Positions 1-64,000 of a DNA stretch of 64,000 nucleotides are shown here, one piece after another. The translations under genes and the position numbers were made by a program. Numbering within the stretch: position 1 is the first letter of the stretch; every line of letters starts with the position of its first letter. The notes under the pieces are model-generated. The model had not been told where the DNA came from and searched no databases. It saw nothing but the letters and a program-made list of their open reading frames with translations. This stretch comes from Pelagibius litoralis (lineage in GTDB: Bacteria; Pseudomonadota; Alphaproteobacteria; Kiloniellales; DSM-21159): NCBI GenBank assembly GCA_029287455.1, contig JARFRB010000081.1, positions 1 to 64,000 on the forward strand. The letters run 5' to 3'.

Positions 1-18
1 GCCCTGAGTATTTTCATG

Positions 19-61
19 TCGTTCTGTTTGACAGAACGATCTTTCTATTATACAGAACGAT
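19..61. promoter_or_regulatory. Three-repeat IclR-type operator overlapping a promoter
   Basis: A 9-bp inverted pair TCGTTCTGT (19-27) / ACAGAACGA (31-39) is separated by 3 bp. A second direct copy, ACAGAACGAT (52-61), starts exactly 21 bp after the first. One palindrome plus a third direct repeat over about 43 bp is the layout known for PobR/PcaU operators of the IclR family. TTGACA at 28-33 is a perfect -35 hexamer inside the palindrome. The only -10 at 17-bp spacing is the weak TACAGA (51-56). The site lies 40 bp upstream of the IclR gene and may also serve a gene left of the window. Confidence 0.7.
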
Positions 62-101
62 AGGTTAAACGGAAGAAAAATCTGCTGCGTGCGGAGGTGC
101 T

Positions 102-794
102 ATGCCACAGGAACGCGTGGAGGCGGTGGAGCGCGCCCTGTCCATAGTGTCCGCGTTCAGCGACGGCGATCAAGCCTTGAGCTTGGCGGAGATCGCCCGT
201 CGGACAGGCCTGTACAAGAGCACCATCTTGCGCCTTGCCGGGTCCTTGAAGCGCTTTGGTTATCTTTCCCAGCAAGCGGACGGCGCCTATCGGCTAGGGC
301 CTTCTCTTTGGCGCTTTGGGGCGATGTACCGGCGGGCCTTTCTTTCCGCCGAGGCGATCGCGCCCGTCCTGCTACGGCTTCGCGAGGCGACCGGGGAGAC
401 CGCGTCATTCTACGTGCGCGACGGCGATGAGCGGGTGTGTCTCTATCGCGTCAACTCGGAGCGGCCCCTGCGCCATCATCTGGACGAGGGTGCGCGATTA
501 CCCCTCGACCGGGGTGCCGCCGGCCGGCTCCTCCTCGCTTACGAAGGGGGTGCTGGCGCGCACGCCGGAGCGGACGGTGGCGCCGATGGGGAAGAAATCC
601 GCGCCCAAGGCCATGCTATCTCGCTTGGCGAGCGCGATCCAGAGATCGCCGCGGTCGCCGTGCCGGTCTTCGCCGCGGGAGGGGACATCTTGGGCGCGCT
701 GACGATCTCCGGCCTGGTGACCCGTTTCGACGCGCCCACGGTAGCGCGCTGCCTCGCCGCCTTGAAGGCCGAAGCCCGGCGGTTGAGCAGTTGA
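102..794 (+). CDS. IclR family transcriptional regulator
   Basis: DNA-binding regulator of 230 residues, close to the usual ~250 of the family. Residues 7-65 form the winged helix-turn-helix (SLAEIARRTGLYKSTILRL is the recognition part). The remainder is the IclR effector domain, with HLDEGARLPLDRGAAGRLLL in the middle and AVAVPVFAAGGDILGALTIS near the end, both typical of the ligand pocket. The ATG at 102 follows a GGAGGT ribosome site at 93-98. The gene sits directly behind the three-repeat operator at 19-61, so autoregulation is likely. The effector is unknown. The gene converges on the TPR gene with a 5-bp gap. Confidence 0.9.
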   Translation: MPQERVEAVERALSIVSAFSDGDQALSLAEIARRTGLYKSTILRLAGSLKRFGYLSQQADGAYRLGPSLWRFGAMYRRAFLSAEAIAPVLLRLREATGETASFYVRDGDERVCLYRVNSERPLRHHLDEGARLPLDRGAAGRLLLAYEGGAGAHAGADGGADGEEIRAQGHAISLGERDPEIAAVAVPVFAAGGDILGALTISGLVTRFDAPTVARCLAALKAEARRLSS

Positions 795-799
795 TCGCT

Positions 800-2455
800 T
801 CACTCGGCGGCGGCTTTCCCACGGCAATAGCAGGAGGCGTGCACCGCGACTTCCGCACGGGCCAGTGCCAGATCCAGTTGCTGCTTGATTAGAAGGGCCT
901 CCACTGTCTCGCCGCGGCGGGTAAGGCACTCGTACAAACCATGCAGACTCCAGAGATTGTTGGGGTGCTGGCAGGCGCGGCTCAGTGTTTTGTCCAGGCC
1001 CAGGTCCGCGCGGTAGACCTTTTCCGCCTCCTCGAAGTGGCCTTGTTCCATCAGCAAGGCGCCCAGCGCATGGCGCGCCGGCTGCATCCATCCCCACGGC
1101 TCGTCGTAGGGCAAGGCGTCGTCGAGTTCCACCGAACGCCTGAGATGGGCGAAGGCGGCGTCGTAATTTCCGCGCCGGTACTCCAGCTCTCCATCGATCA
1201 TGGCCAACGCGATCTCTAAAAGGTCGGACACGGTGTTGTTGTGCACGCGGCGGCTGTCCAGGATCTTTGCCTTGGCTTCCAGGAAGGCCGCCCGCTCGCG
1301 TTCGGCCTCGGCCACATTGCCCAGGGCGGACTGTGCCACCGTTCTGGCATAAAGCATCATCGCCGTGGTCGCGCAGTAGAGTTCCCGATCTTGGGGCAAG
1401 TCCTGGTCGAGGATCTCCCGCCATTTTCCGAAACGCACCAGCACGTGTTGCTTCATGGGGATGTAACCCTCGATGAAATCCGCCATGGGCGGCGAGGGAA
1501 CCCGCAACAAGTCCTCCGGCGTGGTGTCGATCAGCTCCTGCGCGGCGGCGAGCGCCGGAGCGAATTGCCCCAGGAACATGGCACCGTAGATGGCGAAATG
1601 ATGGTTGTGAGTCCGGTACATCGCGTAGACGTTCAACGCGCCCTCGCGCTCCAGGAACTTGCGGTCGGCCTCGATGGCTTTCTGATTGTAGACCACCACG
1701 TCGTGGTAGTTCCCGCACAGCACGTCGATATGGGTCGGCATGTGAATCAGATGCCCGCCGTCCGGCATGATGTCACGCAGACGGTCGCCGGCCCGCAAGG
1801 CCAATTCGGGGAAGGGCGACATCTCCATCAAGTGGACGTAGAGATGCAAGAGCCCCGGATGATCCCAAGAGGCGGGGTTCTCCCGAAAGGCCTTCTCCAG
1901 AACTTCGCGCGCCTCGATCGTGCCTGCTCCTTCGGCGACCCCGCCGGTTTTCAGATCCCACATCTTCCACGGCGTCTCGTTCATGATCGATTCCGCGAAG
2001 ACGGCCAGGACCTCCAAGTCGTTGGGGTAAGTATCGAGGACGCCGCGCATTGCCCTTGTGAAGTCCTTGTTCCACGGCATCAGGTCGTCGATGGGCTCAC
2101 GCTGGGGATAGCGCGCGGGCAGCGCCTTGATCATAGCTTCCTCGACCGCGCTGACTCCGTCCATGTGGCTCAACGCCAGTTTCATCGCATCGTAGGCGGC
2201 GCCCAGGGCTTTCGCCCTGCCGGCCGGATCGTAGAGGTGCCAGGGCAGGTTGTAATTCGGTCCGGTCGCATAGGCCACGCCCCAATGGGCCATGGCGCAG
2301 GCCGGGTCTGAGTCGATTGCCTTCTGGAAGCAGGCGATCGCTTCACCGTGATTGTAGGCATAGAGCCAGTTCAAGCCGCGATCGAACCAAGTCTGCGCTT
2401 CCGGCGTGGCGGCGGTGATGGGCCGGGTAAAGGTGCCGAGATCGTAATAATCCAT
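800..2455 (-). CDS. TPR protein, copy 1 (TTC38-like), conserved His clusters
   Basis: 551-residue soluble protein with no signal peptide. Near the N terminus it carries YNHGEAIACFQKAIDSDP, a TPR-like helix pair, followed by CAMAHWG. TPR-like pairs recur near the C terminus (ALLMEQGHFEEAEKVYRADL). The middle holds unusual His-rich motifs: HPGLLHLYVHLMEMSP, HMPTHIDVLCGNY and THNHHFAIYGAMFLGQ. The C terminus ends with a CxC motif (ASCYCRGK). These suggest a bound metal, which is inference. A close paralogue lies at 55058-56698. Start ATG follows AGGGAGAAGG. The function is unknown; family members are annotated only as tetratricopeptide repeat proteins. Confidence 0.8.
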   Translation of the reverse strand: MDYYDLGTFTRPITAATPEAQTWFDRGLNWLYAYNHGEAIACFQKAIDSDPACAMAHWGVAYATGPNYNLPWHLYDPAGRAKALGAAYDAMKLALSHMDGVSAVEEAMIKALPARYPQREPIDDLMPWNKDFTRAMRGVLDTYPNDLEVLAVFAESIMNETPWKMWDLKTGGVAEGAGTIEAREVLEKAFRENPASWDHPGLLHLYVHLMEMSPFPELALRAGDRLRDIMPDGGHLIHMPTHIDVLCGNYHDVVVYNQKAIEADRKFLEREGALNVYAMYRTHNHHFAIYGAMFLGQFAPALAAAQELIDTTPEDLLRVPSPPMADFIEGYIPMKQHVLVRFGKWREILDQDLPQDRELYCATTAMMLYARTVAQSALGNVAEAERERAAFLEAKAKILDSRRVHNNTVSDLLEIALAMIDGELEYRRGNYDAAFAHLRRSVELDDALPYDEPWGWMQPARHALGALLMEQGHFEEAEKVYRADLGLDKTLSRACQHPNNLWSLHGLYECLTRRGETVEALLIKQQLDLALARAEVAVHASCYCRGKAAAE

Positions 2456-2546
2456 AACCTTCTCCCTTGTGTGTCGAATGGCGGTACGTCTGCCGTCAAC
2501 CTCCTGCTGGCCTAGCCCAACTCGGATCGGAGCCCTAGAGCCGGGC

Positions 2547-2873
2547 CTAAATTTTGGCCAAGTAGGGGATCGTTCCCGCGACGTCCGTGTCGTCGATCAA
2601 CTGGAACCGGCTATCGCTTCCGTTCTGGCGGGCCGTAGCGAAGGGGGCGTAGTCCGGATCCGCCAAGAAGGACTTGGCGGCCTCAACGGAGGGAAACTCG
2701 AGCAGGGCGATCAGCGTCGTTTCGAGAGGCGCGCCCTCGATGGTTTCGACGTTCGCGCTGCGGGCCAGATACTTGCCGCCGTGCTTGTGCACGATGTCAT
2801 GAACCTTCGCCGCGTAGTCGGGCACCCAGCCCTCGTCCGTGATCTTGACGTCCGCGATCAGGTAGGCGCTCAT
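2547..2873 (-). CDS. DUF1330 family protein
   Basis: 108-residue protein with the ferredoxin-like dimeric alpha/beta-barrel features of DUF1330: YLIADVKI at the start, GGKYLARSANVETIEG in the middle, and LIALLEFPSVEAAKSFLADPDY, the usual family signature. A strong GGGAGG ribosome site precedes the ATG. It lies upstream of and in the same direction as the TPR gene (91 bp gap), so the two may be co-transcribed. Its biochemical role is not known for the family. Confidence 0.85.
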   Translation of the reverse strand: MSAYLIADVKITDEGWVPDYAAKVHDIVHKHGGKYLARSANVETIEGAPLETTLIALLEFPSVEAAKSFLADPDYAPFATARQNGSDSRFQLIDDTDVAGTIPYLAKI

Positions 2874-2971
2874 TGCTTTTCCTCCCGTGACATGTTCTCG
2901 AAGCCCACAATCAGTCTAACCGATAAACGGGGGCTCTCGTCACGCAAAGGCGATTTTCGGTTGGACTTTCC

Positions 2972-4021
2972 CTAGCGAGCTTTGCACGGCCCCGTGGACC
3001 CGCGGATCCGGAGTGGAGCGGGCAGGTCGATGTGCGGCGGGGCAATGTCCGGGTCCGGGGCCTCGAGCAAGTATGCGGAGGTCAGGCGCCCCATCTCCGC
3101 CAAGGGCGCGTGAACCGTGGTCAGGCCCGGCGGGATCTCCTTGGCAATGTCGAGGTCGTCGAAGCCGGTGATCGAGATATCCTCCGGCACTTGGAGGCCG
3201 AGCGACAGGGATTCGAGCAAGGCACCCAAGGCCAGCACATCGTTGCCGCAGACGATCGCGGTTGGCCGGTCGGTCGCGGCCATCAGGCGGCGCAAGGCGG
3301 CGCGACCCTCCTGCACACTGTAGGGCACTTCCAGCAGGCGGCCGGCGTCTAGCTGCAGCCCCTTGCTCTTCATTGCTTCTCGTACCCCCTCAATGCGCTC
3401 GGCGGCACGGTCGTTCCCTTCCGTAAGACCGGCGATCATCGCGAAGGAGCGGTGCCCCAGGCCGTGGAGATAATCAACCACCTTGCCCATGGCCCGCCGG
3501 TTGTCGAAGCCGATGGTCGGGTGCGGCGAGTTCGGGTGGTGGACATAGGTTTTGGCGAAGCGAATGCCCCGCCGCTCGAGAAGCTCATAAATCCATGGAT
3601 CGCGCGCCTCGCCCGTCAGCATCATGCCGTCCACCCCGCGCACCACCAGGTTTTCGATCTGGGCTTGTTCGCGCAAGGGGTCGTAGTCGGATGCGGCCAC
3701 GAGCAGCGTGTGCCGCCGCGCGGCCAGTTCTTTCTGCAGCGTCTGAATGACCGTGGCGAAGATCGCATTGTCGAGTGTAGGGATCACCGCGCCTATGGTG
3801 TAGCTGCGCTGCGAAGCGAGCGCGCGCGCCGCGCCGTGCGGTGTGTAGCTCAGGTCCCGCACCGCCCGTTCCACCCGCTCGCGCAAGGCGGGGCGCACCT
3901 TCTCCGGCGCGCTGAAGACCCGCGACACCGTCGCCGTGGACGCCCCGGCATGGCGTGCGACATCCGCCAGGGTGGGGCACGCGACAGGGGGTCGGTCCAA
4001 GGGCTTTCTGGGCGTATCCAT
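2972..4021 (-). CDS. LacI family transcriptional regulator of the TRAP/DHPS operon
   Basis: 349-residue regulator. The N-terminal helix-turn-helix reads TLADVARHAGASTATVSRVF, followed by the hinge helix region SYTPHGAARALASQ and a periplasmic-binding-protein-like effector domain (YTIGAVIPTLDNAIFATVI; end ISITGFDDLDIAKEIPPGLT). I chose ATG at 4021 over a GTG at 4084 because it places the HTH near the N terminus and has GGGGA just upstream. It is divergent from the operon beginning at 4153, with a perfect palindrome at 4117-4132 between them. It probably represses that operon until its substrate is present. Confidence 0.92.
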   Translation of the reverse strand: MDTPRKPLDRPPVACPTLADVARHAGASTATVSRVFSAPEKVRPALRERVERAVRDLSYTPHGAARALASQRSYTIGAVIPTLDNAIFATVIQTLQKELAARRHTLLVAASDYDPLREQAQIENLVVRGVDGMMLTGEARDPWIYELLERRGIRFAKTYVHHPNSPHPTIGFDNRRAMGKVVDYLHGLGHRSFAMIAGLTEGNDRAAERIEGVREAMKSKGLQLDAGRLLEVPYSVQEGRAALRRLMAATDRPTAIVCGNDVLALGALLESLSLGLQVPEDISITGFDDLDIAKEIPPGLTTVHAPLAEMGRLTSAYLLEAPDPDIAPPHIDLPAPLRIRGSTGPCKAR

Positions 4022-4116
4022 CAGGTCCCCGCAGGGTCGTTCCGCTAGCCCTAGATGTGGCTTGTGCGGGAAGATGATTGACACAGGCCCCAGGAAAGCG
4101 GAACATAAAAAGAAAA

Positions 4117-4132
4117 ATGTAAGCGCTTACAT
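4117..4132. promoter_or_regulatory. LacI-family operator (perfect 16-bp palindrome)
   Basis: ATGTAAGCGCTTACAT is a perfect 16-bp palindrome with the central CG common in LacI-family operators. It lies in the divergent region between the LacI gene and the TRAP operon, 20 bp upstream of the first operon start codon, where bound protein would block transcription. The adjacent LacI regulator is the obvious partner. Confidence 0.85.
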
Positions 4133-4152
4133 CTTGGGAGGCAAGCCGGGGA

Positions 4153-4368
4153 ATGAGCGAAAAAATCACCTTAATCGCCGCAGCCGTCCTGTTCGCGGCC
4201 TTCGTCGCCAACGTCGTTGTCGGAAAGATCGCGGTCTCGAGCGGTGCCTTGAAAGCGCCCGTTCTGGGCGATGTGGGCGAATTTCTCCTCCTTCTCGCGG
4301 CGGTCGCACTATTCATCGTCGCCTGCCTTGCGCGGGAGAGAGCGCGAAGCGAAAACCAAGACACCTGA
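4153..4368 (+). CDS. Small two-helix membrane protein heading the TRAP operon
   Basis: 71-residue protein with two predicted membrane helices (about residues 6-24 and 43-59) and a charged C terminus (ARERARSENQDT). GGGAGG at 4136-4141 precedes the ATG. It is the first gene behind the LacI operator and lies 26 bp before the DctP gene, so it belongs to the operon. I do not recognise a family. A role as accessory to the TRAP transporter is a guess from position only. It is too hydrophobic and well-framed to dismiss as a chance reading frame. Confidence 0.6.
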   Translation: MSEKITLIAAAVLFAAFVANVVVGKIAVSSGALKAPVLGDVGEFLLLLAAVALFIVACLARERARSENQDT

Positions 4369-4394
4369 ACATCCAAAAATACCGGGAGGAAACC

Positions 4395-5549
4395 ATGGTC
4401 AAGCGTAGAGAAAATGACACCCCTGCTTCCGAGGAGCGCCGCCGCTTCCTTGAAATTTCCAAGAAGTTCGGATTCACCGCGGCCGTCGTGGCCGGTGCCG
4501 GCGGCACCCTTCTAAGCTCCGAAGCGGCCGCGCAGACCGCGAAGGAAGAAAAAGAGCGCGAGGCGGCGGCCGCACACACCATGACCGTTGCCACCGCCTA
4601 TATCCTTGGCGCGTCGCGCAGCTACCCGATCATGCAGCTGGATTTCAAGGAGAACGTTCAGAACGCGACCGGCGGCAAGATCTATGTGAAGCTCGCGCCG
4701 GGCGGGCAGCTGGGCGCCGGTGGCGCGCTGGCGCAGAAAGTGCAGAACGGAACGATCCAGGCTGCTCAGCACTCCTTGTCCAACTTCGCCCCCTTTGCCC
4801 CGGTGGTCGACCTCATCAACCTGCCCTACTTCTGCGGAGCCAATCAGAAGTTCGTCAATCTGGTGAGCTCCGAAGCCTGGAAGGCCGAAGTGGATCCCAA
4901 GGTCGAGGCCAAGGGCTTCAAGGCCTTGTGGTATGTCGTGATCGATCCGCGCGTGGTGGCCATGCGCAAGGGCGGAGAGGGGCCGGTCAAGACGCCCGCC
5001 GATCTTGAGGGGATCAAGTTCCGGGTGCCGGGCTCGAAGATGCTGCAGCAGTACTATCGGATGATTGGCGCCAATCCGACGCCGGTTGCTTGGGGCGAGA
5101 CGCCCTCGGCGATCAAGCAGGGTGTCGCTGACGCGCTGGACCCGGCAGTTGGTGCCCTTTACGTCTTCGGCTTCAAGGACATTCTGTCTTGGGTGACCTT
5201 CTCCCAAGCCGTGCCGGACAGCCAGGTCTATTCTTGCAACCTCGACTGGTTCAACTCCTTGCCGGGCGACGTGCAGGAAGGCGTGCTCTTCGCCTCGGAC
5301 ATCACGGCCCAGCAAAACCTCGCCAAAGTGCCGGCGGCGCGTAACTACGCCATGGCCGAGATGGGCAAGGCCGGTGTGCAGTTCTACTCGCCGACCGCCG
5401 ACGAACTGCAGCAATGGGTTGCCGCCGGTGGCTATCAGCTGCCGGACTGGGACAGCTTCAAGAAGGAGCTGGCCGGGTCGATGGACACCTTCGCGAAGCT
5501 CGAGGAAGCGACCCAAACGCCAGGCCGCTACTACGTGCACGACGCCTAA
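4395..5549 (+). CDS. TRAP transporter substrate-binding protein (DctP family), Tat-exported
   Basis: 384-residue periplasmic receptor. The N terminus carries a twin-arginine motif (RRRFLEISKKFG) before a hydrophobic stretch and an AAAQT cleavage-like site, so it is probably exported folded by Tat. The mature part has the DctP pattern: FKENVQNATGGKIYVKLAPG, then LEGIKFRVPGSKMLQQYYR, with the conserved Arg that binds substrate carboxylates or similar acids. GGGAGGA at 4384-4390 fixes the ATG at 4395. It is followed by a stem-loop at 5565-5589 and the DctQ/DctM genes. The downstream enzymes suggest DHPS or a related sulfonate as substrate, which is inference. Confidence 0.92.
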   Translation: MVKRRENDTPASEERRRFLEISKKFGFTAAVVAGAGGTLLSSEAAAQTAKEEKEREAAAAHTMTVATAYILGASRSYPIMQLDFKENVQNATGGKIYVKLAPGGQLGAGGALAQKVQNGTIQAAQHSLSNFAPFAPVVDLINLPYFCGANQKFVNLVSSEAWKAEVDPKVEAKGFKALWYVVIDPRVVAMRKGGEGPVKTPADLEGIKFRVPGSKMLQQYYRMIGANPTPVAWGETPSAIKQGVADALDPAVGALYVFGFKDILSWVTFSQAVPDSQVYSCNLDWFNSLPGDVQEGVLFASDITAQQNLAKVPAARNYAMAEMGKAGVQFYSPTADELQQWVAAGGYQLPDWDSFKKELAGSMDTFAKLEEATQTPGRYYVHDA

Positions 5550-5564
5550 CGCCCGGCGTCGAGG

Positions 5565-5589
5565 GGGAGGGCGGCCCCGCCGCCCTCCC
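5565..5589 (+). promoter_or_regulatory. Intercistronic stem-loop between DctP and DctQ genes
   Basis: GGGAGGGCGGC (5565-5575) pairs perfectly with GCCGCCCTCCC (5579-5589) around a CCC loop. There is no T-run after it, so it is not a classical terminator. A hairpin here would protect the upstream receptor mRNA and partly limit permease expression, as found in many binding-protein transport operons. Confidence 0.75.
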
Positions 5590-5660
5590 ATTCCGAACTG
5601 AACGAGCTTTAGAGAGGCAATGGCTGGCGCCTGTTGTGGTGCCCGTCATTGAGCGGTCGG

Positions 5661-6185
5661 ATGAACGGTTCCCTATCATTTTGGAAGCGCCTGGACGACA
5701 ACGCGGAGCGTTGGCTTCTGCTGATCTTCTACGGAATGATCGTCGCGACGATCGTGGTCGAGGTGGTGCGCCGCTTCGTGCTGTCCTACTCCTCGATCTG
5801 GGGCGAGGAGATCGCGCGCTACGCCTTCATCTATCTTGCCTGGGTGGGGGCCTCGGCCGCCGTCAAGGACCGCGCGCACATTCGCATCGACGTTCTGCTG
5901 CACTACCTCTCCGAACGCGGCAAGGCCTTGGTCTATCTCTTTGGCGATTTCTGCATGCTGGCCGTGGCGTTGCTCGCGCTCTACACCGGTATCGAGTCGC
6001 TCGAAATCTCCATGAAATTCGGCTCGGTCACCCACGGATTGCGCATCAGCTTGGCGTGGTTCCTCTTGGCGGTGCCGCTTGGTTTCTCCTTGATGATTTA
6101 TCGGCTGGGGCAGTCGATTTACCGAGACTTCAACACGTTGCGTCGCGGCGAGCCGGTCTATCAGGGCCAGCGGCTGTTCGATTAG
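5661..6185 (+). CDS. TRAP transporter small permease (DctQ family)
   Basis: 174-residue inner-membrane protein with four hydrophobic segments. It has the DctQ hallmark WGEEIARYAFIYLAWVGAS between helices 2 and 3 and a short basic C terminus. DctQ forms the small membrane subunit of the TRAP permease with DctM. ATG at 5661 gives the usual N terminus (MNGSLSFWKRLDD); an upstream in-frame start would add nine unconvincing residues. The stop is 12 bp before the DctM start. Confidence 0.9.
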   Translation: MNGSLSFWKRLDDNAERWLLLIFYGMIVATIVVEVVRRFVLSYSSIWGEEIARYAFIYLAWVGASAAVKDRAHIRIDVLLHYLSERGKALVYLFGDFCMLAVALLALYTGIESLEISMKFGSVTHGLRISLAWFLLAVPLGFSLMIYRLGQSIYRDFNTLRRGEPVYQGQRLFD

Positions 6186-6197
6186 GGGGGACGCGCG

Positions 6198-7517
6198 ATG
6201 CTGTGGCAACAGATCCAAGAACAGACCGTCGATCTGGGGTGGGAATTTTACGGCCCCGTAATCTTGATGATCGCGTTGATCGCGCTGGCGGTCCCGGTCT
6301 GGGCGGCCTTGGGGATCGGCGCCGTCGTCATGCTGGTGATCACCGATGTGCTGCCGCTCTCCCTCCTGGGCGAGTCGCTGTTCGACGGCATTGACCACTT
6401 CGCGCTGATCGCCGTGCCTCTGTTCATCTTGACGGGCGACGTGCTGGTCAGAACCGGCCTCTCCAACAAGCTGCTGGACGTGGCAGATGCTACCACCGGG
6501 GGCTTTCGCGCCGGCCTGGGGACCGCGACAGTTCTGGGCTGCGGCTTCTTCGCCTGCATCTCCGGATCGGACGCGGCCGGTGCCGCCGCCGTGGGGCGCA
6601 TGACCATTCACAAGCTGGTGGACAAGGGCTATCCGCGCCCCTACGCCTGCGCGCTCGTAGCCGCAGGCGCCTGCACCGGCATTCTGATTCCGCCCTCGAT
6701 CGCCTACATCATCGTCGGTTTGATCCTGGGGATCTCCGCCTCGACGCTCTTCCTCGCCGCGGCGATCCCCGGTGTGTTGATCATGGTCTCGATCATGCTC
6801 ACCAACATGGTGATGAACCAGATTCATGGCTACGAGGGGGACTCGGCCGGCTTTTCCTTCGCGCGCTGGCGCAAGGCGGTCTGGGACGGGCGCTACGCGC
6901 TTCTGGTGCCCTTCATCATTCTGGGCGGAATCTACTCGGGCGTTTTCACGCCCACCGAGGCGGCGGCGGTGGCCGTGGCCACGACAATCATCATCGGCAT
7001 GCTTCAACGCACCCTCACGCTGGCGGACTTTCCGAAAATGCTGGTGAGCTCCGCGAAGGTGAACGGGGTGATCCTGCCGATCATTGCGATGTCCTTGCCG
7101 CTGGCGCAAACCTTGGCGGCGCTCAACGTGCCCCAGGGCTTCGTCTACGCGGTGACCTCGCTCACCGACGACCCCATGCTCATCAAGCTTTTGATGATTG
7201 GGATCCTGATCGCTGCTGGCTGCGTCATGGAGACCACGCCCAACATCGTGGTGCTCTCGCCGATCCTGCTGCCCTTGGCCCAGGAAATCGGCATGAACGA
7301 GATCCAGTTCTGCATCATGATGGTGACGGCCCTGGGTGTCGGCTTCATTACGCCGCCGCTTGGCCTCAATCTCTTCGTGATTTCCGGAATCACGGGCGAA
7401 TCGGTGCTGAAAATCGCCTGGCGTGCCATACCTTATGTGATCGGTATGATGCTGGTGGTCTTGCTGATCGCTTACGTGCCGTTCATCTCCACCGTTTTCC
7501 TTCCCGATTCCTACTGA
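6198..7517 (+). CDS. TRAP transporter large permease (DctM family)
   Basis: 439-residue inner-membrane protein of about twelve helices, the normal DctM size. Conserved family segments are visible: DHFALIAVPLFILTGDVL, GCGFFACISGSDAAGAAAVG, ACTGILIPPSIAYIIVG, and GVGFITPPLGLNLFVISGIT near the end. It is the sodium-coupled transport subunit that works with DctP and DctQ. Start ATG follows AGGGGGGA. The next gene begins 21 bp later, so transport and catabolism are one transcriptional unit. Confidence 0.95.
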   Translation: MLWQQIQEQTVDLGWEFYGPVILMIALIALAVPVWAALGIGAVVMLVITDVLPLSLLGESLFDGIDHFALIAVPLFILTGDVLVRTGLSNKLLDVADATTGGFRAGLGTATVLGCGFFACISGSDAAGAAAVGRMTIHKLVDKGYPRPYACALVAAGACTGILIPPSIAYIIVGLILGISASTLFLAAAIPGVLIMVSIMLTNMVMNQIHGYEGDSAGFSFARWRKAVWDGRYALLVPFIILGGIYSGVFTPTEAAAVAVATTIIIGMLQRTLTLADFPKMLVSSAKVNGVILPIIAMSLPLAQTLAALNVPQGFVYAVTSLTDDPMLIKLLMIGILIAAGCVMETTPNIVVLSPILLPLAQEIGMNEIQFCIMMVTALGVGFITPPLGLNLFVISGITGESVLKIAWRAIPYVIGMMLVVLLIAYVPFISTVFLPDSY

Positions 7518-8846
<1,329 letters not shown>

Positions 8847-8848
8847 GC

Positions 8849-9607
8849 ATGGACCCCTTCAGCCTCTCGGGCCGGGTCGCCTGTGTCACCGGTGCCAGTT
8901 CCGGCATCGGACGGGCGATCGCCAGCGGCTTGGCGCGGGCTGGCGCGAGCGTGGTCGGTGTCGCGCGGCGGGAGGCGGAACTCGTTGACTGGGCCAAGGA
9001 CGTCGAGCGCGAGGACGGGCGCGCCGCGGTCTGCGTCGCCGATCTCATGGATTTGCCTGGGCTTGAAGCCACCGCGGCGCGCATCGCAGAGCACTTGGGC
9101 GCGCCGGATATACTGGTCAACGCAGCAGGCGTGAACTTGCGCGAGCCGGCGGAGAAGGTATCTCTCGAGAGCTGGCGGACCACCTTGGATCTGAACCTCT
9201 CGGTCCCCTTCTTTTTGGCCCAGGCGCTGGTGCCGGCCATGCGGGCAAAGGGCTGGGGCCGCGTCGTGAACATCGCCTCGCTGCAGTCGGAGCGCGCTTT
9301 TCCCAACGGCATCGCCTACGGTGCGTCCAAGGGAGGTGTCGCCCAGCTCACCCGCGCCATGGCGGAGGCCTGGTCTGCCGATGGCGTTGCCTGCAACGCG
9401 CTGGCGCCGGGCTTTTTCCCCACGGAACTCACCGCCCCCGTGTTCGCTGATCCGGATGTCGCCGGGCGGAACGCGGCGCGCACCTGCATCGGCCGGAATG
9501 GGGAGTTGAGTGACCTTATTGGCCCCACCATCTTCTTGGTATCGCCCGCGTCCGACTACGTAACCGGCCAGGTCCTCTACGTGGACGGCGGATTTACAGC
9601 GAAGTAG
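8849..9607 (+). CDS. Short-chain dehydrogenase/reductase (possible HpsO/HpsP-type)
   Basis: 252-residue classical SDR. The cofactor motif TGASSGIGRAIA is near residue 13, NAAG follows beta-4, and the catalytic Ser and YGASKGG Tyr-Lys pair are present. The C terminus GQVLYVDGGFTAK is standard. It starts 2 bp after the HpsN-like stop, implying translational coupling. In DHPS clusters two 2-dehydrogenases (HpsO, HpsP) interconvert the enantiomers. This gene and the next would fill those roles, but which corresponds to which I cannot say. Confidence 0.85.
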   Translation: MDPFSLSGRVACVTGASSGIGRAIASGLARAGASVVGVARREAELVDWAKDVEREDGRAAVCVADLMDLPGLEATAARIAEHLGAPDILVNAAGVNLREPAEKVSLESWRTTLDLNLSVPFFLAQALVPAMRAKGWGRVVNIASLQSERAFPNGIAYGASKGGVAQLTRAMAEAWSADGVACNALAPGFFPTELTAPVFADPDVAGRNAARTCIGRNGELSDLIGPTIFLVSPASDYVTGQVLYVDGGFTAK

Positions 9608-9618
9608 GAGCTTGCCTT

Positions 9619-10605
9619 ATGAAAGCGCTCGTCTACACCGGCGTTCAGGAAACCGAATACCGCGACGAAGCCGCGCCCGAGCCCCAGGCCGGCGACGCCT
9701 TGGTGCGGGTTGACGCGGTGGGCATCTGCGGCTCGGACATGCATGCCTGGCACGGCCACGACCCGCGCCGGGTGCCGCCGCTGATCCTGGGCCACGAAGC
9801 TTGCGGAACGGTGATCGAGGGGACCGAGCCCGGGTCCCGGGTGGTAGTCAACCCGCTAATCAATTGCGGCGTCTGCGAGTACTGCATGACCGGGCGCACG
9901 AACCTCTGCCCCTCACGGGAGTTGATCGGCATGCGCCTGGCCGGCGCCTTCGCCGAGCAGGTGACCATTCCGGAGCGCAATCTCATTCCCGTTCCCAAGG
10001 GCATGGATCCGGCCAAGGCCGCCTTGACCGAACCCTGCGCCACCGCCTGGCATGCGCTGGCCCTTGGCGCGCGGGCTCTCTGGCGGCCTTTGCCCGAGAG
10101 CCGGGCCTTGGTCATCGGCGGAGGTTCGGTTGGGCTGCTGGGCGGACTCATTCTCAAGGCTTGGGGCGCGCGGGAGGTCAAGCTTGCGGAAACCAATGCC
10201 TTGCGCCGCCAGACCGCGTCCGACGCCGGGTTGAGCGTGCACGACCCCCTCACGAAAGCGCCCTTGGAAGATTGCTTTGATCTTGTGATGGACGCCGTGG
10301 GTTCGGTGAGAACGCGCGCCGCGGCAATCGCCGCGGTCAGGGCTGGCGGGGTGATCGCTCACGTCGGCTTGCAGGACTGGGCCGGCGAGTTCGACGCGCG
10401 GCGCCTGACCTTGTCCGAAGTCACGCTGGTTGGCGTCTATACCTACACCGACGCGGACCTGCGTGCCTCCTTGGCCGCGCTCCACGACGGGCGTCTGGGC
10501 GGGCTCGATTGGGTCGAACAGCGTCCGCTCTGCGAGGGTGGGCAAGCCTTTCGCGACCTCGACGCGGGTGCGACACCGGCCGCGAAGATCGTCCTCGTTC
10601 CTTAG
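9619..10605 (+). CDS. Zinc-dependent medium-chain alcohol dehydrogenase
   Basis: 328-residue MDR enzyme. The catalytic zinc ligands lie in GICGSD and GHEACG, the structural zinc site is CGVCEYCMTGRTNLC, and the nucleotide fold is VIGGGSVGLLGG. It is slightly shorter than the usual 340-350. It is the last gene of the TRAP/HpsN operon, 11 bp after the SDR. The pathway position suggests oxidation or epimerisation of the C2 hydroxyl of the imported polyol sulfonate together with the SDR, which is inference. It converges on the next gene with a 4-bp gap. Confidence 0.88.
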   Translation: MKALVYTGVQETEYRDEAAPEPQAGDALVRVDAVGICGSDMHAWHGHDPRRVPPLILGHEACGTVIEGTEPGSRVVVNPLINCGVCEYCMTGRTNLCPSRELIGMRLAGAFAEQVTIPERNLIPVPKGMDPAKAALTEPCATAWHALALGARALWRPLPESRALVIGGGSVGLLGGLILKAWGAREVKLAETNALRRQTASDAGLSVHDPLTKAPLEDCFDLVMDAVGSVRTRAAAIAAVRAGGVIAHVGLQDWAGEFDARRLTLSEVTLVGVYTYTDADLRASLAALHDGRLGGLDWVEQRPLCEGGQAFRDLDAGATPAAKIVLVP

Positions 10606-10609
10606 GGTT

Positions 10610-10972
10610 TTAGGCGGGGCCGAGACCTAGGGCGCGCCGCTTCTTCTTGGAGAGGCCTTGAGCCACCAGATGGTGGGATTGTCGCAGGTAATCCTTTAGA
10701 TCTTCGTCCGCCAAGCCCGGCGCGGCGTAATGCTGGATCCACTTCAAGCTGCGCGAGGCCAGGTAGGGCGCTGGCCGCAGGCCGGGCTGATCGCGCAGCG
10801 CCTCATAGGAGAGCTCACCTGCCTTGAAGGTGTAAGCGGGCTGTCCATCGCCCCAGCCGCCGATGGCGAAGACCTTCCCGCCAACCTTCCAGACATGCGC
10901 GCCGCCCCATTGCACCACATAGGTCGTGGCCGGAAGAGCGCCGCAGAACCGGTTGAACTCATCGTAGGTCAG
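10610..10972 (-). CDS. MmcQ/YjbR family protein, probable CTG start
   Basis: About 120 residues of the YjbR (CyaY-like fold) family: LTYDEFNRFCGALPAT at the start, VWKVGGKVFAIGG, then WIQHYAAPGLADEDLKDYLR, ending with the RQSHHLVAQGLSKKKR helix. No ATG, GTG or TTG lies near the family's usual start. The only well-placed ribosome site, AGGAG (10981-10985 on the complement), sits 8 nt before CTG at 10972, giving exactly the family length. The next upstream start at 11047 would add 25 residues unlike the family. The function of YjbR proteins is unknown. Confidence 0.75.
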   Translation of the reverse strand: MTYDEFNRFCGALPATTYVVQWGGAHVWKVGGKVFAIGGWGDGQPAYTFKAGELSYEALRDQPGLRPAPYLASRSLKWIQHYAAPGLADEDLKDYLRQSHHLVAQGLSKKKRRALGLGPA

Positions 10973-11094
10973 AGGTGTTTCTCCTGAACGGATGCTTAGG
11001 CGGCACCACCTCGGAAGATGCTGAGCCGGTGTTTTCCAAGCATACACGGACTGTGCTATTCATTATCGCATCTTCGTTGGCACGGAGGCCAATT

Positions 11095-11532
11095 ATGCGG
11101 ATCGAATCCCTGGGTCACGTGGTCTTGAAGGTTCGCGATCAGGCACGGGCGGAGGCGTTCTACAACGGCCTTCTCGGGCTTCCCATCGTGGCCAGAATGA
11201 ACGATTACGGCATAACCTTCTTCTCGCTGGGGAACCATCACGACTTCGCGGTCATGGCCGTGGGCGAACAGGCGCAATCACCACCGGGCGACGCAACCGG
11301 GCTGTTGCACGTGGCTTTCAAGATCGGGGAGGATCTTGATACCTTGCGGGCCGCCAAGCAGGAACTGGAGGCGGCCGGGATAGAAACCGTTCCGCGCGAT
11401 CATGGTGTCAGCCAGTCGCTTTACCTCAAGGATCCGGACGGAAACGAGATTGAACTCTACGTGGATACTTCCGATCTTTGGAAGCAAAGGCCGGAGGTGA
11501 TCGCACGCTCCGACCCGCTCGAATTGAATTGA
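11095..11532 (+). CDS. VOC family (glyoxalase/dioxygenase-fold) protein
   Basis: 145-residue single-domain metalloprotein. Metal ligands typical of extradiol-type VOC proteins are visible: His in ESLGHVVLKV near the start, His in LLHVAFKI near residue 65, and Glu in DGNEIELYVD near residue 120. GGAGG at 11084-11088 sets the ATG at 11095. The pattern resembles catechol-2,3-dioxygenase-like single-module members, but the substrate is unknown. It may share a transcript with the DUF302 gene 42 bp downstream. Confidence 0.85.
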   Translation: MRIESLGHVVLKVRDQARAEAFYNGLLGLPIVARMNDYGITFFSLGNHHDFAVMAVGEQAQSPPGDATGLLHVAFKIGEDLDTLRAAKQELEAAGIETVPRDHGVSQSLYLKDPDGNEIELYVDTSDLWKQRPEVIARSDPLELN

Positions 11533-11574
11533 ACTGACGCCGTCACTAACGCCCCCGGGGAAAGGACCTGGCCC

Positions 11575-12021
11575 ATGCTAAAAGCGCTTCCCGTGATCTT
11601 GCTCGCCGTCTTGGCCGCACCCGCTTATGGCGCCGAGCTGATCGCGAAACAAAGCCCTCATCCAGTCGAAGCGACGATTGATCGGCTCGTTGCGGCCGTC
11701 GAAGCCGCCGGTGCCAAGGTCTTCGCGCGGGTCGACCACGCGGCAGGCGCGGCGGCCGTAGGCTCCGAATTGCGTCCCACGCAACTTCTGATGTTCGGAA
11801 ATCCCAAGCTGGGCACGCCGGCGCTGCAGGCCGCGCAACAAGCCGGGCTGGACTTGCCGCTTCGGGTTCTGGCCTACGAGGATGCGAACGGTGATGTCTT
11901 CGTCGTCTACCATCCGCCCGCGCGGCTGTCCGAGGAATATGGCATCGCGCCCGACGCGGAGGTTCTGAAGAAAATGACCGGCGCCCTGGACAAGCTCACC
12001 GATAAGGCGATTGCCAACTAG
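11575..12021 (+). CDS. DUF302 domain protein with signal peptide
   Basis: 148 residues. The N terminus is a Sec signal (LPVILLAVLAAPAYGAEL), so it is periplasmic. The rest is one DUF302 domain: VEATIDRLVAAVEAAGAKVF, then LLMFGNPKLGTPALQ and LRVLAYEDANGDVFVVYHPP, which are the family landmarks. The biochemical role is unknown; members often occur with thiol or oxidative-stress genes. The next gene begins 113 bp later on the same strand. Confidence 0.88.
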   Translation: MLKALPVILLAVLAAPAYGAELIAKQSPHPVEATIDRLVAAVEAAGAKVFARVDHAAGAAAVGSELRPTQLLMFGNPKLGTPALQAAQQAGLDLPLRVLAYEDANGDVFVVYHPPARLSEEYGIAPDAEVLKKMTGALDKLTDKAIAN

Positions 12022-12134
12022 GCCCAAACCCTAGCCCCTCGCCTCTTTGCCCAGGCATGCGATTCCGCTTGAAGTCGGCGGGCTTTCCCGCTTGCCTGCA
12101 ACGCGAAGGCCTCGCCGTTTTCCAGGAGCGAAGA

Positions 12135-13121
12135 ATGCGACAGGTGAAGACCCTTGGGTTGTTGGGGACAGGCGTTATCGGCGGCGGCTGGGCCGCGCGC
12201 GCCTTGCACTGCGGTTTCGATGTGATCGCCGCCGATATTGATCCCAAGATGGAGGCCTGGATTCGCGGCGCGGTGGAGACCGCTGCGCCGGCGCTGGATG
12301 CCCTGACAGATGGCCTTCCAATGCCGGCGAAGGGCCATCTCACCTTCACGACGGACGCCGCCGAAATGGCGGCCCGGGCCGATTTCGTCCAGGAGAATGT
12401 GCCCGAGGTCCTGGAGATCAAGCACCGGGCCCTGGCAGCCGTCGCCGAGGCCGCGGGGGGCGATGTAGTGATTGCCTCCAGCACCTCCGGCTTCATGCCG
12501 ACGGAGTTGCAGAAGGGGCTCGCGCATCCCGATCGCGTCCTGGTCGGTCACCCCTTCAATCCGGTCTATCTCTGCCCCCTGGTCGAAGTGGTTGGCGGGG
12601 AGGAGACCTCGGCCGATGCGAAGCAGGCGGCGCGCGCCTTTTACGAATCCATTGGGATGCACGTGCTCATGGTGCGGCGAGAGGTGCCGGGCCATATCTC
12701 CGATCGTCTGCAAGAGGCGATGTGGCGCGAGATCCTGCACGCCCTCAATGACGACATCGCCACCACCGGAGAGCTGGACGAGAGCATCGTCTACGGCCCT
12801 GGGCTGCGCTGGGCGGTCATGGGCATGAACCAGATCTATATGATCGCCGGCGGCGAGGGCGGTGCCCGCCATTTCATCGAGCAGTTCGGGCCGGCCCTCG
12901 AATGGCCCTGGTCCCATCTCAAGGCGCCGCCCCTTACAGAGGATATCGTGGAGCGCTTCGTCGAAGGCACAGCGGCGCAGGCTGAGGGCCGTTCGGTGCG
13001 CGAGCTCGAAGCCATCCGGGACGAATGCCTGGTCGCCATCCAGCGTGTCCTGGCAAAACACGATATTGGGGCGGGGAAGACCCTCAACGCCTTCGAGAAG
13101 CGTTTGCGCGCCGATCGTTAG
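12135..13121 (+). CDS. lcdH: L-carnitine dehydrogenase (3-hydroxyacyl-CoA dehydrogenase superfamily)
   Basis: 328-residue NAD-dependent dehydrogenase that would oxidise L-carnitine to 3-dehydrocarnitine in the cytoplasm. GTGVIGGGWAARAL is the Rossmann motif; QENVPEVLEIKH, VGHPFNPVYLCPLVEVVGG and REVPGHISDRLQEAMWREI match carnitine dehydrogenases, as does the C-terminal GPGLRWAVMG segment. AGGAG directly before the ATG at 12135 fixes the start. The partner dehydrocarnitine-cleaving enzyme is not in the window. The betaine-type demethylation module at 16.9-23.4 kb would handle the betaine product. General 3-hydroxyacyl-CoA dehydrogenase is the alternative. Confidence 0.82.
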   Translation: MRQVKTLGLLGTGVIGGGWAARALHCGFDVIAADIDPKMEAWIRGAVETAAPALDALTDGLPMPAKGHLTFTTDAAEMAARADFVQENVPEVLEIKHRALAAVAEAAGGDVVIASSTSGFMPTELQKGLAHPDRVLVGHPFNPVYLCPLVEVVGGEETSADAKQAARAFYESIGMHVLMVRREVPGHISDRLQEAMWREILHALNDDIATTGELDESIVYGPGLRWAVMGMNQIYMIAGGEGGARHFIEQFGPALEWPWSHLKAPPLTEDIVERFVEGTAAQAEGRSVRELEAIRDECLVAIQRVLAKHDIGAGKTLNAFEKRLRADR

Positions 13122-13636
13122 TCCGGCGTCTTGATTTGCGCTTCGCGCTGGACTTCGAGGGCGGTGGTGAAATCGTAGAGCCAGGGGCTGTGACGGTCTG
13201 CCTGGTCCATGGCTTCGCGCAGGTCCGCCTCGCTCTCCTCGCTTTCGACGCGCACCCGGACCCGCACTCCGCCATAGCCAGGTGGCACATCCGGCGCCAT
13301 GGCAAGGAAACCCCGCCCGTCGCTGTCCGCTTCCACTTCGACGCTCATGCTTTTGAAGGATAGGCCCCGCCTGGCGAACCAACCCGCGTAGCCTTGGGCG
13401 AGGCAAGCGCCAAGGGCCGCCCGTCCGTAAAATCCCGGATCGGGCCCAAGATTCTCGCCGCCCATGTTGACGGGCTGATCGCTGACCGCTGACCAAGGGC
13501 TTTGGGTGATCTCGCAGCGCATGCCCGAAGACAGGTTAACTTGCGTGCTGCCGGTCGAGGCGGCGGCCCCCGGCCGCTTCTCGTAGGTTCTGATCAGTCT
13601 TTCGTGCGCGGTTTTGATGGCTTCCGGGCTTGGCAT
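13118..13636 (-). CDS. OsmC family protein
   Basis: 172-residue OsmC-like protein. The family reduces organic hydroperoxides with a Cys pair. MRCEITQS and GACLAQGYAGWFARRGL carry the two candidate cysteines, the second at the start of the long central helix. VEVEADSDGRGFLAMAPDVP and VRVRVESEESEADL match the beta strands after it. ATG at 13636 is preceded by GGAGG (13646-13650). It lies 22 bp downstream of the cyclase gene and is probably co-transcribed with it. Its 3' end overlaps the carnitine dehydrogenase gene by 4 bp, tail to tail. Confidence 0.85.
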   Translation of the reverse strand: MPSPEAIKTAHERLIRTYEKRPGAAASTGSTQVNLSSGMRCEITQSPWSAVSDQPVNMGGENLGPDPGFYGRAALGACLAQGYAGWFARRGLSFKSMSVEVEADSDGRGFLAMAPDVPPGYGGVRVRVRVESEESEADLREAMDQADRHSPWLYDFTTALEVQREAQIKTPD

Positions 13637-13658
13637 GTTCAAGGCCCTCCAGGCGATT

Positions 13659-15401
13659 TCAGTCCAATAGGTTGGTGTCGCGCAGCATCTTGACGCCGCG
13701 CCGACCGACGAGGGTCAGGACATCCTCGCAGGTCAACTCCGGCCGTAGCCGCAAGGCGTCGCGCATGGCGGCCTGGGCTTCGTGGCGCCGGTCTTTTTGG
13801 AGGAGGATCAGGGCGAGCACCACCCGCCCCATGTAGTTCTTGTCGTCACGACGGCAGGCAAGCCGGATCTCAGTCTCCGCCTCGTCCAATTGGCGAAGGC
13901 GGAACAAAGCGTAGGCGAGGTTGGTGCCCCAGAACGAGAGCCGGTTGTCAAGCGGGCTGATCCGCATGCCCCGGCGCAGCATCTCCACCCCTTGGCGTGC
14001 CTTGCCTTCGCGCAGCAAGGCGGTGCCCAGCGCGACCCAGGCCTGGGCATTGCTAGGGTCGGTTTCCACGGCGCGCTCCAACACGCCGATGCCGCGCTCC
14101 ACCTGCCCGACGTCGCTCAAGGCGCAGCCGGCGAAGCCAAGCACGGAGGCATTGGTGTTGTCAATTCCGATCGCGGTTTCCGCCTCGGCGATCGCCTGCG
14201 CCTTTCCGTCATCCACCCCGGGCGAAAGTCCGAACATATGGCCAAGGGCGTAGATCAGCGCGAGATAGGCGTGGGCAAGCGCGAAGTTCGGGTCCAGCTC
14301 GATCGCCGCGGTCAGGAGCGCTTCCGCCTCCTCGAAGGTCTCGCGATGCCAGCCTTTGAGGCTCAGAAGACCGCTTGCTTGATTGTAGAGCGCCCAGGCG
14401 TCCAAATTCCGCTCGCCGTGCCGTTTGATCCTCTCTATCTCGGCCTTGGCCAGCTCCGGCTCGATGCGGCAGGCGATGCCCAGGGTGATTTCGTCCTGCA
14501 GCTCGTCGATGCGGTCCAGGGGCTGATCAAAGCGCTTTGCCCACAAGTGATTGCTGGTCTCCGCCTCGATCAACTGGATCGTCACCCGGATGTTGTCGCC
14601 GACCGGCCGCAGGCTGCCTTCGACCACGTATTGCACGCCCAGTTCGCGGCCCACCGCGCGAATGTCGGGCGTGGTGCCTTTGTAGGCAAAACTGGAGTTG
14701 CGGGCGATGACGAGGAAGCCGGGCAGGCGCGCCAGCATGGTGATGATGTCCTCGCTCAGCCCATCGGCAAGGAAGTCCAAAGCCCGGTCGTCGGACATGT
14801 TCACCAGGGGCAAGACCGCCAAGGACGATTGTCCAAGGGCTTCGGTGGCCGTCTGGGCGGTTTCTTTCGGTGCTTCAGGCTGAGGTGCCTCGGAGGTCCA
14901 GCGCCAAACGCGGATTGGCCGCGCGATATTCTTAATGGATTTCTCCCCGAGATCCTCGAAGTTGTGCTCAACCTTGTCCCGGATCTGCTCGAAAACGCTG
15001 CCGGAGACGCAGACGCCGCCGGACGGGGCCAGCTGCTCCAGCCGCGCGGCCACATTGACGCCGTCGCCGTAGATGTCGCCGTCCTCGAAAATGATGTCTC
15101 CGAGGTTGACGCCGATGCGCACCCCGATGCGCTTGTCGCAGGCTTGCCCGGTTTCCCGGGCGGCAATGGCTTTTTGAATTTCCACGGCGCAGCCAACCGC
15201 CTCGACGACGCTGGAGAACTCCGCCAAAAGACCATCGCCCATGAGCTTCACAACGCGCCCGTTGGCTCCGCAGATTCTCGGCTGCACGAGTTCCTTGTGG
15301 AGGGATTTCAGGCGCTTGAGGGTTCCCGCCTCGTCCTCGCCCATCATCCGGCTATAGCCAACCACGTCGATAGCAAGAATGGCCGCCAGACGGCGCTCCA
15401 T
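13659..15401 (-). CDS. Class III adenylate/guanylate cyclase with TolB-like and TPR domains
   Basis: 580 residues. Residues 1-165 form the nucleotide cyclase domain: LAIDVVGYSRMM carries the first metal Asp, KLMGDGLLAEF the second, and GDIYGDGVNVAARLEQLA the catalytic helix. Residues ~190-320 are a TolB-like segment (SLAVLPLVNMSDD, VQYVVEGSLRPVGDNIRVT). The remainder holds TPR repeats (ASVLGFAGCALSDVGQVERG and following). No membrane helix is seen. This architecture is common in rhizobial and other alphaproteobacterial cyclases. The input signal is unknown. It precedes OsmC in the same direction. Confidence 0.9.
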   Translation of the reverse strand: MERRLAAILAIDVVGYSRMMGEDEAGTLKRLKSLHKELVQPRICGANGRVVKLMGDGLLAEFSSVVEAVGCAVEIQKAIAARETGQACDKRIGVRIGVNLGDIIFEDGDIYGDGVNVAARLEQLAPSGGVCVSGSVFEQIRDKVEHNFEDLGEKSIKNIARPIRVWRWTSEAPQPEAPKETAQTATEALGQSSLAVLPLVNMSDDRALDFLADGLSEDIITMLARLPGFLVIARNSSFAYKGTTPDIRAVGRELGVQYVVEGSLRPVGDNIRVTIQLIEAETSNHLWAKRFDQPLDRIDELQDEITLGIACRIEPELAKAEIERIKRHGERNLDAWALYNQASGLLSLKGWHRETFEEAEALLTAAIELDPNFALAHAYLALIYALGHMFGLSPGVDDGKAQAIAEAETAIGIDNTNASVLGFAGCALSDVGQVERGIGVLERAVETDPSNAQAWVALGTALLREGKARQGVEMLRRGMRISPLDNRLSFWGTNLAYALFRLRQLDEAETEIRLACRRDDKNYMGRVVLALILLQKDRRHEAQAAMRDALRLRPELTCEDVLTLVGRRGVKMLRDTNLLD

Positions 15402-15596
15402 GCCGCGTCTCCTTCTATTTGAATTTTAGCGCCGCCGATAACTGAATTCCATCATACTCGTTCAGGCGCAAAGTGCTGCCCGCGAGAGGTGGTATTCCTT
15501 CCCAAACCACGATCCCTATTTTGTCACTCCGCGACGCGGCGGGCGAATGCTCTCCTGAGGAATGCGGTTCGATTTCCGTTAGAGGGGTTTGGGTGG

Positions 15597-16028
15597 ATGA
15601 TAAGGACGCCTTGCCGGTTCGTCGCCGGCCTGCTTGCCGCGATTTTTCTCTTCGTTTCCCTGCCGGTGCATACGGTCCGGGCCGAACTGGTGAGCACCGG
15701 CGAAGTGGTGGCCGCCGAGTCGGGGCTTTACGCCAAGTCGGAGTTATCCGCCGATCGTGACCGGGTGCGTGCTTATCTTTCCCGAGAGGATGTCCGGCAA
15801 GAGCTCGAGGCGCTCGGTATCGATCCGGACGAAGCCGCCGCGCGGGTCGACGCCCTCTCCGACGCGGAAATCCAGCAGATCGCCGAGCGCATGGATGAAA
15901 TGCCGGCCGGCCAGGGTGGCCTTGGTATCATCGTCGGTGCCGCCTTGATCGTCTTCATCATCCTGCTGATCACGGATATTGCCTGCGTCACGAAGGTCTT
16001 TCCCTTTACGCGCTGCGCCCAGCAGTGA
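15597..16028 (+). CDS. PA2779 family protein
   Basis: 143 residues. An N-terminal hydrophobic segment (FVAGLLAAIFLFVSLPVHTV) looks like a signal peptide. A charged helical middle (REDVRQELEALGIDPDEAAARVDAL) is followed by a C-terminal membrane helix (LGIIVGAALIVFIILLITDI). This is the layout of the PA2779 family, regularly paired with PA2778-type peptidases. ATG at 15597 is preceded by AGAGGGG. The stop codon overlaps the next start in TGATG, so the two are translationally coupled. Function unknown. Confidence 0.8.
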   Translation: MIRTPCRFVAGLLAAIFLFVSLPVHTVRAELVSTGEVVAAESGLYAKSELSADRDRVRAYLSREDVRQELEALGIDPDEAAARVDALSDAEIQQIAERMDEMPAGQGGLGIIVGAALIVFIILLITDIACVTKVFPFTRCAQQ

Positions 16029-16954
16029 TGGCGCGCTTCGCGGCGGGTTTGGCGCTGCTGGTCCTGGCTGGCTGCACCGCGCCGCAAACCGAAGGCCTGA
16101 TTGCCGATCCCGCTGGCCTAGGCGCCAAGGGCCAAGTCGCCGATGTGCCTTTCTACCCGCAAGAGGAATTCTATTGCGGGCCGGCAGCCCTAGCGACCGT
16201 GCTGACCTGGTCGGGCGATCCGGTCACACAGCACGAAGTCGCGCCTGAGGTCTATTTGCCTGGCCGTGAGGGCACTCTGGCGAGCGATCTGGTCGCGGCG
16301 GCGCGCCGCCATGGGCGCCTGGCCGTTCCGGTGGAGGACCTCCATGGCCTGCTGGCGGAGATCGATGCGGGCCATCCGGTGCTGGTTTTCCAGAACCTCG
16401 CTCTGGACTGGGCGCCCCGCTGGCATTTCGCCGTCGCCTATGGGTACGACCTGGGTAGCAGGGAAATTTTCTTGCGGTCGGGGACGGTGGAAAGCCTCGC
16501 AACTTCGCTCGATGCCTTCGAGCGCACCTGGGCGCGGGCTGACAACTGGGCGATTGTGGTCCTGCCGCCCGACACCCTGCCGGCGACCGCCGGATCGCAA
16601 GATGTGCTCCAAGCCGCCGTTGGGCTCGAACAGGCCAAGCGACACTCCGCGGCCGCCACCGCTTATGCCACCATAGCCGAACGTTGGCCTGAGAGCTCCA
16701 CCGCCAGGTTTGGCGAGGGCAATGCGCGCTTCGCTCTTGGGGACTATGCCGGCGCTGAGGCTGCCTATAGGCGGGCGCTGGAAATCGATGAGGCTTCGGC
16801 CCCGGCGTGGAACAATCTGGCCTACGCCCTGGCCCGGCAAGGTAACCGCGAGGCCGCGGTCGAGGCGGCGGAATCCGCGGTTCGGCTAGGGGGCGCCCAG
16901 CGGGCGCGCTACGAGGACACGCTGCGCGAAGTGGGTCCGTCCCTCAAGCCTTGA
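16028..16954 (+). CDS. PA2778 family C39-like cysteine peptidase lipoprotein with TPR
   Basis: 308 residues. The N terminus is a lipoprotein signal ending LVLAGC, so the Cys is probably lipidated. A C39-like papain-fold domain follows: EEFYCGPAALATVLTW carries the catalytic Cys, and WHFAVAYGYD the catalytic His. The C-terminal third is a TPR pair (AYATIAERWPESSTARFGEG, AYRRALEIDEASAPAWNNLA). It is coupled to the PA2779-type gene through TGATG. Its 3' end overlaps the MttB-family gene by 11 bp, tail to tail. Substrate unknown. Confidence 0.85.
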   Translation: MARFAAGLALLVLAGCTAPQTEGLIADPAGLGAKGQVADVPFYPQEEFYCGPAALATVLTWSGDPVTQHEVAPEVYLPGREGTLASDLVAAARRHGRLAVPVEDLHGLLAEIDAGHPVLVFQNLALDWAPRWHFAVAYGYDLGSREIFLRSGTVESLATSLDAFERTWARADNWAIVVLPPDTLPATAGSQDVLQAAVGLEQAKRHSAAATAYATIAERWPESSTARFGEGNARFALGDYAGAEAAYRRALEIDEASAPAWNNLAYALARQGNREAAVEAAESAVRLGGAQRARYEDTLREVGPSLKP

Positions 16955-18503
16955 AGTAAATGTTCCACCGTCGACGTATCTCCGCGTCAAGCTCCGGCTC
17001 AATCTGGCTGCCCGCGCCAGACAGGATTTCGTTCTTCCGCTCAATGGCCCGCTCCAGAATCTGCGGCTTCGAGGCCTCGATCCATTCCTTGGGGCTCATA
17101 CGATTGCCAAGCTTGGGGTAGACGTATTCGGTTTGCATCAGGCTGATGGTCTGATCGGACCCCAGGTAGTGACCTGGCCCGCCCAGGCAGACAGATTTCA
17201 TGGCCTCGATGGAGGTGGAGTCTTCGGTGACATCGATGCCGCGCACGCAGCGTAGCGCCTGGCCGAGGATATCGTCCCCCAGGACCAGGCTTTCCAGGCA
17301 AAAGCCCAGCAAGGAAGCGTGCATGCCCGCCGCCTCGTAGACCATGTTGAGGCCGGCCAGCCCGGCAAGGGTGTTGGTGATGCCTTGTTCCCAGCCGGCC
17401 TGCATGTCGGGCAGCTTCGCATCCGAGATCCCCGCCGCCGCACCGCCGGGCAAATCGTAAAAGCGGTGCATCTGCGCGCAGCCGGCGGTGAGGAGCGCCT
17501 GCTCGGCGCTGCCGCCCGACATGGCGCCGGTCCTGAGGTCCGACACGAAGGGCCAGGTCCCGAACACCGCCGGGTGGCCGGGGGCCATGGCATTCACGTA
17601 GACCACGCCTGCCAAGCATTCGGCCACGGCCTGCACGATGGCGAGCGCGATGGGGGCCGGCGCGGTGGCGCCCGCCTGTCCCGCCGAAAGCAGCAGGACC
17701 GGCATACCGCCGCGAACGCAATGCTCCATGGCGATACAGCTTTCCGGGGCGAACTTCATGGGCGGGACGACGAAACAGTTGGAGTTGGAGATAAAGGGGC
17801 GCGCGCGCCAGGCCTCCTCGCCGCCGGCGATGGTGTGGATCATCTCGAAACACGGGGCGACATGGTCCGGCTCGGAGAAGGAGACGCCAACGTGCTTCGC
17901 GGTACCTGCACAGCAGGCGTAGACGGTGTTGAGGTCCATCTCCAGGTTGTCTGCCACGTCGCGGCAGACCATGGCCCTCTGGAAGAAGTGCACGTTTTCG
18001 AGGTCTTGGGTGATCCGTGCCGCATCAAAGAGATCCTGCGCCGTGGATTCCCGGTACTCGTTTCGCTCAACATCGACGATGTGAACGGCGGCCCCGGCGG
18101 TGCCGAAGTGCACGTTCGTGCCGGTAAGATGCAGATCGTGCTTGGGATCGCGCCCATGGAGCGTGATATTCCGTGCCGCCACGGCGAGCTTGTCCTCGAC
18201 CAGTGCGCGGGGAAAGCGCAAGCGCCCATCCTCGCCCAGCATGGCCCCCGCCTCGGTCATGATGTCGACGCCCGAGTCCGGTGCTTGTGACAGACCGATT
18301 TCCTCCAGGGCCTGCAGGGCGGCTTGGTGAATGCGCTCCATGCCCTCTTGTGTCAGTGGCTGAAAGCGGCCACCCGCCATGCCTGGCCGGATCGGGCGCA
18401 GGTTCTCCGCCAAGGGTGCCGCGCGCAGGGCCTGCCGCGCGGCGCGCCCTCCAGCCCGCCTGGCGGGGCGATTGTCTTGCAGGCTTACAACCTTCTTCGA
18501 CAT
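16944..18503 (-). CDS. MttB family (trimethylamine/betaine methyltransferase-like) protein, non-pyrrolysine
   Basis: 519-residue cytoplasmic TIM-barrel protein of the MttB superfamily, which transfers methyl groups from trimethylamine or quaternary amines. FGTAGAAVHIVD, HVGVSFSEPDHV, ISNSNCFVVPP and TWPFVSDLRTGAMSGGSAEQ are family segments. There is no in-frame amber codon, so it is a pyrrolysine-free member like the glycine-betaine methyltransferase MtgB. No corrinoid protein or MtgA-like partner is in the window. Immediately downstream are two FAD/GcvT dehydrogenases that handle dimethylglycine- or sarcosine-like substrates, so a betaine demethylation role is the best inference. Confidence 0.85.
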   Translation of the reverse strand: MSKKVVSLQDNRPARRAGGRAARQALRAAPLAENLRPIRPGMAGGRFQPLTQEGMERIHQAALQALEEIGLSQAPDSGVDIMTEAGAMLGEDGRLRFPRALVEDKLAVAARNITLHGRDPKHDLHLTGTNVHFGTAGAAVHIVDVERNEYRESTAQDLFDAARITQDLENVHFFQRAMVCRDVADNLEMDLNTVYACCAGTAKHVGVSFSEPDHVAPCFEMIHTIAGGEEAWRARPFISNSNCFVVPPMKFAPESCIAMEHCVRGGMPVLLLSAGQAGATAPAPIALAIVQAVAECLAGVVYVNAMAPGHPAVFGTWPFVSDLRTGAMSGGSAEQALLTAGCAQMHRFYDLPGGAAAGISDAKLPDMQAGWEQGITNTLAGLAGLNMVYEAAGMHASLLGFCLESLVLGDDILGQALRCVRGIDVTEDSTSIEAMKSVCLGGPGHYLGSDQTISLMQTEYVYPKLGNRMSPKEWIEASKPQILERAIERKNEILSGAGSQIEPELDAEIRRRWNIYFKA

Positions 18504-18539
18504 CGGCGTTCTTCCCTGATGGTGGCGGCCCCCGGCCGC

Positions 18540-20987
18540 CTACATACGCATGCGCTCCGCTTTCGGGTCGTACATCGGCGTCAGGCTTGCCAGGGCTGCG
18601 TGACGCTCGCCCGCGATCTCGATTTCGTAGCGCGAGGCCAGCACCTCCTCGGCCTCTTCGCCCTTGCAGGGCACGTAGCCCATCCCTATGGCCCCACCGA
18701 GGTAATGGCCGTAGTTGCCCGAGGTCACGATGGAGACGATCTTGCCGTCCCGCACCACCGCCTCGTTGTGGAAGAGGTGAAGCTCCGGATTCTCCAGGCG
18801 GAACTGGAGCAAACGCCGGCCGAGCCCGAACTGGCGGGTTCGCAGGACGGCTTCGCGCCCGATGAAATCACCCGGTTTGGATGTTTTGACGGCGAAGCCG
18901 AGTCCCGCCTCCAGCACGTTATCTTCGTCCGTGATGTCGTGACCGTAGTGGCGGAAGGCCTTCTCAATCCGGCAGCTATCCAAGGTATGCAGGCCGCAAA
19001 GCTTCAGGCCGAGGTTCGCGCCGGCGGCTTCCAGGGTCTCGAAGGCATGCGCGGCCTGATCCGTGGAGACATAAAGCTCCCATCCGAGCTCGCCCACGTA
19101 GCTCACCCGGTGCGCGCGGGCGAGGCCCAGGCCCAGCTCGATCTCCCGCGCGGTGCCGAAGGGATGGGCCGCGTTGGAGAAATCGTTGGGGCTCACCGCT
19201 TGCATGAGATCGCGTGCTTTCGGCCCCATGATGCATAGCACCGCCTCGGCCGCGGTGACGTCGGTGATCACCGCGACGTCGTCGCCCAGGTGCTTGCGCA
19301 GCCAGGCCAGGTCCCTTTGCAGGGTGGCGGCCGGCACCACGAAGAGGAAGCCAGTTTCGGAGAGGCGCGTCACGGTCAGGTCGCTCTCGATCCCCCCCTT
19401 GGAATTGAGCATCTGGGTGTAAACGACTCGCCCCTCTGGGACGTCCAAGTTCCCCGCGCAGACCCGCTGCACGAAGGCGAGCGCACCCGGTCCCTCCACG
19501 CGGATCTTGCCGAAGGAGGTCATGTCGAAAAGGCCGACACCCTCGCGCACTGCCATATGCTCGGCGCGCTGGTTCTCGAACCAATTCTGCCCACCCCAAT
19601 CGTAGCGGTAGGCGGCCTCTTGGCCGGGGGAAGCGAACCAGTTCGCCCTCTCCCAGCCGGCGGTCTCGCCAAAGACGGCCCCTCTGGCCTTTAGATGCTC
19701 GTGTAGGGGCGAGCGGCGCACGCCTCGCGCGGTTTCCACCTGACGGAAGGGAAAGTGATCCGCGTAGAGCAGGCCGAGGGTCTCGCTGACGCGCTCGCGT
19801 AGATAGCGGCGGTTGCGTTGGAAGGGCTGGGCGCGGCGGATGTCGACGTCCCAAAGATCGAAGGGCGGATGGCCCTCGTCCATCCAGGCGGCGAGTGCCA
19901 TTCCCGCACCGCCCGACGAGACGATACCGATGGAATTATATCCGGCCGCGACCCAATAGCCCTCTAACTCGGGCGCTTCGCCCAGGTAATAGCGGTCGTC
20001 AGGCGTGAAGCTCTCGGGGCCGTTGAAGAAGGTGTGAATGCCGGCGGTCTCGAACAGCGGCATCCGGTTCATGGCCAATTCGAGGATCGGTTCGAAGTGA
20101 TCGAAGTCCTCGGGCAGGGAGTCGAAGCAGAAATCCTCTGGGATGCCGCCCATGCCCCAGGGCTTTGCCTTCGGTTCGAAAGCGCCCAGCATCATCTTGC
20201 CGGCATCTTCCTTGTAGTAAGCGCATTCGTCCGGTACGCGCATTACCGGCAATCGCGACAGCCCCGCGACCGGCTCGGTGATGATGTAGAAATGCTCGGC
20301 CGCGTGGAGCGGCAGGGTGACACCCGAAGCCTCCGCGAAGTCGCGCGCCCACATGCCGCCACAGTTGACCACGTGCTCGGCGGCGATATGCCCGCTTTCC
20401 CCGTCGCGCTCCCAGTCGACCCCGGTGACCCGGCGGCCGTTGTCGGATACGCCCGTGACCTTGACCCCTTCGATGATCTTGGCGCCACGTTGCCGCGCGC
20501 CCTTGGCAAGGGCCATGGCGATATTCGCTGGATCGCACTGCCCGTCCCGGGGAAGGTGCACCGCCGCCACCACGTCCGATACGTTGAGGTGCGGGTAGAG
20601 CGCCTTGACTTGCGAGGCAGAGATTTCCTCCACCTCCACGTCGAAGGCGCGCGCCAGGGTGGCCTGGCGATAGATCTCCTCCTTGCGCGCCTCGGTGAGC
20701 GCCACGGTGATGGAGCCGGTCTGGCGCATGCCGGTGGCGACACCGGTCTCGCTCTCCAGTTTGACGTAGAGATCGGCGGAGTACTTGGCCAGCCGCGTCA
20801 TATTTTGGGTGGCGCGGAGCTGACCGATTAGGCCCGCCGCATGCCAGGTTGTACCGCAGGTGAGCTGCTTGCGCTCCAAGAGCACGATGTCCGTCCAGCC
20901 GCGTTCGGCCAAGTGGTAGGCGACGGAACAGCCGGAGACGCCGCCGCCGACGATAACCACACGCGCCTGTTTCGGCAGAGGTGTCAT
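18540..20987 (-). CDS. Dimethylglycine/sarcosine dehydrogenase-like FAD-GcvT fusion, copy A
   Basis: 815 residues. Residues 8-45 hold the FAD motif (VVIVGGGVSGCSVAYHLAER), and TTWHAAGLIGQLR contains the His that carries FAD covalently in DMGDH/SARDH proteins. The first ~400 residues are the amine-oxidising domain. From about residue 420 a GcvT-type folate domain follows (GLFDMTSFGKIRVEGPGAL; ending LASLTPMYDPKAERMRM). The enzyme would oxidise an N-methyl group and pass it to tetrahydrofolate. It overlaps the upstream paralogue by 4 bp and precedes the MttB-like gene by 36 bp, forming one operon. Confidence 0.88.
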   Translation of the reverse strand: MTPLPKQARVVIVGGGVSGCSVAYHLAERGWTDIVLLERKQLTCGTTWHAAGLIGQLRATQNMTRLAKYSADLYVKLESETGVATGMRQTGSITVALTEARKEEIYRQATLARAFDVEVEEISASQVKALYPHLNVSDVVAAVHLPRDGQCDPANIAMALAKGARQRGAKIIEGVKVTGVSDNGRRVTGVDWERDGESGHIAAEHVVNCGGMWARDFAEASGVTLPLHAAEHFYIITEPVAGLSRLPVMRVPDECAYYKEDAGKMMLGAFEPKAKPWGMGGIPEDFCFDSLPEDFDHFEPILELAMNRMPLFETAGIHTFFNGPESFTPDDRYYLGEAPELEGYWVAAGYNSIGIVSSGGAGMALAAWMDEGHPPFDLWDVDIRRAQPFQRNRRYLRERVSETLGLLYADHFPFRQVETARGVRRSPLHEHLKARGAVFGETAGWERANWFASPGQEAAYRYDWGGQNWFENQRAEHMAVREGVGLFDMTSFGKIRVEGPGALAFVQRVCAGNLDVPEGRVVYTQMLNSKGGIESDLTVTRLSETGFLFVVPAATLQRDLAWLRKHLGDDVAVITDVTAAEAVLCIMGPKARDLMQAVSPNDFSNAAHPFGTAREIELGLGLARAHRVSYVGELGWELYVSTDQAAHAFETLEAAGANLGLKLCGLHTLDSCRIEKAFRHYGHDITDEDNVLEAGLGFAVKTSKPGDFIGREAVLRTRQFGLGRRLLQFRLENPELHLFHNEAVVRDGKIVSIVTSGNYGHYLGGAIGMGYVPCKGEEAEEVLASRYEIEIAGERHAALASLTPMYDPKAERMRM

Positions 20988-23428
20988 GCGCGCAGTCTTT
21001 CGTTACTCGGATCCCAAAGCGGCCGGTTTTCCTGCACCGTGGCGCCAAAGCGCTCGCCGTAGATCTCGACCTGCAACTGTGTCCCCGGTTGGGCCAGGTC
21101 GGCGCGGATCATGCCCATGGCGATCGAGGCGTTCACCCGATAGCCCCAGGCGCCCGAAGTGGTTTCGCCGACGATCTCGCCGTTCCGCCAAACCGTGGAC
21201 ATGTAGGGGGCGTCGCATTCGCCCGCGTCCACCGTCATGATCACGCTGCGCTTCTTCACGCCGCGCTGTTTCTCGATCATCATGGCGGTCTTGCCGATGA
21301 ACTCTTCAGGTTTGTCGAGATTGACGAACCGGTCCAGGCCGCTTTCCAGCAGGCTGTAGTCAGTCGAAAGGTCGCCCTTCCAGGCCTTGTAGCCTTTTTC
21401 GAGGCGCAGGCTGTTCAAGGCCCACATCCCGAAGGGCTTGGCGCCTTCGCTCAGGACCGCGTCGTAAATTTCAGGCATGTCCGAGTTCGCCGCGTGAATT
21501 TCCCAGCCCAGTTCGCCCGCGAAGCTCACCCGCATCAAGTGGCAAGGCTTGCCCGCCACGGTCGCGGTTTGGTGGGTGAGCCAGGGCGCCGAAAGATCGG
21601 CTTCGGCGATGACTTCGAACAGCCCGCGGGCCTGGGGTCCCGAAACGATCAGCGTGTCGATTTCGCCCGAGCGATCCGTCAAGGACAGTCCCGGGGCCAG
21701 GTGCCGTTGCAGCCATTCGAAGTCGTGCCACTGGGCGGTAGCCGCCGTGATCAGGGTGAAGCGATCCTCGCCCTGGTTGACGACAGACATTTCGGTGAGA
21801 ACCCGGCCGCGTGAATCCGGGAAGTACGCAAGATTCATCCGCCCGGCCTTGGGCAACCCGCCGGCGATCATGGTGCGCAGCCAGTCGCCGGCCCCGGCGC
21901 CGCTCAGCTCGAAACGCGAGAAGCCGGGCAGGCTGAGCACGCCGACGCTATCGCGCACGGCCTCGCATTCCTCCCGGATCCGGGGCTCCCAGGGGCCCGC
22001 CCGGCCCCAGGTCTGGGTCGCCTCCTCGGAGATATCGTCCCCGGGCTTGGCAAACCAGTTCGCCCGCTCCCAGCCATTGTAGGCGCCGAACTGGGCGCCG
22101 AGGCCCTTCAGCCGCTCGTGGATGGAGGAGGTTCGGCGGTCGGGGGCCGCCGGCCAGCGGTGCCACGGAAAGTGCATCGCGTATTCGTGTCCGTAGACTT
22201 CCATCCCCTTCGCAACGCAGTAGTCAGCGTCGGTGTAGCCCGTGTAGCGGCGGGGGTCGCAGGACCACATGTCCCACTCGGTCTGGCCTTCGGTGATCCA
22301 CTCGGCGAGCACCTTGCCCGCGCCGCCGCCTTGGGCGATGCCGAAAGTGAAGACGCAAGCTTCGAAGGCGTTGGGAACGCCGGGCATCGGGCCGATCAAG
22401 GGATTGCCGTCCGGCGCGTAGGGGATCGGGCCGTTGATGACTCTCGAGATCCCACCCGTCCCTAGCAGCGGCACGCGCGCCATCGCGTCCTCGATGTAGA
22501 ATTCCAGCCGGTCGAGATCGTCCGGGAAGAGTTGAAAGCTGAAGTCCTCCGGCAAGGGGTCGTCCGGCGTGGCCCAGTGGGCGCGGCAGTTGCGCTCGTA
22601 GGGCCCCAGATTGAAGCCGTATTTCTCTTGGCGCAGGTAATAGGAGATATCGACGTCGCGCAGCAGGGGCAGCTTGCGCCCAGCCTCCTTCGACCAAGCC
22701 TCGATCTCGGGGATTTCCTTGGAGAGCAGATACTGGTGGCTCATCACCATCATCGGCACCGTGCGGCCGCCGAAGGGCTTGAACCACTCGCCCACGCGCT
22801 GTGCGTAATAGCCGGCGGCGTTGACCACGATCTCGCAGCGGATGTCGCCTTTCTCGGTGTGAACGATCCACTCGCCGTTTTCGCGGTCGATGCCGGTGGC
22901 GGGGGTGTGGCGCAAGATCTTGGCGCCGAAATCCCGCGCGCCCTTGGCCAGGGCCTGGGTGAGCTGGGCCGGGTCGATGTCGCCGTCGGCGGGGTCGTAG
23001 AGCGCGCCGGCGAGATCGTGCGTTTCCAGGAAGGGATACTTCGGCTTGATCTCATCGGGCCCGAGCACTTCCAGGTCCATGCCCTGATAGCGGCCCATGC
23101 CCTTGGCACGCTCGAATTCCTGCATGCGCTCGCGCGAGTGGGCAAGGCGGATCGAGCCGGTCACGTGGTAGTTCATGGGGTAGTCGACCGCCGCACCCAG
23201 GCCGCGATAAAGCTCGGTCGAATAGCGCTGCATGTTCATGATCGACCAGGAGGTGGAAAAGGTCGGCACATTCCCGGCCGCGTGCCAGGTTGAACCGGCC
23301 GTCAGCTCGTTCTTTTCCAGCAACACGCAGTCCGACCAGCCGGCCTTGGCCAGATGATAGAGCGCGGAAACACCGACCGCGCCGCCCCCAATAATCACGA
23401 CCCGCGCCGTCGTTGGAATGTCCGCCAT
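20984..23428 (-). CDS. Dimethylglycine/sarcosine dehydrogenase-like FAD-GcvT fusion, copy B
   Basis: 814 residues with the same two-domain plan as its downstream neighbour: VVIIGGGAVGVSALYHLAKA for FAD binding, STWHAAGNVPTFS with the covalent-FAD His, then GVLSLPGFSRFELSGAGAGD and PLWDPSNERLRA in the GcvT part. The HAAG context differs from copy A (NVPTFSTS versus LIGQLRAT), suggesting a different methylated amine. ATG at 23428 is preceded by GGGAGA; a longer frame to 23488 lacks FAD-domain similarity in its extra part. It is first in the operon and divergent from the LysR gene. Confidence 0.88.
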   Translation of the reverse strand: MADIPTTARVVIIGGGAVGVSALYHLAKAGWSDCVLLEKNELTAGSTWHAAGNVPTFSTSWSIMNMQRYSTELYRGLGAAVDYPMNYHVTGSIRLAHSRERMQEFERAKGMGRYQGMDLEVLGPDEIKPKYPFLETHDLAGALYDPADGDIDPAQLTQALAKGARDFGAKILRHTPATGIDRENGEWIVHTEKGDIRCEIVVNAAGYYAQRVGEWFKPFGGRTVPMMVMSHQYLLSKEIPEIEAWSKEAGRKLPLLRDVDISYYLRQEKYGFNLGPYERNCRAHWATPDDPLPEDFSFQLFPDDLDRLEFYIEDAMARVPLLGTGGISRVINGPIPYAPDGNPLIGPMPGVPNAFEACVFTFGIAQGGGAGKVLAEWITEGQTEWDMWSCDPRRYTGYTDADYCVAKGMEVYGHEYAMHFPWHRWPAAPDRRTSSIHERLKGLGAQFGAYNGWERANWFAKPGDDISEEATQTWGRAGPWEPRIREECEAVRDSVGVLSLPGFSRFELSGAGAGDWLRTMIAGGLPKAGRMNLAYFPDSRGRVLTEMSVVNQGEDRFTLITAATAQWHDFEWLQRHLAPGLSLTDRSGEIDTLIVSGPQARGLFEVIAEADLSAPWLTHQTATVAGKPCHLMRVSFAGELGWEIHAANSDMPEIYDAVLSEGAKPFGMWALNSLRLEKGYKAWKGDLSTDYSLLESGLDRFVNLDKPEEFIGKTAMMIEKQRGVKKRSVIMTVDAGECDAPYMSTVWRNGEIVGETTSGAWGYRVNASIAMGMIRADLAQPGTQLQVEIYGERFGATVQENRPLWDPSNERLRA

Positions 23429-23507
23429 CTCTCGATTCTCCCAGGTGTTCGGTTTTGACAGTATCGGCAGGCGCCGTTGCCGTTTCAATTCGCCCGATGC
23501 ATATTTA

Positions 23508-23528
23508 TTAATCGGAATTGGCGATTAA
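23508..23528. promoter_or_regulatory. LysR-type binding site (inverted repeat)
   Basis: TTAATCG (23508-23514) and CGATTAA (23522-23528) are perfect 7-bp inverted arms around a 7-bp spacer, containing the T-N11-A pattern of LysR boxes. It lies in the divergent region, 8 bp before the LysR start codon and about 80 bp before the demethylation operon, positioned for autoregulation and operon control. Confidence 0.6.
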
Positions 23529-23536
23529 GTTACACA

Positions 23537-24460
23537 ATGCAAATCGATCTGATCGAGACCTTTCTCGACCTCTGCGAGACCCGCAACTTCAACCGCACCG
23601 CCGAGCGGCTTGGCGTCACCCAGTCCACGGTCTCCGGCCGGGTGAAGGCCTTGGAGCGCGAATTGGGAATCCGCCTCTTCGTCCGGTCTCGCTCGGGCAC
23701 CGAGTTGACGACCGAGGGGTTGCGCTTCGAGCCCCACGCCCGGGGCTTACGCCACGGCTGGACCGAGGCGCGCCATGCGGTCCGCGCGGCGGGTACAGGG
23801 GCGGTGACCATGCGCATCGGGCTTCAGCTCGACCTGGTTAGCGGCCGCTTCAGCGAGCTGATCGGCGCGTTTCGCGCGGCCTTGCCCGATGCCTCGTTCT
23901 TCTTCGAGGCCGACTACTCCCAGCAAATGTGTTCCGACCTGGTGGCGGGAAAGGAAGACTTCGCGATCCTGTTCTCTCCGCGCAATCACCCGGACCTCTA
24001 CTTCGAGACGGTTGGCGAGATCGCCTACTCCATGGTTTCGACTGACGCGGATTCCTTATCCGCGGTTCCACCTTCGGCCTACTATCTCGGGAATTATTCC
24101 CCGGCTTTCGCCCAAACCCACGCGGCCTTGCTGCCCGGGCTGATGTCCGCGTCCTTGTCCATCGGCCAAAGCGCGGGAATGGTGGAGTTGCTGAGGTCCT
24201 TCGGCGGCACGGCCTACGTTCTGAAGCCCTCGGCGGAAGAGCTTATCGGCGCGGGCGTCTGCCGCCCGGTGGCAGACGCGCCAGTCATCCCCCAAGCGGT
24301 CTTTGCGGGGATCCCCCTCCGCCACCGCCATCGCGGCGTTTACCGGCACCTTCTGCAGGTCTTGCGCGGGCATTTCGCGCCCGAGACCAGCCTTGTCCGG
24401 GCCGGAACCGGCACGCGGCACGCGCTTCGATTGGGCGAGGAGAAACCTGATCCGGCCTAG
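23537..24460 (+). CDS. LysR family transcriptional regulator
   Basis: 307-residue regulator. The HTH is at residues 1-60 (FNRTAERLGVTQSTVSGRVK), with ELGIRLFVRSRSGTELTTEG completing the wing. The effector domain follows from about residue 90. ATG at 23537 is the standard family start, though no clear ribosome site precedes it. It is divergent from the FAD-GcvT/MttB operon, with a dyad at 23508-23528 between, so it most likely controls methylamine or betaine demethylation genes. The inducer is unknown. Confidence 0.92.
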   Translation: MQIDLIETFLDLCETRNFNRTAERLGVTQSTVSGRVKALERELGIRLFVRSRSGTELTTEGLRFEPHARGLRHGWTEARHAVRAAGTGAVTMRIGLQLDLVSGRFSELIGAFRAALPDASFFFEADYSQQMCSDLVAGKEDFAILFSPRNHPDLYFETVGEIAYSMVSTDADSLSAVPPSAYYLGNYSPAFAQTHAALLPGLMSASLSIGQSAGMVELLRSFGGTAYVLKPSAEELIGAGVCRPVADAPVIPQAVFAGIPLRHRHRGVYRHLLQVLRGHFAPETSLVRAGTGTRHALRLGEEKPDPA

Positions 24461-24483
24461 CGGGAGGGTGCCGCCTTCCAGCG

Positions 24484-25731
24484 TTAGCGCGCGCCCACTC
24501 TCGGCAAGGGCGGTGGTTGGCGGGAAATCGGGGACATAGCGTCGCCGCCCGAGGAGGGACAGCCAGGCTGCACCCCGCTCTCATCGCGCTGGATCCCAGC
24601 CTTTTTCAGGAGGCTGGACATCCTGCGGGAAAAGTAAGCCAGGGTCGGAAGCGGGTCGGACGCTTGGAAGATCGGATGCACGGCCCGGAAGCCATCCCGC
24701 AGGAAGTCCCACGCCGTGCTAAGGCGTTTTGGCCCTGGTTTTGCCAGCCGGCGCAAGAATTCCGCTTCGATGGCCTGATACCGCTGTCCGGTGTCCGACA
24801 CTTCGGGGAGGCGAAAGCTGCGTCCGGTCGCCAGTCGCGCCCAGGCGTCCGCTCCGGTAAGGCCACAGGCGGAGGTCAAGGCATGCTCGCCGTCTATGCG
24901 CCCGTTGAGGTCGATGAGGGAGAACCGCCCCTCGCGGGTCTCCAGGAATTGCAGGCTCATCAGGCCGACCCATCCCAGTTTCGCTGCGATCCGCTCGGCC
25001 CAGGCGCGAAGCGGCAGCGGCACTCGCTGGCTTTCGGCCAAGGCGATGGGGCCGGTATCCGACATCCGCTCTTGCAAGGTCGCCCGGAAATGTTCTGCGG
25101 CGATGCAATGAGCCTCGTCGGCGAAGACGACATAGGTGACGAGCCGGCCCGGCACGTAATCTTGCAGCACGGGCGCGCCACCGGCCCGCCGGATCGCCGC
25201 GATGTGCTCCTTGGCTTCGGCCTCGCTCCTGGCGACGGTGGCTTCGTTGCGCGGCAGCCCCGCGGGGCGGCCGGGGGTCCAGTGTAACCGGGGCTTCACC
25301 ACAACCGGATAGCCAGTCTCCGGCCCGCCGTCTTCCCCCGCAAGCCGGGTGCGCGGCGTCGGCACGCCGCACTTCTGGGCAAGCTCGGCGAGGCCGATCT
25401 TGTCGATCGCTTGCAGAACGCGGTCATGGGGCGCGTAGGGAAGGTCGGCCTTCAGATCGTTCCGGATCGCCGACACCGCGATGAGTGCCGTATCGCTTGT
25501 TGGAAGAAAAAGCTCGTAGCCCTCCTCCGCGACCGCAGCGTTCAGGGCGCTCGCGAACCTGGAAAGATCGCCTGAAGGTTCCGGCACCTGATGCCAGCGC
25601 CCGGCCCGGCGCGACAGAGACGCCCAGCCCCAGCGTCGCTCGGAGGCAACACCGACAAACCAGCCTGCCCTCTCCAACTCTCGCGCGGCGGCGAGCGCGC
25701 CCGTCCCGTCGCCGACGAGAAGCGCTTTCAT
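24484..25731 (-). CDS. ATP-grasp domain protein
   Basis: 415 residues. The N terminus resembles a pre-ATP-grasp fold (ALLVGDGTGALAAARELERA). The ATP-grasp core follows: GYPVVVKPRLHWTPG holds the phosphate-binding Lys, and RFSLIDLNGRIDGEHALTSA the metal-binding acidic/Asn pair. The family joins a carboxylate to an amine or thiol with ATP. The tail after ~residue 385 looks disordered (Pro-rich). It overlaps the glycosyltransferase gene by 4 bp, so they are co-translated. The product is unknown; a surface polymer or small amide conjugate is possible. Confidence 0.82.
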   Translation of the reverse strand: MKALLVGDGTGALAAARELERAGWFVGVASERRWGWASLSRRAGRWHQVPEPSGDLSRFASALNAAVAEEGYELFLPTSDTALIAVSAIRNDLKADLPYAPHDRVLQAIDKIGLAELAQKCGVPTPRTRLAGEDGGPETGYPVVVKPRLHWTPGRPAGLPRNEATVARSEAEAKEHIAAIRRAGGAPVLQDYVPGRLVTYVVFADEAHCIAAEHFRATLQERMSDTGPIALAESQRVPLPLRAWAERIAAKLGWVGLMSLQFLETREGRFSLIDLNGRIDGEHALTSACGLTGADAWARLATGRSFRLPEVSDTGQRYQAIEAEFLRRLAKPGPKRLSTAWDFLRDGFRAVHPIFQASDPLPTLAYFSRRMSSLLKKAGIQRDESGVQPGCPSSGGDAMSPISRQPPPLPRVGAR

Positions 25732-26906
25732 GACCGGTTGGCGGTATGCAAGTGCCTGTGCATGGCCAAGAGCTCTTCGGCGCTCAAGGCCGAGTGGCGC
25801 TTCTTCTCCAAGGCGCTGGTGTAGGCCTCGAGGTGAAGCTGAACGGACCTGCTGGTTGGGAAGACTTGACTGACATGGTGGTAGCCCGCTTGCCCGAGAT
25901 CGCGCCAGCGGTCGTTGGTCAGCAGGTGACGCAGGTCTCGCTCCAGGTTGTCCGGGGTGGTGGCGCGACCGAATCGTGAACTGAAACCATCGGGATCGTT
26001 GAAGCTCAGAACCGCGCAGCCATAGGACAAGGCTTCCACGAAGACGTTGGGCAAGCCTTCGCGTGCCGCGGTGTTAACGCAGATCCAGCTTTCCTTGTAG
26101 ATCTCGAACAGGGCGTCGGTGGTGAACTGGTTTAGAATGCCGGGCATTTCCAGGTTGGGGATGTCGCCATAGACTTGGCGAAGCATGGCGTCCCGGTCCG
26201 GATCCGAACAGCCACCGACCGCAACGAAGCGGACCTCCGGGAACTTCGGTGCAAGCTCGAAGAAGAGCTCGGGCCGCTTGCGGGCGTCCCAGCGGGCAAC
26301 GAAGCAAACGGTGGGGCGCTCGGCCTTCTCGCTCGGTTGCGGGATATCGAAGGGTGTGGGAAGGAAGACCGGTGGTTCCGCCAGCCCATACTTCTTTGCG
26401 ACTTTCTCGCCAAGGAAGTGGGCGGGCACGTAGCGCCCGTCGGCCTTGCGCACCGCATGGGCGACCAGCGGGTTGTCGATGTAGAACGAATAGAACAGGG
26501 CGCCGAGCTTTGCCTTCGCGCTCACGTTCCCGGACATGCCGTACTTCAGTTCGATCCAGCGGTCGTTGAGATCGAGCGGGTCGCGGAAGGTGACGATGTG
26601 CGCGGCCTCCGGGCAAGCTTTCCGGGCGAGATAAGTCACCATGGAGGCATCCTGGGAATGATAGATATCGGCCCCGATGTCCCGCAGCAGGCGGGTCGCC
26701 GCCCCATGATCGAAAGCCGGGTAGCTGATGACGGTGATGCCGTCCATCTCGAAGGCGCTTTCGGCGATGTCCCTCGGCCGCGGAATCACGGCGAAGACTT
26801 CGTGGCCCAGCTTCGACAGTTCGCGGCCGATCATGCGGGTGGCCCGACCGAAGCCGCCGAACTTCTTCACCCCGAACATCTCGATGCAGATAAAGCAGAT
26901 TCTCAT
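25728..26906 (-). CDS. Glycosyltransferase family 4 protein
   Basis: 392 residues with the GT-B, GT4 pattern. The N-terminal domain starts MRICFICIEMFGVKKFGGFG with the glycine-rich acceptor loop. The C-terminal donor domain contains VCFVARWDARKRPELFFELA and the EGLPNVFVEALSYGCAVLSF E-x7-E motif that holds the nucleotide sugar. It acts at the cytoplasmic side. Its stop overlaps the start of the ATP-grasp gene, suggesting joint modification of one product. Neither donor nor acceptor can be named from sequence. Confidence 0.9.
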   Translation of the reverse strand: MRICFICIEMFGVKKFGGFGRATRMIGRELSKLGHEVFAVIPRPRDIAESAFEMDGITVISYPAFDHGAATRLLRDIGADIYHSQDASMVTYLARKACPEAAHIVTFRDPLDLNDRWIELKYGMSGNVSAKAKLGALFYSFYIDNPLVAHAVRKADGRYVPAHFLGEKVAKKYGLAEPPVFLPTPFDIPQPSEKAERPTVCFVARWDARKRPELFFELAPKFPEVRFVAVGGCSDPDRDAMLRQVYGDIPNLEMPGILNQFTTDALFEIYKESWICVNTAAREGLPNVFVEALSYGCAVLSFNDPDGFSSRFGRATTPDNLERDLRHLLTNDRWRDLGQAGYHHVSQVFPTSRSVQLHLEAYTSALEKKRHSALSAEELLAMHRHLHTANRS

Positions 26907-27087
26907 GTGCGTATGCCCGCGTCAAAAATTGGCCTGGCGCGTTCGCGATCTCGGTCTTCGGTACGCGCCGATGGAATTCACAGAGTCTAGCTGGAATTTG
27001 AAATTCGGCGGGCGCCTTAGGGAGTAGATTTTTTGTTTTCCTGGGTAACGCTTCCGAAAGAGCAGCGGCTACACAGTTCGAAGCATT

Positions 27088-27921
27088 TCAAAGCCAGGAG
27101 GTCCGATAGCCGTCTTGGCGCCAAAGGATGGGAAAAAAGCTTTCGTCCATCTCCTCGCTGCCCTGCCGTTTATAGCGGCTGTAGATGGGGCTGACGTTGC
27201 GCGGGTGGAAGCGCGCCTCGCTCGACATGCAGTGGGCGACAAGCGCACGGCGCGGCGCGGGGCCGTGGTTGTTCCGTGAGCCATGCCAGGTCCGCCCGTG
27301 ATGAAGGACGCAAGAGCCCGCGGGCACCTCGATGGCGAGAGTTTCGAAGTCCTCGTGGCCGGCGTTCCGCGCCGCCGCCCGCAGTTCGACTGCCGGATCT
27401 TCCGGGGCGTGGAAACGTTCGATCGGATCCGAGAGCGGCCACACATGCGAGCCTGGCACGTACTCGATCGTCCCCTGATTGGCGCGGGTATCGTCCAGCA
27501 CGATCCAGCAGGTCATCATCTCGTTCGGCAGGATCCAGTCCTGATAGCTGTCGTCTTGATGAAAGCCGAGCGCCCGCGCGCCAGGAGGTTTCCAGATAAC
27601 GTTGTCTTGATTGATGCGCGCACCCGGCCAGCCGCGCAACTCCGCGCAGGCTTGGCCGATATCCTCTCTAGTGACGATCCGGCGCAGCGTGAGATCCGAT
27701 TTCCAGGCGTTGCAGATCTGACGGGTGTGATCGGCGGGACTGGCATCCGCGCGCCAATTCCATTCGTCGGGCCGTAGCCCGGTCTCGAACTCTCCGGCGA
27801 ACAAGGGTTCGAAGCGCGACCGGGCGGCCTCGACGTCGGCCTTGTAGAGCATGCCTTCGACGACGAGAAATCCGGTTTCGGCGAAGGTGTCGATCTGGGC
27901 CTGTTTCAGGGAAATCGCCAC
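27088..27921 (-). CDS. Phytanoyl-CoA dioxygenase (PhyH) family protein
   Basis: 277-residue Fe(II)/2-oxoglutarate oxygenase. FHQDDSYQDWI carries the His-x-Asp iron ligands, and SCVLHHGRTWHGSRNNHGP the distal His and the Arg that holds 2-oxoglutarate. TCWIVLDDTRANQGTIEYVP is the family beta strand. I chose GTG at 27921 because GGAGG lies just before it; a longer frame to 27972 adds unrelated residues. The gene stands between the glycosyltransferase gene and the second LacI gene, on the same strand as both, but with gaps over 100 bp. The substrate is unknown. Confidence 0.87.
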   Translation of the reverse strand: MAISLKQAQIDTFAETGFLVVEGMLYKADVEAARSRFEPLFAGEFETGLRPDEWNWRADASPADHTRQICNAWKSDLTLRRIVTREDIGQACAELRGWPGARINQDNVIWKPPGARALGFHQDDSYQDWILPNEMMTCWIVLDDTRANQGTIEYVPGSHVWPLSDPIERFHAPEDPAVELRAAARNAGHEDFETLAIEVPAGSCVLHHGRTWHGSRNNHGPAPRRALVAHCMSSEARFHPRNVSPIYSRYKRQGSEEMDESFFPILWRQDGYRTSWL

Positions 27922-28034
27922 TGTGCCTCCGCGGTTCGTGGAAAGAGGTTGGAGCGAGACCGAGCCTATCACGGCCGCCGCTTTGGGCGGGAGTGCATTG
28001 CGGGTTCAGCGGGGATGCCTGCGCGGGGCCGAAA

Positions 28035-29054
28035 TCAAGCGACCGGGCGGCCGCAGCTCTCCCGGATCACGAGCTTCGGCTCCAGCGTGATCTGGCGGGG
28101 CGGTGCTTCTGGCGCTTCGAGGCGGGCGATCAGGGTTTCGGCGGCGATCCGGCCGATCTTGGCGGGGTTGTCGAGGACCGTGGTAAGGGCGGGATAAAAC
28201 GCCGCTGCCTCCTCCGTTCCGCCGAGGCCTACCACGCCCACGTCCCGGCCGGGTTGGACGCCTCGGGCGCGCAAGGCGCTCATGGCGCCGAAGGCCACGA
28301 GGTCGTTGAAGCAGACGTATCCACTCGGCCGTTCCGCCCAATCGAGCGTTTCCAAGGTTGCACGCGCACCCTCGACCAAGCGCGGCTGGCAGCGGCGCCA
28401 AAGATCTGATGTCCAGGGGATGCCCGCTTGCTCGAGTGCGGTGCGGAATCCAACGACGCGGTCCTCGGCGACCGACGTACCAGGCGCGCCGCCAATCAAT
28501 GCGATCCGGCGATGGCCTAGGTCGATCAGGCGCTGCGCCGCGCGCGCCATCGCCTGCCTGTCCGCGTTCACCACCCAATCGGCGTCCGCGTCTTCGCGAA
28601 TCCGTCGCGAAACGTAGACGATGGGCGTGGCTTGGCGTTTCACCGGTTCTAGGATATCCGTGCCGACGCCGGGCGGTGGCGAGACCAGCAAGCCTTCCGC
28701 CCCGTAAGCCGCCAGGTTCTCCACGAAGCGGGAAAGGCTCGCCGGGTCTTCGCTATGATTGTTCAAGAAAGTGGCGATCCCCGCAGCACCGAGCGACTCC
28801 TCAATGGCGATCAGCATCTCCGCGAAGAATTGATGCGCGATGTTGTGAAAGCTGACCCCCACGATACGGGAGCGGCCGGTTCTCAGCGTCGCCGCCGTGG
28901 CGTTGCGCACATAGCCGCTCTCGCGCATGGCTTGGCGCACGAGGCGCCGCGTGCTCTCGGCGATTACCGGGTTGTCGCGAAGGGCAAGCGAGACAGTTGC
29001 CCGAGAGAGACCAAGCTTCTCCGCGATTTGTTGTTGCGTCGGCCTCCGGGACAC
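28035..29054 (-). CDS. LacI family transcriptional regulator 2
   Basis: 339 residues. The HTH is at the very start (QQQIAEKLGLSRATVSLALR) with the hinge (YVRNATAATLRTGR). The effector domain contains IVGVSFHNIAHQFFAEMLIA and DVGVVGLGGTEEAAAFYP. Start is GTG. It lies 10 bp downstream of the beta-hydroxyacid dehydrogenase gene and is in the same operon. A perfect 18-bp palindrome at 30067-30084 lies ahead of that operon, so it probably controls itself and the divergent dehydrogenase/TAXI-TRAP genes. Confidence 0.92.
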   Translation of the reverse strand: MSRRPTQQQIAEKLGLSRATVSLALRDNPVIAESTRRLVRQAMRESGYVRNATAATLRTGRSRIVGVSFHNIAHQFFAEMLIAIEESLGAAGIATFLNNHSEDPASLSRFVENLAAYGAEGLLVSPPPGVGTDILEPVKRQATPIVYVSRRIREDADADWVVNADRQAMARAAQRLIDLGHRRIALIGGAPGTSVAEDRVVGFRTALEQAGIPWTSDLWRRCQPRLVEGARATLETLDWAERPSGYVCFNDLVAFGAMSALRARGVQPGRDVGVVGLGGTEEAAAFYPALTTVLDNPAKIGRIAAETLIARLEAPEAPPRQITLEPKLVIRESCGRPVA

Positions 29055-29064
29055 CGAGCCAACC

Positions 29065-29970
29065 CTATTCTTCGCTTTGCCGCTCTATGCGTTTTCCAAT
29101 TCTGGCCTCGACGGCTTTCATCGCGGCGGAAAAATCCGCGTCCCCCCAGCCCTCGGCCTCCGCGGCCTCTAGGGTGGAGATCACGGCGGCCAGCGCCGGA
29201 TAGCGGCTGGCGTCAGGCGCCATGTCGCGGGCGAGCCGGGCATCCTTCAGCATGAACTTCAGCATGAACATGGCCGAGAAATCGCCGTCGCGCATGCGTG
29301 GCACCCGGTTCTCGAAGTAGCGCGAGTAGGCAAATCCGGTTCCCTTGGTGACGATGTCGTAGAAGGCTTCGATATCGGCACCTGTCTCCAGGCAAAGGCC
29401 CATGGCTTCGGCGACCGCGACCGCATGGCCCGCGACGAGCGTCTGATGGATGAGCTTCATGTGGTTTCCCGACCCGGACGCTCCGCAGTAGCGGACGAGC
29501 TGGCCGCAGATTTGCAGTACCGGGCGGGCGCGCTCGACTACATCTTCCTCGCCACCGACCACGAAGCTGATGGTGCCCTCCTCGGCCTGCTTCACCGACC
29601 CCAGCATGGAGGCGTCGAGATGGCTCGCACCCTTCGCGGCAACGCCGGCGGAGACATCCCGCGTCGCGTCTGGACCCACGGTGGAGCAGTCGATGGTGAT
29701 TGCGCCCGCCTTGACTGCCGAGGTCACGCCTTGCGGATCCAGGTAGACGGAACGCAGCACATCGTTATTCGGCAGACAGGAAAAGAGAACGTCCGAATTG
29801 GCCGCGATCTCCGCAACCGAGTTTGCCGCCTGTGCGCCGATGCCCGAATAGACCCTTGCGGCGAGCTCGGTATTCGCGTCGAAGCCGGAAACCTCGCCAG
29901 GGTATGTCCTGGCCAATCTGCGGGTCATAGGCGCGCCCATGGCGCCAAGGCCGATAAAGCCGATCTTCAT
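29065..29970 (-). CDS. Beta-hydroxyacid dehydrogenase (HIBADH/GlxR family), variant active site
   Basis: 301 residues. FIGLGAMGAPMTRRLA is the NAD(P) motif and DASMLGSVKQAEEGTISFVV the substrate loop. The catalytic Lys is in GSGNHMKLIHQTL. The Asn that normally follows this Lys by three is His here, while the Gln after it matches tartronate-semialdehyde reductases. The family interconverts 3-hydroxyacids and semialdehydes, including sulfolactaldehyde reductases. It heads an operon with LacI 2 and is divergent from the isopropylmalate-dehydrogenase-like gene. The substrate is probably a short hydroxyacid; I cannot name it. Confidence 0.85.
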   Translation of the reverse strand: MKIGFIGLGAMGAPMTRRLARTYPGEVSGFDANTELAARVYSGIGAQAANSVAEIAANSDVLFSCLPNNDVLRSVYLDPQGVTSAVKAGAITIDCSTVGPDATRDVSAGVAAKGASHLDASMLGSVKQAEEGTISFVVGGEEDVVERARPVLQICGQLVRYCGASGSGNHMKLIHQTLVAGHAVAVAEAMGLCLETGADIEAFYDIVTKGTGFAYSRYFENRVPRMRDGDFSAMFMLKFMLKDARLARDMAPDASRYPALAAVISTLEAAEAEGWGDADFSAAMKAVEARIGKRIERQSEE

Positions 29971-30066
29971 CTACTGGTCTCCCAACCCCCGTGTTGCTCC
30001 AGCCATTGGCACTCGGGCGAAATCCGCAGGCTTGTGGATTCAGGTTTACAAGTCATCGATTCTCCT

Positions 30067-30084
30067 ATTTAAATCGATTTAAAT
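30067..30084. promoter_or_regulatory. LacI-type operator (perfect 18-bp palindrome)
   Basis: ATTTAAATCGATTTAAAT is a perfect 18-bp palindrome centred on CG. It lies in the divergent region between the HIBADH-like gene and the isopropylmalate-dehydrogenase-like gene, 96 bp and 93 bp from their starts. LacI regulator 2, encoded in the left operon, is the likely partner. The 9-bp core AAATCGATT recurs at 38278-38286 ahead of the second TAXI-TRAP operon. Confidence 0.75.
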
Positions 30085-30177
30085 TTGTATATCAAGCACT
30101 CCAACTTACGATCAGGCAGGGATCGGCGACGCGTGAAAATTCGCAAGGTCCTGAAGATCCCGAAGAATGAGGTGAAG

Positions 30178-31269
30178 ATGAATACGCCAAGCATCGCGGT
30201 CTTTCCGGGCGACGGCATCGGGCCGGAAGTGATCGCCTCCGCCCGAGCCGCCATCGAAGCCCTGCAAGGCCGCTTCGACTTCCAACTCGAAATGAAGGAG
30301 TGGGGCGGGGGCGCCGCCTATTACCGCGAGACGGGACATGACCTCGAGGAAGGCTCCTTCGAGGCGGCGGGCCAGGCCGACGCGATTTTGCTGGGCGCCA
30401 TGGGGCTACCCGACATCCGCTATGACGACGGCACGGAGATCTCGCCGCATCTGCGCATGCGTTCCGAGTTCGGGCTCTTCGCCGGCGTCCGCCCGGTGAA
30501 GAAGTATGCGAACGTCCCAAGCCCACTTGGCGATCCGCGCGCCGAGGATATTGACTTCGTGATCCTGCGCGAATCGACGGAAGGGCTTTTCGCATCCCGT
30601 GGAAAGGGCTTGGTGGAGAACGATTCCATTGCGCGCGATTTTCTGGAGATCACGCGCGAAACCTCCGAGCGGCTGTTCGACTTCGCATTCGACTTGACCA
30701 GAAGGCGCGCTGAGCGCGGGGTCGGCAAGCGCCGCCTGACCTGTGTCGACAAGGCCAACGTGTTCGTGTCCATGGCCTTCTTCCGCAAGATCTTCGACGA
30801 GCGCGCGCAGGCCTTCCCCGACATCTCGGCCGATTATTCTTATGTGGATGCCGCCGCGCTGGATCTCGTGCGCAAGCCCTGGGATTTCGACGTGTTGGTG
30901 ATGGAGAACATGTTCGGCGATATTCTATCCGACCTGGGCGGCGGGCTCGTCGGCGGGATGGGCATGGCGCCTTGCGCGGAAATAGGCCTGGAGCACGCCC
31001 TGTTTCAGCCAGCCCACGGATCGGCCCCCGATATCGCCGGGCAGGGCAAGGCCAACCCCACGGCGACTTTGGTCTCGGCCGCCATGATGCTCGACTGGCT
31101 AGGGGTGCGTCGCCAGGACGATGCCATGCTCCAAGCGGGTGCTGCCTTGGATGGCGCCGTGACGCGCGTCTACGCCGAGGGGGCTGTCCACCCCTTCGAG
31201 TTCGGCGGCTCCACCGGCACCGCGGCCTTCACCGAAGCCGTGGTCGAGGCCATCGCCACAGGGGGTTAG
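30178..31269 (+). CDS. Isocitrate/isopropylmalate dehydrogenase family protein
   Basis: 363-residue NAD-dependent, metal-dependent oxidative decarboxylase. [15 protein letters not shown] is the N-terminal signature, [16 protein letters not shown] the substrate Arg cluster, and [20 protein letters not shown] plus [19 protein letters not shown] the metal and NAD sites. ATG at 30178 follows GAGGTGAAG. It is not with leucine genes. It lies behind the palindrome at 30067 and before a TAXI-TRAP system, so a catabolic role on an imported hydroxy-dicarboxylate (as in tartrate or D-malate dehydrogenases) is likelier than biosynthesis. That is inference. Confidence 0.87.
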
Positions 31270-31330
31270 AGGCGGACAAAGCGTCGGGCGTGCTCAAGGA
31301 TTGAAGTTGACGGGCGGGCCGGGCCTCTCA

Positions 31331-31356
31331 TATGGATTTCGGCAGACAAATCCATA
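31331..31356 (+). promoter_or_regulatory. Inverted repeat in the TAXI-TRAP leader
   Basis: TATGGATTT (31331-31339) and AAATCCATA (31348-31356) are perfect 9-bp arms around 8 bp, ending 19 bp before the TAXI receptor start codon and adjoining its GGGAG ribosome site. It could be a protein-binding site or a leader hairpin. It is not related to the palindrome at 30067. Confidence 0.5.
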
Positions 31357-31375
31357 AGGAACGGGAGCGAAACAG

Positions 31376-32332
31376 ATGGGACTTCTCAAGACATTGCTTG
31401 CCGGCGCCGCGCTTGCGGCCTTCGCCACATCTTCCGTCGCCGCCGAAACGCGCGTGACCTACAAATCCGCCAAGACAACCTCGTCCTACTATCAAATGGC
31501 GGTCCAGATCGCCGAGGCCATGAAGGCGGGCTCCAATGGCGAGATCATCGTCACCGTTGAGGAAAGCCAAGGCTCGGTGCAGAACGTCATGGAAGCCAAG
31601 GCGCGCGGCGGCGATTACGTCTTCACCACGCCGCCGGTGCTCGTCAAGCTGGCCCAGGGCGGCAAGGCCATGTTCGAGGGCAAGGGCGACCCGAAGTTTG
31701 ACGAGATCCGGGCGCTGTTTCCGATTCCCTCGCTCACCATGCATTTTGTCGTGCGCGCTGACAGCGGCATCACCGACTTCGCCGACCTGGAGGGCAAGAA
31801 AATCCTGATCGGCAAGGGCTCCTTCGGCGCTAAGGAGGGGGAGAAGTACCTCAAGCTCTTCGGCTTGGAAGGCAAGGTGGACCTGGCGGACGTCGAGCTG
31901 TCCAACGCGGTCCCGGCGCTCAAGAACGGGCAGATCGATGGCTTCGTCACCGCCGGTTCCTTTCCCGCCCCGAATGTGATCGAGGCGGCGGCCTCGACCG
32001 GGGTCACGGTGCTGTCCCTCTCCGATGTCCAGATCGCTCAGACCAAGCGCACGAAGCTGGTGATACCGGCTGGCACCTACGCGGGCCAGGAAAGCGACAT
32101 CGTGACCACCTCCTTGCCGGTGGTGGCCTATACGACGACCGCCATGGACGATGACACGGCCTATGCCCTGACCAAAACCTACTGGGAGCAGAAAGGGGCC
32201 ATGGGCGAGGGCGCCGCCTGGTGGAACGGCGTGAACGAAGGACTGATCGAGAATATCACCGGCAAGATCCACCCCGGTGCCATCCGCTATTACGAGGAAG
32301 CGGAAATAGCGCTTTTCGCCGCCCAGAAGTAA
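31376..32332 (+). CDS. TAXI family TRAP transporter solute receptor 1
   Basis: 318-residue periplasmic receptor. The Sec signal is LLAGAALAAFATSSVAAET. The mature part has TAXI features: SAKTTSSYYQMAVQIAEAMK, then VVRADSGITDFADLEGKKIL, with ALKNGQIDGFVTAGSFPAP near the middle. TAXI receptors work with fused TRAP permeases, here the gene at 32411, after a stem-loop. AACGGGAGCG precedes the ATG. Ligand unknown; the neighbouring hydroxyacid dehydrogenases point to a carboxylate. Confidence 0.9.
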   Translation: MGLLKTLLAGAALAAFATSSVAAETRVTYKSAKTTSSYYQMAVQIAEAMKAGSNGEIIVTVEESQGSVQNVMEAKARGGDYVFTTPPVLVKLAQGGKAMFEGKGDPKFDEIRALFPIPSLTMHFVVRADSGITDFADLEGKKILIGKGSFGAKEGEKYLKLFGLEGKVDLADVELSNAVPALKNGQIDGFVTAGSFPAPNVIEAAASTGVTVLSLSDVQIAQTKRTKLVIPAGTYAGQESDIVTTSLPVVAYTTTAMDDDTAYALTKTYWEQKGAMGEGAAWWNGVNEGLIENITGKIHPGAIRYYEEAEIALFAAQK

Positions 32333-32343
32333 AAGCCGCGCTG

Positions 32344-32370
32344 GCGGGGCGGACAACGTTTCCGCCCCGC
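32344..32370 (+). promoter_or_regulatory. Intercistronic stem-loop between TAXI receptor 1 and permease
   Basis: GCGGGGCGGA (32344-32353) pairs perfectly with TCCGCCCCGC (32361-32370) around a 7-nt loop. No T-run follows. It occupies the same position as the hairpins at 5565-5589 and 39395-39420 in the other TRAP operons, consistent with receptor mRNA stabilisation and reduced permease expression. Confidence 0.75.
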
Positions 32371-32410
32371 AGCCGGCGGCGCCTAGCAAATCCGAACCCC
32401 GGGGGAGCTC

Positions 32411-34165
32411 TTGACCACGCGGATATGGGCGGGCCTCGGTCTTCTTGTGATCCTCTTTCACCTCGGGCTGGTCTTCCAGGGGTTGGTGCCGAACCTGGTT
32501 TCGCGCCCCCTGCACATCGCGCTCGCGCTTCCTTGGGTGCTGATTTTCGCGGCGCAGACACGGGCCGAGCGCGTCTCGGGGGTATTGCTGGCGGCTCTGG
32601 GAGTCGCCGCTTGCCTTTGGGTCGCTGTCAATCACAACGCACTGTCCGACCAGTACGGGTTCTTGGAGGGCAACTTCCAGGTCGCGCTTGCGGCCGTCTT
32701 GCTGTTCGTCGCACTGGAGGCGGCACGCCGGGCAATCGGTTGGCCCCTGCCGCTGGTCGCCGCCGCCGCCTTGGCCTACGGGCTTTGGGGGCAGTACATT
32801 CCGGGCGAATTCGGGCATTCGGGCACGCCGCTCGCCAGCTTCCTGGGCACCTTGACCATCGCCGAGGGAGGGCTTTGGGGCAGCTTGACCGGCGTGTCGG
32901 TCAACGTGGTGGCGGTCTTCGTGATTTTCGGCGCGGTGCTGAACGCGGGCGAGGCCGGCCAAGGCTTCATGAATCTCGCGGTTGCCGCGGCTGGCCGCCT
33001 GAGGGGCGGGGCCGCGAAGGTTTCGGTGCTGTCCTCCGCGCTCTTCGGGTCGATCTCCGGTTCGGCCTCGGCCAACGTCGCCTCGACCGGGGCCGTGACC
33101 CTGCCCGCAATGACACGCCTGGGGTATCCCAAGCGTTTGGCCGGGGCGGTGGAAGCGGTTGCCTCGTCCGGCGGCCAGATCATGCCGCCGCTCATGGGGG
33201 CGGGCGCCTTCGTGATGGTGGAACTGACTGGGGTTCCTTACACCGAGATCATCTTGGCCGCCTTGCTGCCGGCGCTGCTTTATTTCCTGGCGGTCTGGGT
33301 GGGGATCAACGCCTATGCCCGGCGGCTGGACCTTGGAGGCATCGCGGCGGAGGGCAAGCCATCGGGGCGTGACGTTCTGATCACCTCCGCCTTCTTCCTG
33401 GTCCCGTTCACCGTCTTGATGTGGGGCATGTTCGGGGCGGGCTTCACGCCGCAGTACGCCGCCAGCATGTCCATCTTGACCGCCGTGGCGATGCTGGCCG
33501 TGGACCGGAACCTGACCTTCAATTGGAAACGGACCCTGGAGCGCCTTGAGCGCGCCTGCCTGACCAGCGGCAAGCAGGTGGCGATGATCGCATCGATCAT
33601 TCTTTGTGCGTCCATCGTCATCGGTGTGCTCTCCATCACCGGGTTGGGCGTGAAGATCACCTCGCTGATCCTCTCCGCCTCCGGTGGCCTCCTTTGGCCT
33701 TCTCTTTTGCTGACCGCGCTCGCTTGCCTGATCCTGGGCATGGAAGTGCCGACCACCGCGGCATATGTGATTTGTGTCTCGATCGCCGGGCCGGCGCTCA
33801 TTCAACTGGGCCTCGATCCGCTCTTGGCGCACCTCTTCGTTTTCTGGTTCGCGCTTCTTTCGACCATCACGCCGCCGGTCTGCGGCGCGGTTTTCATCTC
33901 TGCCGGCATGGTGGGCGAGGACTGGCTGAAGGTCGCGCTGACCGCGATGGCGCTTGGCGTGGGGCTCTATGTCATCCCCTTGGGAATGATCGCCAATCCC
34001 GCCCTGATCGACCTTGCGCAAGACCCTCTCGCCGCGCTTCTCGCCATGGCAAGGCTTGCGCTTGGTTTGGGCGCGATTTCCTTCGGCATCATCGCGCTGC
34101 AACGCCTTTGGGCTAAGCTGGCCCTGGCCGCGGCCGGACTTGCCGCGATTTTCGTGCCGCTTTAG
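32411..34165 (+). CDS. TRAP transporter fused permease (DctQM type) 1, TTG start
   Basis: 584-residue inner-membrane protein with more than a dozen hydrophobic segments. FVIFGAVLNAGEAGQGFMNL, SSALFGSISGSASANVASTG and GGQIMPPLMGAGAFVMVEL are landmarks of TAXI-associated fused permeases, as is LGMEVPTTAAYVICVSIAGP. The only early start is TTG at 32411, after GGGGGAGC. It is shorter than permease 2 at 39485 (743 residues), mainly at the N terminus. It forms the sodium-coupled channel partner of receptor 1. Its end overlaps the hydrolase gene by 4 bp, tail to tail. Confidence 0.88.
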   Translation: MTTRIWAGLGLLVILFHLGLVFQGLVPNLVSRPLHIALALPWVLIFAAQTRAERVSGVLLAALGVAACLWVAVNHNALSDQYGFLEGNFQVALAAVLLFVALEAARRAIGWPLPLVAAAALAYGLWGQYIPGEFGHSGTPLASFLGTLTIAEGGLWGSLTGVSVNVVAVFVIFGAVLNAGEAGQGFMNLAVAAAGRLRGGAAKVSVLSSALFGSISGSASANVASTGAVTLPAMTRLGYPKRLAGAVEAVASSGGQIMPPLMGAGAFVMVELTGVPYTEIILAALLPALLYFLAVWVGINAYARRLDLGGIAAEGKPSGRDVLITSAFFLVPFTVLMWGMFGAGFTPQYAASMSILTAVAMLAVDRNLTFNWKRTLERLERACLTSGKQVAMIASIILCASIVIGVLSITGLGVKITSLILSASGGLLWPSLLLTALACLILGMEVPTTAAYVICVSIAGPALIQLGLDPLLAHLFVFWFALLSTITPPVCGAVFISAGMVGEDWLKVALTAMALGVGLYVIPLGMIANPALIDLAQDPLAALLAMARLALGLGAISFGIIALQRLWAKLALAAAGLAAIFVPL

Positions 34166-35625
34166 CGCGCCGCGGCGTTCCGGTTGGCGCTTTCGATCCA
34201 GTCGAGCGCTTGGGTCTCAAGGAAGCTGTAGAAGGGATTGTGCCGGACGCGCATCAGCCAATCCTCGGGAAACTTTAGCAGTCCCCGTTCCCCGCGAAGG
34301 GCGATGTCGCCGAGAAAGAGGGCGTCGGCGCTCGGCGGCGGGCCCTGGCCGTAGAGCGGGTCGTCAGGGGGGATGGGAAGGGCAACGTGGGACAAGGAGA
34401 TGTAGCCTCGGGGCCACGCCATGCCCAAACTTTCCCCGGGGGAGGGTGCGTTGGAAAAGGGGGCTTTCCGCCGCGCCACGACGTCCCTGCTGTCTCGATA
34501 GGCGTTCGTTACGAAGGTGACTTCGAACGGCAGCGCGTCATCCTCAAGCAAACGATCGGTAAAGGGGGCGGGATCGTCCAGCATCAGCCCGGATTTGACC
34601 GCGAAGCGATTAACATCGAAGAGCACAATCTCGTTCTGGTCGGGCGGCAGCAGGCTGAGCAGCCGGTCCACCACGGCGTCTGTCGATACGGTGGCATCCA
34701 CCGCGGATTTGAGCACCAAGGTCGGCGGAAAGGCCTCCGGGCCGGGAGCCTGTGCCCAGGTCCGCAAGCGCTGGGTCACCCAACTGGTCAGGTCGTGAAC
34801 TTGGGCGCCGCCATTGGTCGGGAAGGAGTTGTACTTGTAGGGGTCGAACTCGGGCACGATCTGCAGCCAGCCAAGCTCCCTCAAGCCGGGCACCCGCGCC
34901 AGGCTCGCCTTCGCGCCCGCGAGCGCCGCCGCCGGGGAGACCCCGATCGCCGGAGAGATCAGGACCAGGCTGGCGGGCACCGGCGACGCGGTGCCTTCCA
35001 GCGCATCCAGGGCGAAATTGAGCGCCAGTGCCGCTCCCGTCGAATAGCCGACGATGTGAACCGGCTTGCCGTCCAAGGTGCTTGCCAGGTGAGCCATGGC
35101 GATCCGTGTGGCCGCAGCCATGTCTTGCCACTTCAAGGTGACGAGACCAGAAGGTGCCGTTCCATGCCCCGGCAAGCGCAAGCCGAGAACGTGATAACCG
35201 CGCGCGTGGAGGGTCAGGGCCAGGGCACGCAGGGAATAGGGGGAATCGGTCAAGCCGTGTAGCAGCAGCACACCGCCCTTCGCGTCCCCGACCGGCCAGT
35301 CGAAACTGCGGTTCCAGTCCGGGTCGCGCCCGCGCGGGTCGGCGGCACTGCCAGCGCTGTAGCGGAAAAGCGCGAAGTCCGGTCCCGTCTCCACCTCCGC
35401 GTAGACCTTTTCGTCAAGCTCCGCGAAGACCCTTTCCTCCAGCTTGAGATAGTCCTCGAAGCTGGCGATCTCGCTGGCGCGCTCGGCGGTGAATTCCTCG
35501 TGCAGAGTTTCGCTGTGCCAGGGATCGGTGCGCGGCGCGCTCCAGGCCTCGACGATCAGCACGGCGACCAGCGCAACAAGTGCTGAGGTGAAGAGACAGC
35601 GAAGCCAACTCCAGATTTTTCTCAT
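34162..35625 (-). CDS. Membrane-anchored alpha/beta hydrolase
   Basis: 487 residues. One N-terminal membrane helix (LFTSALVALVAVLIVEAW) anchors an alpha/beta hydrolase: LLLHGLTDSPYSLRALA is the oxyanion loop, HIVGYSTGAALALNFALDAL the nucleophile elbow with Ser, and VSTDAVVDRLLSLLPP lies near the acid position. SHVALP near residue 424 may hold the catalytic His. The catalytic part probably faces the periplasm. It follows the 170-residue gene at 35636 by 10 bp and is co-transcribed. An esterase or lipase activity is likely, the substrate unknown. Confidence 0.82.
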   Translation of the reverse strand: MRKIWSWLRCLFTSALVALVAVLIVEAWSAPRTDPWHSETLHEEFTAERASEIASFEDYLKLEERVFAELDEKVYAEVETGPDFALFRYSAGSAADPRGRDPDWNRSFDWPVGDAKGGVLLLHGLTDSPYSLRALALTLHARGYHVLGLRLPGHGTAPSGLVTLKWQDMAAATRIAMAHLASTLDGKPVHIVGYSTGAALALNFALDALEGTASPVPASLVLISPAIGVSPAAALAGAKASLARVPGLRELGWLQIVPEFDPYKYNSFPTNGGAQVHDLTSWVTQRLRTWAQAPGPEAFPPTLVLKSAVDATVSTDAVVDRLLSLLPPDQNEIVLFDVNRFAVKSGLMLDDPAPFTDRLLEDDALPFEVTFVTNAYRDSRDVVARRKAPFSNAPSPGESLGMAWPRGYISLSHVALPIPPDDPLYGQGPPPSADALFLGDIALRGERGLLKFPEDWLMRVRHNPFYSFLETQALDWIESANRNAAAR

Positions 35626-35635
35626 CGATCAGTTC

Positions 35636-36148
35636 CTACCTTCCCCTGGTCAGCACCCAGTGAACGCGGCCGTCTTCAGTGAGCACCCGGTGGATTTGCC
35701 GGCTCCTGGCGGTTTCCTCGTTGGTGAGCCGCAGAAAAAGGTCGCCGGAAAACTCAGGGGTCTCCAAACTGAAGTTGTGGAAGTTCCGCGTGCGGTTGAC
35801 TGGCGTTACGTCGACCAGCGTGATGCGTTCGCCGCCGGGCCCCAGGTTCGGCTCGATCTGTGCGTCGAAGCGGCCGAAAGAAAGGCTGTCCTGCCGCTCC
35901 CGGTCAAAGCGGTCCTTGAGTGGCCCGGACTCCGACACAGGCGTCCGGTTCGTTGGGTAGAAGAAGCGATAGGTTCTCTGCTCGGCCAGCGTGGAAACCG
36001 TTATGCGCCGGAAAGCGAAGGCCTCCGCGTGGCGCAACGCGAAATCAGGGTGCAGGACGACGGCGTAGTAAAACCAGCCCGCCAAACCGCCCAGCATGAC
36101 AATGGCGAAAACGCCCGCCCAGATCAGCCTTCGACGCCAGCGCTTCAT
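35636..36148 (-). CDS. Membrane-anchored protein resembling the N-terminal module of DUF900 hydrolases
   Basis: 170 residues. One membrane helix (LIWAGVFAIVMLGGLAGWFY) is followed by a soluble domain. YRFFYPTNRTP and LSFGRFDAQIEP resemble the segments that precede the hydrolase core in DUF900-type esterases, but no hydrolase core follows. A separate hydrolase begins 10 bp downstream. The resemblance is by eye and moderate. ATG at 36148 matches the membrane-anchor start; the longer frame to 36274 adds poorly supported residues. It may be an accessory to the hydrolase. Confidence 0.6.
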   Translation of the reverse strand: MKRWRRRLIWAGVFAIVMLGGLAGWFYYAVVLHPDFALRHAEAFAFRRITVSTLAEQRTYRFFYPTNRTPVSESGPLKDRFDRERQDSLSFGRFDAQIEPNLGPGGERITLVDVTPVNRTRNFHNFSLETPEFSGDLFLRLTNEETARSRQIHRVLTEDGRVHWVLTRGR

Positions 36149-36300
36149 AGTATTGTTTTCGAGTCCTTCCGGTTTGCCCCGCGGGATTGCTGGCGCCCGC
36201 CCAGTTTTTGACGCGAAACTTTCCTGGAAACCCGCTCGCCCAGCGTCCGATAATATGAGTATCATGGCAATCATTCACATTCAGCCCTGGAGGCAGTCCC

Positions 36301-37170
36301 ATGGGTGACGCAGCCGTTGCGGAACCGTCCGATTTCGTGAAGTTCTGGAACGAGGTGCTGGTTCCGAAATTCATCAAGTGGAAGCATGTGCTGGTGGGCG
36401 GTTTGAGCCGCCATTCCGATGCGGTGTTTCCGCGTCTCGAGGTGCATCCGGGAGAGCGCGTGCTCGATGCCGGGGCCGGCTTCGGGGATACCGCCTGCAT
36501 GCTGGCCGAGCGGGTCGGGCCGGCTGGTGAAGTCGTCGCCATGGATTGCTGCGACGCGTTCCTGGACTTCGGGCGGAAAGAGGCCGCGGAGAAAGGTCTG
36601 AAGAACGTCGACTTCGTGGTGGCGGACGTGGAGATCTATCCCTTCGAGGGCGATTTCGACATGGTGTTCTCCCGCTTCGGGACGATGTTCTTCTCCAATC
36701 CGGTGGCGGCGCTCAGGAACATGCGCAAGGCCCTGAAGCCTGGCGGGCGGCTAACGCACATTGTCTGGCGGGACCGGGCCGACAATCCCTGGCTTTCCTC
36801 GGCGAAGGAGATGGTGCTGCGTCACCTGCCCGTGCCCGGCGCGGATGCCCAGACCTGCGGCCCCGGTCCCTTCTCCATGGCGGACGAGGAGATGGTCCGG
36901 GCGCAAATGAAGGCGGCCGGGTTCGAGGACATCGTCTTCGAGCGGGTGGACGCCAAGGTGCGCATGGGTGACGACATCGAGGACTCCATCGGCTTCCAGA
37001 TCGCCCTGGGCCCCGCCGGCGAAGTGGTGCGCGAGGCGGGCGACCTGGCTCTGGACCGCGACGAGGAAATCCGCCAGGATCTGACGGAGCTGTTGAAGCC
37101 GCACGTAAGCGACGACGGCGTCTGGATGGAGTCGAGTTCCTGGATGATCTCCGCGCGCAATCCGGGCTGA
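36301..37170 (+). CDS. SAM-dependent class I methyltransferase
   Basis: 289 residues, cytoplasmic. VLDAGAGFGDTACMLAERVG is motif I that binds SAM, VVAMDCCDAFLDFGRK the acidic end of beta-2, and FDMVFSRFGTMFFSNPVAAL motif II region. The C-terminal part (FEDIVFERVDAKVRMGDDIE) is typical of UbiE/COQ5-like methyltransferases of small molecules. TGGAGG precedes the ATG. It stands alone, divergent from the 35636 gene and convergent, without a gap, on the PLP enzyme. Acceptor unknown. Confidence 0.88.
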   Translation: MGDAAVAEPSDFVKFWNEVLVPKFIKWKHVLVGGLSRHSDAVFPRLEVHPGERVLDAGAGFGDTACMLAERVGPAGEVVAMDCCDAFLDFGRKEAAEKGLKNVDFVVADVEIYPFEGDFDMVFSRFGTMFFSNPVAALRNMRKALKPGGRLTHIVWRDRADNPWLSSAKEMVLRHLPVPGADAQTCGPGPFSMADEEMVRAQMKAAGFEDIVFERVDAKVRMGDDIEDSIGFQIALGPAGEVVREAGDLALDRDEEIRQDLTELLKPHVSDDGVWMESSSWMISARNPG

Positions 37171-38199
37171 TTAGGGTTCGGCCTTTACCGCCGCACCCGT
37201 CGCAAGCTCTTCCTGGTAGGCGAAGATCGCCGGCAGGCCACCGGTGTGGACGAAGAGGACGCGCGTGCCGGGCGCGACGGTGCCCTCCTCGACGAGGCCG
37301 AGGACGGCCGCGAAGCTTTTCGCCGTATAGACCGGGTCGAGGAACAGGCCTTCGTGCCTCGCCATGGTCGTCAAGGCAGTGCGGGCGGGTTCACCGATCC
37401 GGCCATAGCCGGGCGTAAGGGCCTTGTCCCAGACCCGGATATCCTCCGGCTGGATCAGCCCCTCGATCTCAAGCAACGTCTCCAGCCGCGCGCAAACCTC
37501 CGTGAGCCTCGCAGTTTGGTCCGCCGCTGGGCGGCGCACGCAAGAGCCGAATACCGGCGTTGGCAACCCCAGGGCCTTGACTCCGGCTAGCAGGCCCGCG
37601 TGGGTGAGCCCGCTGCCCGAAGCGACCACCATGGCGTCGAAGTCCGGGGCCTGACGTTGGATTTCCTCAGCCGCGCGCATGTAACCCAAGGCGCCGAGTG
37701 GCGGATTGGCCAGGCCCAAGGGGATGACGAAAGGAACACGGCCGGCGCGTCGCAGGTCCTCGGCTCGCGCGCGCAAGGCGCGGTCGGCGCCGGCTTCGTC
37801 CTCGCCTTCCGGATAGCGCATGAACTCCGCGTCCAGGATCTCGCCAAGCAAAACATTGCCGGAGGTTGCGTAGGTTTCACCCATGCCGGGGACCCGGTCC
37901 TCCAACTGCAGGATGGCCTTGAGGCCCAAGCGCGCGGCAGCCGCCGCCGCGATTCGTGCGTAGTTCGATTGCACGGCACCGGTGATCAGAACGGTATCCG
38001 CGCCCGCTGCTTGTGCCGCGCCAAAGTAATATTCAAGCTGCCGGTTCTTGTTGCCGCCGAAGCTCAGCGTCGAGAGATCGTCGCGCTTGATCCAAAGATC
38101 GATGCCCAGCTTTTCCGAAAGCCGGTCGAGCCGCTCGAGCGGCGTCGGCCCCGTCATTAGGGCCGCACGCGGGAAACGATCGAGAACTTCCAGGGTCAT
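37171..38199 (-). CDS. D-cysteine desulfhydrase / L-cysteate sulfo-lyase family PLP enzyme
   Basis: 342-residue fold-type II PLP enzyme. IKRDDLSTLSFGGNKNRQLE contains the PLP Lys, ITGAVQSNYARIAAAAAARL the substrate loop, and VFVHTGG-like LFVHTGGLPAIFAYQEEL the C-terminal signature. The family covers D-cysteine desulfhydrase, ACC deaminase and L-cysteate sulfo-lyase (CuyA). It is divergent from the second TAXI-TRAP operon, and the window also carries a sulfonate-type cluster, so CuyA is a reasonable alternative to DcyD. Sequence alone does not settle this. Confidence 0.82.
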   Translation of the reverse strand: MTLEVLDRFPRAALMTGPTPLERLDRLSEKLGIDLWIKRDDLSTLSFGGNKNRQLEYYFGAAQAAGADTVLITGAVQSNYARIAAAAAARLGLKAILQLEDRVPGMGETYATSGNVLLGEILDAEFMRYPEGEDEAGADRALRARAEDLRRAGRVPFVIPLGLANPPLGALGYMRAAEEIQRQAPDFDAMVVASGSGLTHAGLLAGVKALGLPTPVFGSCVRRPAADQTARLTEVCARLETLLEIEGLIQPEDIRVWDKALTPGYGRIGEPARTALTTMARHEGLFLDPVYTAKSFAAVLGLVEEGTVAPGTRVLFVHTGGLPAIFAYQEELATGAAVKAEP

Positions 38200-38251
38200 G
38201 CTGTCACCATCTCCGTCGCAACTCGGATCATAAAGCCTGATGTGAGCCTCA

Positions 38252-38286
38252 AAAAATCGAATTTTCTCTTCCGCTTAAAATCGATT
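38252..38286. promoter_or_regulatory. Two candidate LacI-type half-conserved sites
   Basis: AAAAATCGAATTTT (38252-38265) is a near-palindrome with one mismatched step. AAATCGATT at 38278-38286 matches the core of the perfect operator at 30067-30084. Both lie in the divergent region between the PLP enzyme and the second TAXI receptor, about 83-117 bp before the latter. Weak individually. Confidence 0.35.
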
Positions 38287-38368
38287 ACGCTTCGTAAGTT
38301 GACGAAGAAACCGTGCAGCTTTGACACGGGACCGAAAAAAGCCAATCCACGAATTTGGGAGACAGGGA

Positions 38369-39382
38369 ATGAAGCATTTCGGAAAAATTGCGGGTGCGAC
38401 CTTGCTGGGTGCTGCCTTGATCGGCTCCTCGGCAGCGGCCCAGGATATGAAGTTCTTCCGTATCGGCACTGGTGGCGCCGGCGGAACCTACTTCCCCATC
38501 GGCGGCATCATCGCGAACGCGATCTCGAACCCGCCAGGCTCTCGCGCCTGCGAGGAAGGCGGAAACTGCGGCGTTCCGGGCCTCGTCGCCATGGCGCAGT
38601 CCACGAACGCCTCGGCCCACAACGTGAACGCCATTCAAGAAGAGCAGATGGAGGCTGGCCTGTCTGGCGCCGCGACGCTGCACTTCGCTTACAACGGCGT
38701 CGGCAAGTTCGAAGGCAACGCCAAGCCGGACCTGCGCGTTATCGCCAACCTATACCCCGAGGATCTGCATCTCGTATTGCCCAAGGGCGCGACGCTGGAC
38801 GGCATTGCCGACCTCAAGGGCAAGCGCGTCGGCATCGCTCAGGCGGGCTCCGGAACCCAGATCGCGGTGGAGCTGATCCTCGCGGATCATGGTGTCACGC
38901 GCGACAACATCGACGAGGCGGAACTCAACAATGCCCAAAGCGCCGAGCGCTTGGCCGACGGTCAGCTCGACGCTTATTTCTATGCCGCTGGCACGCCGGT
39001 CGCCGCGATGATCCAACTCGATAGCACCAAGGGGATGGAGCTTTATTCCTTCTCCGACGAAGAGGTGAAGATGGCCAACGCCTCGGTGCCCTATTACATC
39101 CCATCGCAGATCCCGGCGGGCACCTATCCGGGCGTGGAGTACGATGTGGACACGGTCGCGGTCTCGGGCATCCTGGTGACAAACGCCAATCAGGATGAAG
39201 AGCTGATCTACGAAATCACGAAGGCATTGTGGTCGCCGACCGCCCGCAAGCTTCTCGATAACGGCCATGCCAAGGGCAAGGTTATCACCCTGGAGACAGC
39301 GCTTGACGGAATCGACGGCATTGGCGTCCCGCTGCATCCGGGCGCCGAGCGTTTCTACAAAGAGCAAGGCATGATCCAGTAA
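38369..39382 (+). CDS. TAXI family TRAP transporter solute receptor 2
   Basis: 337 residues with a Sec signal (IAGATLLGAALIGSSAAAQD). The TAXI signature FRIGTGGAGGTYFPIGGIIA follows directly, with VAMAQSTNASAHNVNAIQEE and LKGKRVGIAQAGSGTQIAVE further on. This is a more canonical TAXI protein than receptor 1. ATG at 38369 is preceded by GGGAGACAGGG. A stem-loop and the 743-residue fused permease follow. The nearby PLP enzyme suggests an amino acid or sulfonate ligand, but TAXI proteins often bind glutamate-like acids and I cannot choose. Confidence 0.92.
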   Translation: MKHFGKIAGATLLGAALIGSSAAAQDMKFFRIGTGGAGGTYFPIGGIIANAISNPPGSRACEEGGNCGVPGLVAMAQSTNASAHNVNAIQEEQMEAGLSGAATLHFAYNGVGKFEGNAKPDLRVIANLYPEDLHLVLPKGATLDGIADLKGKRVGIAQAGSGTQIAVELILADHGVTRDNIDEAELNNAQSAERLADGQLDAYFYAAGTPVAAMIQLDSTKGMELYSFSDEEVKMANASVPYYIPSQIPAGTYPGVEYDVDTVAVSGILVTNANQDEELIYEITKALWSPTARKLLDNGHAKGKVITLETALDGIDGIGVPLHPGAERFYKEQGMIQ

Positions 39383-39394
39383 GCGATCGGGTAT

Positions 39395-39420
39395 CGGGTG
39401 GCGCGGAATCGTGCCGCCCG
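39395..39420 (+). promoter_or_regulatory. Intercistronic stem-loop between TAXI receptor 2 and permease
   Basis: CGGGTGGC (39395-39402) pairs with GCCGCCCG (39413-39420), with one G-U pair and a 10-nt loop, 12 bp after the receptor stop. No T-run follows. It is the third such hairpin between a receptor and its permease gene in this window. Confidence 0.6.
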
Positions 39421-39484
39421 CTCTGCTCTCAAGCCTTGGCGCTGAGGCGCCTGTGCGAAATTCATGGCCGGGGCGGTTTAAGCC

Positions 39485-41716
39485 ATGACTCTCGAAACCG
39501 AACTCGACCAGCATCAGCTGGATGAGATCGAGAAAAAGTACGATTCCTCGATCAATACCCGCGCGAACGGACCCGCGCTGACGCGCTTCATCTACTGGGC
39601 GACCATCGCTTTTGCGCTGTACCATCTCTGGACGGCGGGGTTCGGTACGCCGGTCGATTACGTCCACATGGGCATCCATCTGGCCGGGATGTTCTTATTC
39701 ATCTTCGTTGGATTTCCGTTAATTCATAAAGCCAAAGCCCTGGAGTTCCACCCCAAGGCCTTCGTGAAGCCGGGCAACGTCCCGCTCTACGACTGGATCA
39801 TCATGGCATTTGCCATCGCGGCCTCGCTTTTCCTGTGGGTTAGCTGGCGCGGCCTCGACTGGTTCGGCCTTGAGGTGCCGGAGCAGATGCTGCGCCAAGG
39901 CAACCCAACGGTGCCGGATGTTTTCTTCGGCACCATACTGATCCTCGCGACCCTTGAGGTCGCGAGGCGCACGATCGGCTTCGTGCTGCCCCTCATCATT
40001 CTCGTTTTCATGGTTTACGCGCTGTTCGGGCCCTACATGCCCTTGCAGATCCTCCAGCACCCCGGCGTTAACTGGGAACAGTTCGTCAACAACATGTACT
40101 TCCCATTCGAGGGGATTTTCGGGGTTACGCTGTGGATCGTATCTACCGTGGTCTTCCACTTCATTCTCTTTGGCGTGGTCGCGCAGCGCATGGGGTTGGG
40201 CCAGTTCTTCGTGGACAACGCCATGATCTTGGCGGGCCGGTATACCGGCGGCCCCGCGAAGGTCAGTGTGGTGTCCTCGGCGTTCTTCGGAACCATCTCC
40301 GGATCTTCCATTGCCAACACCGTCTCCACCGGGTCTCTGACGATTCCGAACATGAAGCGCCTTGGCTACCCCGGGCATTTCGCCGGTGGCGTCGAGGCGG
40401 CCTCGAGCGCGGGCGGACAAATCACGCCGCCCATCATGGGGGCCGCGAGCTTCCTCATGGCCGAGTACCTTGAGGTGCCCTACACGACGATCGTCATCGC
40501 AGCGATCGTTCCCGCTCTGATGCACTATGTCGGCGTGATCTCGATCGTGCACTTCACGGCGAAGCGCCTGAAGCTGAAAGCTTATCCAAAGGATCAACTG
40601 CCGCAATTCCTGAAGGTTTGGCGCGAGGGCTGGTACACCATCATACCGCTGGTGGCGCTGTTGATCGTGCTCTTCTCCGGCTATTCCCCGAACATGGCGG
40701 CCTTCCTCGGCATCCTGCTGTGCATCGTCGTGGGGTTCTGCGCGTTCGACCGGCCTCTCACGCTGATTATTCCCTTTGGGCTCTTGGCCTTCATTTTTTG
40801 GAAAGCCTCGCCCTTGAGCGGCGAAGGTTTCTCGGAAACCCTGGCGGGAATTCTGGCTGGATTGACCGTTTTGGGCTGCTTGCACAGGAATGAGCGGAAG
40901 AATTTCCGCGATCTCTTGGACAGCGTCCATGTGGGCGTGCAGTACACGCTCGCCGTGGGCGCGGCCTCGGCGGCGGTAGGGATCGTGGTGGGTGTGATCA
41001 ACACAACCGGCGTCGGCTTCCGTCTCGGCTTCATGGTAACAACCGGTGCCGCGGATCTCGCCACAAGTCTCCATGCCGTGCTGGGCTGGATCCCCTCGGA
41101 TGTCTTCTCTCAGGCCTCCATACAGCGGTTCCTATCGCTCGTGATGATCGCGATTGCGTGCATCCTGATGGGGGCGGGTTTGCCGACCACGGCGCTCTAC
41201 ATCATGCTCGTTGCCGTGGCACAGCCAGCCTTGGCGCAGCTTGGGGTGCCGGCATTGGCGACCCACATGTTCGTGCTCTACTACGGCGTTATCTCCGAGA
41301 TCACGCCGCCGGTCTGTGCCTCGGCCTATGCAGCCGCGGGCATTGCGAACGCCAATCCCTTCAGGACAGGTTTGAATGCCTTCTCCCTGGGACTCGGTAA
41401 ACTGATGGTGCCGATGGTGTTTGTTTACGCGCCGACAATGCTTTTGGTCTTGCCCGAGTATTTCACCTGGACGTCTTTCCTGCAGGTTTCCCTGACCTGC
41501 GCCTTGGGCGTCTTTGCGATCGCGACCGCGGTGTCAGGGTACTTCATGACCGAGCTTAAGGGGCTCTGGCGCTTGTTCATGGCAATTGGGGGCCTGCTGC
41601 TCGTGGCGCCGGGAACGAACAGCGATCTCTTGTCCCTCGTGATGATTGCACCGGTGGTTCTGCAACAGACCTTGGCGCAGCGCCGCGAGACTGAGCTCAG
41701 CCCAACGGCGGATTGA
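39485..41716 (+). CDS. TRAP transporter fused permease (DctQM type) 2
   Basis: 743-residue inner-membrane protein. The N-terminal third has the DctQ-like helices, the rest the DctM-like core: FFGTISGSSIANTVSTGSLT, GGQITPPIMGAASFLMAEYL and MGAGLPTTALYIMLVAVAQP. The C terminus (RRETELSPTAD) is cytoplasmic. It is full length for TAXI-linked fused permeases and partners receptor 2. The gap to the receptor holds a stem-loop. No enzyme gene follows on this strand, so its catabolic partners must lie elsewhere or divergent. Confidence 0.92.
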   Translation: MTLETELDQHQLDEIEKKYDSSINTRANGPALTRFIYWATIAFALYHLWTAGFGTPVDYVHMGIHLAGMFLFIFVGFPLIHKAKALEFHPKAFVKPGNVPLYDWIIMAFAIAASLFLWVSWRGLDWFGLEVPEQMLRQGNPTVPDVFFGTILILATLEVARRTIGFVLPLIILVFMVYALFGPYMPLQILQHPGVNWEQFVNNMYFPFEGIFGVTLWIVSTVVFHFILFGVVAQRMGLGQFFVDNAMILAGRYTGGPAKVSVVSSAFFGTISGSSIANTVSTGSLTIPNMKRLGYPGHFAGGVEAASSAGGQITPPIMGAASFLMAEYLEVPYTTIVIAAIVPALMHYVGVISIVHFTAKRLKLKAYPKDQLPQFLKVWREGWYTIIPLVALLIVLFSGYSPNMAAFLGILLCIVVGFCAFDRPLTLIIPFGLLAFIFWKASPLSGEGFSETLAGILAGLTVLGCLHRNERKNFRDLLDSVHVGVQYTLAVGAASAAVGIVVGVINTTGVGFRLGFMVTTGAADLATSLHAVLGWIPSDVFSQASIQRFLSLVMIAIACILMGAGLPTTALYIMLVAVAQPALAQLGVPALATHMFVLYYGVISEITPPVCASAYAAAGIANANPFRTGLNAFSLGLGKLMVPMVFVYAPTMLLVLPEYFTWTSFLQVSLTCALGVFAIATAVSGYFMTELKGLWRLFMAIGGLLLVAPGTNSDLLSLVMIAPVVLQQTLAQRRETELSPTAD

Positions 41717-41729
41717 CCCGAAGGCGCGC

Positions 41730-42203
41730 CTATCGTTCAAGGCCGAGGCGCTGATGCCATGCGGCGATCGACTCCTCCGGATATTCTTCATAGCGGCGGT
41801 CCTTCGGCCCGGTCGAGACGGGCACCCAGGACGCCTTCGAGCCAAGCATCAAGTGAGTGCGTTCCGGCGGCACTGGCAGTTCGCTGTCGATAGCCGAGGC
41901 GAAGGGGTGAACAAGCTCCGGCCAGCGCGGGTCCCAGAGCCAGAGTGCACTGCCGCACTTACTGCAGAATCGCCGCTCCGCCGGGCTTTCCTGCCCGTCG
42001 CCTAGCTGAGCGTGATAGGTGGCCGCGGCCTCCTCGCCCTCGACTTCCAAGCTCGCCTTCTGGCCTGACAGGTTGATCGCATAGCCCCCGCCGCCTTGAG
42101 TCTTGCGGCAGATAGAGCAGTAGCAAAGGTTGAAGGGGTAGGGGTGGCGGGTATTCAGCCGAAATCGCACGGCGCCGCAGTGGCAGGATCCTTCCAATCG
42201 CAT
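41730..42203 (-). CDS. GFA (CENP-V fold) family zinc protein
   Basis: 157-residue protein of the glutathione-dependent formaldehyde-activating enzyme family. Zinc Cys motifs are GSCHCGAVRF near the start, CYCSICRKTQGGG, and FCSKCGSALW in the middle, the usual CxC, CxxC and CxxC set. ATG at 42203 after AAGGA places the first CxC near residue 7, as normal. The family name is historical: most members are not formaldehyde-activating, and the true substrate is unknown. It is divergent from the frameshifted hydrolase gene. Confidence 0.88.
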   Translation of the reverse strand: MRLEGSCHCGAVRFRLNTRHPYPFNLCYCSICRKTQGGGGYAINLSGQKASLEVEGEEAAATYHAQLGDGQESPAERRFCSKCGSALWLWDPRWPELVHPFASAIDSELPVPPERTHLMLGSKASWVPVSTGPKDRRYEEYPEESIAAWHQRLGLER

Positions 42204-42311
42204 CTGCTGTTCCTTTTCTTCTCGTAGCGCTTCATCGGGTGGCACGGTGATCTCTCGCGCCCGCGCATTCGCCAAATTCCGCCCAGCCTCGACACATGTT
42301 AGACTGTTCTT

Positions 42312-43572
42312 GTGTCAAAATTCGCTGGAATAGACTGGCGGCGCCACCTGGATCGCGTTCGTCCCGGCCGTTCGCCGGTCAGGCTCTTCGCTTTTCTATG
42401 CATTTCCTTCGCCGCCGGTTTCGCAATTGGCGCGTATGGGGAGCGTATCGGCGAAAGCTTCGAGTCTATCGAAAGACTTTTCGAGCAGGAGGCGCCGCGC
42501 GAAGCCGAAAGCCCCCGCCGGCAAGATTTCAGTGGCGCGCTGCGTATCCCGGACGCCCGTATTGCCTCTCTCATCTCGCCGAGGAGCGAAGTGGAGGTGC
42601 GGCAGCTACGCGCGAAACTCATCGATCATGTGTGGGGCTCGAGACGGATTCCTTCCGAAGCCATGCCGGAGGAGGTCTTGGATATTACCGACGCGCGCTG
42701 GATGGAGATGCGTAATCTCAAGGCTATTCGGGAGGGAAGGATTTCCCTCTCGAACGCGCTCACCTCCTACTTTTACCATTTCGTGCCCGAGCGCGGCTTG
42801 AACAGACTTTATGGTCTTTCACCAGGGCCACGCGGGGGATTTCATCGCGAGCATCGATTTCATCCGTGGCTTCGTCGAGCAGGGGTTCGACGTAATCGCC
42901 CTCGCGATGCCGCTGCTATGGCGCAACAGGGTGGCGGGGGATTTCGTCGAAACCGAAAAATTCGGGCCAATACTCGTCCCGCCGGACCTGCCCAACGCCA
43001 CCGATTTTCATAAGTATGTCAATATTCTTTCGAGTGAGGAGGTGACCGCCGAGCGGATCTTTCTGGAGCCGCCGGTGGTCGCGCTTAACTATGCCCTATC
43101 CCGCCAAGACTTTGATTTCGTCGGTATGGCCGGCTTGTCGGGAGGTGGCTGGACCACCACGCTGGTCGCCGCCGTTGATCCCCGCATTCAATCGAGTTTC
43201 CAAATTGCCGGCAGCTTGCCGTTTTACTTGAGGGCGGTCAGGCCGGCGCGGGATATGGGCGATTTCGAGCAGTACGGTTTGCCGCTCTATCGGATCGCCA
43301 ACTACTTGGAACTCTACCTTCTGGCGGCTGCTGGTAATGGCCGGGTTCACGTTCAAATCCTGAACGAACATGACCCTTGCTGTTTCGATCAACCCTTGGC
43401 GGCGCGCTACGCCGGCGTCCTCGGTGGTGTCATGAAGCAAGAGGAGATTCCCGGCGCCTTCGAGTTCATTCTCGACGATACCCACGAGAGCCACGGGGTT
43501 TCCCGGTTTGCCGCGGAACAGATCCTGTCTATTAGCCTGAATCAAGTGCCCGCCGAATCAAACGTGCGATAG
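42312..43572 (+). pseudogene. Alpha/beta hydrolase-like gene with a +1 frameshift
   Basis: Two frames make one protein. Frame one (42312-42809) encodes a membrane helix (LFAFLCISFAAGFAIGAYGE) and a soluble start ending FYHFVPERGLNRL. The second frame begins at 42811 with MVFHQGHAGDFIASIDF and continues to a hydrolase-type nucleophile (GMAGLSGGGWTTTLVAAVDP) and a late HDPCCF and DTHESHG. Removing one T from CTTTATG (42807-42813) joins them into about 419 residues. Frame one past this point is Arg-rich nonsense. It is either a true inactivated gene, a base-call error in a TTT run, or reinitiation at the ATG at 42811. Confidence 0.75.
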
Positions 43573-43612
43573 AACGTGAGGAATTCTTTTCGATCGGGTT
43601 TCAAGGAGCCTC

Positions 43613-44851
43613 ATGTACGCCATCCTCGCGGTTTTGGCCGCGATCGTTTTGATCTACGGCGCCGTGGCCGGGCGCTTGGAGCGCACGCCTTTCAGTGGCG
43701 CTTTGGTGTTTCTCGCCCTTGGGATCGCCTTGGGCCCCGTTGGTGTGGGAGCGCTGGAGCTCAGCGTCGATAGCGCGGAATTGCGCACCTTGGCGGAGCT
43801 GACCCTGGCGCTGGTTCTCTTCGTGGAGGCCGCCGACGCGGACTTGGATGTGCTCAAGCGAAGCGGGCGGTTGCCGTGGCGGCTCTTGGCGATTGGCTTG
43901 CCGCTCACCATCGGCTTGGGATTCCTGCTCGGCATCCCGATCTTCCCCGAGCTTTCCTTGTTGGAGGTGGCTTTGCTGGCCACCATGCTCGCCCCCACCG
44001 ACGCGGCGCTGGGCAAGGCGGTGGTGACCAATCTCAATGTGCCGGCCGGGGTGCGCGAAGGCTTAAAGGTTGAAAGCGGCCTCAACGACGGAATCTGTGT
44101 GCCGGTGCTCTTCGCCTTGTTGGCGCTGGCGGTGGGTTCGGCGCCCGGGGAAGACGGTGCGATCGAGCTGACACTTGGCCTGTTCGTCCAGGAGATCGGA
44201 ATCGGGGCGGCGGTCGGCGTGGCCTTGGCGCTTCTGGGTGGGCTCGGACTCGCGCGTCAGGCGCGGCTGAGCGGCTGGATCGGCAAGACCTGGAAGCCCG
44301 TCATAGTGCCCGCCTTGGCGCTGCTGTGCTTCGCCACGGCGCAGGCTCTGCATGGCAGCGGCCTGATCGCCGCCTTCGTCGGCGGCATCACCATTGCGTT
44401 TCTAAGGCCAGAGAACAGGCATGATTGGCTGCGCGCGGGCGAAACCACTGGCGACACCTTGTCGCTTCTCACCTGGGTGGTGTTCGGCGCCGCGGTCGTG
44501 GGTCAAGTGCTTCCGGATTTCGGCTGGGATCACGTCCTCTACGCGGTGCTCAGCTTGACGGTGGTGCGTATGCTGCCGATGTTTCTCGCCATGACGGGGC
44601 TCGCCATCGGGACCGACGGAAAGCTCTTCACTGGCTGGTTCGGGCCGCGCGGTCTCGTCAGCATTGTTTTCGCCATCATCGTCTTTGGGGCCGGTGTGGA
44701 GCATCGCGACAGCTTGGCGATGACCGTGGTTTGCACGGTCGTGCTTTCGATTCTGGCTCATGGCTTGACCGCCGTTCCTTTGGCCAAGCGCTTCGGGCCC
44801 CGCATCGAGCGGAACATCGAGCGCATGCAGGCCAGGCGGTCGCGGCAATGA
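43613..44851 (+). CDS. CPA1 family cation:proton antiporter (NhaP type)
   Basis: 412-residue membrane protein with about twelve helices. TMLAPTDAALGKAVVTNLNV and VESGLNDGICVPVLFALLAL carry the unwound helix and the Asn-Asp pair that bind Na+ or K+ and H+. FTGWFGPRGLVSIVFAIIVF is the Arg-containing helix 10. It would export Na+ or K+ in exchange for protons at the inner membrane. AAGGAG precedes the ATG. A 67-residue membrane protein follows 35 bp later and may be co-transcribed. Confidence 0.92.
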   Translation: MYAILAVLAAIVLIYGAVAGRLERTPFSGALVFLALGIALGPVGVGALELSVDSAELRTLAELTLALVLFVEAADADLDVLKRSGRLPWRLLAIGLPLTIGLGFLLGIPIFPELSLLEVALLATMLAPTDAALGKAVVTNLNVPAGVREGLKVESGLNDGICVPVLFALLALAVGSAPGEDGAIELTLGLFVQEIGIGAAVGVALALLGGLGLARQARLSGWIGKTWKPVIVPALALLCFATAQALHGSGLIAAFVGGITIAFLRPENRHDWLRAGETTGDTLSLLTWVVFGAAVVGQVLPDFGWDHVLYAVLSLTVVRMLPMFLAMTGLAIGTDGKLFTGWFGPRGLVSIVFAIIVFGAGVEHRDSLAMTVVCTVVLSILAHGLTAVPLAKRFGPRIERNIERMQARRSRQ

Positions 44852-44886
44852 TGCCGGGCTTCAGGGACTAGCTGGGGGCGAGCTTG

Positions 44887-45090
44887 ATGGAGTCGGTGCG
44901 CGGTTGGGTCATCGGTTTGCTGGCGCTCTCGATCTTCTGGGCGGGTTTCCTCTATTTGGGGCTTTCCATCGCGATCTACGCGGCGCGGCATAAGGATGCC
45001 TTCGCCCTGCTTGTCTCGGGAGGGCTGATGCTGGCCGGCCTATTCGTCGCCAGATTGCTGTGGCTATATTTCGCCGGGCGCGCCGGATAA
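44887..45090 (+). CDS. Small two-helix membrane protein
   Basis: 67 residues with two clear membrane helices (VIGLLALSIFWAGFLYLGLS and LLVSGGLMLAGLFVARLLWL) joined by a short basic loop (ARHKDA). It follows the antiporter gene in the same direction with GGGGGCGAGC before the ATG. I do not recognise a family. Association with the antiporter is inferred only from position. Confidence 0.55.
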   Translation: MESVRGWVIGLLALSIFWAGFLYLGLSIAIYAARHKDAFALLVSGGLMLAGLFVARLLWLYFAGRAG

Positions 45091-45366
45091 GCGTGAGGGC
45101 CAATTGGCTTTCCGAGCGAACGCTTGGCGAAGGCGGGCGCCAACAGCCGCTGCAAAGCCTGATCCCGTGCCGAGCCGAATTCGATAGCGTGCTATAAAAA
45201 GTCTCGAGGGCCTCGACAAAGGGGCCCCGACTCGGGGGAGGAAGGCAATGGGCAGGCTCCGAAAGGCAGCGGTCACGACACCGGGCTGATCAGCGTCGCG
45301 AGCCCGGCGTTTGGCGAGGAGGTCACCGCGCGGGTTTCGCAGCCAGAGGCGGAGCGCGAGTTCGGA

Positions 45367-46107
45367 GTGCAGCTCGCGCAATCTGCATCGCCGCTCGAAG
45401 AGCGCTTTCTGCCGAGTGAGTGGCAGTTTAAGGCGCTTCCCTACGTCTGGGCCATCAGCATAGAGGGCGACTCCACGGTGAAGGGGCAGGACAGCGACGT
45501 GGATATCCGATTCAAGGACATCCTCGAGCAGCTGAATTTTGGAGTCTTTCTGGAGGGTGAGGCCCGCAAGGAACGCTTTGGCCTTTTCGCGAATGTGCTC
45601 TACGCGGATTTGGAAACCGACCAAGGCACAGGTCCGCTCGATATCGAAGTCGGCACCAAGGTTTTCATGGGTGGCGGCGGGGCGAGCTATCGCCTTGGCC
45701 CCTATCCCTTGGAGTCCGGCAGCGGTGCGCTGGTGCTAGACCCTTATGCCGGGTTTCGCTACACGCTGATCGACGTGGACCTCGACATTAGCGGCCAGCG
45801 CAACGAGAGCGCAGATCAGCAATGGGTGGACCCGATCGTCGGGTTGCGCTCGATCCTGCAGTTGACCCCGCGCTGGAACTTGACGGCCTTTGGCGATGTC
45901 GGAGGGTTCGGTGTGGGCTCGGATTTTACCTGGCAAGCGGCCGGTGTCGTCGGCTACCGCTTTGGTTTGTTCGGTGAGGGGGATGCTCAGGTCCTGGGCG
46001 GCTACAGGGCCATCGGACAGGACTATTCCGATGGGGACGGCGACAGCGAGTTCAAGTGGGACGTCGTCTACCACGGTCCCGTGCTTGGCCTATCGGTTAC
46101 CTTTTGA
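45367..46107 (+). CDS. Outer-membrane beta-barrel-like protein (5' end probably frameshifted)
   Basis: 246 residues from GTG 45367. Alternating strands typical of a small barrel are seen: FKALPYVWAISIEGD, FGVFLEGEARKERFGLFANV, YRLGPYPLESG, LVLDPYAGFRYTLIDVDLDI, ending VLGLSVTF with terminal Phe. No signal peptide is encoded in this frame. An ATG with a strong GGGGGAGGAAGG site at 45248 starts a signal-like peptide (MGRLRKAAVTT) in another frame, and this frame stays open upstream with LISVASPAFGEE. One missing base near 45283-45285 would join them. Function unknown. Confidence 0.7.
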   Translation: MQLAQSASPLEERFLPSEWQFKALPYVWAISIEGDSTVKGQDSDVDIRFKDILEQLNFGVFLEGEARKERFGLFANVLYADLETDQGTGPLDIEVGTKVFMGGGGASYRLGPYPLESGSGALVLDPYAGFRYTLIDVDLDISGQRNESADQQWVDPIVGLRSILQLTPRWNLTAFGDVGGFGVGSDFTWQAAGVVGYRFGLFGEGDAQVLGGYRAIGQDYSDGDGDSEFKWDVVYHGPVLGLSVTF

Positions 46108-46234
46108 ACTCCTAAGGCAGGTGCGTGGCCCCAGGCAAAAAATTGTCGCGCGACTGTCACGTCGGGGCAACGAAACCGCCGCATAAGCCGTCTATGCATT
46201 CTTGTTGGATTGCGGATTCAACGAGAGTCGCTGC

Positions 46235-47176
46235 GTGGTCAAAGACAGGATTCAGCCGAGTTCCAGCGGTCGCCAGCCCGATCTGCCAACCGTGTCCTAC
46301 GCAAATCCGGCCGACCCTTTCCTGCGCCGGCTCTTCATTGGGGCGGTGGAGAAAGTCTCGGGCCAAACGCGGCTAGAGCGGCTCTATCACAGTTACCGTC
46401 TCAATGGGGACAAGGACCGGCCGTTTTGGCTCGAGGCCCTGCGGCGCCTTGACCTTACGCTCGATTGCGACCTTTCCGCGCTCGCCCGGGTTCCTCGGAC
46501 CGGCCCCTTGGTGGTTGTCGCGAACCATCCTTTCGGCGTTATCGACGGTCTGGTGCTCTGTCATCTAGCGAGCACCATTCGCCCGGATATCAAGCTCATC
46601 GCTCATGAAGTGATGCACCGGGCGCCCGAGCTTCGAGAGTCCTTGCTGCCGGTTTCCTTCACCGGCACGCGCGAAGCCCGCATGAACAATATCGAAACCT
46701 GCCGCCGCGCGATTAGCCACGTTAAGCAGGGCGGGTCGCTGGTCATCTTCCCCGCCGGTGGAGTTTCAACCGCACGCAATGTGTTCGGGCCAGCCACCGA
46801 CGCGCCCTGGCAGCCGTTCGCCGCGCGGCTGATGCTTTCCGCCAGGGCGACGGTGCTGCCAATCCACTTTGAAGGCCAAAACTCTTGGCTTTTCCACGCC
46901 GCCAGCCGAATCAGCGAGCGCTTCCGCGAAGCCTTGCTGATTCACGAGGCGGCCCGGCGAATCGGGACGCATATCCGTTTGCACATCGGAGCACCGATTT
47001 TCTATCCCGCTCTGGCCGCGATGGGCGAGCCCGAGGCGATGTTGGCGCGGTTGCGGGCCATTACCTATGGCTTGCGCGAGAACGCGGACGATGGCCCGGG
47101 CGATTGTGGCGGTGAATCCCACGCCTTTACGCTCCCTGGCTCCGAAGCCGTCTCGGCGGCGAGTTCTCCCTCCTAA
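46235..47176 (+). CDS. PlsC-like acyltransferase
   Basis: 313 residues. NHPFGVIDG is the NHx4D catalytic motif of glycerolipid acyltransferases, and VIFPAGGVST the FPxG substrate motif. It lacks a membrane helix at the ends, as in hemolysin-type or ornithine-lipid acyltransferase-like members. The start is uncertain: GTG at 46235 follows a weak GAGAG, and a TTG at 46202 is also open. It probably transfers an acyl group to a lipid or amino-acid lipid precursor. The lipoprotein patatin gene follows on the same strand. Confidence 0.78.
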   Translation: MVKDRIQPSSSGRQPDLPTVSYANPADPFLRRLFIGAVEKVSGQTRLERLYHSYRLNGDKDRPFWLEALRRLDLTLDCDLSALARVPRTGPLVVVANHPFGVIDGLVLCHLASTIRPDIKLIAHEVMHRAPELRESLLPVSFTGTREARMNNIETCRRAISHVKQGGSLVIFPAGGVSTARNVFGPATDAPWQPFAARLMLSARATVLPIHFEGQNSWLFHAASRISERFREALLIHEAARRIGTHIRLHIGAPIFYPALAAMGEPEAMLARLRAITYGLRENADDGPGDCGGESHAFTLPGSEAVSAASSPS

Positions 47177-47273
47177 CTCCCGTCTCCACCGGGCCTGTCC
47201 AAGTTTGCGGCGCTTGGCGCGCGAAAAGAGTAGTATCTTGGTTCTAGCGTTGTTCGATGAGGGGGCCGGAGGT

Positions 47274-48491
47274 ATGGACACGGGAGTTTTTTCGTCGAAA
47301 GGCATCATGGCCGCGGGCATGGGTCTGACAATGCTCGTGGTCGCTGGCTGCGGAACCGTTCCGGAGCGCAATCCCCTGCCGCAGACAGACGGCGACCTGG
47401 CGGCAATTCCAAATCTTTCGTCCGAGGCCAGGTTTTGGGGCGACGAGGTGCCGGATTTCTGGCTGGAGCAGATGCGAACCTGGACGAAGGAGGACATCCA
47501 AGCCGAGATGTCCGCCTGGATCGGGGGCAAGCATAGCTACCTCGCCATTTCCGGCGGGGGGCAGGATGGGGCCTTCGGCGCTGGCCTTCTGAACGGCTGG
47601 ACCGCTTCCGGCACGCGCCCGGAGTTTCTCTTTGTCACCGGCATCAGCACCGGCGCGCTCACCGCCCCCTTCGCCTTTCTGGGGCCGGATTACGACGACG
47701 AGCTGAAGGAAGTCTACACCACCCTCGAGACCAAGGACCTCGTTGAGCAGAGGGCCTGGAGCGTAATCGCCACCAGCGACGCGGCACTCGATACGGATAA
47801 GCTGCGCGCCGTGATCGCGGACTATGTCGACGAGGAGATGGTGCGGCGCCTGGCGGCAGAACATACGCGCGGCCGGCGCCTGTTCATCGGCACCACATTT
47901 TTGGATGCCGGCCGGCCGGTGATTTGGAGCATCACCTTTATTGCCGCTAGCGATTATCCCGAGAAGACCAAGCTGATCGGCGACATTCTTCTCGCCTCGG
48001 CCTCCATACCGGGCGCCTTTCCGCCTCTGCTGATCGAGGTCGAGCAAGGCGGCGAGCGTTACGACGAGTTGCACGTGGATGGCGGGGCCGCCTCGCAGGT
48101 CTTCGTTTACCCGAGCGCTTTCGATTTCAGCGAGATCCTCGACCGCTTGGAAGTGACCGAGCCCCATAGAATCTACGTGATTCGAAACTCCAAGCTCGCC
48201 CCCGACTGGAAGCCCATTGACCCGAACATCTTCGAGATAACGGCGACGTCGATTTCCTCGCTGATTCGCACCCAGGGGATGGGTGATCTGAACCAGATCT
48301 ACCTTCTGGCCCAGCGGGACGGGGGCGAGTACCGGCTTGCTTACGTGCCCGAGGATTTCGACGTCCAACCGGCCGAGCCCTTCGACAAGACCTACATGAA
48401 CGCGCTCTACGACCTAGGTTACGAGATGGCGCGGAACGGCTATCCCTGGGATACGCTGCCGCCCGCGGCGCGCGCGGTCCAGGTCGAGTAG
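47274..48491 (+). CDS. Patatin-like phospholipase lipoprotein
   Basis: 405 residues. The N terminus is a lipoprotein signal (GMGLTMLVVAGC). The patatin domain has the oxyanion motif SGGGQDGAFGAG, the nucleophile GISTG with Ser, and the DGG motif in HVDGGAASQVF carrying the catalytic Asp. ATG at 47274 is preceded by GGAGG; a longer frame to 47067 overlaps the acyltransferase and lacks family residues. The enzyme is anchored in the envelope and probably cleaves lipid acyl esters. It may work with the acyltransferase upstream in lipid remodelling. Confidence 0.9.
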   Translation: MDTGVFSSKGIMAAGMGLTMLVVAGCGTVPERNPLPQTDGDLAAIPNLSSEARFWGDEVPDFWLEQMRTWTKEDIQAEMSAWIGGKHSYLAISGGGQDGAFGAGLLNGWTASGTRPEFLFVTGISTGALTAPFAFLGPDYDDELKEVYTTLETKDLVEQRAWSVIATSDAALDTDKLRAVIADYVDEEMVRRLAAEHTRGRRLFIGTTFLDAGRPVIWSITFIAASDYPEKTKLIGDILLASASIPGAFPPLLIEVEQGGERYDELHVDGGAASQVFVYPSAFDFSEILDRLEVTEPHRIYVIRNSKLAPDWKPIDPNIFEITATSISSLIRTQGMGDLNQIYLLAQRDGGEYRLAYVPEDFDVQPAEPFDKTYMNALYDLGYEMARNGYPWDTLPPAARAVQVE

Positions 48492-48521
48492 TCACGAAGG
48501 GCGGGACAGCAAGAGAGATCC

Positions 48522-48869
48522 ATGCCGGGACCGAAAGTCTACGTATCCATCACCGGATTACGGATCAAGAAGCCATGGCACGTCTTTGAGTTCTACCGGC
48601 TTGCGGCGGCGTCCCTCCGTCAGGCGAGAACGGCGAAAGGAAATCTGCGCTCCGACGTCAAGAAAATTGGTGGCGTCCACCACACGATCACAGTTTGGGA
48701 AAGCGAGCAGGCGATGCGGGCGTTCATTTATGTGGAGCCGCACCTCAGTGCCATTCGTGCCTTCCGCCGCATCGCTTCCGGCAAGACCTTCGGCTTCGAG
48801 GCTAGGAGCGTGCCGGACTGGGAGGAAGTGCACCGCCTCTGGCACGCGCGGGGCCAGGATTACGTCTGA
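48522..48869 (+). CDS. Conserved small protein, ABM-like (dimeric alpha/beta barrel)
   Basis: 115 residues. WHVFEFYRLAAASLRQARTA, then HHTITVWESEQAMRAFIYVE and FRRIASGKTFGFEARSVPDW, resemble monooxygenase-type dimeric alpha/beta-barrel proteins (spheroidene monooxygenase-like). Similarity is by eye only. It lies 30 bp after the patatin gene and overlaps the convergent HAD gene by 10 bp. Function unknown. Confidence 0.65.
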   Translation: MPGPKVYVSITGLRIKKPWHVFEFYRLAAASLRQARTAKGNLRSDVKKIGGVHHTITVWESEQAMRAFIYVEPHLSAIRAFRRIASGKTFGFEARSVPDWEEVHRLWHARGQDYV

Positions 48870-49588
48870 CCGGCGCGCTCTTCCCGGTGGGCTTGCGCAA
48901 GCTCCGCCATGCTGTTGAAGACCATGTCGTAACGCGGCATCTCGCCCGGGTGCATGGTGGCGCCAAAACCCTTCTGGGCGTGCCGTCGGTAGATCCAGCA
49001 ATTGGCGAGGCCGAAGGCATTGGCGGGTCCGTGGTCGTGGAACATGCTTTCGGCGGTGTGCATGATCTCGTGCTTCTGGACCCCCATCCTGGCCAGGTTC
49101 TCGATCATGTATTCGAAGTTCCGGGGCGACGGCTTGTAGGAGCCGACATCCTCCGCCGTGTAGACAGCGTCGAAGGCAACACCGAGTTTCTTGTTGCTGT
49201 GGCTAAAGCTCTCGTCGTCCACGTTCGACAGCACCACGAGTTTGTAGTGGCCTTTGAGGTACTTCAGCGCCTCGGCCGAGTCCTCGAACGCCGGCCAATC
49301 GCGTACCGAGCGCCCATAGGTCAGGCATTCGTCCCAGCTCGCGGTCAGGCCCCACTCCTCGGCCAGCCGCTTGTAAACGGTTGCCAGCACGCGCGAATAT
49401 AGCTTATCCGGCGTCTGGCGCTGAGTTGACGACTCGTGGTGGGCGTGAGCCTCCAGAATCTCGTCCCGGCTGAGGGTCCGCGACACCTGATCGGTGAGCG
49501 GCTTGAGGCCCCCCACCATCCCGCTCTCCCAGTCGATCAGAGTCCCATAAACGTCGAAGGTCAGCGCCTTGAAATCGGTCAGTCGCAT
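48860..49588 (-). CDS. Haloacid dehalogenase type II-like hydrolase
   Basis: 242-residue HAD hydrolase. ALTFDVYGTLIDWESG holds the nucleophile Asp, YKLVVLSNVDDESF the Ser/Asn of motif II, and DVGSYKPSPRNFEYMIEN the Lys of motif III; the final acidic motif is MFHDHGPANAFGLANCWIYR. The sequence is closest to the haloacid dehalogenase type II subfamily, though such proteins often act on other substrates. ATG at 49588 with AGGAG upstream is the family start; the frame to 49759 is a longer artefact. Confidence 0.87.
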   Translation of the reverse strand: MRLTDFKALTFDVYGTLIDWESGMVGGLKPLTDQVSRTLSRDEILEAHAHHESSTQRQTPDKLYSRVLATVYKRLAEEWGLTASWDECLTYGRSVRDWPAFEDSAEALKYLKGHYKLVVLSNVDDESFSHSNKKLGVAFDAVYTAEDVGSYKPSPRNFEYMIENLARMGVQKHEIMHTAESMFHDHGPANAFGLANCWIYRRHAQKGFGATMHPGEMPRYDMVFNSMAELAQAHREERAGQT

Positions 49589-49701
49589 GGGGAATCTCCT
49601 TGTGAAGGCGTCGCGTGCGCCAGGGACGGTAGCGCGTCGCGCAACGCCCGGCGAGAGGAATTCCGGTGGTCCCTTCGGGCCGCCGAACCGGCGCCGCCTG
49701 G

Positions 49702-49730
49702 GTGACAATTCAAATAAAGATATATATAAT
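49702..49730 (+). promoter_or_regulatory. Near-consensus sigma-70 promoter
   Basis: GTGACA (49702-49707) and TATAAT (49725-49730) are separated by exactly 17 bp within an AT-rich stretch unlike its surroundings. The start codon of the downstream gene is at 49783, giving a leader of about 45 nt. Confidence 0.7.
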
Positions 49731-49745
49731 ATTTTGATTATCTTT

Positions 49746-49759
49746 ATGAGTAGACTCAT
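49746..49759. promoter_or_regulatory. Palindromic operator candidate downstream of the -10 box
   Basis: ATGAGT-AG-ACTCAT is a perfect 14-bp dyad lying about 10-22 bp after the expected transcription start of the promoter at 49702-49730. This is a position where a repressor would block the promoter, or a small mRNA hairpin could form. Confidence 0.4.
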
Positions 49760-49782
49760 TCCACCTTTTGTGAGGGCGCGTC

Positions 49783-50283
49783 ATGAAAGCCGTTTTTATG
49801 ATGCCAAATTTAATATTTGAGTTTCCTTTGCGAGAGTTAGAGTCGAAGCGCGGCGGTGATAAGAAGAAATCGAAGAAACAGAGATCGATCCTCTTTCGCG
49901 AATGGATCCCGATGCTGGGTGACCGCGCGGTTCTCGAGATCAAGAAACTGGAAATAGCCTTCGATGACGAGAAGGGGAGAATTTGCGTAAAATGCAGCCG
50001 CAAGCCCTTCTCGGACACGCTGACGAATGCGCCTCCAATTCTGGAGATTTACCTCTTCGACAAAAAGCGAAGGCCAATGAACGCAGTCAGGTACGGCTTC
50101 GCGTGGAATAACCATCTGGGGGCCCTTGAGCCCGCGATGGAGGACTCGGATAAGCCTCTCAGGAAAAGGCATGTTAGGCGCACGTGCTATGTTGCTGCCC
50201 GCATTCGGACCCAAGGGTTTCGGTGGTCCGAGGATCCCCGGGTCGTCAAGGCGCGCAAGCGTCATAAACTGCCGGCTGCCTAG
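49783..50283 (+). CDS. Hypothetical Lys/Arg-rich protein
   Basis: 166 residues, very basic (KRGGDKKKSKKQR; RKRHVRRTCYVAARIR; KARKRHKLPAA). No membrane helix or recognisable domain. Two Cys lie in ICVKCSRKPF. ATG at 49783 follows GAGGG. The gene follows a strong promoter with a dyad. Its codon use looks more AT-rich than its neighbours, which may mean recent acquisition. The basic charge would suit nucleic-acid binding, but that is speculation. I do not recognise it. Confidence 0.6.
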   Translation: MKAVFMMPNLIFEFPLRELESKRGGDKKKSKKQRSILFREWIPMLGDRAVLEIKKLEIAFDDEKGRICVKCSRKPFSDTLTNAPPILEIYLFDKKRRPMNAVRYGFAWNNHLGALEPAMEDSDKPLRKRHVRRTCYVAARIRTQGFRWSEDPRVVKARKRHKLPAA

Positions 50284-50355
50284 GCGGCGCGCTTGCCCGA
50301 AGCCCGAGCCGCGATCCGGCTGGGACCTCGGGCGGCTGGCCCTCGGGTCTAAATC

Positions 50356-50553
50356 CTAATGCACATGGCGCCTTGTGCTTTGGGTTGCGCCCAAGCGCAT
50401 CATGCCGTGCCAATAGTGCCAGGCTGCCAGGGCTTCGGCACTCTCGTGGCCGAAGATGCCGCAGGTCCGATGGTACTCGGCTTCGGCCGCCAGGACGTGG
50501 TTGCGGAACTTAGCCGCCAGCCGGGCGTCGACGGAATTCGCGATAGAGTTCAT
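50356..50553 (-). CDS. Small hypothetical protein
   Basis: 65 residues (start MNSIANSVDARLAAKFRNHV), mostly helical, with a His/Trp-rich centre (EALAAWHYWHGMMRL). ATG at 50553 is preceded by AAAGGA. It is the last gene on this strand, downstream of the ion channel. No family recognised. The reading frame to 50589 is longer but lacks a ribosome site. Confidence 0.5.
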   Translation of the reverse strand: MNSIANSVDARLAAKFRNHVLAAEAEYHRTCGIFGHESAEALAAWHYWHGMMRLGATQSTRRHVH

Positions 50554-50671
50554 GACGAAGATCCTTTCGCTGGCCTCTGTTGGCTGCAATCTGGGCCGGC
50601 CGCGTTTCGGCTTGATGTCGCCAGGGGCGGAATTTGGTTTTCAAGGTTTCAGGGCGGTAACTTTGGAGGCG

Positions 50672-50749
50672 CTAGCGCAGGAACACGGCAAACGCGATGA
50701 TGGTGAAGGTCGCGGGGAAGACGAACCGGCAAATCCGGTCGATCCGCAT
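50672..50749 (-). other. Ion channel M4 helix encoded beyond an amber stop
   Basis: Directly after the channel's TAG (50753-50755) the same frame continues GCC then ATG at 50749, encoding MRIDRICRFVFPATFTIIAF and five further residues to a stop at 50672-50674. RIDRxxRxxFP followed by a hydrophobic run is the classic M4 start of pentameric ligand-gated channels. The reading is 25 codons. Whether it is translated, by readthrough or by reinitiation at TAGGCCATG, is unknown. Confidence 0.8.
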
Positions 50750-50752
50750 GGC

Positions 50753-51733
50753 CTAGGCGGCTCTGTCCCGCGAAACCAGGTAGCTCGTCGCGAGAGACTC
50801 GAGAAGCGCCAGGAAGACCAAGATCGTGGCGCTGCCGATGAAGAGGTCGAGCAGGGTGAAATAGCCGAGCACCGGAACTATGTTCGTGGTCGCGAAGATA
50901 AAGGCGATCAAGGTCAGCATGGCCGTGGCCGACAAGCCGATCTGGGTGCCGAAGGCTGCGGGATCGATCCAGAACACGCACCAGGACATCGCCACGATCA
51001 AGCAAAGCGGAAGGATGATTTTCCAGACATAGTAGGCACGAATGCGGTGGGCCGTGATCTCGAAGTTGTAGCGCGCGTGATCGCCTTCAAAGCCCTTCAC
51101 ATACTGGCTATCCACCTTGCCCATCACGGAGGTCACGATCCAGTCGGAGATGTTCAACTGCTCGACCATGCCGGAGAACGTCTCGTCGGCGATGAGCTGG
51201 ACGTCGCTGTCGGGCCATTTCAGGGTTATCAGTTGAACGATGATGCTCTGGGTGTCGAATGGAAAGTCGTGAAGATTGTGGTAGCTGGCGATGGTGCCGA
51301 AGAATCTTTGAATATACCTGACCTCTCCATTTGGGCCGATGCTGACCTCGCGTGGCCACCGCTCGAAGAGCCGCCCTGAGTTTCGGGCGATCAACTCCGG
51401 GTACCAGACCTCGTCCAAGGCGATCTCGCAGCCCTCTAGGTGGGCCAAACGCATGTCCGTCCAGGTTCTCAAGATACCCAGATCCACCGTGATGGTCTGA
51501 TCGACGTCATTGATTTCGCGAAGGTCGATCAATCTGACGCCCACCGTGACGGGTGTTGGGGTGCCCGCGGGATCTGGCCGCACGTTTGTCCGGGTTTGCG
51601 GCGGGGGGCAGGCTTCCTCGTTGCTTCCGGCTTGCTGCTGCGCGCTGGCAGAAGGCACGCCATATATCAACGCCGCCATACAGACGGCGACCAAGAGCGA
51701 AAATCGCACGGCGAAGTTCGACGCGCGCTCCAT
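50753..51733 (-). CDS. Pentameric ligand-gated ion channel homologue lacking M4 in its frame
   Basis: 326 residues. The signal peptide is about residues 8-32. The extracellular beta-sandwich follows with NLHDFPFDTQ, the loop marked by FPFD; no disulfide Cys pair flanks it, as in bacterial GLIC/ELIC relatives. M1 is about residues 233-256 (WKIILPLCLIVAMSWCVFWI), M2 about 261-282 (IGLSATAMLTLIAFIFATT, lining the pore) and M3 about 286-320. The frame stops after LVSRDRAA, before M4. The M4 helix lies in frame beyond the stop at 50749-50672. ATG at 51733 is preceded by AAGGGGAAG. The ligand is unknown. Confidence 0.9.
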   Translation of the reverse strand: MERASNFAVRFSLLVAVCMAALIYGVPSASAQQQAGSNEEACPPPQTRTNVRPDPAGTPTPVTVGVRLIDLREINDVDQTITVDLGILRTWTDMRLAHLEGCEIALDEVWYPELIARNSGRLFERWPREVSIGPNGEVRYIQRFFGTIASYHNLHDFPFDTQSIIVQLITLKWPDSDVQLIADETFSGMVEQLNISDWIVTSVMGKVDSQYVKGFEGDHARYNFEITAHRIRAYYVWKIILPLCLIVAMSWCVFWIDPAAFGTQIGLSATAMLTLIAFIFATTNIVPVLGYFTLLDLFIGSATILVFLALLESLATSYLVSRDRAA

Positions 51734-51838
51734 GGGAGACTTCCCCTTTTTTCGCACCTAAACCGCCCGAAACGATAACATTGCCGAAAACCTAGAGGTT
51801 CCAAGAGGCGGGAAACGCGCGAAGGGGAGAAGAGCCGG

Positions 51839-52774
51839 ATGCCAGAATTCGAAAGAGCCGCCGTTCTTGGGGCTGGTGTGATTGGGGCCAGTTGGGCCAG
51901 CTTGTTTCTGGCGCGTGGCCTGACGGTGGATGTCTTCGACCCGGCCGAGCGCGCGGAGGCCGAGGTGCGCGGCTATGTCGCCCGGGCCTGGCCCGCGCTG
52001 ACGCGGCTGGGTTTGGCGCCCGCTGCCGATCCGGAGCGGCTGAATTTCCATACAACGCCTATGGCGGCGGTACGCGAAGCCAGCTTCGTTCAGGAGAGCG
52101 TGCCCGAATGCTTGGAGATCAAGCACGCCCTCTTCGCCGAGATCGAGCCCCATCTGGCGCCCGATGCCATCGTGGCGTCCTCGGCATCCGGCCTGATGGT
52201 GAGCGAGATGCAGCAAGGGTGGCGCGATCCCTCCCGCTTCTTGCTGGGCCACCCCTTTAACCCGCCCCATCTCATCCCTCTGGTCGAGCTATTCGCCAAT
52301 GACCGCACGGCCGAAGGGGTGCTGGAGGAGGCCGAAGACTTCTACAAGGGGATCGGAAAAGTGACGATCCGCCTGGAGCGTGAGACTCCAGGCCATGTGG
52401 CCAATCGCCTGCAAGCGGCGCTTTGGCGCGAAGCCATTCACCTGGTCGCGAGCGGAGTGGCGTCGGTCGAAGACGTGGATAAGGCGGTTTGGGCCGGGCC
52501 CGGGCTGCGTTGGGCGGTCATGGGGCCGCATATGCTGTTCCATCTCGCCGCCGGTCCCGGAGGCATGGCCGATTTTTGCGAGCGCTATCGGGACAGCATG
52601 CACCGTTGGTGGGCCGACCTTGGCGCACCCGAACTCTCGCCCGAGGTGGCGGCGGCCTTGGCGGCGGGGGCCGCCGAGGAAGCAAACGGCCTCAACGTCG
52701 AGGCGCTTTCCGCCAAGCGCGACGCCTTGCTTCTGGCCCTATTGGATGCCGCCAAGGATCGGGCGGAGGGTTAG
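51839..52774 (+). CDS. 3-hydroxyacyl-CoA dehydrogenase / L-gulonate 3-dehydrogenase-like
   Basis: 311-residue NAD-dependent dehydrogenase. VLGAGVIGASWASLFLARG is the nucleotide motif; QESVPECLEIKHALFAEI, LLGHPFNPPHLIPLVELFAN and ETPGHVANRLQAALWREA match the lambda-crystallin/gulonate dehydrogenase branch, and GPGLRWAVMGPHMLFHLAAG is shared with carnitine dehydrogenase at 12135. It acts on a 3-hydroxyacid or its CoA ester. It is convergent with the imine-reductase-like gene 28 bp away and divergent from the ion channel. Substrate not assignable. Confidence 0.83.
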   Translation: MPEFERAAVLGAGVIGASWASLFLARGLTVDVFDPAERAEAEVRGYVARAWPALTRLGLAPAADPERLNFHTTPMAAVREASFVQESVPECLEIKHALFAEIEPHLAPDAIVASSASGLMVSEMQQGWRDPSRFLLGHPFNPPHLIPLVELFANDRTAEGVLEEAEDFYKGIGKVTIRLERETPGHVANRLQAALWREAIHLVASGVASVEDVDKAVWAGPGLRWAVMGPHMLFHLAAGPGGMADFCERYRDSMHRWWADLGAPELSPEVAAALAAGAAEEANGLNVEALSAKRDALLLALLDAAKDRAEG

Positions 52775-52802
52775 AGGCCGGCTCCTTCGTGCCGCGGCCT
52801 CG

Positions 52803-53672
52803 TCAATCCCGCTTTCCGCTCATGACTTCGACGAGGGCGGTGAGCTGATCATCACCATGCCCGGCGTCCGCACCTTCCCGCGCAAGATCGTACATCAGCT
52901 GCGGCAGCTCCGAGCGCGCGCCAAGGGATTTGAAGGTTCCAAGCGCGTCGTCGAGAGCGGCTACATAGGTGTTCATGGACGCCGGCGGGTCCTTGTAGTC
53001 GGCGCTCGGCACGCTCTTGGCGAAGACCTCGTAATAGCCTTCCATGACCTTCAGGGAGACCGGGATCTGATCCACGAAAGCTTGAATGGGAATGCCGGCT
53101 TTCTTGCAGGCAAGCGCCCCATAGATCATCCCGAACATAAAGGCCTGCCGGGTCGTGAAGAGGGCGGCGAAGATGCTCGCCAGGGTCGAGGGCTGGTCGC
53201 CGATGCAGGTTGAGCTTCCGCCAAGGGCCTTGATCACGGGGGCGTAGGTTTGCCAGGTGGCCTCCGGACCCACGGCGATGATTGTCGTGTCCTCCTTGCC
53301 GATCCCGGTCGGATAGGCGTTGATGATGCCGATGAGATAGTCCGCGCCGTGCGACTTCAAGAAGGCGACGAGATTCTCCGCCTCGGCGGCGTCACCGGTG
53401 CTGAGCTCGATGACCGTCTTGCCGGCCAACGCGGCCGGGTCGGCCGACAAGAGTTCGTGGGTCTGGCTGTGCGACTTGATGCAGACGATTGTTGCTGGGC
53501 TTGCGGCGAGGGCTTCGCTTGGCGTCCGCGCGAGCGTGGCGCCCGCGTCCACCAGCGGTTCGGCTTTCTCCGCCGAGCGGTTCCAAACGGTGACCTGGTA
53601 TCCCCGTTCGAGTAGCCCGCGCGCCAGGGCGGATCCCATGGCGCCAAGGCCCAAGACCGAAATCGGTTGCAT
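52803..53672 (-). CDS. Imine-reductase/6PGDH-like NAD(P) oxidoreductase
   Basis: 289 residues. VLGLGAMGSALARGLLERGY is the NADP motif and VTVWNRSAEK carries an Asn-Arg pair typical of NADPH binding. The all-helical C-terminal domain (TTRQAFMFGMIYGALACKKA; GADAGHGDDQLTALVEVM) matches imine reductases/reductive aminases. ATG at 53672 follows GGGAGGACGC. A role in reducing an imine of a small amine is the likeliest guess. It converges on the dehydrogenase at 51839. Confidence 0.82.
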   Translation of the reverse strand: MQPISVLGLGAMGSALARGLLERGYQVTVWNRSAEKAEPLVDAGATLARTPSEALAASPATIVCIKSHSQTHELLSADPAALAGKTVIELSTGDAAEAENLVAFLKSHGADYLIGIINAYPTGIGKEDTTIIAVGPEATWQTYAPVIKALGGSSTCIGDQPSTLASIFAALFTTRQAFMFGMIYGALACKKAGIPIQAFVDQIPVSLKVMEGYYEVFAKSVPSADYKDPPASMNTYVAALDDALGTFKSLGARSELPQLMYDLAREGADAGHGDDQLTALVEVMSGKRD

Positions 53673-53795
53673 GCGTCCTCCCGGGAAAAGAAAGTGGGTG
53701 CCAGAGCTCTTCAATCCAAAGGTAAACACCAACTCTCTGGAATCGTTCCTGGGACGTCTTGGCGAGGCCGAGCGCGGCTTAGAGGGAAAGTTAGC

Positions 53796-55025
53796 GTGGA
53801 ACAGGCAATGCCCGGAGACCGGGGACATCGCTGGGTTTTGCTGGCCGGCGTCTGGCTGATCTATTTCTGCTTCGGAGTCATGATCGCGGCAATGGCCCCG
53901 CTTGTCGCTCCGATCCGCGAGGACTTAGGGATCGAGAACACCTCGATGGGCATCATTCTGGGTGCCTGGCCCTTGATGTACATCCTGGCGGCGGTTCCCT
54001 GCGGAATTCTTCTGGATCGGTTCGGCGAGCGGCGGGTGCTGCTGGCGGCCACCCTGATCATGGCCGCCTCGGGCGTGGCGCGCGGGCTTGCCGATAGCCC
54101 CGAGGCGTTGTTCCTGGCCGTCGCGCTGTTTGGGGCCGGCGGCCCGATGATTTCCATAGGGGCCCCCAAGCTGATAGCTCAGAACTTCCAAGGCCCGGAT
54201 CGCGGCACCGCGATGGGCCTTTACATCACCGGCCCCTCGCTTGGCGGGATCGCCGCACTGTCACTCACGAATAGCGTCATGATGCCGGTGACGGGGCAGG
54301 ATTGGCGCCTTGTCTTGTTTCTCTATTCCGGTCTGGTTGCCGCGAGCGGATTGGTCTGGTTGGCGATTTCGCTGCGCGGAGGCTCGCTTCAAGGGGGGCG
54401 GAGCGCCGAAGGCACGGAAAAGCTCACATTCTCCGCTTTCGCAGCGCTGTTGCGGGTGGCAGAGGTGCGCGTGATCCTCGCGACGAGCATTGGGATTTTC
54501 TTCGTCAACCACGCTCTCAATAACTGGCTGCCCGAACTTTTGCGCAGTCGCGGAATGGACGCGGCGGAAGCTGGATATTGGGCGTCGGTGCCCACGGTTG
54601 TCGGTATCGCGGGTTCGATGATCATTCCACGCCTTGCCACGCCTGACCGCCGGCTTGCGATCATGACGCTCCTGTTTTGCGCGGCGGTTCTTGCCAGTTT
54701 GCTCCTGCAGGCGAATCCCGGTATCGCGCTGACCGCTGGGTTGGTTCTTCAGGGTATCGCCCGAAGTTCCATGATGACGATTGCCATCCTGCTGCTGATG
54801 GAAACTCCGCGGGTGCCGAAAGAGCGGCTTGGCCTCGCGGGTGGCTTGTTCTTCACCACGGCTGAGATCGGCGGCGTACTTGGTCCGGTAACGTTCGGGT
54901 TTCTCTCCGACGTCACGCAGGATTTTACCGCTTCCCTTGCCGCCGTCACTCTCGCTGGCCTCGGACTCTTGGTGCTCGTCGGATTGCTGAAACGGGTGCG
55001 CGCGCCTCTCGCGCCCGAGTCATAA
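53796..55025 (+). CDS. MFS transporter (nitrate/cyanate-type major facilitator)
   Basis: 409-residue membrane protein with twelve helices. LLAGVWLIYFCFGVMIAAMA is helix 1 and GILLDRFGERRVLLAATLIM the inter-helix 2/3 loop with the MFS Asp-Arg pair. APKLIAQNFQGPDRGTAMGL resembles the CynX/nitrate transporter group. GTG at 53796, after GAGGGAAAG, gives a natural N terminus; a longer frame overlaps the imine-reductase gene's promoter. Substrate unknown. It converges on the second TPR gene with a 32-bp gap. Confidence 0.88.
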   Translation: MEQAMPGDRGHRWVLLAGVWLIYFCFGVMIAAMAPLVAPIREDLGIENTSMGIILGAWPLMYILAAVPCGILLDRFGERRVLLAATLIMAASGVARGLADSPEALFLAVALFGAGGPMISIGAPKLIAQNFQGPDRGTAMGLYITGPSLGGIAALSLTNSVMMPVTGQDWRLVLFLYSGLVAASGLVWLAISLRGGSLQGGRSAEGTEKLTFSAFAALLRVAEVRVILATSIGIFFVNHALNNWLPELLRSRGMDAAEAGYWASVPTVVGIAGSMIIPRLATPDRRLAIMTLLFCAAVLASLLLQANPGIALTAGLVLQGIARSSMMTIAILLLMETPRVPKERLGLAGGLFFTTAEIGGVLGPVTFGFLSDVTQDFTASLAAVTLAGLGLLVLVGLLKRVRAPLAPES

Positions 55026-55057
55026 GGGTTTCGCACACCGCCTTTTCTGATTGGCGC

Positions 55058-56698
55058 CTAGGCCGCGACCTTGTGGCGGCAGAAGCAGGAGGCTTTGATC
55101 GGCACCTCCGCGCGCGCCAGGGCCTGATCCAGCTGGAGTTTGATGTGCAAGGCCTCGACGGTTTCGCCCCGGCGGGTGAGACACTCATGCAGGCCGTGCA
55201 GGCTCCAGACGTTCCTGGGATGCTGGCAGGCCCGGCTCAGGGTCGTGTCGAGCCCGAGGTCGGCGCGGTAAACCGCTTCCGCCTCCTCGTAGCGGCCCTG
55301 TTCCAACAAGAGAGCCCCCAGCGCGTGCCGGGTCGGCTGCATCCATCCCCAGGGTTCGTCATAGGGCAGGGCGTCGTCGATCTCGACCGACTTCCTGAGG
55401 TGCGCGAAGGCGGCCTCGTGGTTGCCCTTATGGTACTCCAGTTCCCCGAGCAGCATCTGTTCGGCCACCTTCAGAATGTCGCGGCAGGTGTTGTTGAACA
55501 GCATCCGGCTCTCGGGAACTTGGTCCCGCGCGGCGAAGAATAGGTCCCGCTCGGCTTCCGCCTCCTCCAGCTTCTTGGTGTTGGCAAGCGCCACGGTTCT
55601 CGCGTAGCGCAGCATCGCGGTGGTGACGCAGTAGAGCTCGGCGTCTTTCGGCAGGTCCTGCTCGAGGATCTCGTTCCACATGCCAAATCTGATCAGCACG
55701 TGTTGCTTCATGGGGATAAAGCCCTCGAACCAATCGGCCAGAGGCCGCAGCATCTTCTCGGGCAGTGTCGCGATCAACTCCTCCGCGGTCTCCAGCGCGG
55801 GCCGTGGCTGGCCAAGGAACATCGCGCCGTAAATTTTGAAGTGATAGTTGTGGCAGCGGTAGACGGAGTAGAAATTCTCCGCGCCGTCGCGTTCCAGGAA
55901 CTTCCGGTCGGCCAAAATGGCGCGATGGTTGCGCGCGACGACGTTCTCGTAATCGCCGCAAAGCACGTCCACGTGCGTGGGCATGTGCAGCAGATGCCCG
56001 GCGTCCGGCACCATGGTGCTCAAGGCGTCCCCGTGGCGCAGCGCCCGCTCGGGATGCGGCGACATCTCCATCAGGTGGATGTACATGTGCAACAGGCCGG
56101 GGTGTTGCCAAGCTCCCGGCAGCCGGTCGAAAGCGGTCTCCAAGACATCGATCGCCTCCAGGGTGTCGGCCCCTTCGGCGGGCTTGCCGCTGGGCAGATC
56201 CCAGAGCTGCCATGGGGTGCGGTTCATTATGGCTTCGGCGAAGAGGCAAGAGACGTCGAGGTCGTCGGAATGGGCCTTATGGACCTGGCGCATGGCATCC
56301 GCGTAGGCGTCGTTCCATGGCGCGAAATCCTCCACCGAGGCATCGCTTGGATAGCGGTGCTGGATGGCTTCGATCAGTGCGCCCTCAATGGGCGAAACGC
56401 GGTCCTTGAGGTGTGTGGCGCGCTCCACGGCCGCGCGGGCCGTGTCCAGTGCTTCGGGCTTTTCCTCGGGCTCAAAGGCTTCCCATGGCTTGTTGTAGTT
56501 CGGGCCGATGCAATAGGCGATGCCCCAATGGGCCATGGCGCAGTCCGGATCGGCCTCAAGCGCCTTTTGGAAGCAGGCGATTGCTTCTTCGTGATTATAG
56601 GCATAGGCCCAGACGAGCCCGCGGTCGAACCAGGCTTGCGCGTCCGGCGAAGATGTCGTGATTCCGCGCCCGTAGTGGCCGAGATCGTAGTACTCCAC
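55058..56698 (-). CDS. TPR protein, copy 2 (paralogue of 800-2455)
   Basis: 546 residues, GTG start with AGGGAGG upstream. It aligns with copy 1 from end to end: YNHEEAIACFQKALEADPDC, HPGLLHMYIHLMEMSPHPER, MPTHVDVLCGDYENVV, CHNYHFKIYGAMFLGQ, YDEPWGWMQPTRHALGALLL and the C-terminal ASCFCRHK. By eye, more than half the residues are identical. The His and Cys motifs are conserved in both copies, so they are probably functional. Two copies 53 kb apart with different neighbours suggest an old duplication and a useful but unknown role. Confidence 0.85.
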   Translation of the reverse strand: MEYYDLGHYGRGITTSSPDAQAWFDRGLVWAYAYNHEEAIACFQKALEADPDCAMAHWGIAYCIGPNYNKPWEAFEPEEKPEALDTARAAVERATHLKDRVSPIEGALIEAIQHRYPSDASVEDFAPWNDAYADAMRQVHKAHSDDLDVSCLFAEAIMNRTPWQLWDLPSGKPAEGADTLEAIDVLETAFDRLPGAWQHPGLLHMYIHLMEMSPHPERALRHGDALSTMVPDAGHLLHMPTHVDVLCGDYENVVARNHRAILADRKFLERDGAENFYSVYRCHNYHFKIYGAMFLGQPRPALETAEELIATLPEKMLRPLADWFEGFIPMKQHVLIRFGMWNEILEQDLPKDAELYCVTTAMLRYARTVALANTKKLEEAEAERDLFFAARDQVPESRMLFNNTCRDILKVAEQMLLGELEYHKGNHEAAFAHLRKSVEIDDALPYDEPWGWMQPTRHALGALLLEQGRYEEAEAVYRADLGLDTTLSRACQHPRNVWSLHGLHECLTRRGETVEALHIKLQLDQALARAEVPIKASCFCRHKVAA

Positions 56699-56721
56699 GG
56701 CGGCCTCCCTAGAAATGCAGA

Positions 56722-57684
56722 CTATCGGATGATTTTATCAGCATCCCCGGCGGGGGTGAAGCGGCGAAGCCCGGCACTGAGGGGGCAAGACAAGAAATAT
56801 TTGTCGGGAGCGCGATCCGGCTGGTGCCCTTTCGCCCCCAGGACATCCTTCAAGTGCACGGCCGTGACATCCGCCATGACATCTCGATGCATGCGCTGGG
56901 GATCTCGGAACACCACATCCGAAAGCCGCGCGTCCAACAGGGCGGTGCCCATCAAGGCCAGCGCTTCATCGCTATCCGTGCCCTCGAAGTACACCAAGCG
57001 CTTGTCGGTATACATGCCCGTGTGCAGGAGCTTCGAGAAGTACTGCAGGAAGTTCTGGTCCTTGTGGGCCATATGCGGGCCCATCACGACGACACGCAGC
57101 GACTCCCAGTCTTCCTTGGCGATTATGGTGTCCTTGATGCGCATCACCTGGGCATGGAAGGCCTCGAGCTGGGCTTTGCCCGCGGCGGCGATGCAGAGCT
57201 TTAAATCCGGGCTGCACGCCTGACAGAACTCCGCCAGTTCTTCTTGACGGACGCGGCCTTGACTCAACACAAGCGCAATGAACTTCAGCGAGCGGGAATA
57301 GAGATCGAGCCTGTGTGGCAAGGCACCGTTCTCGATTTCAGGTTGGATGTCCAAGGCATCCGACAAACGTTCGACCTGCCCTCCATAGGCGCGAAGCTTC
57401 TTCAAGGCCGCCTGGGAGATCGCGGTGTCGTCCGAGGCCTCTTCGATCAACAGGCAAAAGATCGAAAGCGGGATGTGGCTCAAGGTCTTGAGCTTATCGT
57501 AGATCGGCGGGCGCAGCCCGGTCAGGACCCGGGGCTCCTCGGAGCGGTAATAGACGATCATGTGATCCTCGTTCACGAGGATCAAGCCGCTGCGCTTCTG
57601 CTTCTCCAGCAAGCCCGCCCGTGCGCTCTCGTAGAACGAGACAAAGCGATCGTCGAGCGCGGCTAGCTCCTCTTCGATAGTCAT
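56722..57684 (-). CDS. Hypothetical protein, unknown domain
   Basis: 320 residues, no signal or membrane helix. Segments include IVYYRSEEPRVLTGLRPPIY, FQYFSKLL-like FLQYFSKLLHTGMYTDKRLV, and VVVMGPHMAHKDQNFLQYF. The C-terminal part has two Cys (LSCPLSAGLRR; earlier FCQACSPDLKLC). I do not recognise a family. It is 23 bp upstream of the TPR copy 2 gene on the same strand, so the two are likely co-transcribed. Confidence 0.65.
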   Translation of the reverse strand: MTIEEELAALDDRFVSFYESARAGLLEKQKRSGLILVNEDHMIVYYRSEEPRVLTGLRPPIYDKLKTLSHIPLSIFCLLIEEASDDTAISQAALKKLRAYGGQVERLSDALDIQPEIENGALPHRLDLYSRSLKFIALVLSQGRVRQEELAEFCQACSPDLKLCIAAAGKAQLEAFHAQVMRIKDTIIAKEDWESLRVVVMGPHMAHKDQNFLQYFSKLLHTGMYTDKRLVYFEGTDSDEALALMGTALLDARLSDVVFRDPQRMHRDVMADVTAVHLKDVLGAKGHQPDRAPDKYFLSCPLSAGLRRFTPAGDADKIIR

Positions 57685-57874
57685 CTCTCGCCTCCCGCGC
57701 TTGGGCTCTCTTAGGCCATTTTCGGGGACTATAATATGGGAAGCGCGTGGGGCAACGGTGGCGATGCAAAAGCGTCGCGCATACGAAAGAATTCCTTCAC
57801 GCGGGGATCACCCTCTTGACACCTTACGAGTCTAGCTTCGGCTCTCTGTTCACGCGCATGCAGGGAGGTCCGAT

Positions 57875-59470
57875 ATGTCCGGTAGGTCCCGTATCCTTAC
57901 TATCTCCTCCAGGGGTTCCGTCACGCGGCGGCGTTTCGTGACGTCGGCCGCGATCGCGGGTGGTGGGTTGCTTGCCGGCAGCCTCTTTCCGCGGCCGGCG
58001 CTGGCGACCTCTGAGTCGGCGCGCCCGAAGTTCACCCACGGCTTTCAGAGCGGCGATATCTCCGACCAGGGTGCTATCGTTTGGGCACGGGCGGATCGCC
58101 CGTCGCGGCTGTTCATCGAGGTCGCGACGACCGACAGTTTCAAGGATCCGATTAAAATCATCGGCCCGGCGGCGCTTGAGGCCACCGATTACACGGCGAA
58201 GATGGACCTTGTCGGCTTGCCGGCCGGGCAGGACATCTTTTATCGCGCCTACTGGCAGGACTTGAGCGACCTGACCACTCAGAGCGCGCCGCTGGTGGGT
58301 CACTTCCGCACAGCGCCCGCTCACCGCCGCGACATCAATTTCGTTTGGTCCGGCGACACGGCGGGACAAGGCTGGGGGATCAATCTCGATTGGGGCGGCA
58401 TGAAGATCTACAAGACCATGGCCGGGGAAGCGCCGGACTTCTTCATCCACTCCGGCGACACGATCTACGCAGACGGCCCGATGAAGTCCGAGGTCAGCCT
58501 GCCGGACGGCACCATCTGGAAGAATGTCATCATCAAGGAGAAGACGAAGAACGCCGAGACGCTCGACGAGTTTCGGGGTCAGTACAAGTACAACCTGATG
58601 GACGCGAACGTTCAGGCATTCAACGCCCAAGTTCCCATGCTCGCCCAGTGGGACGATCATGAGACGGTCAACAACTGGTATCCCACCGAGATCCTGGACC
58701 GCGACGACTACACCGAAAAGAATGTGGCCTTGCTTTCTGCCCGTGCCAAGCGCGGTTTCCTGGAGTTCATGCCGATCCGCCAGGACCCGGTGGATCCGGA
58801 GCGCATCTACCGCAAGGTCTCCTATGGCCCGCACTTGGATATCTTCTTCCTGGACAAGCGCAGCTATCGCGGGCCGAACACCGGCAATCACCAGGCGGCG
58901 CAGAGCGATGTAACGCGCTTTCTGGGCGAAGACCAGTTGCGCTGGCTGAAGAACGGCTTGCTTATGTCCAACGCCACCTGGAAGGTGATCGCCTCGGACA
59001 TGCCGGTCGGCCTGGTGGTGCGAGACGGCAAGGAGGCTTTCGAGAACGGCGCCAACGGCGATGGGCCGCCGCTTGGCCGGGAGCTGGAAATCGCCAACCT
59101 GCTGTCCTTCATCAAGCACAGCGGCATTTCCAACGTGGTGTGGCTGACCGCGGACGTGCACTACACCGCCGCGCACTTCTATGACCCCAACCGCGCCCAG
59201 TTTCAGGACTTCTCGCCGTTCTGGGAGTTCGTCAGCGGCCCCTTGAACGCCGGCACATATGGGCCCAACGACCTGGACAACACCTTCGGGCCGCAGGTGG
59301 TCTATCAAAAGGCGCCGGAGCCCGGGCAGAAGAACCTCTCGCCGAAGGATGGGCTGCAGTTCTATGGGCAGGTCAAGATCGACGGCGCGACCGGCGGCAT
59401 GCAGGTGCAGCTAAAGGACCTTGACGGCCAGGTCCTCTATTCCGTGTCCTTGGACCCTTTCACGGCCTGA
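57875..59470 (+). CDS. phoD: Alkaline phosphatase D (PhoD) family, Tat-exported
   Basis: 531 residues. The Tat signal is TRRRFVTSAAIAGGGLLAGS. The N-terminal beta domain (FTHGFQSGDISDQGAIVWAR) precedes the metallophosphatase core: FVWSGDTAGQGWG, FIHSGDTIYADG and MLAQWDDHETVNNWYP carry metal-binding Asp and His, and WLTADVHYTAAHFYD the later His. PhoD cleaves phosphomono- and diesters in the periplasm using Ca and Fe. GGGAGG precedes the ATG at 57875. No Pho box was identified upstream. Confidence 0.92.
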   Translation: MSGRSRILTISSRGSVTRRRFVTSAAIAGGGLLAGSLFPRPALATSESARPKFTHGFQSGDISDQGAIVWARADRPSRLFIEVATTDSFKDPIKIIGPAALEATDYTAKMDLVGLPAGQDIFYRAYWQDLSDLTTQSAPLVGHFRTAPAHRRDINFVWSGDTAGQGWGINLDWGGMKIYKTMAGEAPDFFIHSGDTIYADGPMKSEVSLPDGTIWKNVIIKEKTKNAETLDEFRGQYKYNLMDANVQAFNAQVPMLAQWDDHETVNNWYPTEILDRDDYTEKNVALLSARAKRGFLEFMPIRQDPVDPERIYRKVSYGPHLDIFFLDKRSYRGPNTGNHQAAQSDVTRFLGEDQLRWLKNGLLMSNATWKVIASDMPVGLVVRDGKEAFENGANGDGPPLGRELEIANLLSFIKHSGISNVVWLTADVHYTAAHFYDPNRAQFQDFSPFWEFVSGPLNAGTYGPNDLDNTFGPQVVYQKAPEPGQKNLSPKDGLQFYGQVKIDGATGGMQVQLKDLDGQVLYSVSLDPFTA

Positions 59471-59505
59471 GCCCCCGAACGGGCGTGGCTTCCCTGGCCC
59501 CCGGG

Positions 59506-60930
59506 TTATTCCTCGAGGCCGGGGGGGTGGCGCCCGGCCAGGCCGCTTGCCTGCTCGTAGGCCCAGGCGATCCGCAAGGCCAAGGCTTCGTCATAGCCCC
59601 GGCAGGCGATCTGCAGGCCGCTTGGCAGCCCGCCTGAGACGAAGCCGTTCGGCAGGGTGACGGCGCACATCTCCAAGAGGTTGATGGCCCGGGTGAAGTA
59701 GGCGCAGGTGGTGGATTGATCCACCTCGGCGATCGGTATCGGCGGCGTTGCGGTGGTGGGGGTCATGAGCGCATCGATGCCCTCAAGCGCTTCGTCGAAT
59801 TCGGCCTTCAAGGCCTGCTGATCGCGCAGGGTCATCAGATAGTCTCTTGCTGACAAGTCCTTGCCCACCCAAATCCGCGGCCGCACGGCCGGATCGACGG
59901 GCAAGTCCATGTCGTCCACCATCTCCCCGACGTGCAGATAGCCTTCGGCGCCGATGATGCGCCCGGTCATGGTGGCGAAGTCGGCGAAGCCTCGCGGCAT
60001 GGCGATCGTCGAAATCTCCGCCCCCAGGTCCGCAAGCGTTTGCAGCGAAGCTTCGTAGGCGGCGCGGATCTCGGGTTCCGCTTCCGCCAGCTCCGCGTCG
60101 GGCAGGCGGGCGAGCTTGAGGCCCGCGACACCGCGCTTCAAGCCCGGCATCGGGTCCTCGACCGCCCGGTGCAAGGTTCTTGGGTCCTTCGGATCGGGCC
60201 CCGCCAGCACGCCGTAGAGCAAGGCCGCATCCTCCACCGAGCGGCACACCGGACCGGGCGTGTCCAGGCTATGGGCCAGGGGCATGACTCCATGGGTGCT
60301 GATGCGCCCGATGGTGGTCTTCAGCCCGGTCAGGCCGCACCAGGCCGCGGGCAGGCGCACGGAGCCGCCGGTGTCGGTGCCGATGGCCCAGGGGGCGAGG
60401 CCGGCGGCAACGGCTACCCCCGATCCCGCGCTGGATCCTCCCGGTGTGCGGTGCACGTCGAGATCCCAAGGGTTCCATGGCGTGCCCATATGCTCGTTGG
60501 TGCCCCAAGCCCCCATCGCGAACTCGACGGTGTGAGTCTTGCCCAATACGATCATACCTGCCGAAACCAGTCGCTGGGCCAAGGTGGCGGTAACCGGCGA
60601 AACCCTGTCGGACCATGGCTTCGATCCCCCGGTGGTCACTCGGCCTTCAATTTCGATAATGTCCTTGAGGGCGATGGGAACGCCATGGAAGGGGCCGATC
60701 CCGTGCCCGGAAGCGATTGCCCGGTCCGCGCCTTCGGCGGCCTCCAGAGCCTCGTCCGCGTAGAGCGCGATAAAGGCATGCAGCTTGCCGTCGTATTTGG
60801 CGATGCGTTCCAGCAGCCTTTCCACGATGGCGCGCGAGGTGATCTCACCCGCTTGCAGACGGCGGGACAGCTCGGCGGCGGTGAGGAATGCCAGATCGCC
60901 GTTGCCGGCGCGGGGGCTCGCGGTGTCCAT
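59506..60930 (-). CDS. Amidase signature family enzyme
   Basis: 474 residues. LHAFIALYADEALEAAEGAD is the family start; the catalytic Lys is in VPIALKDIIEIEG, and GGSSAGSGVAVAAGLAPWAI with GTDTGGSVRLPAAWCGLTGL hold the Ser-cisSer-Lys triad. The family hydrolyses amides such as aryl or aliphatic acid amides, or acts like the GatA subunit. No GatB/C partner is nearby, so a free amidase is likelier. ATG at 60930 after GGAGCGACGCC is the best start. The ABM-like gene lies just upstream. Confidence 0.9.
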   Translation of the reverse strand: MDTASPRAGNGDLAFLTAAELSRRLQAGEITSRAIVERLLERIAKYDGKLHAFIALYADEALEAAEGADRAIASGHGIGPFHGVPIALKDIIEIEGRVTTGGSKPWSDRVSPVTATLAQRLVSAGMIVLGKTHTVEFAMGAWGTNEHMGTPWNPWDLDVHRTPGGSSAGSGVAVAAGLAPWAIGTDTGGSVRLPAAWCGLTGLKTTIGRISTHGVMPLAHSLDTPGPVCRSVEDAALLYGVLAGPDPKDPRTLHRAVEDPMPGLKRGVAGLKLARLPDAELAEAEPEIRAAYEASLQTLADLGAEISTIAMPRGFADFATMTGRIIGAEGYLHVGEMVDDMDLPVDPAVRPRIWVGKDLSARDYLMTLRDQQALKAEFDEALEGIDALMTPTTATPPIPIAEVDQSTTCAYFTRAINLLEMCAVTLPNGFVSGGLPSGLQIACRGYDEALALRIAWAYEQASGLAGRHPPGLEE

Positions 60931-60953
60931 GGCGTCGCTCCGTCCTTCCCTGA

Positions 60954-61304
60954 TCAAACGACTTTACGCAGGACGTGCTGCCGGTTGGATGTGTAGGGGC
61001 GGACCTGCTCCGGCCAGCGGCCCTCTTCGATAGCGGCCGCCCAGGCCTCGCTCAGCAGCACCTCCGGACCCTCGATCTCGTAGACCGCGCTATAGGTGGG
61101 CTGGCCCTCGCCAGTGAGCGGGCGGGCCTCGCCGCCGATCATCACGGCGGCTGGCTCCGTCTTGAACCGAGTGACGGCGATCACGCCCGGCACCTTGAGA
61201 AGGCTGGGAACATGCTCCTGGTCGTAGACTTCGTTGAAGAGGTCTTCCTTTTCTGGATCGACGTCCATGCTCGCGATGAAAACATACTTCGACGTGGCCG
61301 GCAT
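60954..61304 (-). CDS. Small EthD/ABM-like protein
   Basis: 116 residues. SKYVFIASMDVDPEKEDLFN, then YDQEHVPSLLKVPGVIAVTR and YSAVYEIEGPEVLLSEAWAA form the dimeric alpha/beta-barrel pattern of EthD/DUF4286-type proteins. ATG at 61304 follows AGGAGA. It precedes the amidase by 23 bp on the same strand, so it may act on the same pathway. Reaction unknown. Confidence 0.72.
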   Translation of the reverse strand: MPATSKYVFIASMDVDPEKEDLFNEVYDQEHVPSLLKVPGVIAVTRFKTEPAAVMIGGEARPLTGEGQPTYSAVYEIEGPEVLLSEAWAAAIEEGRWPEQVRPYTSNRQHVLRKVV

Positions 61305-61529
61305 GAACACTCTCCTTGATCCGTGGTTTTGGGCGCGCTCGCCGATCCTCTCAAAGGACCGGCGCGGATTACAGCCAATCGCACGAGGGTCGACAAGCGA
61401 AATCAAGCCTTCACGGCCGTGGCGGGCGTTTGCGCAGGGAAAGCCTCTTGAGTGACGGCTCCGGGCTTCCTACCCTCGCTGGGTCGACCGCGCTACAATC
61501 CAGCGCTCCGGCCAAAGGGGGAAATTGGC

Positions 61530-62420
61530 GTGGACAGGATCAACATTCAATTCACATTGTTCTCGGCCTTCTATTCACCCTTGATTTCCGCGATCTCGGG
61601 CGGGTTCCTGAAAGCCGAAGGCTTGGAGCCTGAATGGTCTATCTCCCCGCCGGGCATCTCGGCGCTCGCGGCCTTGGAGGACGGTTCGGCCCATGTCGTG
61701 CAATCGGCGCTGAGCCAAGGCTTCACGACGTTGAATGCCGGCAAGACGCCGAAGGTCTTTCACTTCGCCCAGGTCAACGAGATGGATGGCTTTTTCCTCA
61801 CCGGGCGCAAGGCGGACCCGGAGTTCACGTGGGACAAGCTGGAAGGTGCCGAGGTCGTGATGTTCAAGGGCGGACAGCCCTTGGCGATGTTCAAGTACGC
61901 CTGCCACAAGGCGGGGATCGATTTCGCCAAGATCAAGGCGATCACGCCCGGTGGCGCGGCGGATATCGACAAGGCTTTCCGCGCGGGCCAGGGGGACTAC
62001 GTGCAGCAGCAAGGGCCTTTTCCCCAGCAACTCGAGGCCGACGGTGTCGGCGCCATCGTGGCCCAAGTTGGCAAGCTGATCGGGCCCTGCGGCTTTTCTA
62101 GCCTTGCGGCCACCCGTGAGTGGTTGGCGACGGACATGGCGAAGGCCTTCATGCGCGCCTATAGGAAGACGCGCGTCTATATGAACGAGGCCCCGGCGGC
62201 GGAAATCGCGGCGGCCGAGAAGCCCTACTTCCCCGAGATCGACGAGGCGGTTCTGGCGAACTGCATCGCCACCTATCAGCGCTTGGGGTGCTGGACGCCG
62301 CATGTGGAGATCACCCGCGCGGCCTACGAGGCGACGCTGGATATCTTTGAGTACAACGGCTTGCTGAACGCCCGATACCCTTACGATCAGGTCTGCGCCG
62401 AGCCGCCGCCGGCGGAGTGA
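61530..62420 (+). CDS. NMT1/THI5-like substrate-binding protein without signal peptide
   Basis: 296 residues, GTG start after AAGGGGG. The fold is that of NMT1-type periplasmic binding proteins: AFYSPLISAISGGFLKAEGL, then SPPGISALAALEDGSAHVVQ and FHFAQVNEMDGFFLTGRK. No signal peptide is present, and the alternative longer frame from 61452 does not supply one. No ABC permease or ATPase is in the window. It may be a cytoplasmic ligand-binding or catalytic relative. Function uncertain. Confidence 0.75.
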   Translation: MDRINIQFTLFSAFYSPLISAISGGFLKAEGLEPEWSISPPGISALAALEDGSAHVVQSALSQGFTTLNAGKTPKVFHFAQVNEMDGFFLTGRKADPEFTWDKLEGAEVVMFKGGQPLAMFKYACHKAGIDFAKIKAITPGGAADIDKAFRAGQGDYVQQQGPFPQQLEADGVGAIVAQVGKLIGPCGFSSLAATREWLATDMAKAFMRAYRKTRVYMNEAPAAEIAAAEKPYFPEIDEAVLANCIATYQRLGCWTPHVEITRAAYEATLDIFEYNGLLNARYPYDQVCAEPPPAE

Positions 62421-62526
62421 CAGCCGGGGCGCGCATTGACATGCATTAAGGCGGATTCGCGGGATTTTCGCGAAGGTCCATCGACCTTCTCGCGGTTCTT
62501 CGCGCGCTAAATCCGGGCCAGGCCAG

Positions 62527-63102
62527 ATGTTCGATTATCTCTACAAATTCCGCTACGTCAGTCTGATCGCCGTGGTCTGTTCCTTTGTCGGCTCGATCTT
62601 GATGTTCGTTCAAGGCGCGGTGAAGACCTTTAACGCCGTCGCTTTTTACTTCTTCGACGTGACCGATGCGATCAGTGGCGCCTCGACAGCGGCAAAGGGG
62701 GACCTGACCTCCAAGCTCTTGGTGCAGTCGGTCGACGCTTTCCTGTTCGGCCTAATCTTGATGATCTTTTCCTTCGGCGGTTACAACCTTTTCATCGAGC
62801 GGATCGCCTGGACAGATCATAAAACCGCCTTCTGGCTCAACATGCGAAGCGTGGGGCATTTGAAGTCCACGCTGGCCGAGCTCATCGTCATCATTCTCTT
62901 TGTCAAGTTTCTGGAACTCGTTCTGCTGGAAGAGATATCCTTGTTCTGGGAGTCGCTTACCCTGCCCATTGCGATCGGGATTCTGGCCCTTGCCCTGAAG
63001 CTGCTAAATCTTCGTAGTGACGCGGAGGTGATGAGCGCGGAGCCGTCGGCGGCCGATCCGGCGGAAAGCAAAAGTCCAGCGACGCGAGGGCCGAACGAGT
63101 GA
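62527..63102 (+). CDS. yqhA: YqhA family (UPF0114) membrane protein
   Basis: 191 residues. The UPF0114 pattern is visible: FRYVSLIAVVCSFVGSILMF, SVDAFLFGLILMIFSFGGYN and a third helix near residues 114-130 (LAELIVIILFVKFLELVLLE), with a fourth following. The C terminus is acidic and disordered (SAEPSAADPAESKSPATRGP). The family is an inner-membrane protein of unknown function. It stands ahead of the PPK2 gene by 129 bp on the same strand. Confidence 0.85.
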   Translation: MFDYLYKFRYVSLIAVVCSFVGSILMFVQGAVKTFNAVAFYFFDVTDAISGASTAAKGDLTSKLLVQSVDAFLFGLILMIFSFGGYNLFIERIAWTDHKTAFWLNMRSVGHLKSTLAELIVIILFVKFLELVLLEEISLFWESLTLPIAIGILALALKLLNLRSDAEVMSAEPSAADPAESKSPATRGPNE

Positions 63103-63231
63103 GTCGGCACAGGGGCTTGTTTGACGATTCGGTCCCGTGCGAGGCGAGGACTCGTCACAAAACCGTCGCCTTGATGTGGTGGACTGAATCTCGAGTAGAC
63201 GTCGAATTCTCATGAGTGGGAGGGGTGCCTG

Positions 63232-64000
63232 GTGACCGAGAAAAATGACTCCGACAGCATGGATTGGCTCGAGGCGGAACTGGCGGACACGCTCGACGAG
63301 GACTACGAGCTGGAGATGTCGGAGCCGGCGCTCTCCTTGGAGATCAGGCGGATCTATCGGGAGCACCACCCGCCCTCCATGGAACGGCGGGACTACTTCC
63401 GCAATCTGCTCGCCCTGCAGTCGGAGCTGATCAAGCTCCAAGATTGGGTGTCGCATACGAAAGCGAAAATCGTGGTGATTTTCGAAGGACGCGATTCGGC
63501 GGGGAAGGGCGGTGTGATCAAGCGCATCACGCAGCGTCTCAACCCCCGCGTCTGCCGCGTGGTGGCCTTGCCCGCCCCCAATGATCGCGAAAAGACTCAG
63601 TGGTACTTTCAGCGCTATGTGCCGCACCTGCCGGCCGGCGGCGAGATGGTTCTCTTCGACCGCTCCTGGTACAACCGGGCTGGCGTCGAGCGCGTCATGG
63701 GCTTCGCCACTGCGGATCAGGTGGAGGAGTTCCTGAAGGACGTCCCCGAGTTCGAGCGCATGCTGGTGCGCTCCGGCATTCTCCTGATCAAGTACTGGTT
63801 CTCGATCACCGACGAGGAACAGCAACTGCGCTTCATGATGCGCATCCACGATCCCTTGAAGCAGTGGAAGCTGAGCCCCATGGATCTGCAATCTCGGGTG
63901 CGCTGGGAAAGCTACACCAAGGCCAAGGAGGAGATGTTCGCCCGCACAAACATCCCCGAAGCGCCGTGGTACATCGTGGAAGGCAACGACAAGAAGCGCG
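63232..64000 (+). CDS. ppk2: Polyphosphate kinase 2 (PPK2), 3' end outside the window
   Basis: At least 256 residues, running off the right edge. Walker A (FEGRDSAGKGG) is near residue 85 and the Walker B-like FDRSWYNRAGVERVMGF near residue 143, with KQWKLSPMDLQSRVRWESYT further on. PPK2 transfers phosphate between polyphosphate and nucleotides. The C-terminal lid cannot be seen. GTG at 63232 follows GGGAGGGG; ATG at 63259 is an alternative. Which PPK2 class it belongs to is not settled from this part. Confidence 0.92.
   Translation, partial: MTEKNDSDSMDWLEAELADTLDEDYELEMSEPALSLEIRRIYREHHPPSMERRDYFRNLLALQSELIKLQDWVSHTKAKIVVIFEGRDSAGKGGVIKRITQRLNPRVCRVVALPAPNDREKTQWYFQRYVPHLPAGGEMVLFDRSWYNRAGVERVMGFATADQVEEFLKDVPEFERMLVRSGILLIKYWFSITDEEQQLRFMMRIHDPLKQWKLSPMDLQSRVRWESYTKAKEEMFARTNIPEAPWYIVEGNDKKR

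Follow-up and report, generated by a model that had tools for sequence, protein, structure and literature searches.

A premature amber codon ahead of the fourth transmembrane helix in a bacterial pentameric ligand-gated ion channel gene

In the present study, a gene encoding a pentameric ligand-gated ion channel (pLGIC) was found to carry an in-frame amber codon ahead of its fourth transmembrane helix (M4). The gene lies in a window of 64,000 nucleotides, i.e. the whole stretch of DNA analysed, from a draft genome of Pelagibius litoralis (3.63 Mb in 141 contigs, 96.29% complete, 63% GC). We propose, with a probability of roughly 0.65, that the stop is lineage-specific and represents a real nonsense mutation. 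On this proposal, the TAG would be a genuine and recent base change, and translation would end after M3, giving a 326-residue product without the outermost helix, which relatives need for assembly; the gene would have little or no activity. The M4 frame of 25 residues that follows would be a remnant of the intact gene. Its ATG would probably be an inherited methionine codon and would not have arisen to start a peptide of its own. The first-pass annotation had offered three options, i.e. a nonsense mutation, read-through of the stop, and reinitiation giving a naturally split channel. The first of these, or a base error in its place, is favored herein, and no support was found for the other two; the premature stop most likely arose by recent mutation or through a base error, and a naturally split channel is improbable. 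As read here, the locus is one more bacterial pLGIC gene, interrupted, and of minor interest.

Results

The channel frame occupies positions 50756..51733 of the minus strand; it starts with ATG and encodes, in 326 residues, a signal peptide-like N-terminus, an extracellular domain and the helices M1, M2 and M3. An alternative GTG start at 51757 would add 8 residues to this ORF. The in-frame TAG at 50753..50755 (minus strand) stands at residue 327. On the minus strand, the order is TAG (50755-50753), GCC, ATG (50749-50747), 24 more codons and a second TAG (50674-50672), leaving a gap of three bases between the first TAG and the ATG. The ATG-initiated ORF of 25 codons thus delimited (50672..50749, minus strand) lies in the frame of the channel, and its product is MRIDRICRFVFPATFTIIAFAVFLR. 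No further stop or frameshift was seen in the channel frame. The sequence and coordinates reported for these elements in the first-pass annotation were reproduced, as was the statement that no frameshift is needed to reach M4. Under the standard code, TAG precedes M4, and the four helices are not contained in one polypeptide.

Several observations concern the identity of the channel. First, the upstream ORF matched PF02931 (5.8e-14) and positions 1-86 of PF02932 (1e-10), both above the curated cut-offs, and the ligand-binding domain and M1-M3 sequence place it among the pLGICs. Second, in an alignment of 13 channel sequences, the window sequence included, the FPFD motif of the Pro-loop (F157, P158, F159, D160) is invariant, as are W198, R230, P242, P287 and others. 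Third, the best profile matches were GLIC entries (1e-66), including a "Glr4197/proton-gated channel" entry that we take to be GLIC, the best single-sequence matches were a GLIC-GlyR chimera and ELIC (8e-27 to 1e-25), and the structure matches included the GABA-A and glycine receptors of animals and sTeLIC. The fold and the domain order resemble those of GLIC (Gloeobacter), ELIC (Erwinia) and sTeLIC; however, these are single chains with four helices, whereas in the window channel M4 is cut off by the stop. Apart from this premature stop, the gene is, as judged from its sequence, an ordinary bacterial relative of the neurotransmitter-gated ion channels.

The 25-residue ORF alone matched positions 211-233 of the 233 in PF02932, the extreme end of the profile, with 14.7 bits (E 0.038); the curated cut-off, 28.1, is not reached, which is to be expected of a match that spans 23 residues only. 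Residues D332, R336 and P340 of this segment are invariant columns in the 13-sequence alignment. The match to the end of the profile, together with these three residues, identifies the short ORF as a genuine M4 and not a chance reading frame, in agreement with the first-pass annotation. When the read-through protein was modelled with AlphaFold (7-sequence alignment, mean pLDDT 79.4), M3 spanned residues 294-321 and M4 residues 325-352, and the stop at residue 327 therefore sits in the first turn of M4. This is a small correction to the earlier description of a stop exactly between M3 and M4.

The comparison with orthologues had been named in the first-pass annotation as one source of evidence that could speak against a split channel, through relatives with an intact single frame and this strain alone mutated; as far as the comparison reaches, this is the pattern obtained. 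Nine relatives are at least 40% identical to the window channel over most of the chain (L002, L003, L004, L010, L011, L097, L099, L100 and L116, the identical L002 and L098 ORFs being counted once, and L014 being left out because its 42% identity covers 77 residues and ends at a contig edge before the M3-M4 place). In all nine, M3 and M4 share one frame; the nearest relative is only 56-58% identical to the window channel. They include channels from Roseibium (L002), a Roseobacter-named assembly (L003) and a Woeseiaceae MAG (L004). Four of them, i.e. L002, L003, L010 (genome G040) and L097 (genome G869), at 48-58% identity, align with the window channel over nearly the whole chain, including the junction region, yet keep M3 and M4 in the single frame that is interrupted in the window. 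When the position of the stop was read residue by residue in all of the nine except L116, a sense codon was found at residue 327 in 8 of 8, with leucine in 5. Since the relatives examined lack a stop at this place, recent mutation, or else a base error, is likelier than a natural split.

Searches beyond these relatives took in 385 genomes from the class, 398 from the phylum, 87 from one family, and 397 and 48 from two orders; these groups overlap and are mostly samples of larger ones. Only one of 113 distinct other match rows (counted by hand, some weak or partial and some short of the M3-M4 place) showed an in-frame stop. This channel (L094, G482:C198:13110-13948), from a genome that is 99% complete, resembles the window gene as a bacterial channel gene with an in-frame stop, which indicates that breakage of such genes occurs elsewhere; the lesions differ, a TGA and a frameshift near M1 in the former and a TAG at M3-M4 in the latter. 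After the removal of 4 duplicates, 4 ORFs cut by contig ends and 4 from L004 and L094, 84 distinct channel ORFs were left from 96 rows, and none of these 84 ended between M3 and M4. The alignment extended into M4 in 69 of them, and in the other 15 it ended at profile positions 282-304, followed by 23-49 more residues that are candidates for a diverged M4. In titles and abstracts of the open-licence literature searched, a naturally split prokaryotic pLGIC was not found. Edge-case fragments among such channels have been attributed, in Jaiteh 2016 (PMC4795631), to possibly unreliable assembly.

The channel gene appears from these searches to be patchily distributed. The genus was represented by the window genome alone, no channel match was obtained in the 11 other genomes of the family (1 of 12 positive, the window's own), and the channel occurred in 6 of 61 genomes of the order, counting the window's own and two partial or weak matches. 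Homologues on plasmids were limited to 8 records, all merely 21-25% identical, and none was obtained from the virus contigs searched. A second channel lending its M4 was sought within the window genome and rejected as a candidate, the genome having one such channel. In the channel loci before L116, examined with 1.5-3 kb of flanking sequence (less where a contig ended), none of 9 neighboring window genes was matched. Likewise, the adjacent 3-hydroxyacyl-CoA dehydrogenase was compared with the 11 other family genomes; its best match in each, not necessarily an orthologue, had neither the channel nor the other window neighbors in the flanks examined. Beside the channel, an ORF of 166 residues (49783-50283, plus strand) has no Pfam match.

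The state of M4 bears on the age of the stop. The window M4 is 38-58% identical to the M4 of relatives, whereas the intact relatives compared are 25-46% identical to each other in this helix, near-identical Roseibium pairs aside. Because this identity is no lower than among intact relatives, M4 has, on this comparison, not decayed. In a neutral simulation, covering point changes only, the frame stayed clear of any other stop with a probability of 9.5% at a divergence of 0.1 substitutions per site, falling to 2% at 0.15. The stop may thus have been followed by up to about 0.1 substitutions per site, and recent inactivation is fully compatible with the data; M4 is undecayed, but neutral drift up to this level is allowed. 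Given an undecayed M4 and no second lesion in the frame, the stop may be recent or a consensus error, or M4 may still be in use, and sequence alone cannot separate these. Regarding the place of the stop, the nine-codon M3-M4 stretch holds 2 of 100 single-change nonsense opportunities, the mutated codon itself being uncounted. A random stop within this stretch would be roughly a 2-3% event, which mildly favors something special, a figure qualified by the fact that this location is the reason why the gene was singled out.

Discussion

The main competitor of a real nonsense mutation is an error of consensus or base calling in the draft assembly, in which case the real gene would be intact and the channel ordinary. 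We consider this possible but clearly the less probable of the two. The stop has been seen in a single draft genome, the rest of the frame appears intact and constrained, and another relative from a draft assembly, L004 (1707-2694; 52% identical), contains a frameshift within M2 so that its pieces are read apart. However, the sequence around the TAG bears no mark of error-prone context and no long homopolymer.

Basal read-through of UAG exists in bacteria, and low-level read-through might yield some full-length channel, enough for function. The intact M4 and remaining frame would suit such an arrangement, and UAG reporter assays in Pseudomonas putida are described in one report (PMC12713390). 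Despite these points, read-through is very unlikely in the window genome. No CTA anticodon, and hence no amber-reading tRNA, was present among the 40 of 41 tRNA matches (ARAGORN) that could be classified, the remaining match lying at a contig end of a genome that still contains gaps. The best match to the pyrrolysyl-tRNA synthetase (PylS) model reached 22.8 bits, below the cut-off of 178.15. Moreover, TAG is a common normal stop in the window: among 54 ORFs selected there on length and codon-position GC, 20 terminate with it, the channel included. A Pfam scan of 13 of the remaining 19 gave domains in 8. The view of the first-pass annotation that amber is not reassigned here was borne out by these counts. 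Amber reassignment or suppression was considered as a separate candidate and rejected on the same observations, i.e. common TAG stops, no CTA tRNA seen and no PylS above the cut-off. The frequency of TAG stops was noted across the whole window; 20 of 54 is high, by general expectation, for a genome of 63% GC.

To our knowledge, a two-chain pentameric receptor with M4 supplied in trans is known only from the laboratory. If the window channel were naturally split, translation would stop at the TAG and reinitiate at the ATG, and the resulting 25-residue M4 peptide would pack against M1-M3; nature would then offer a test of M4 as an independent chain, a question addressed with engineered receptors in the work cited here. 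Such a split is, at best, as improbable as read-through. The short distance between stop and start is compatible with translational coupling; in a 2019 study (PMC6728339), strict coupling is described for 13 of 14 gene pairs tested, one of the coupled pairs, from the archaeon Haloferax volcanii, having a gap of 10 bases. The peptide is also arginine-rich at its N-terminus and has a single hydrophobic segment (mean KD of 1.97 over 17 residues), features that suit insertion with the N-terminus inside, and its sequence is undecayed. However, a clear ribosome-binding site was not found. Using a generic 16S tail, the anti-SD energy at the M4 ATG was -2.1. Of the 1695 ATGs in the window, 62% bind this tail at least as strongly; the energies of 20 chosen gene starts ranged from 0 to -11.8, and 18 of these starts bind it more strongly than the M4 ATG does. 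The same calculation gave -7.8 for the ATG of the upstream ORF and -6.5 for its GTG, the ATG being the stronger. In the coupling study, 4 of 5 pairs from E. coli reinitiated substantially less once the SD had been removed, although the SD was not always essential (PMC6728339). Furthermore, the arrangement is not conserved in relatives (0 of 84 other channel ORFs end there), and a methionine stands at the position of the M4 ATG in 1 of the 8 relatives read there, the intact L003. The M4 ATG therefore need not have arisen as a start, and it is probably an inherited methionine codon.

The glycine receptor provides a parallel, and the findings covered in one review (PMC4891346) bear on both sides. 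GlyR domains expressed apart can complement each other, and the oscillator mouse (R316X) resembles the window gene in a truncation before TM4, with TM4 placed on a separate chain in that work. However, the GlyR experiments used artificial co-expression in animal cells, the C-terminal piece included the greater part of the long TM3-4 loop, and function was abolished when more than 55 residues of this loop were lost (PMC4891346); the window channel has no such loop. According to the same review, GlyR truncated before TM4 forms no pentamers, and the oscillator truncation behaves as a null allele in mice (PMC4891346). ELIC and Torpedo receptors, as cited in PMC9116227, still function in oocytes after M4 has lost its C-terminal end. 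Because GlyR without TM4 does not form pentamers and the evidence from ELIC concerns only the end of M4, the 326-residue product of the proposed nonsense mutation is, by analogy, probably inactive. A channel that functions with three helices and no M4, for which the tolerance of ELIC and Torpedo receptors could be invoked, is the least probable of the explanations, given that this evidence covers only the end of M4, that GlyR without TM4 makes no pentamers (PMC4891346) and that no ORF among the other 84 checked stops short of M4. The split, read-through and three-helix explanations together hold what remains after a real nonsense mutation and a consensus error.

Work on channels would be better served by the uninterrupted homologues, at 48-58% identity, than by the window gene. 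In other proteobacterial genomes (families f198, f203 and neighbors; L073-L079 and L082-L093), many pLGIC-like proteins were observed in open frames of approximately 700-800 residues, in which a long N-terminal part precedes a channel match at the C-terminal end; some genomes have several such proteins.
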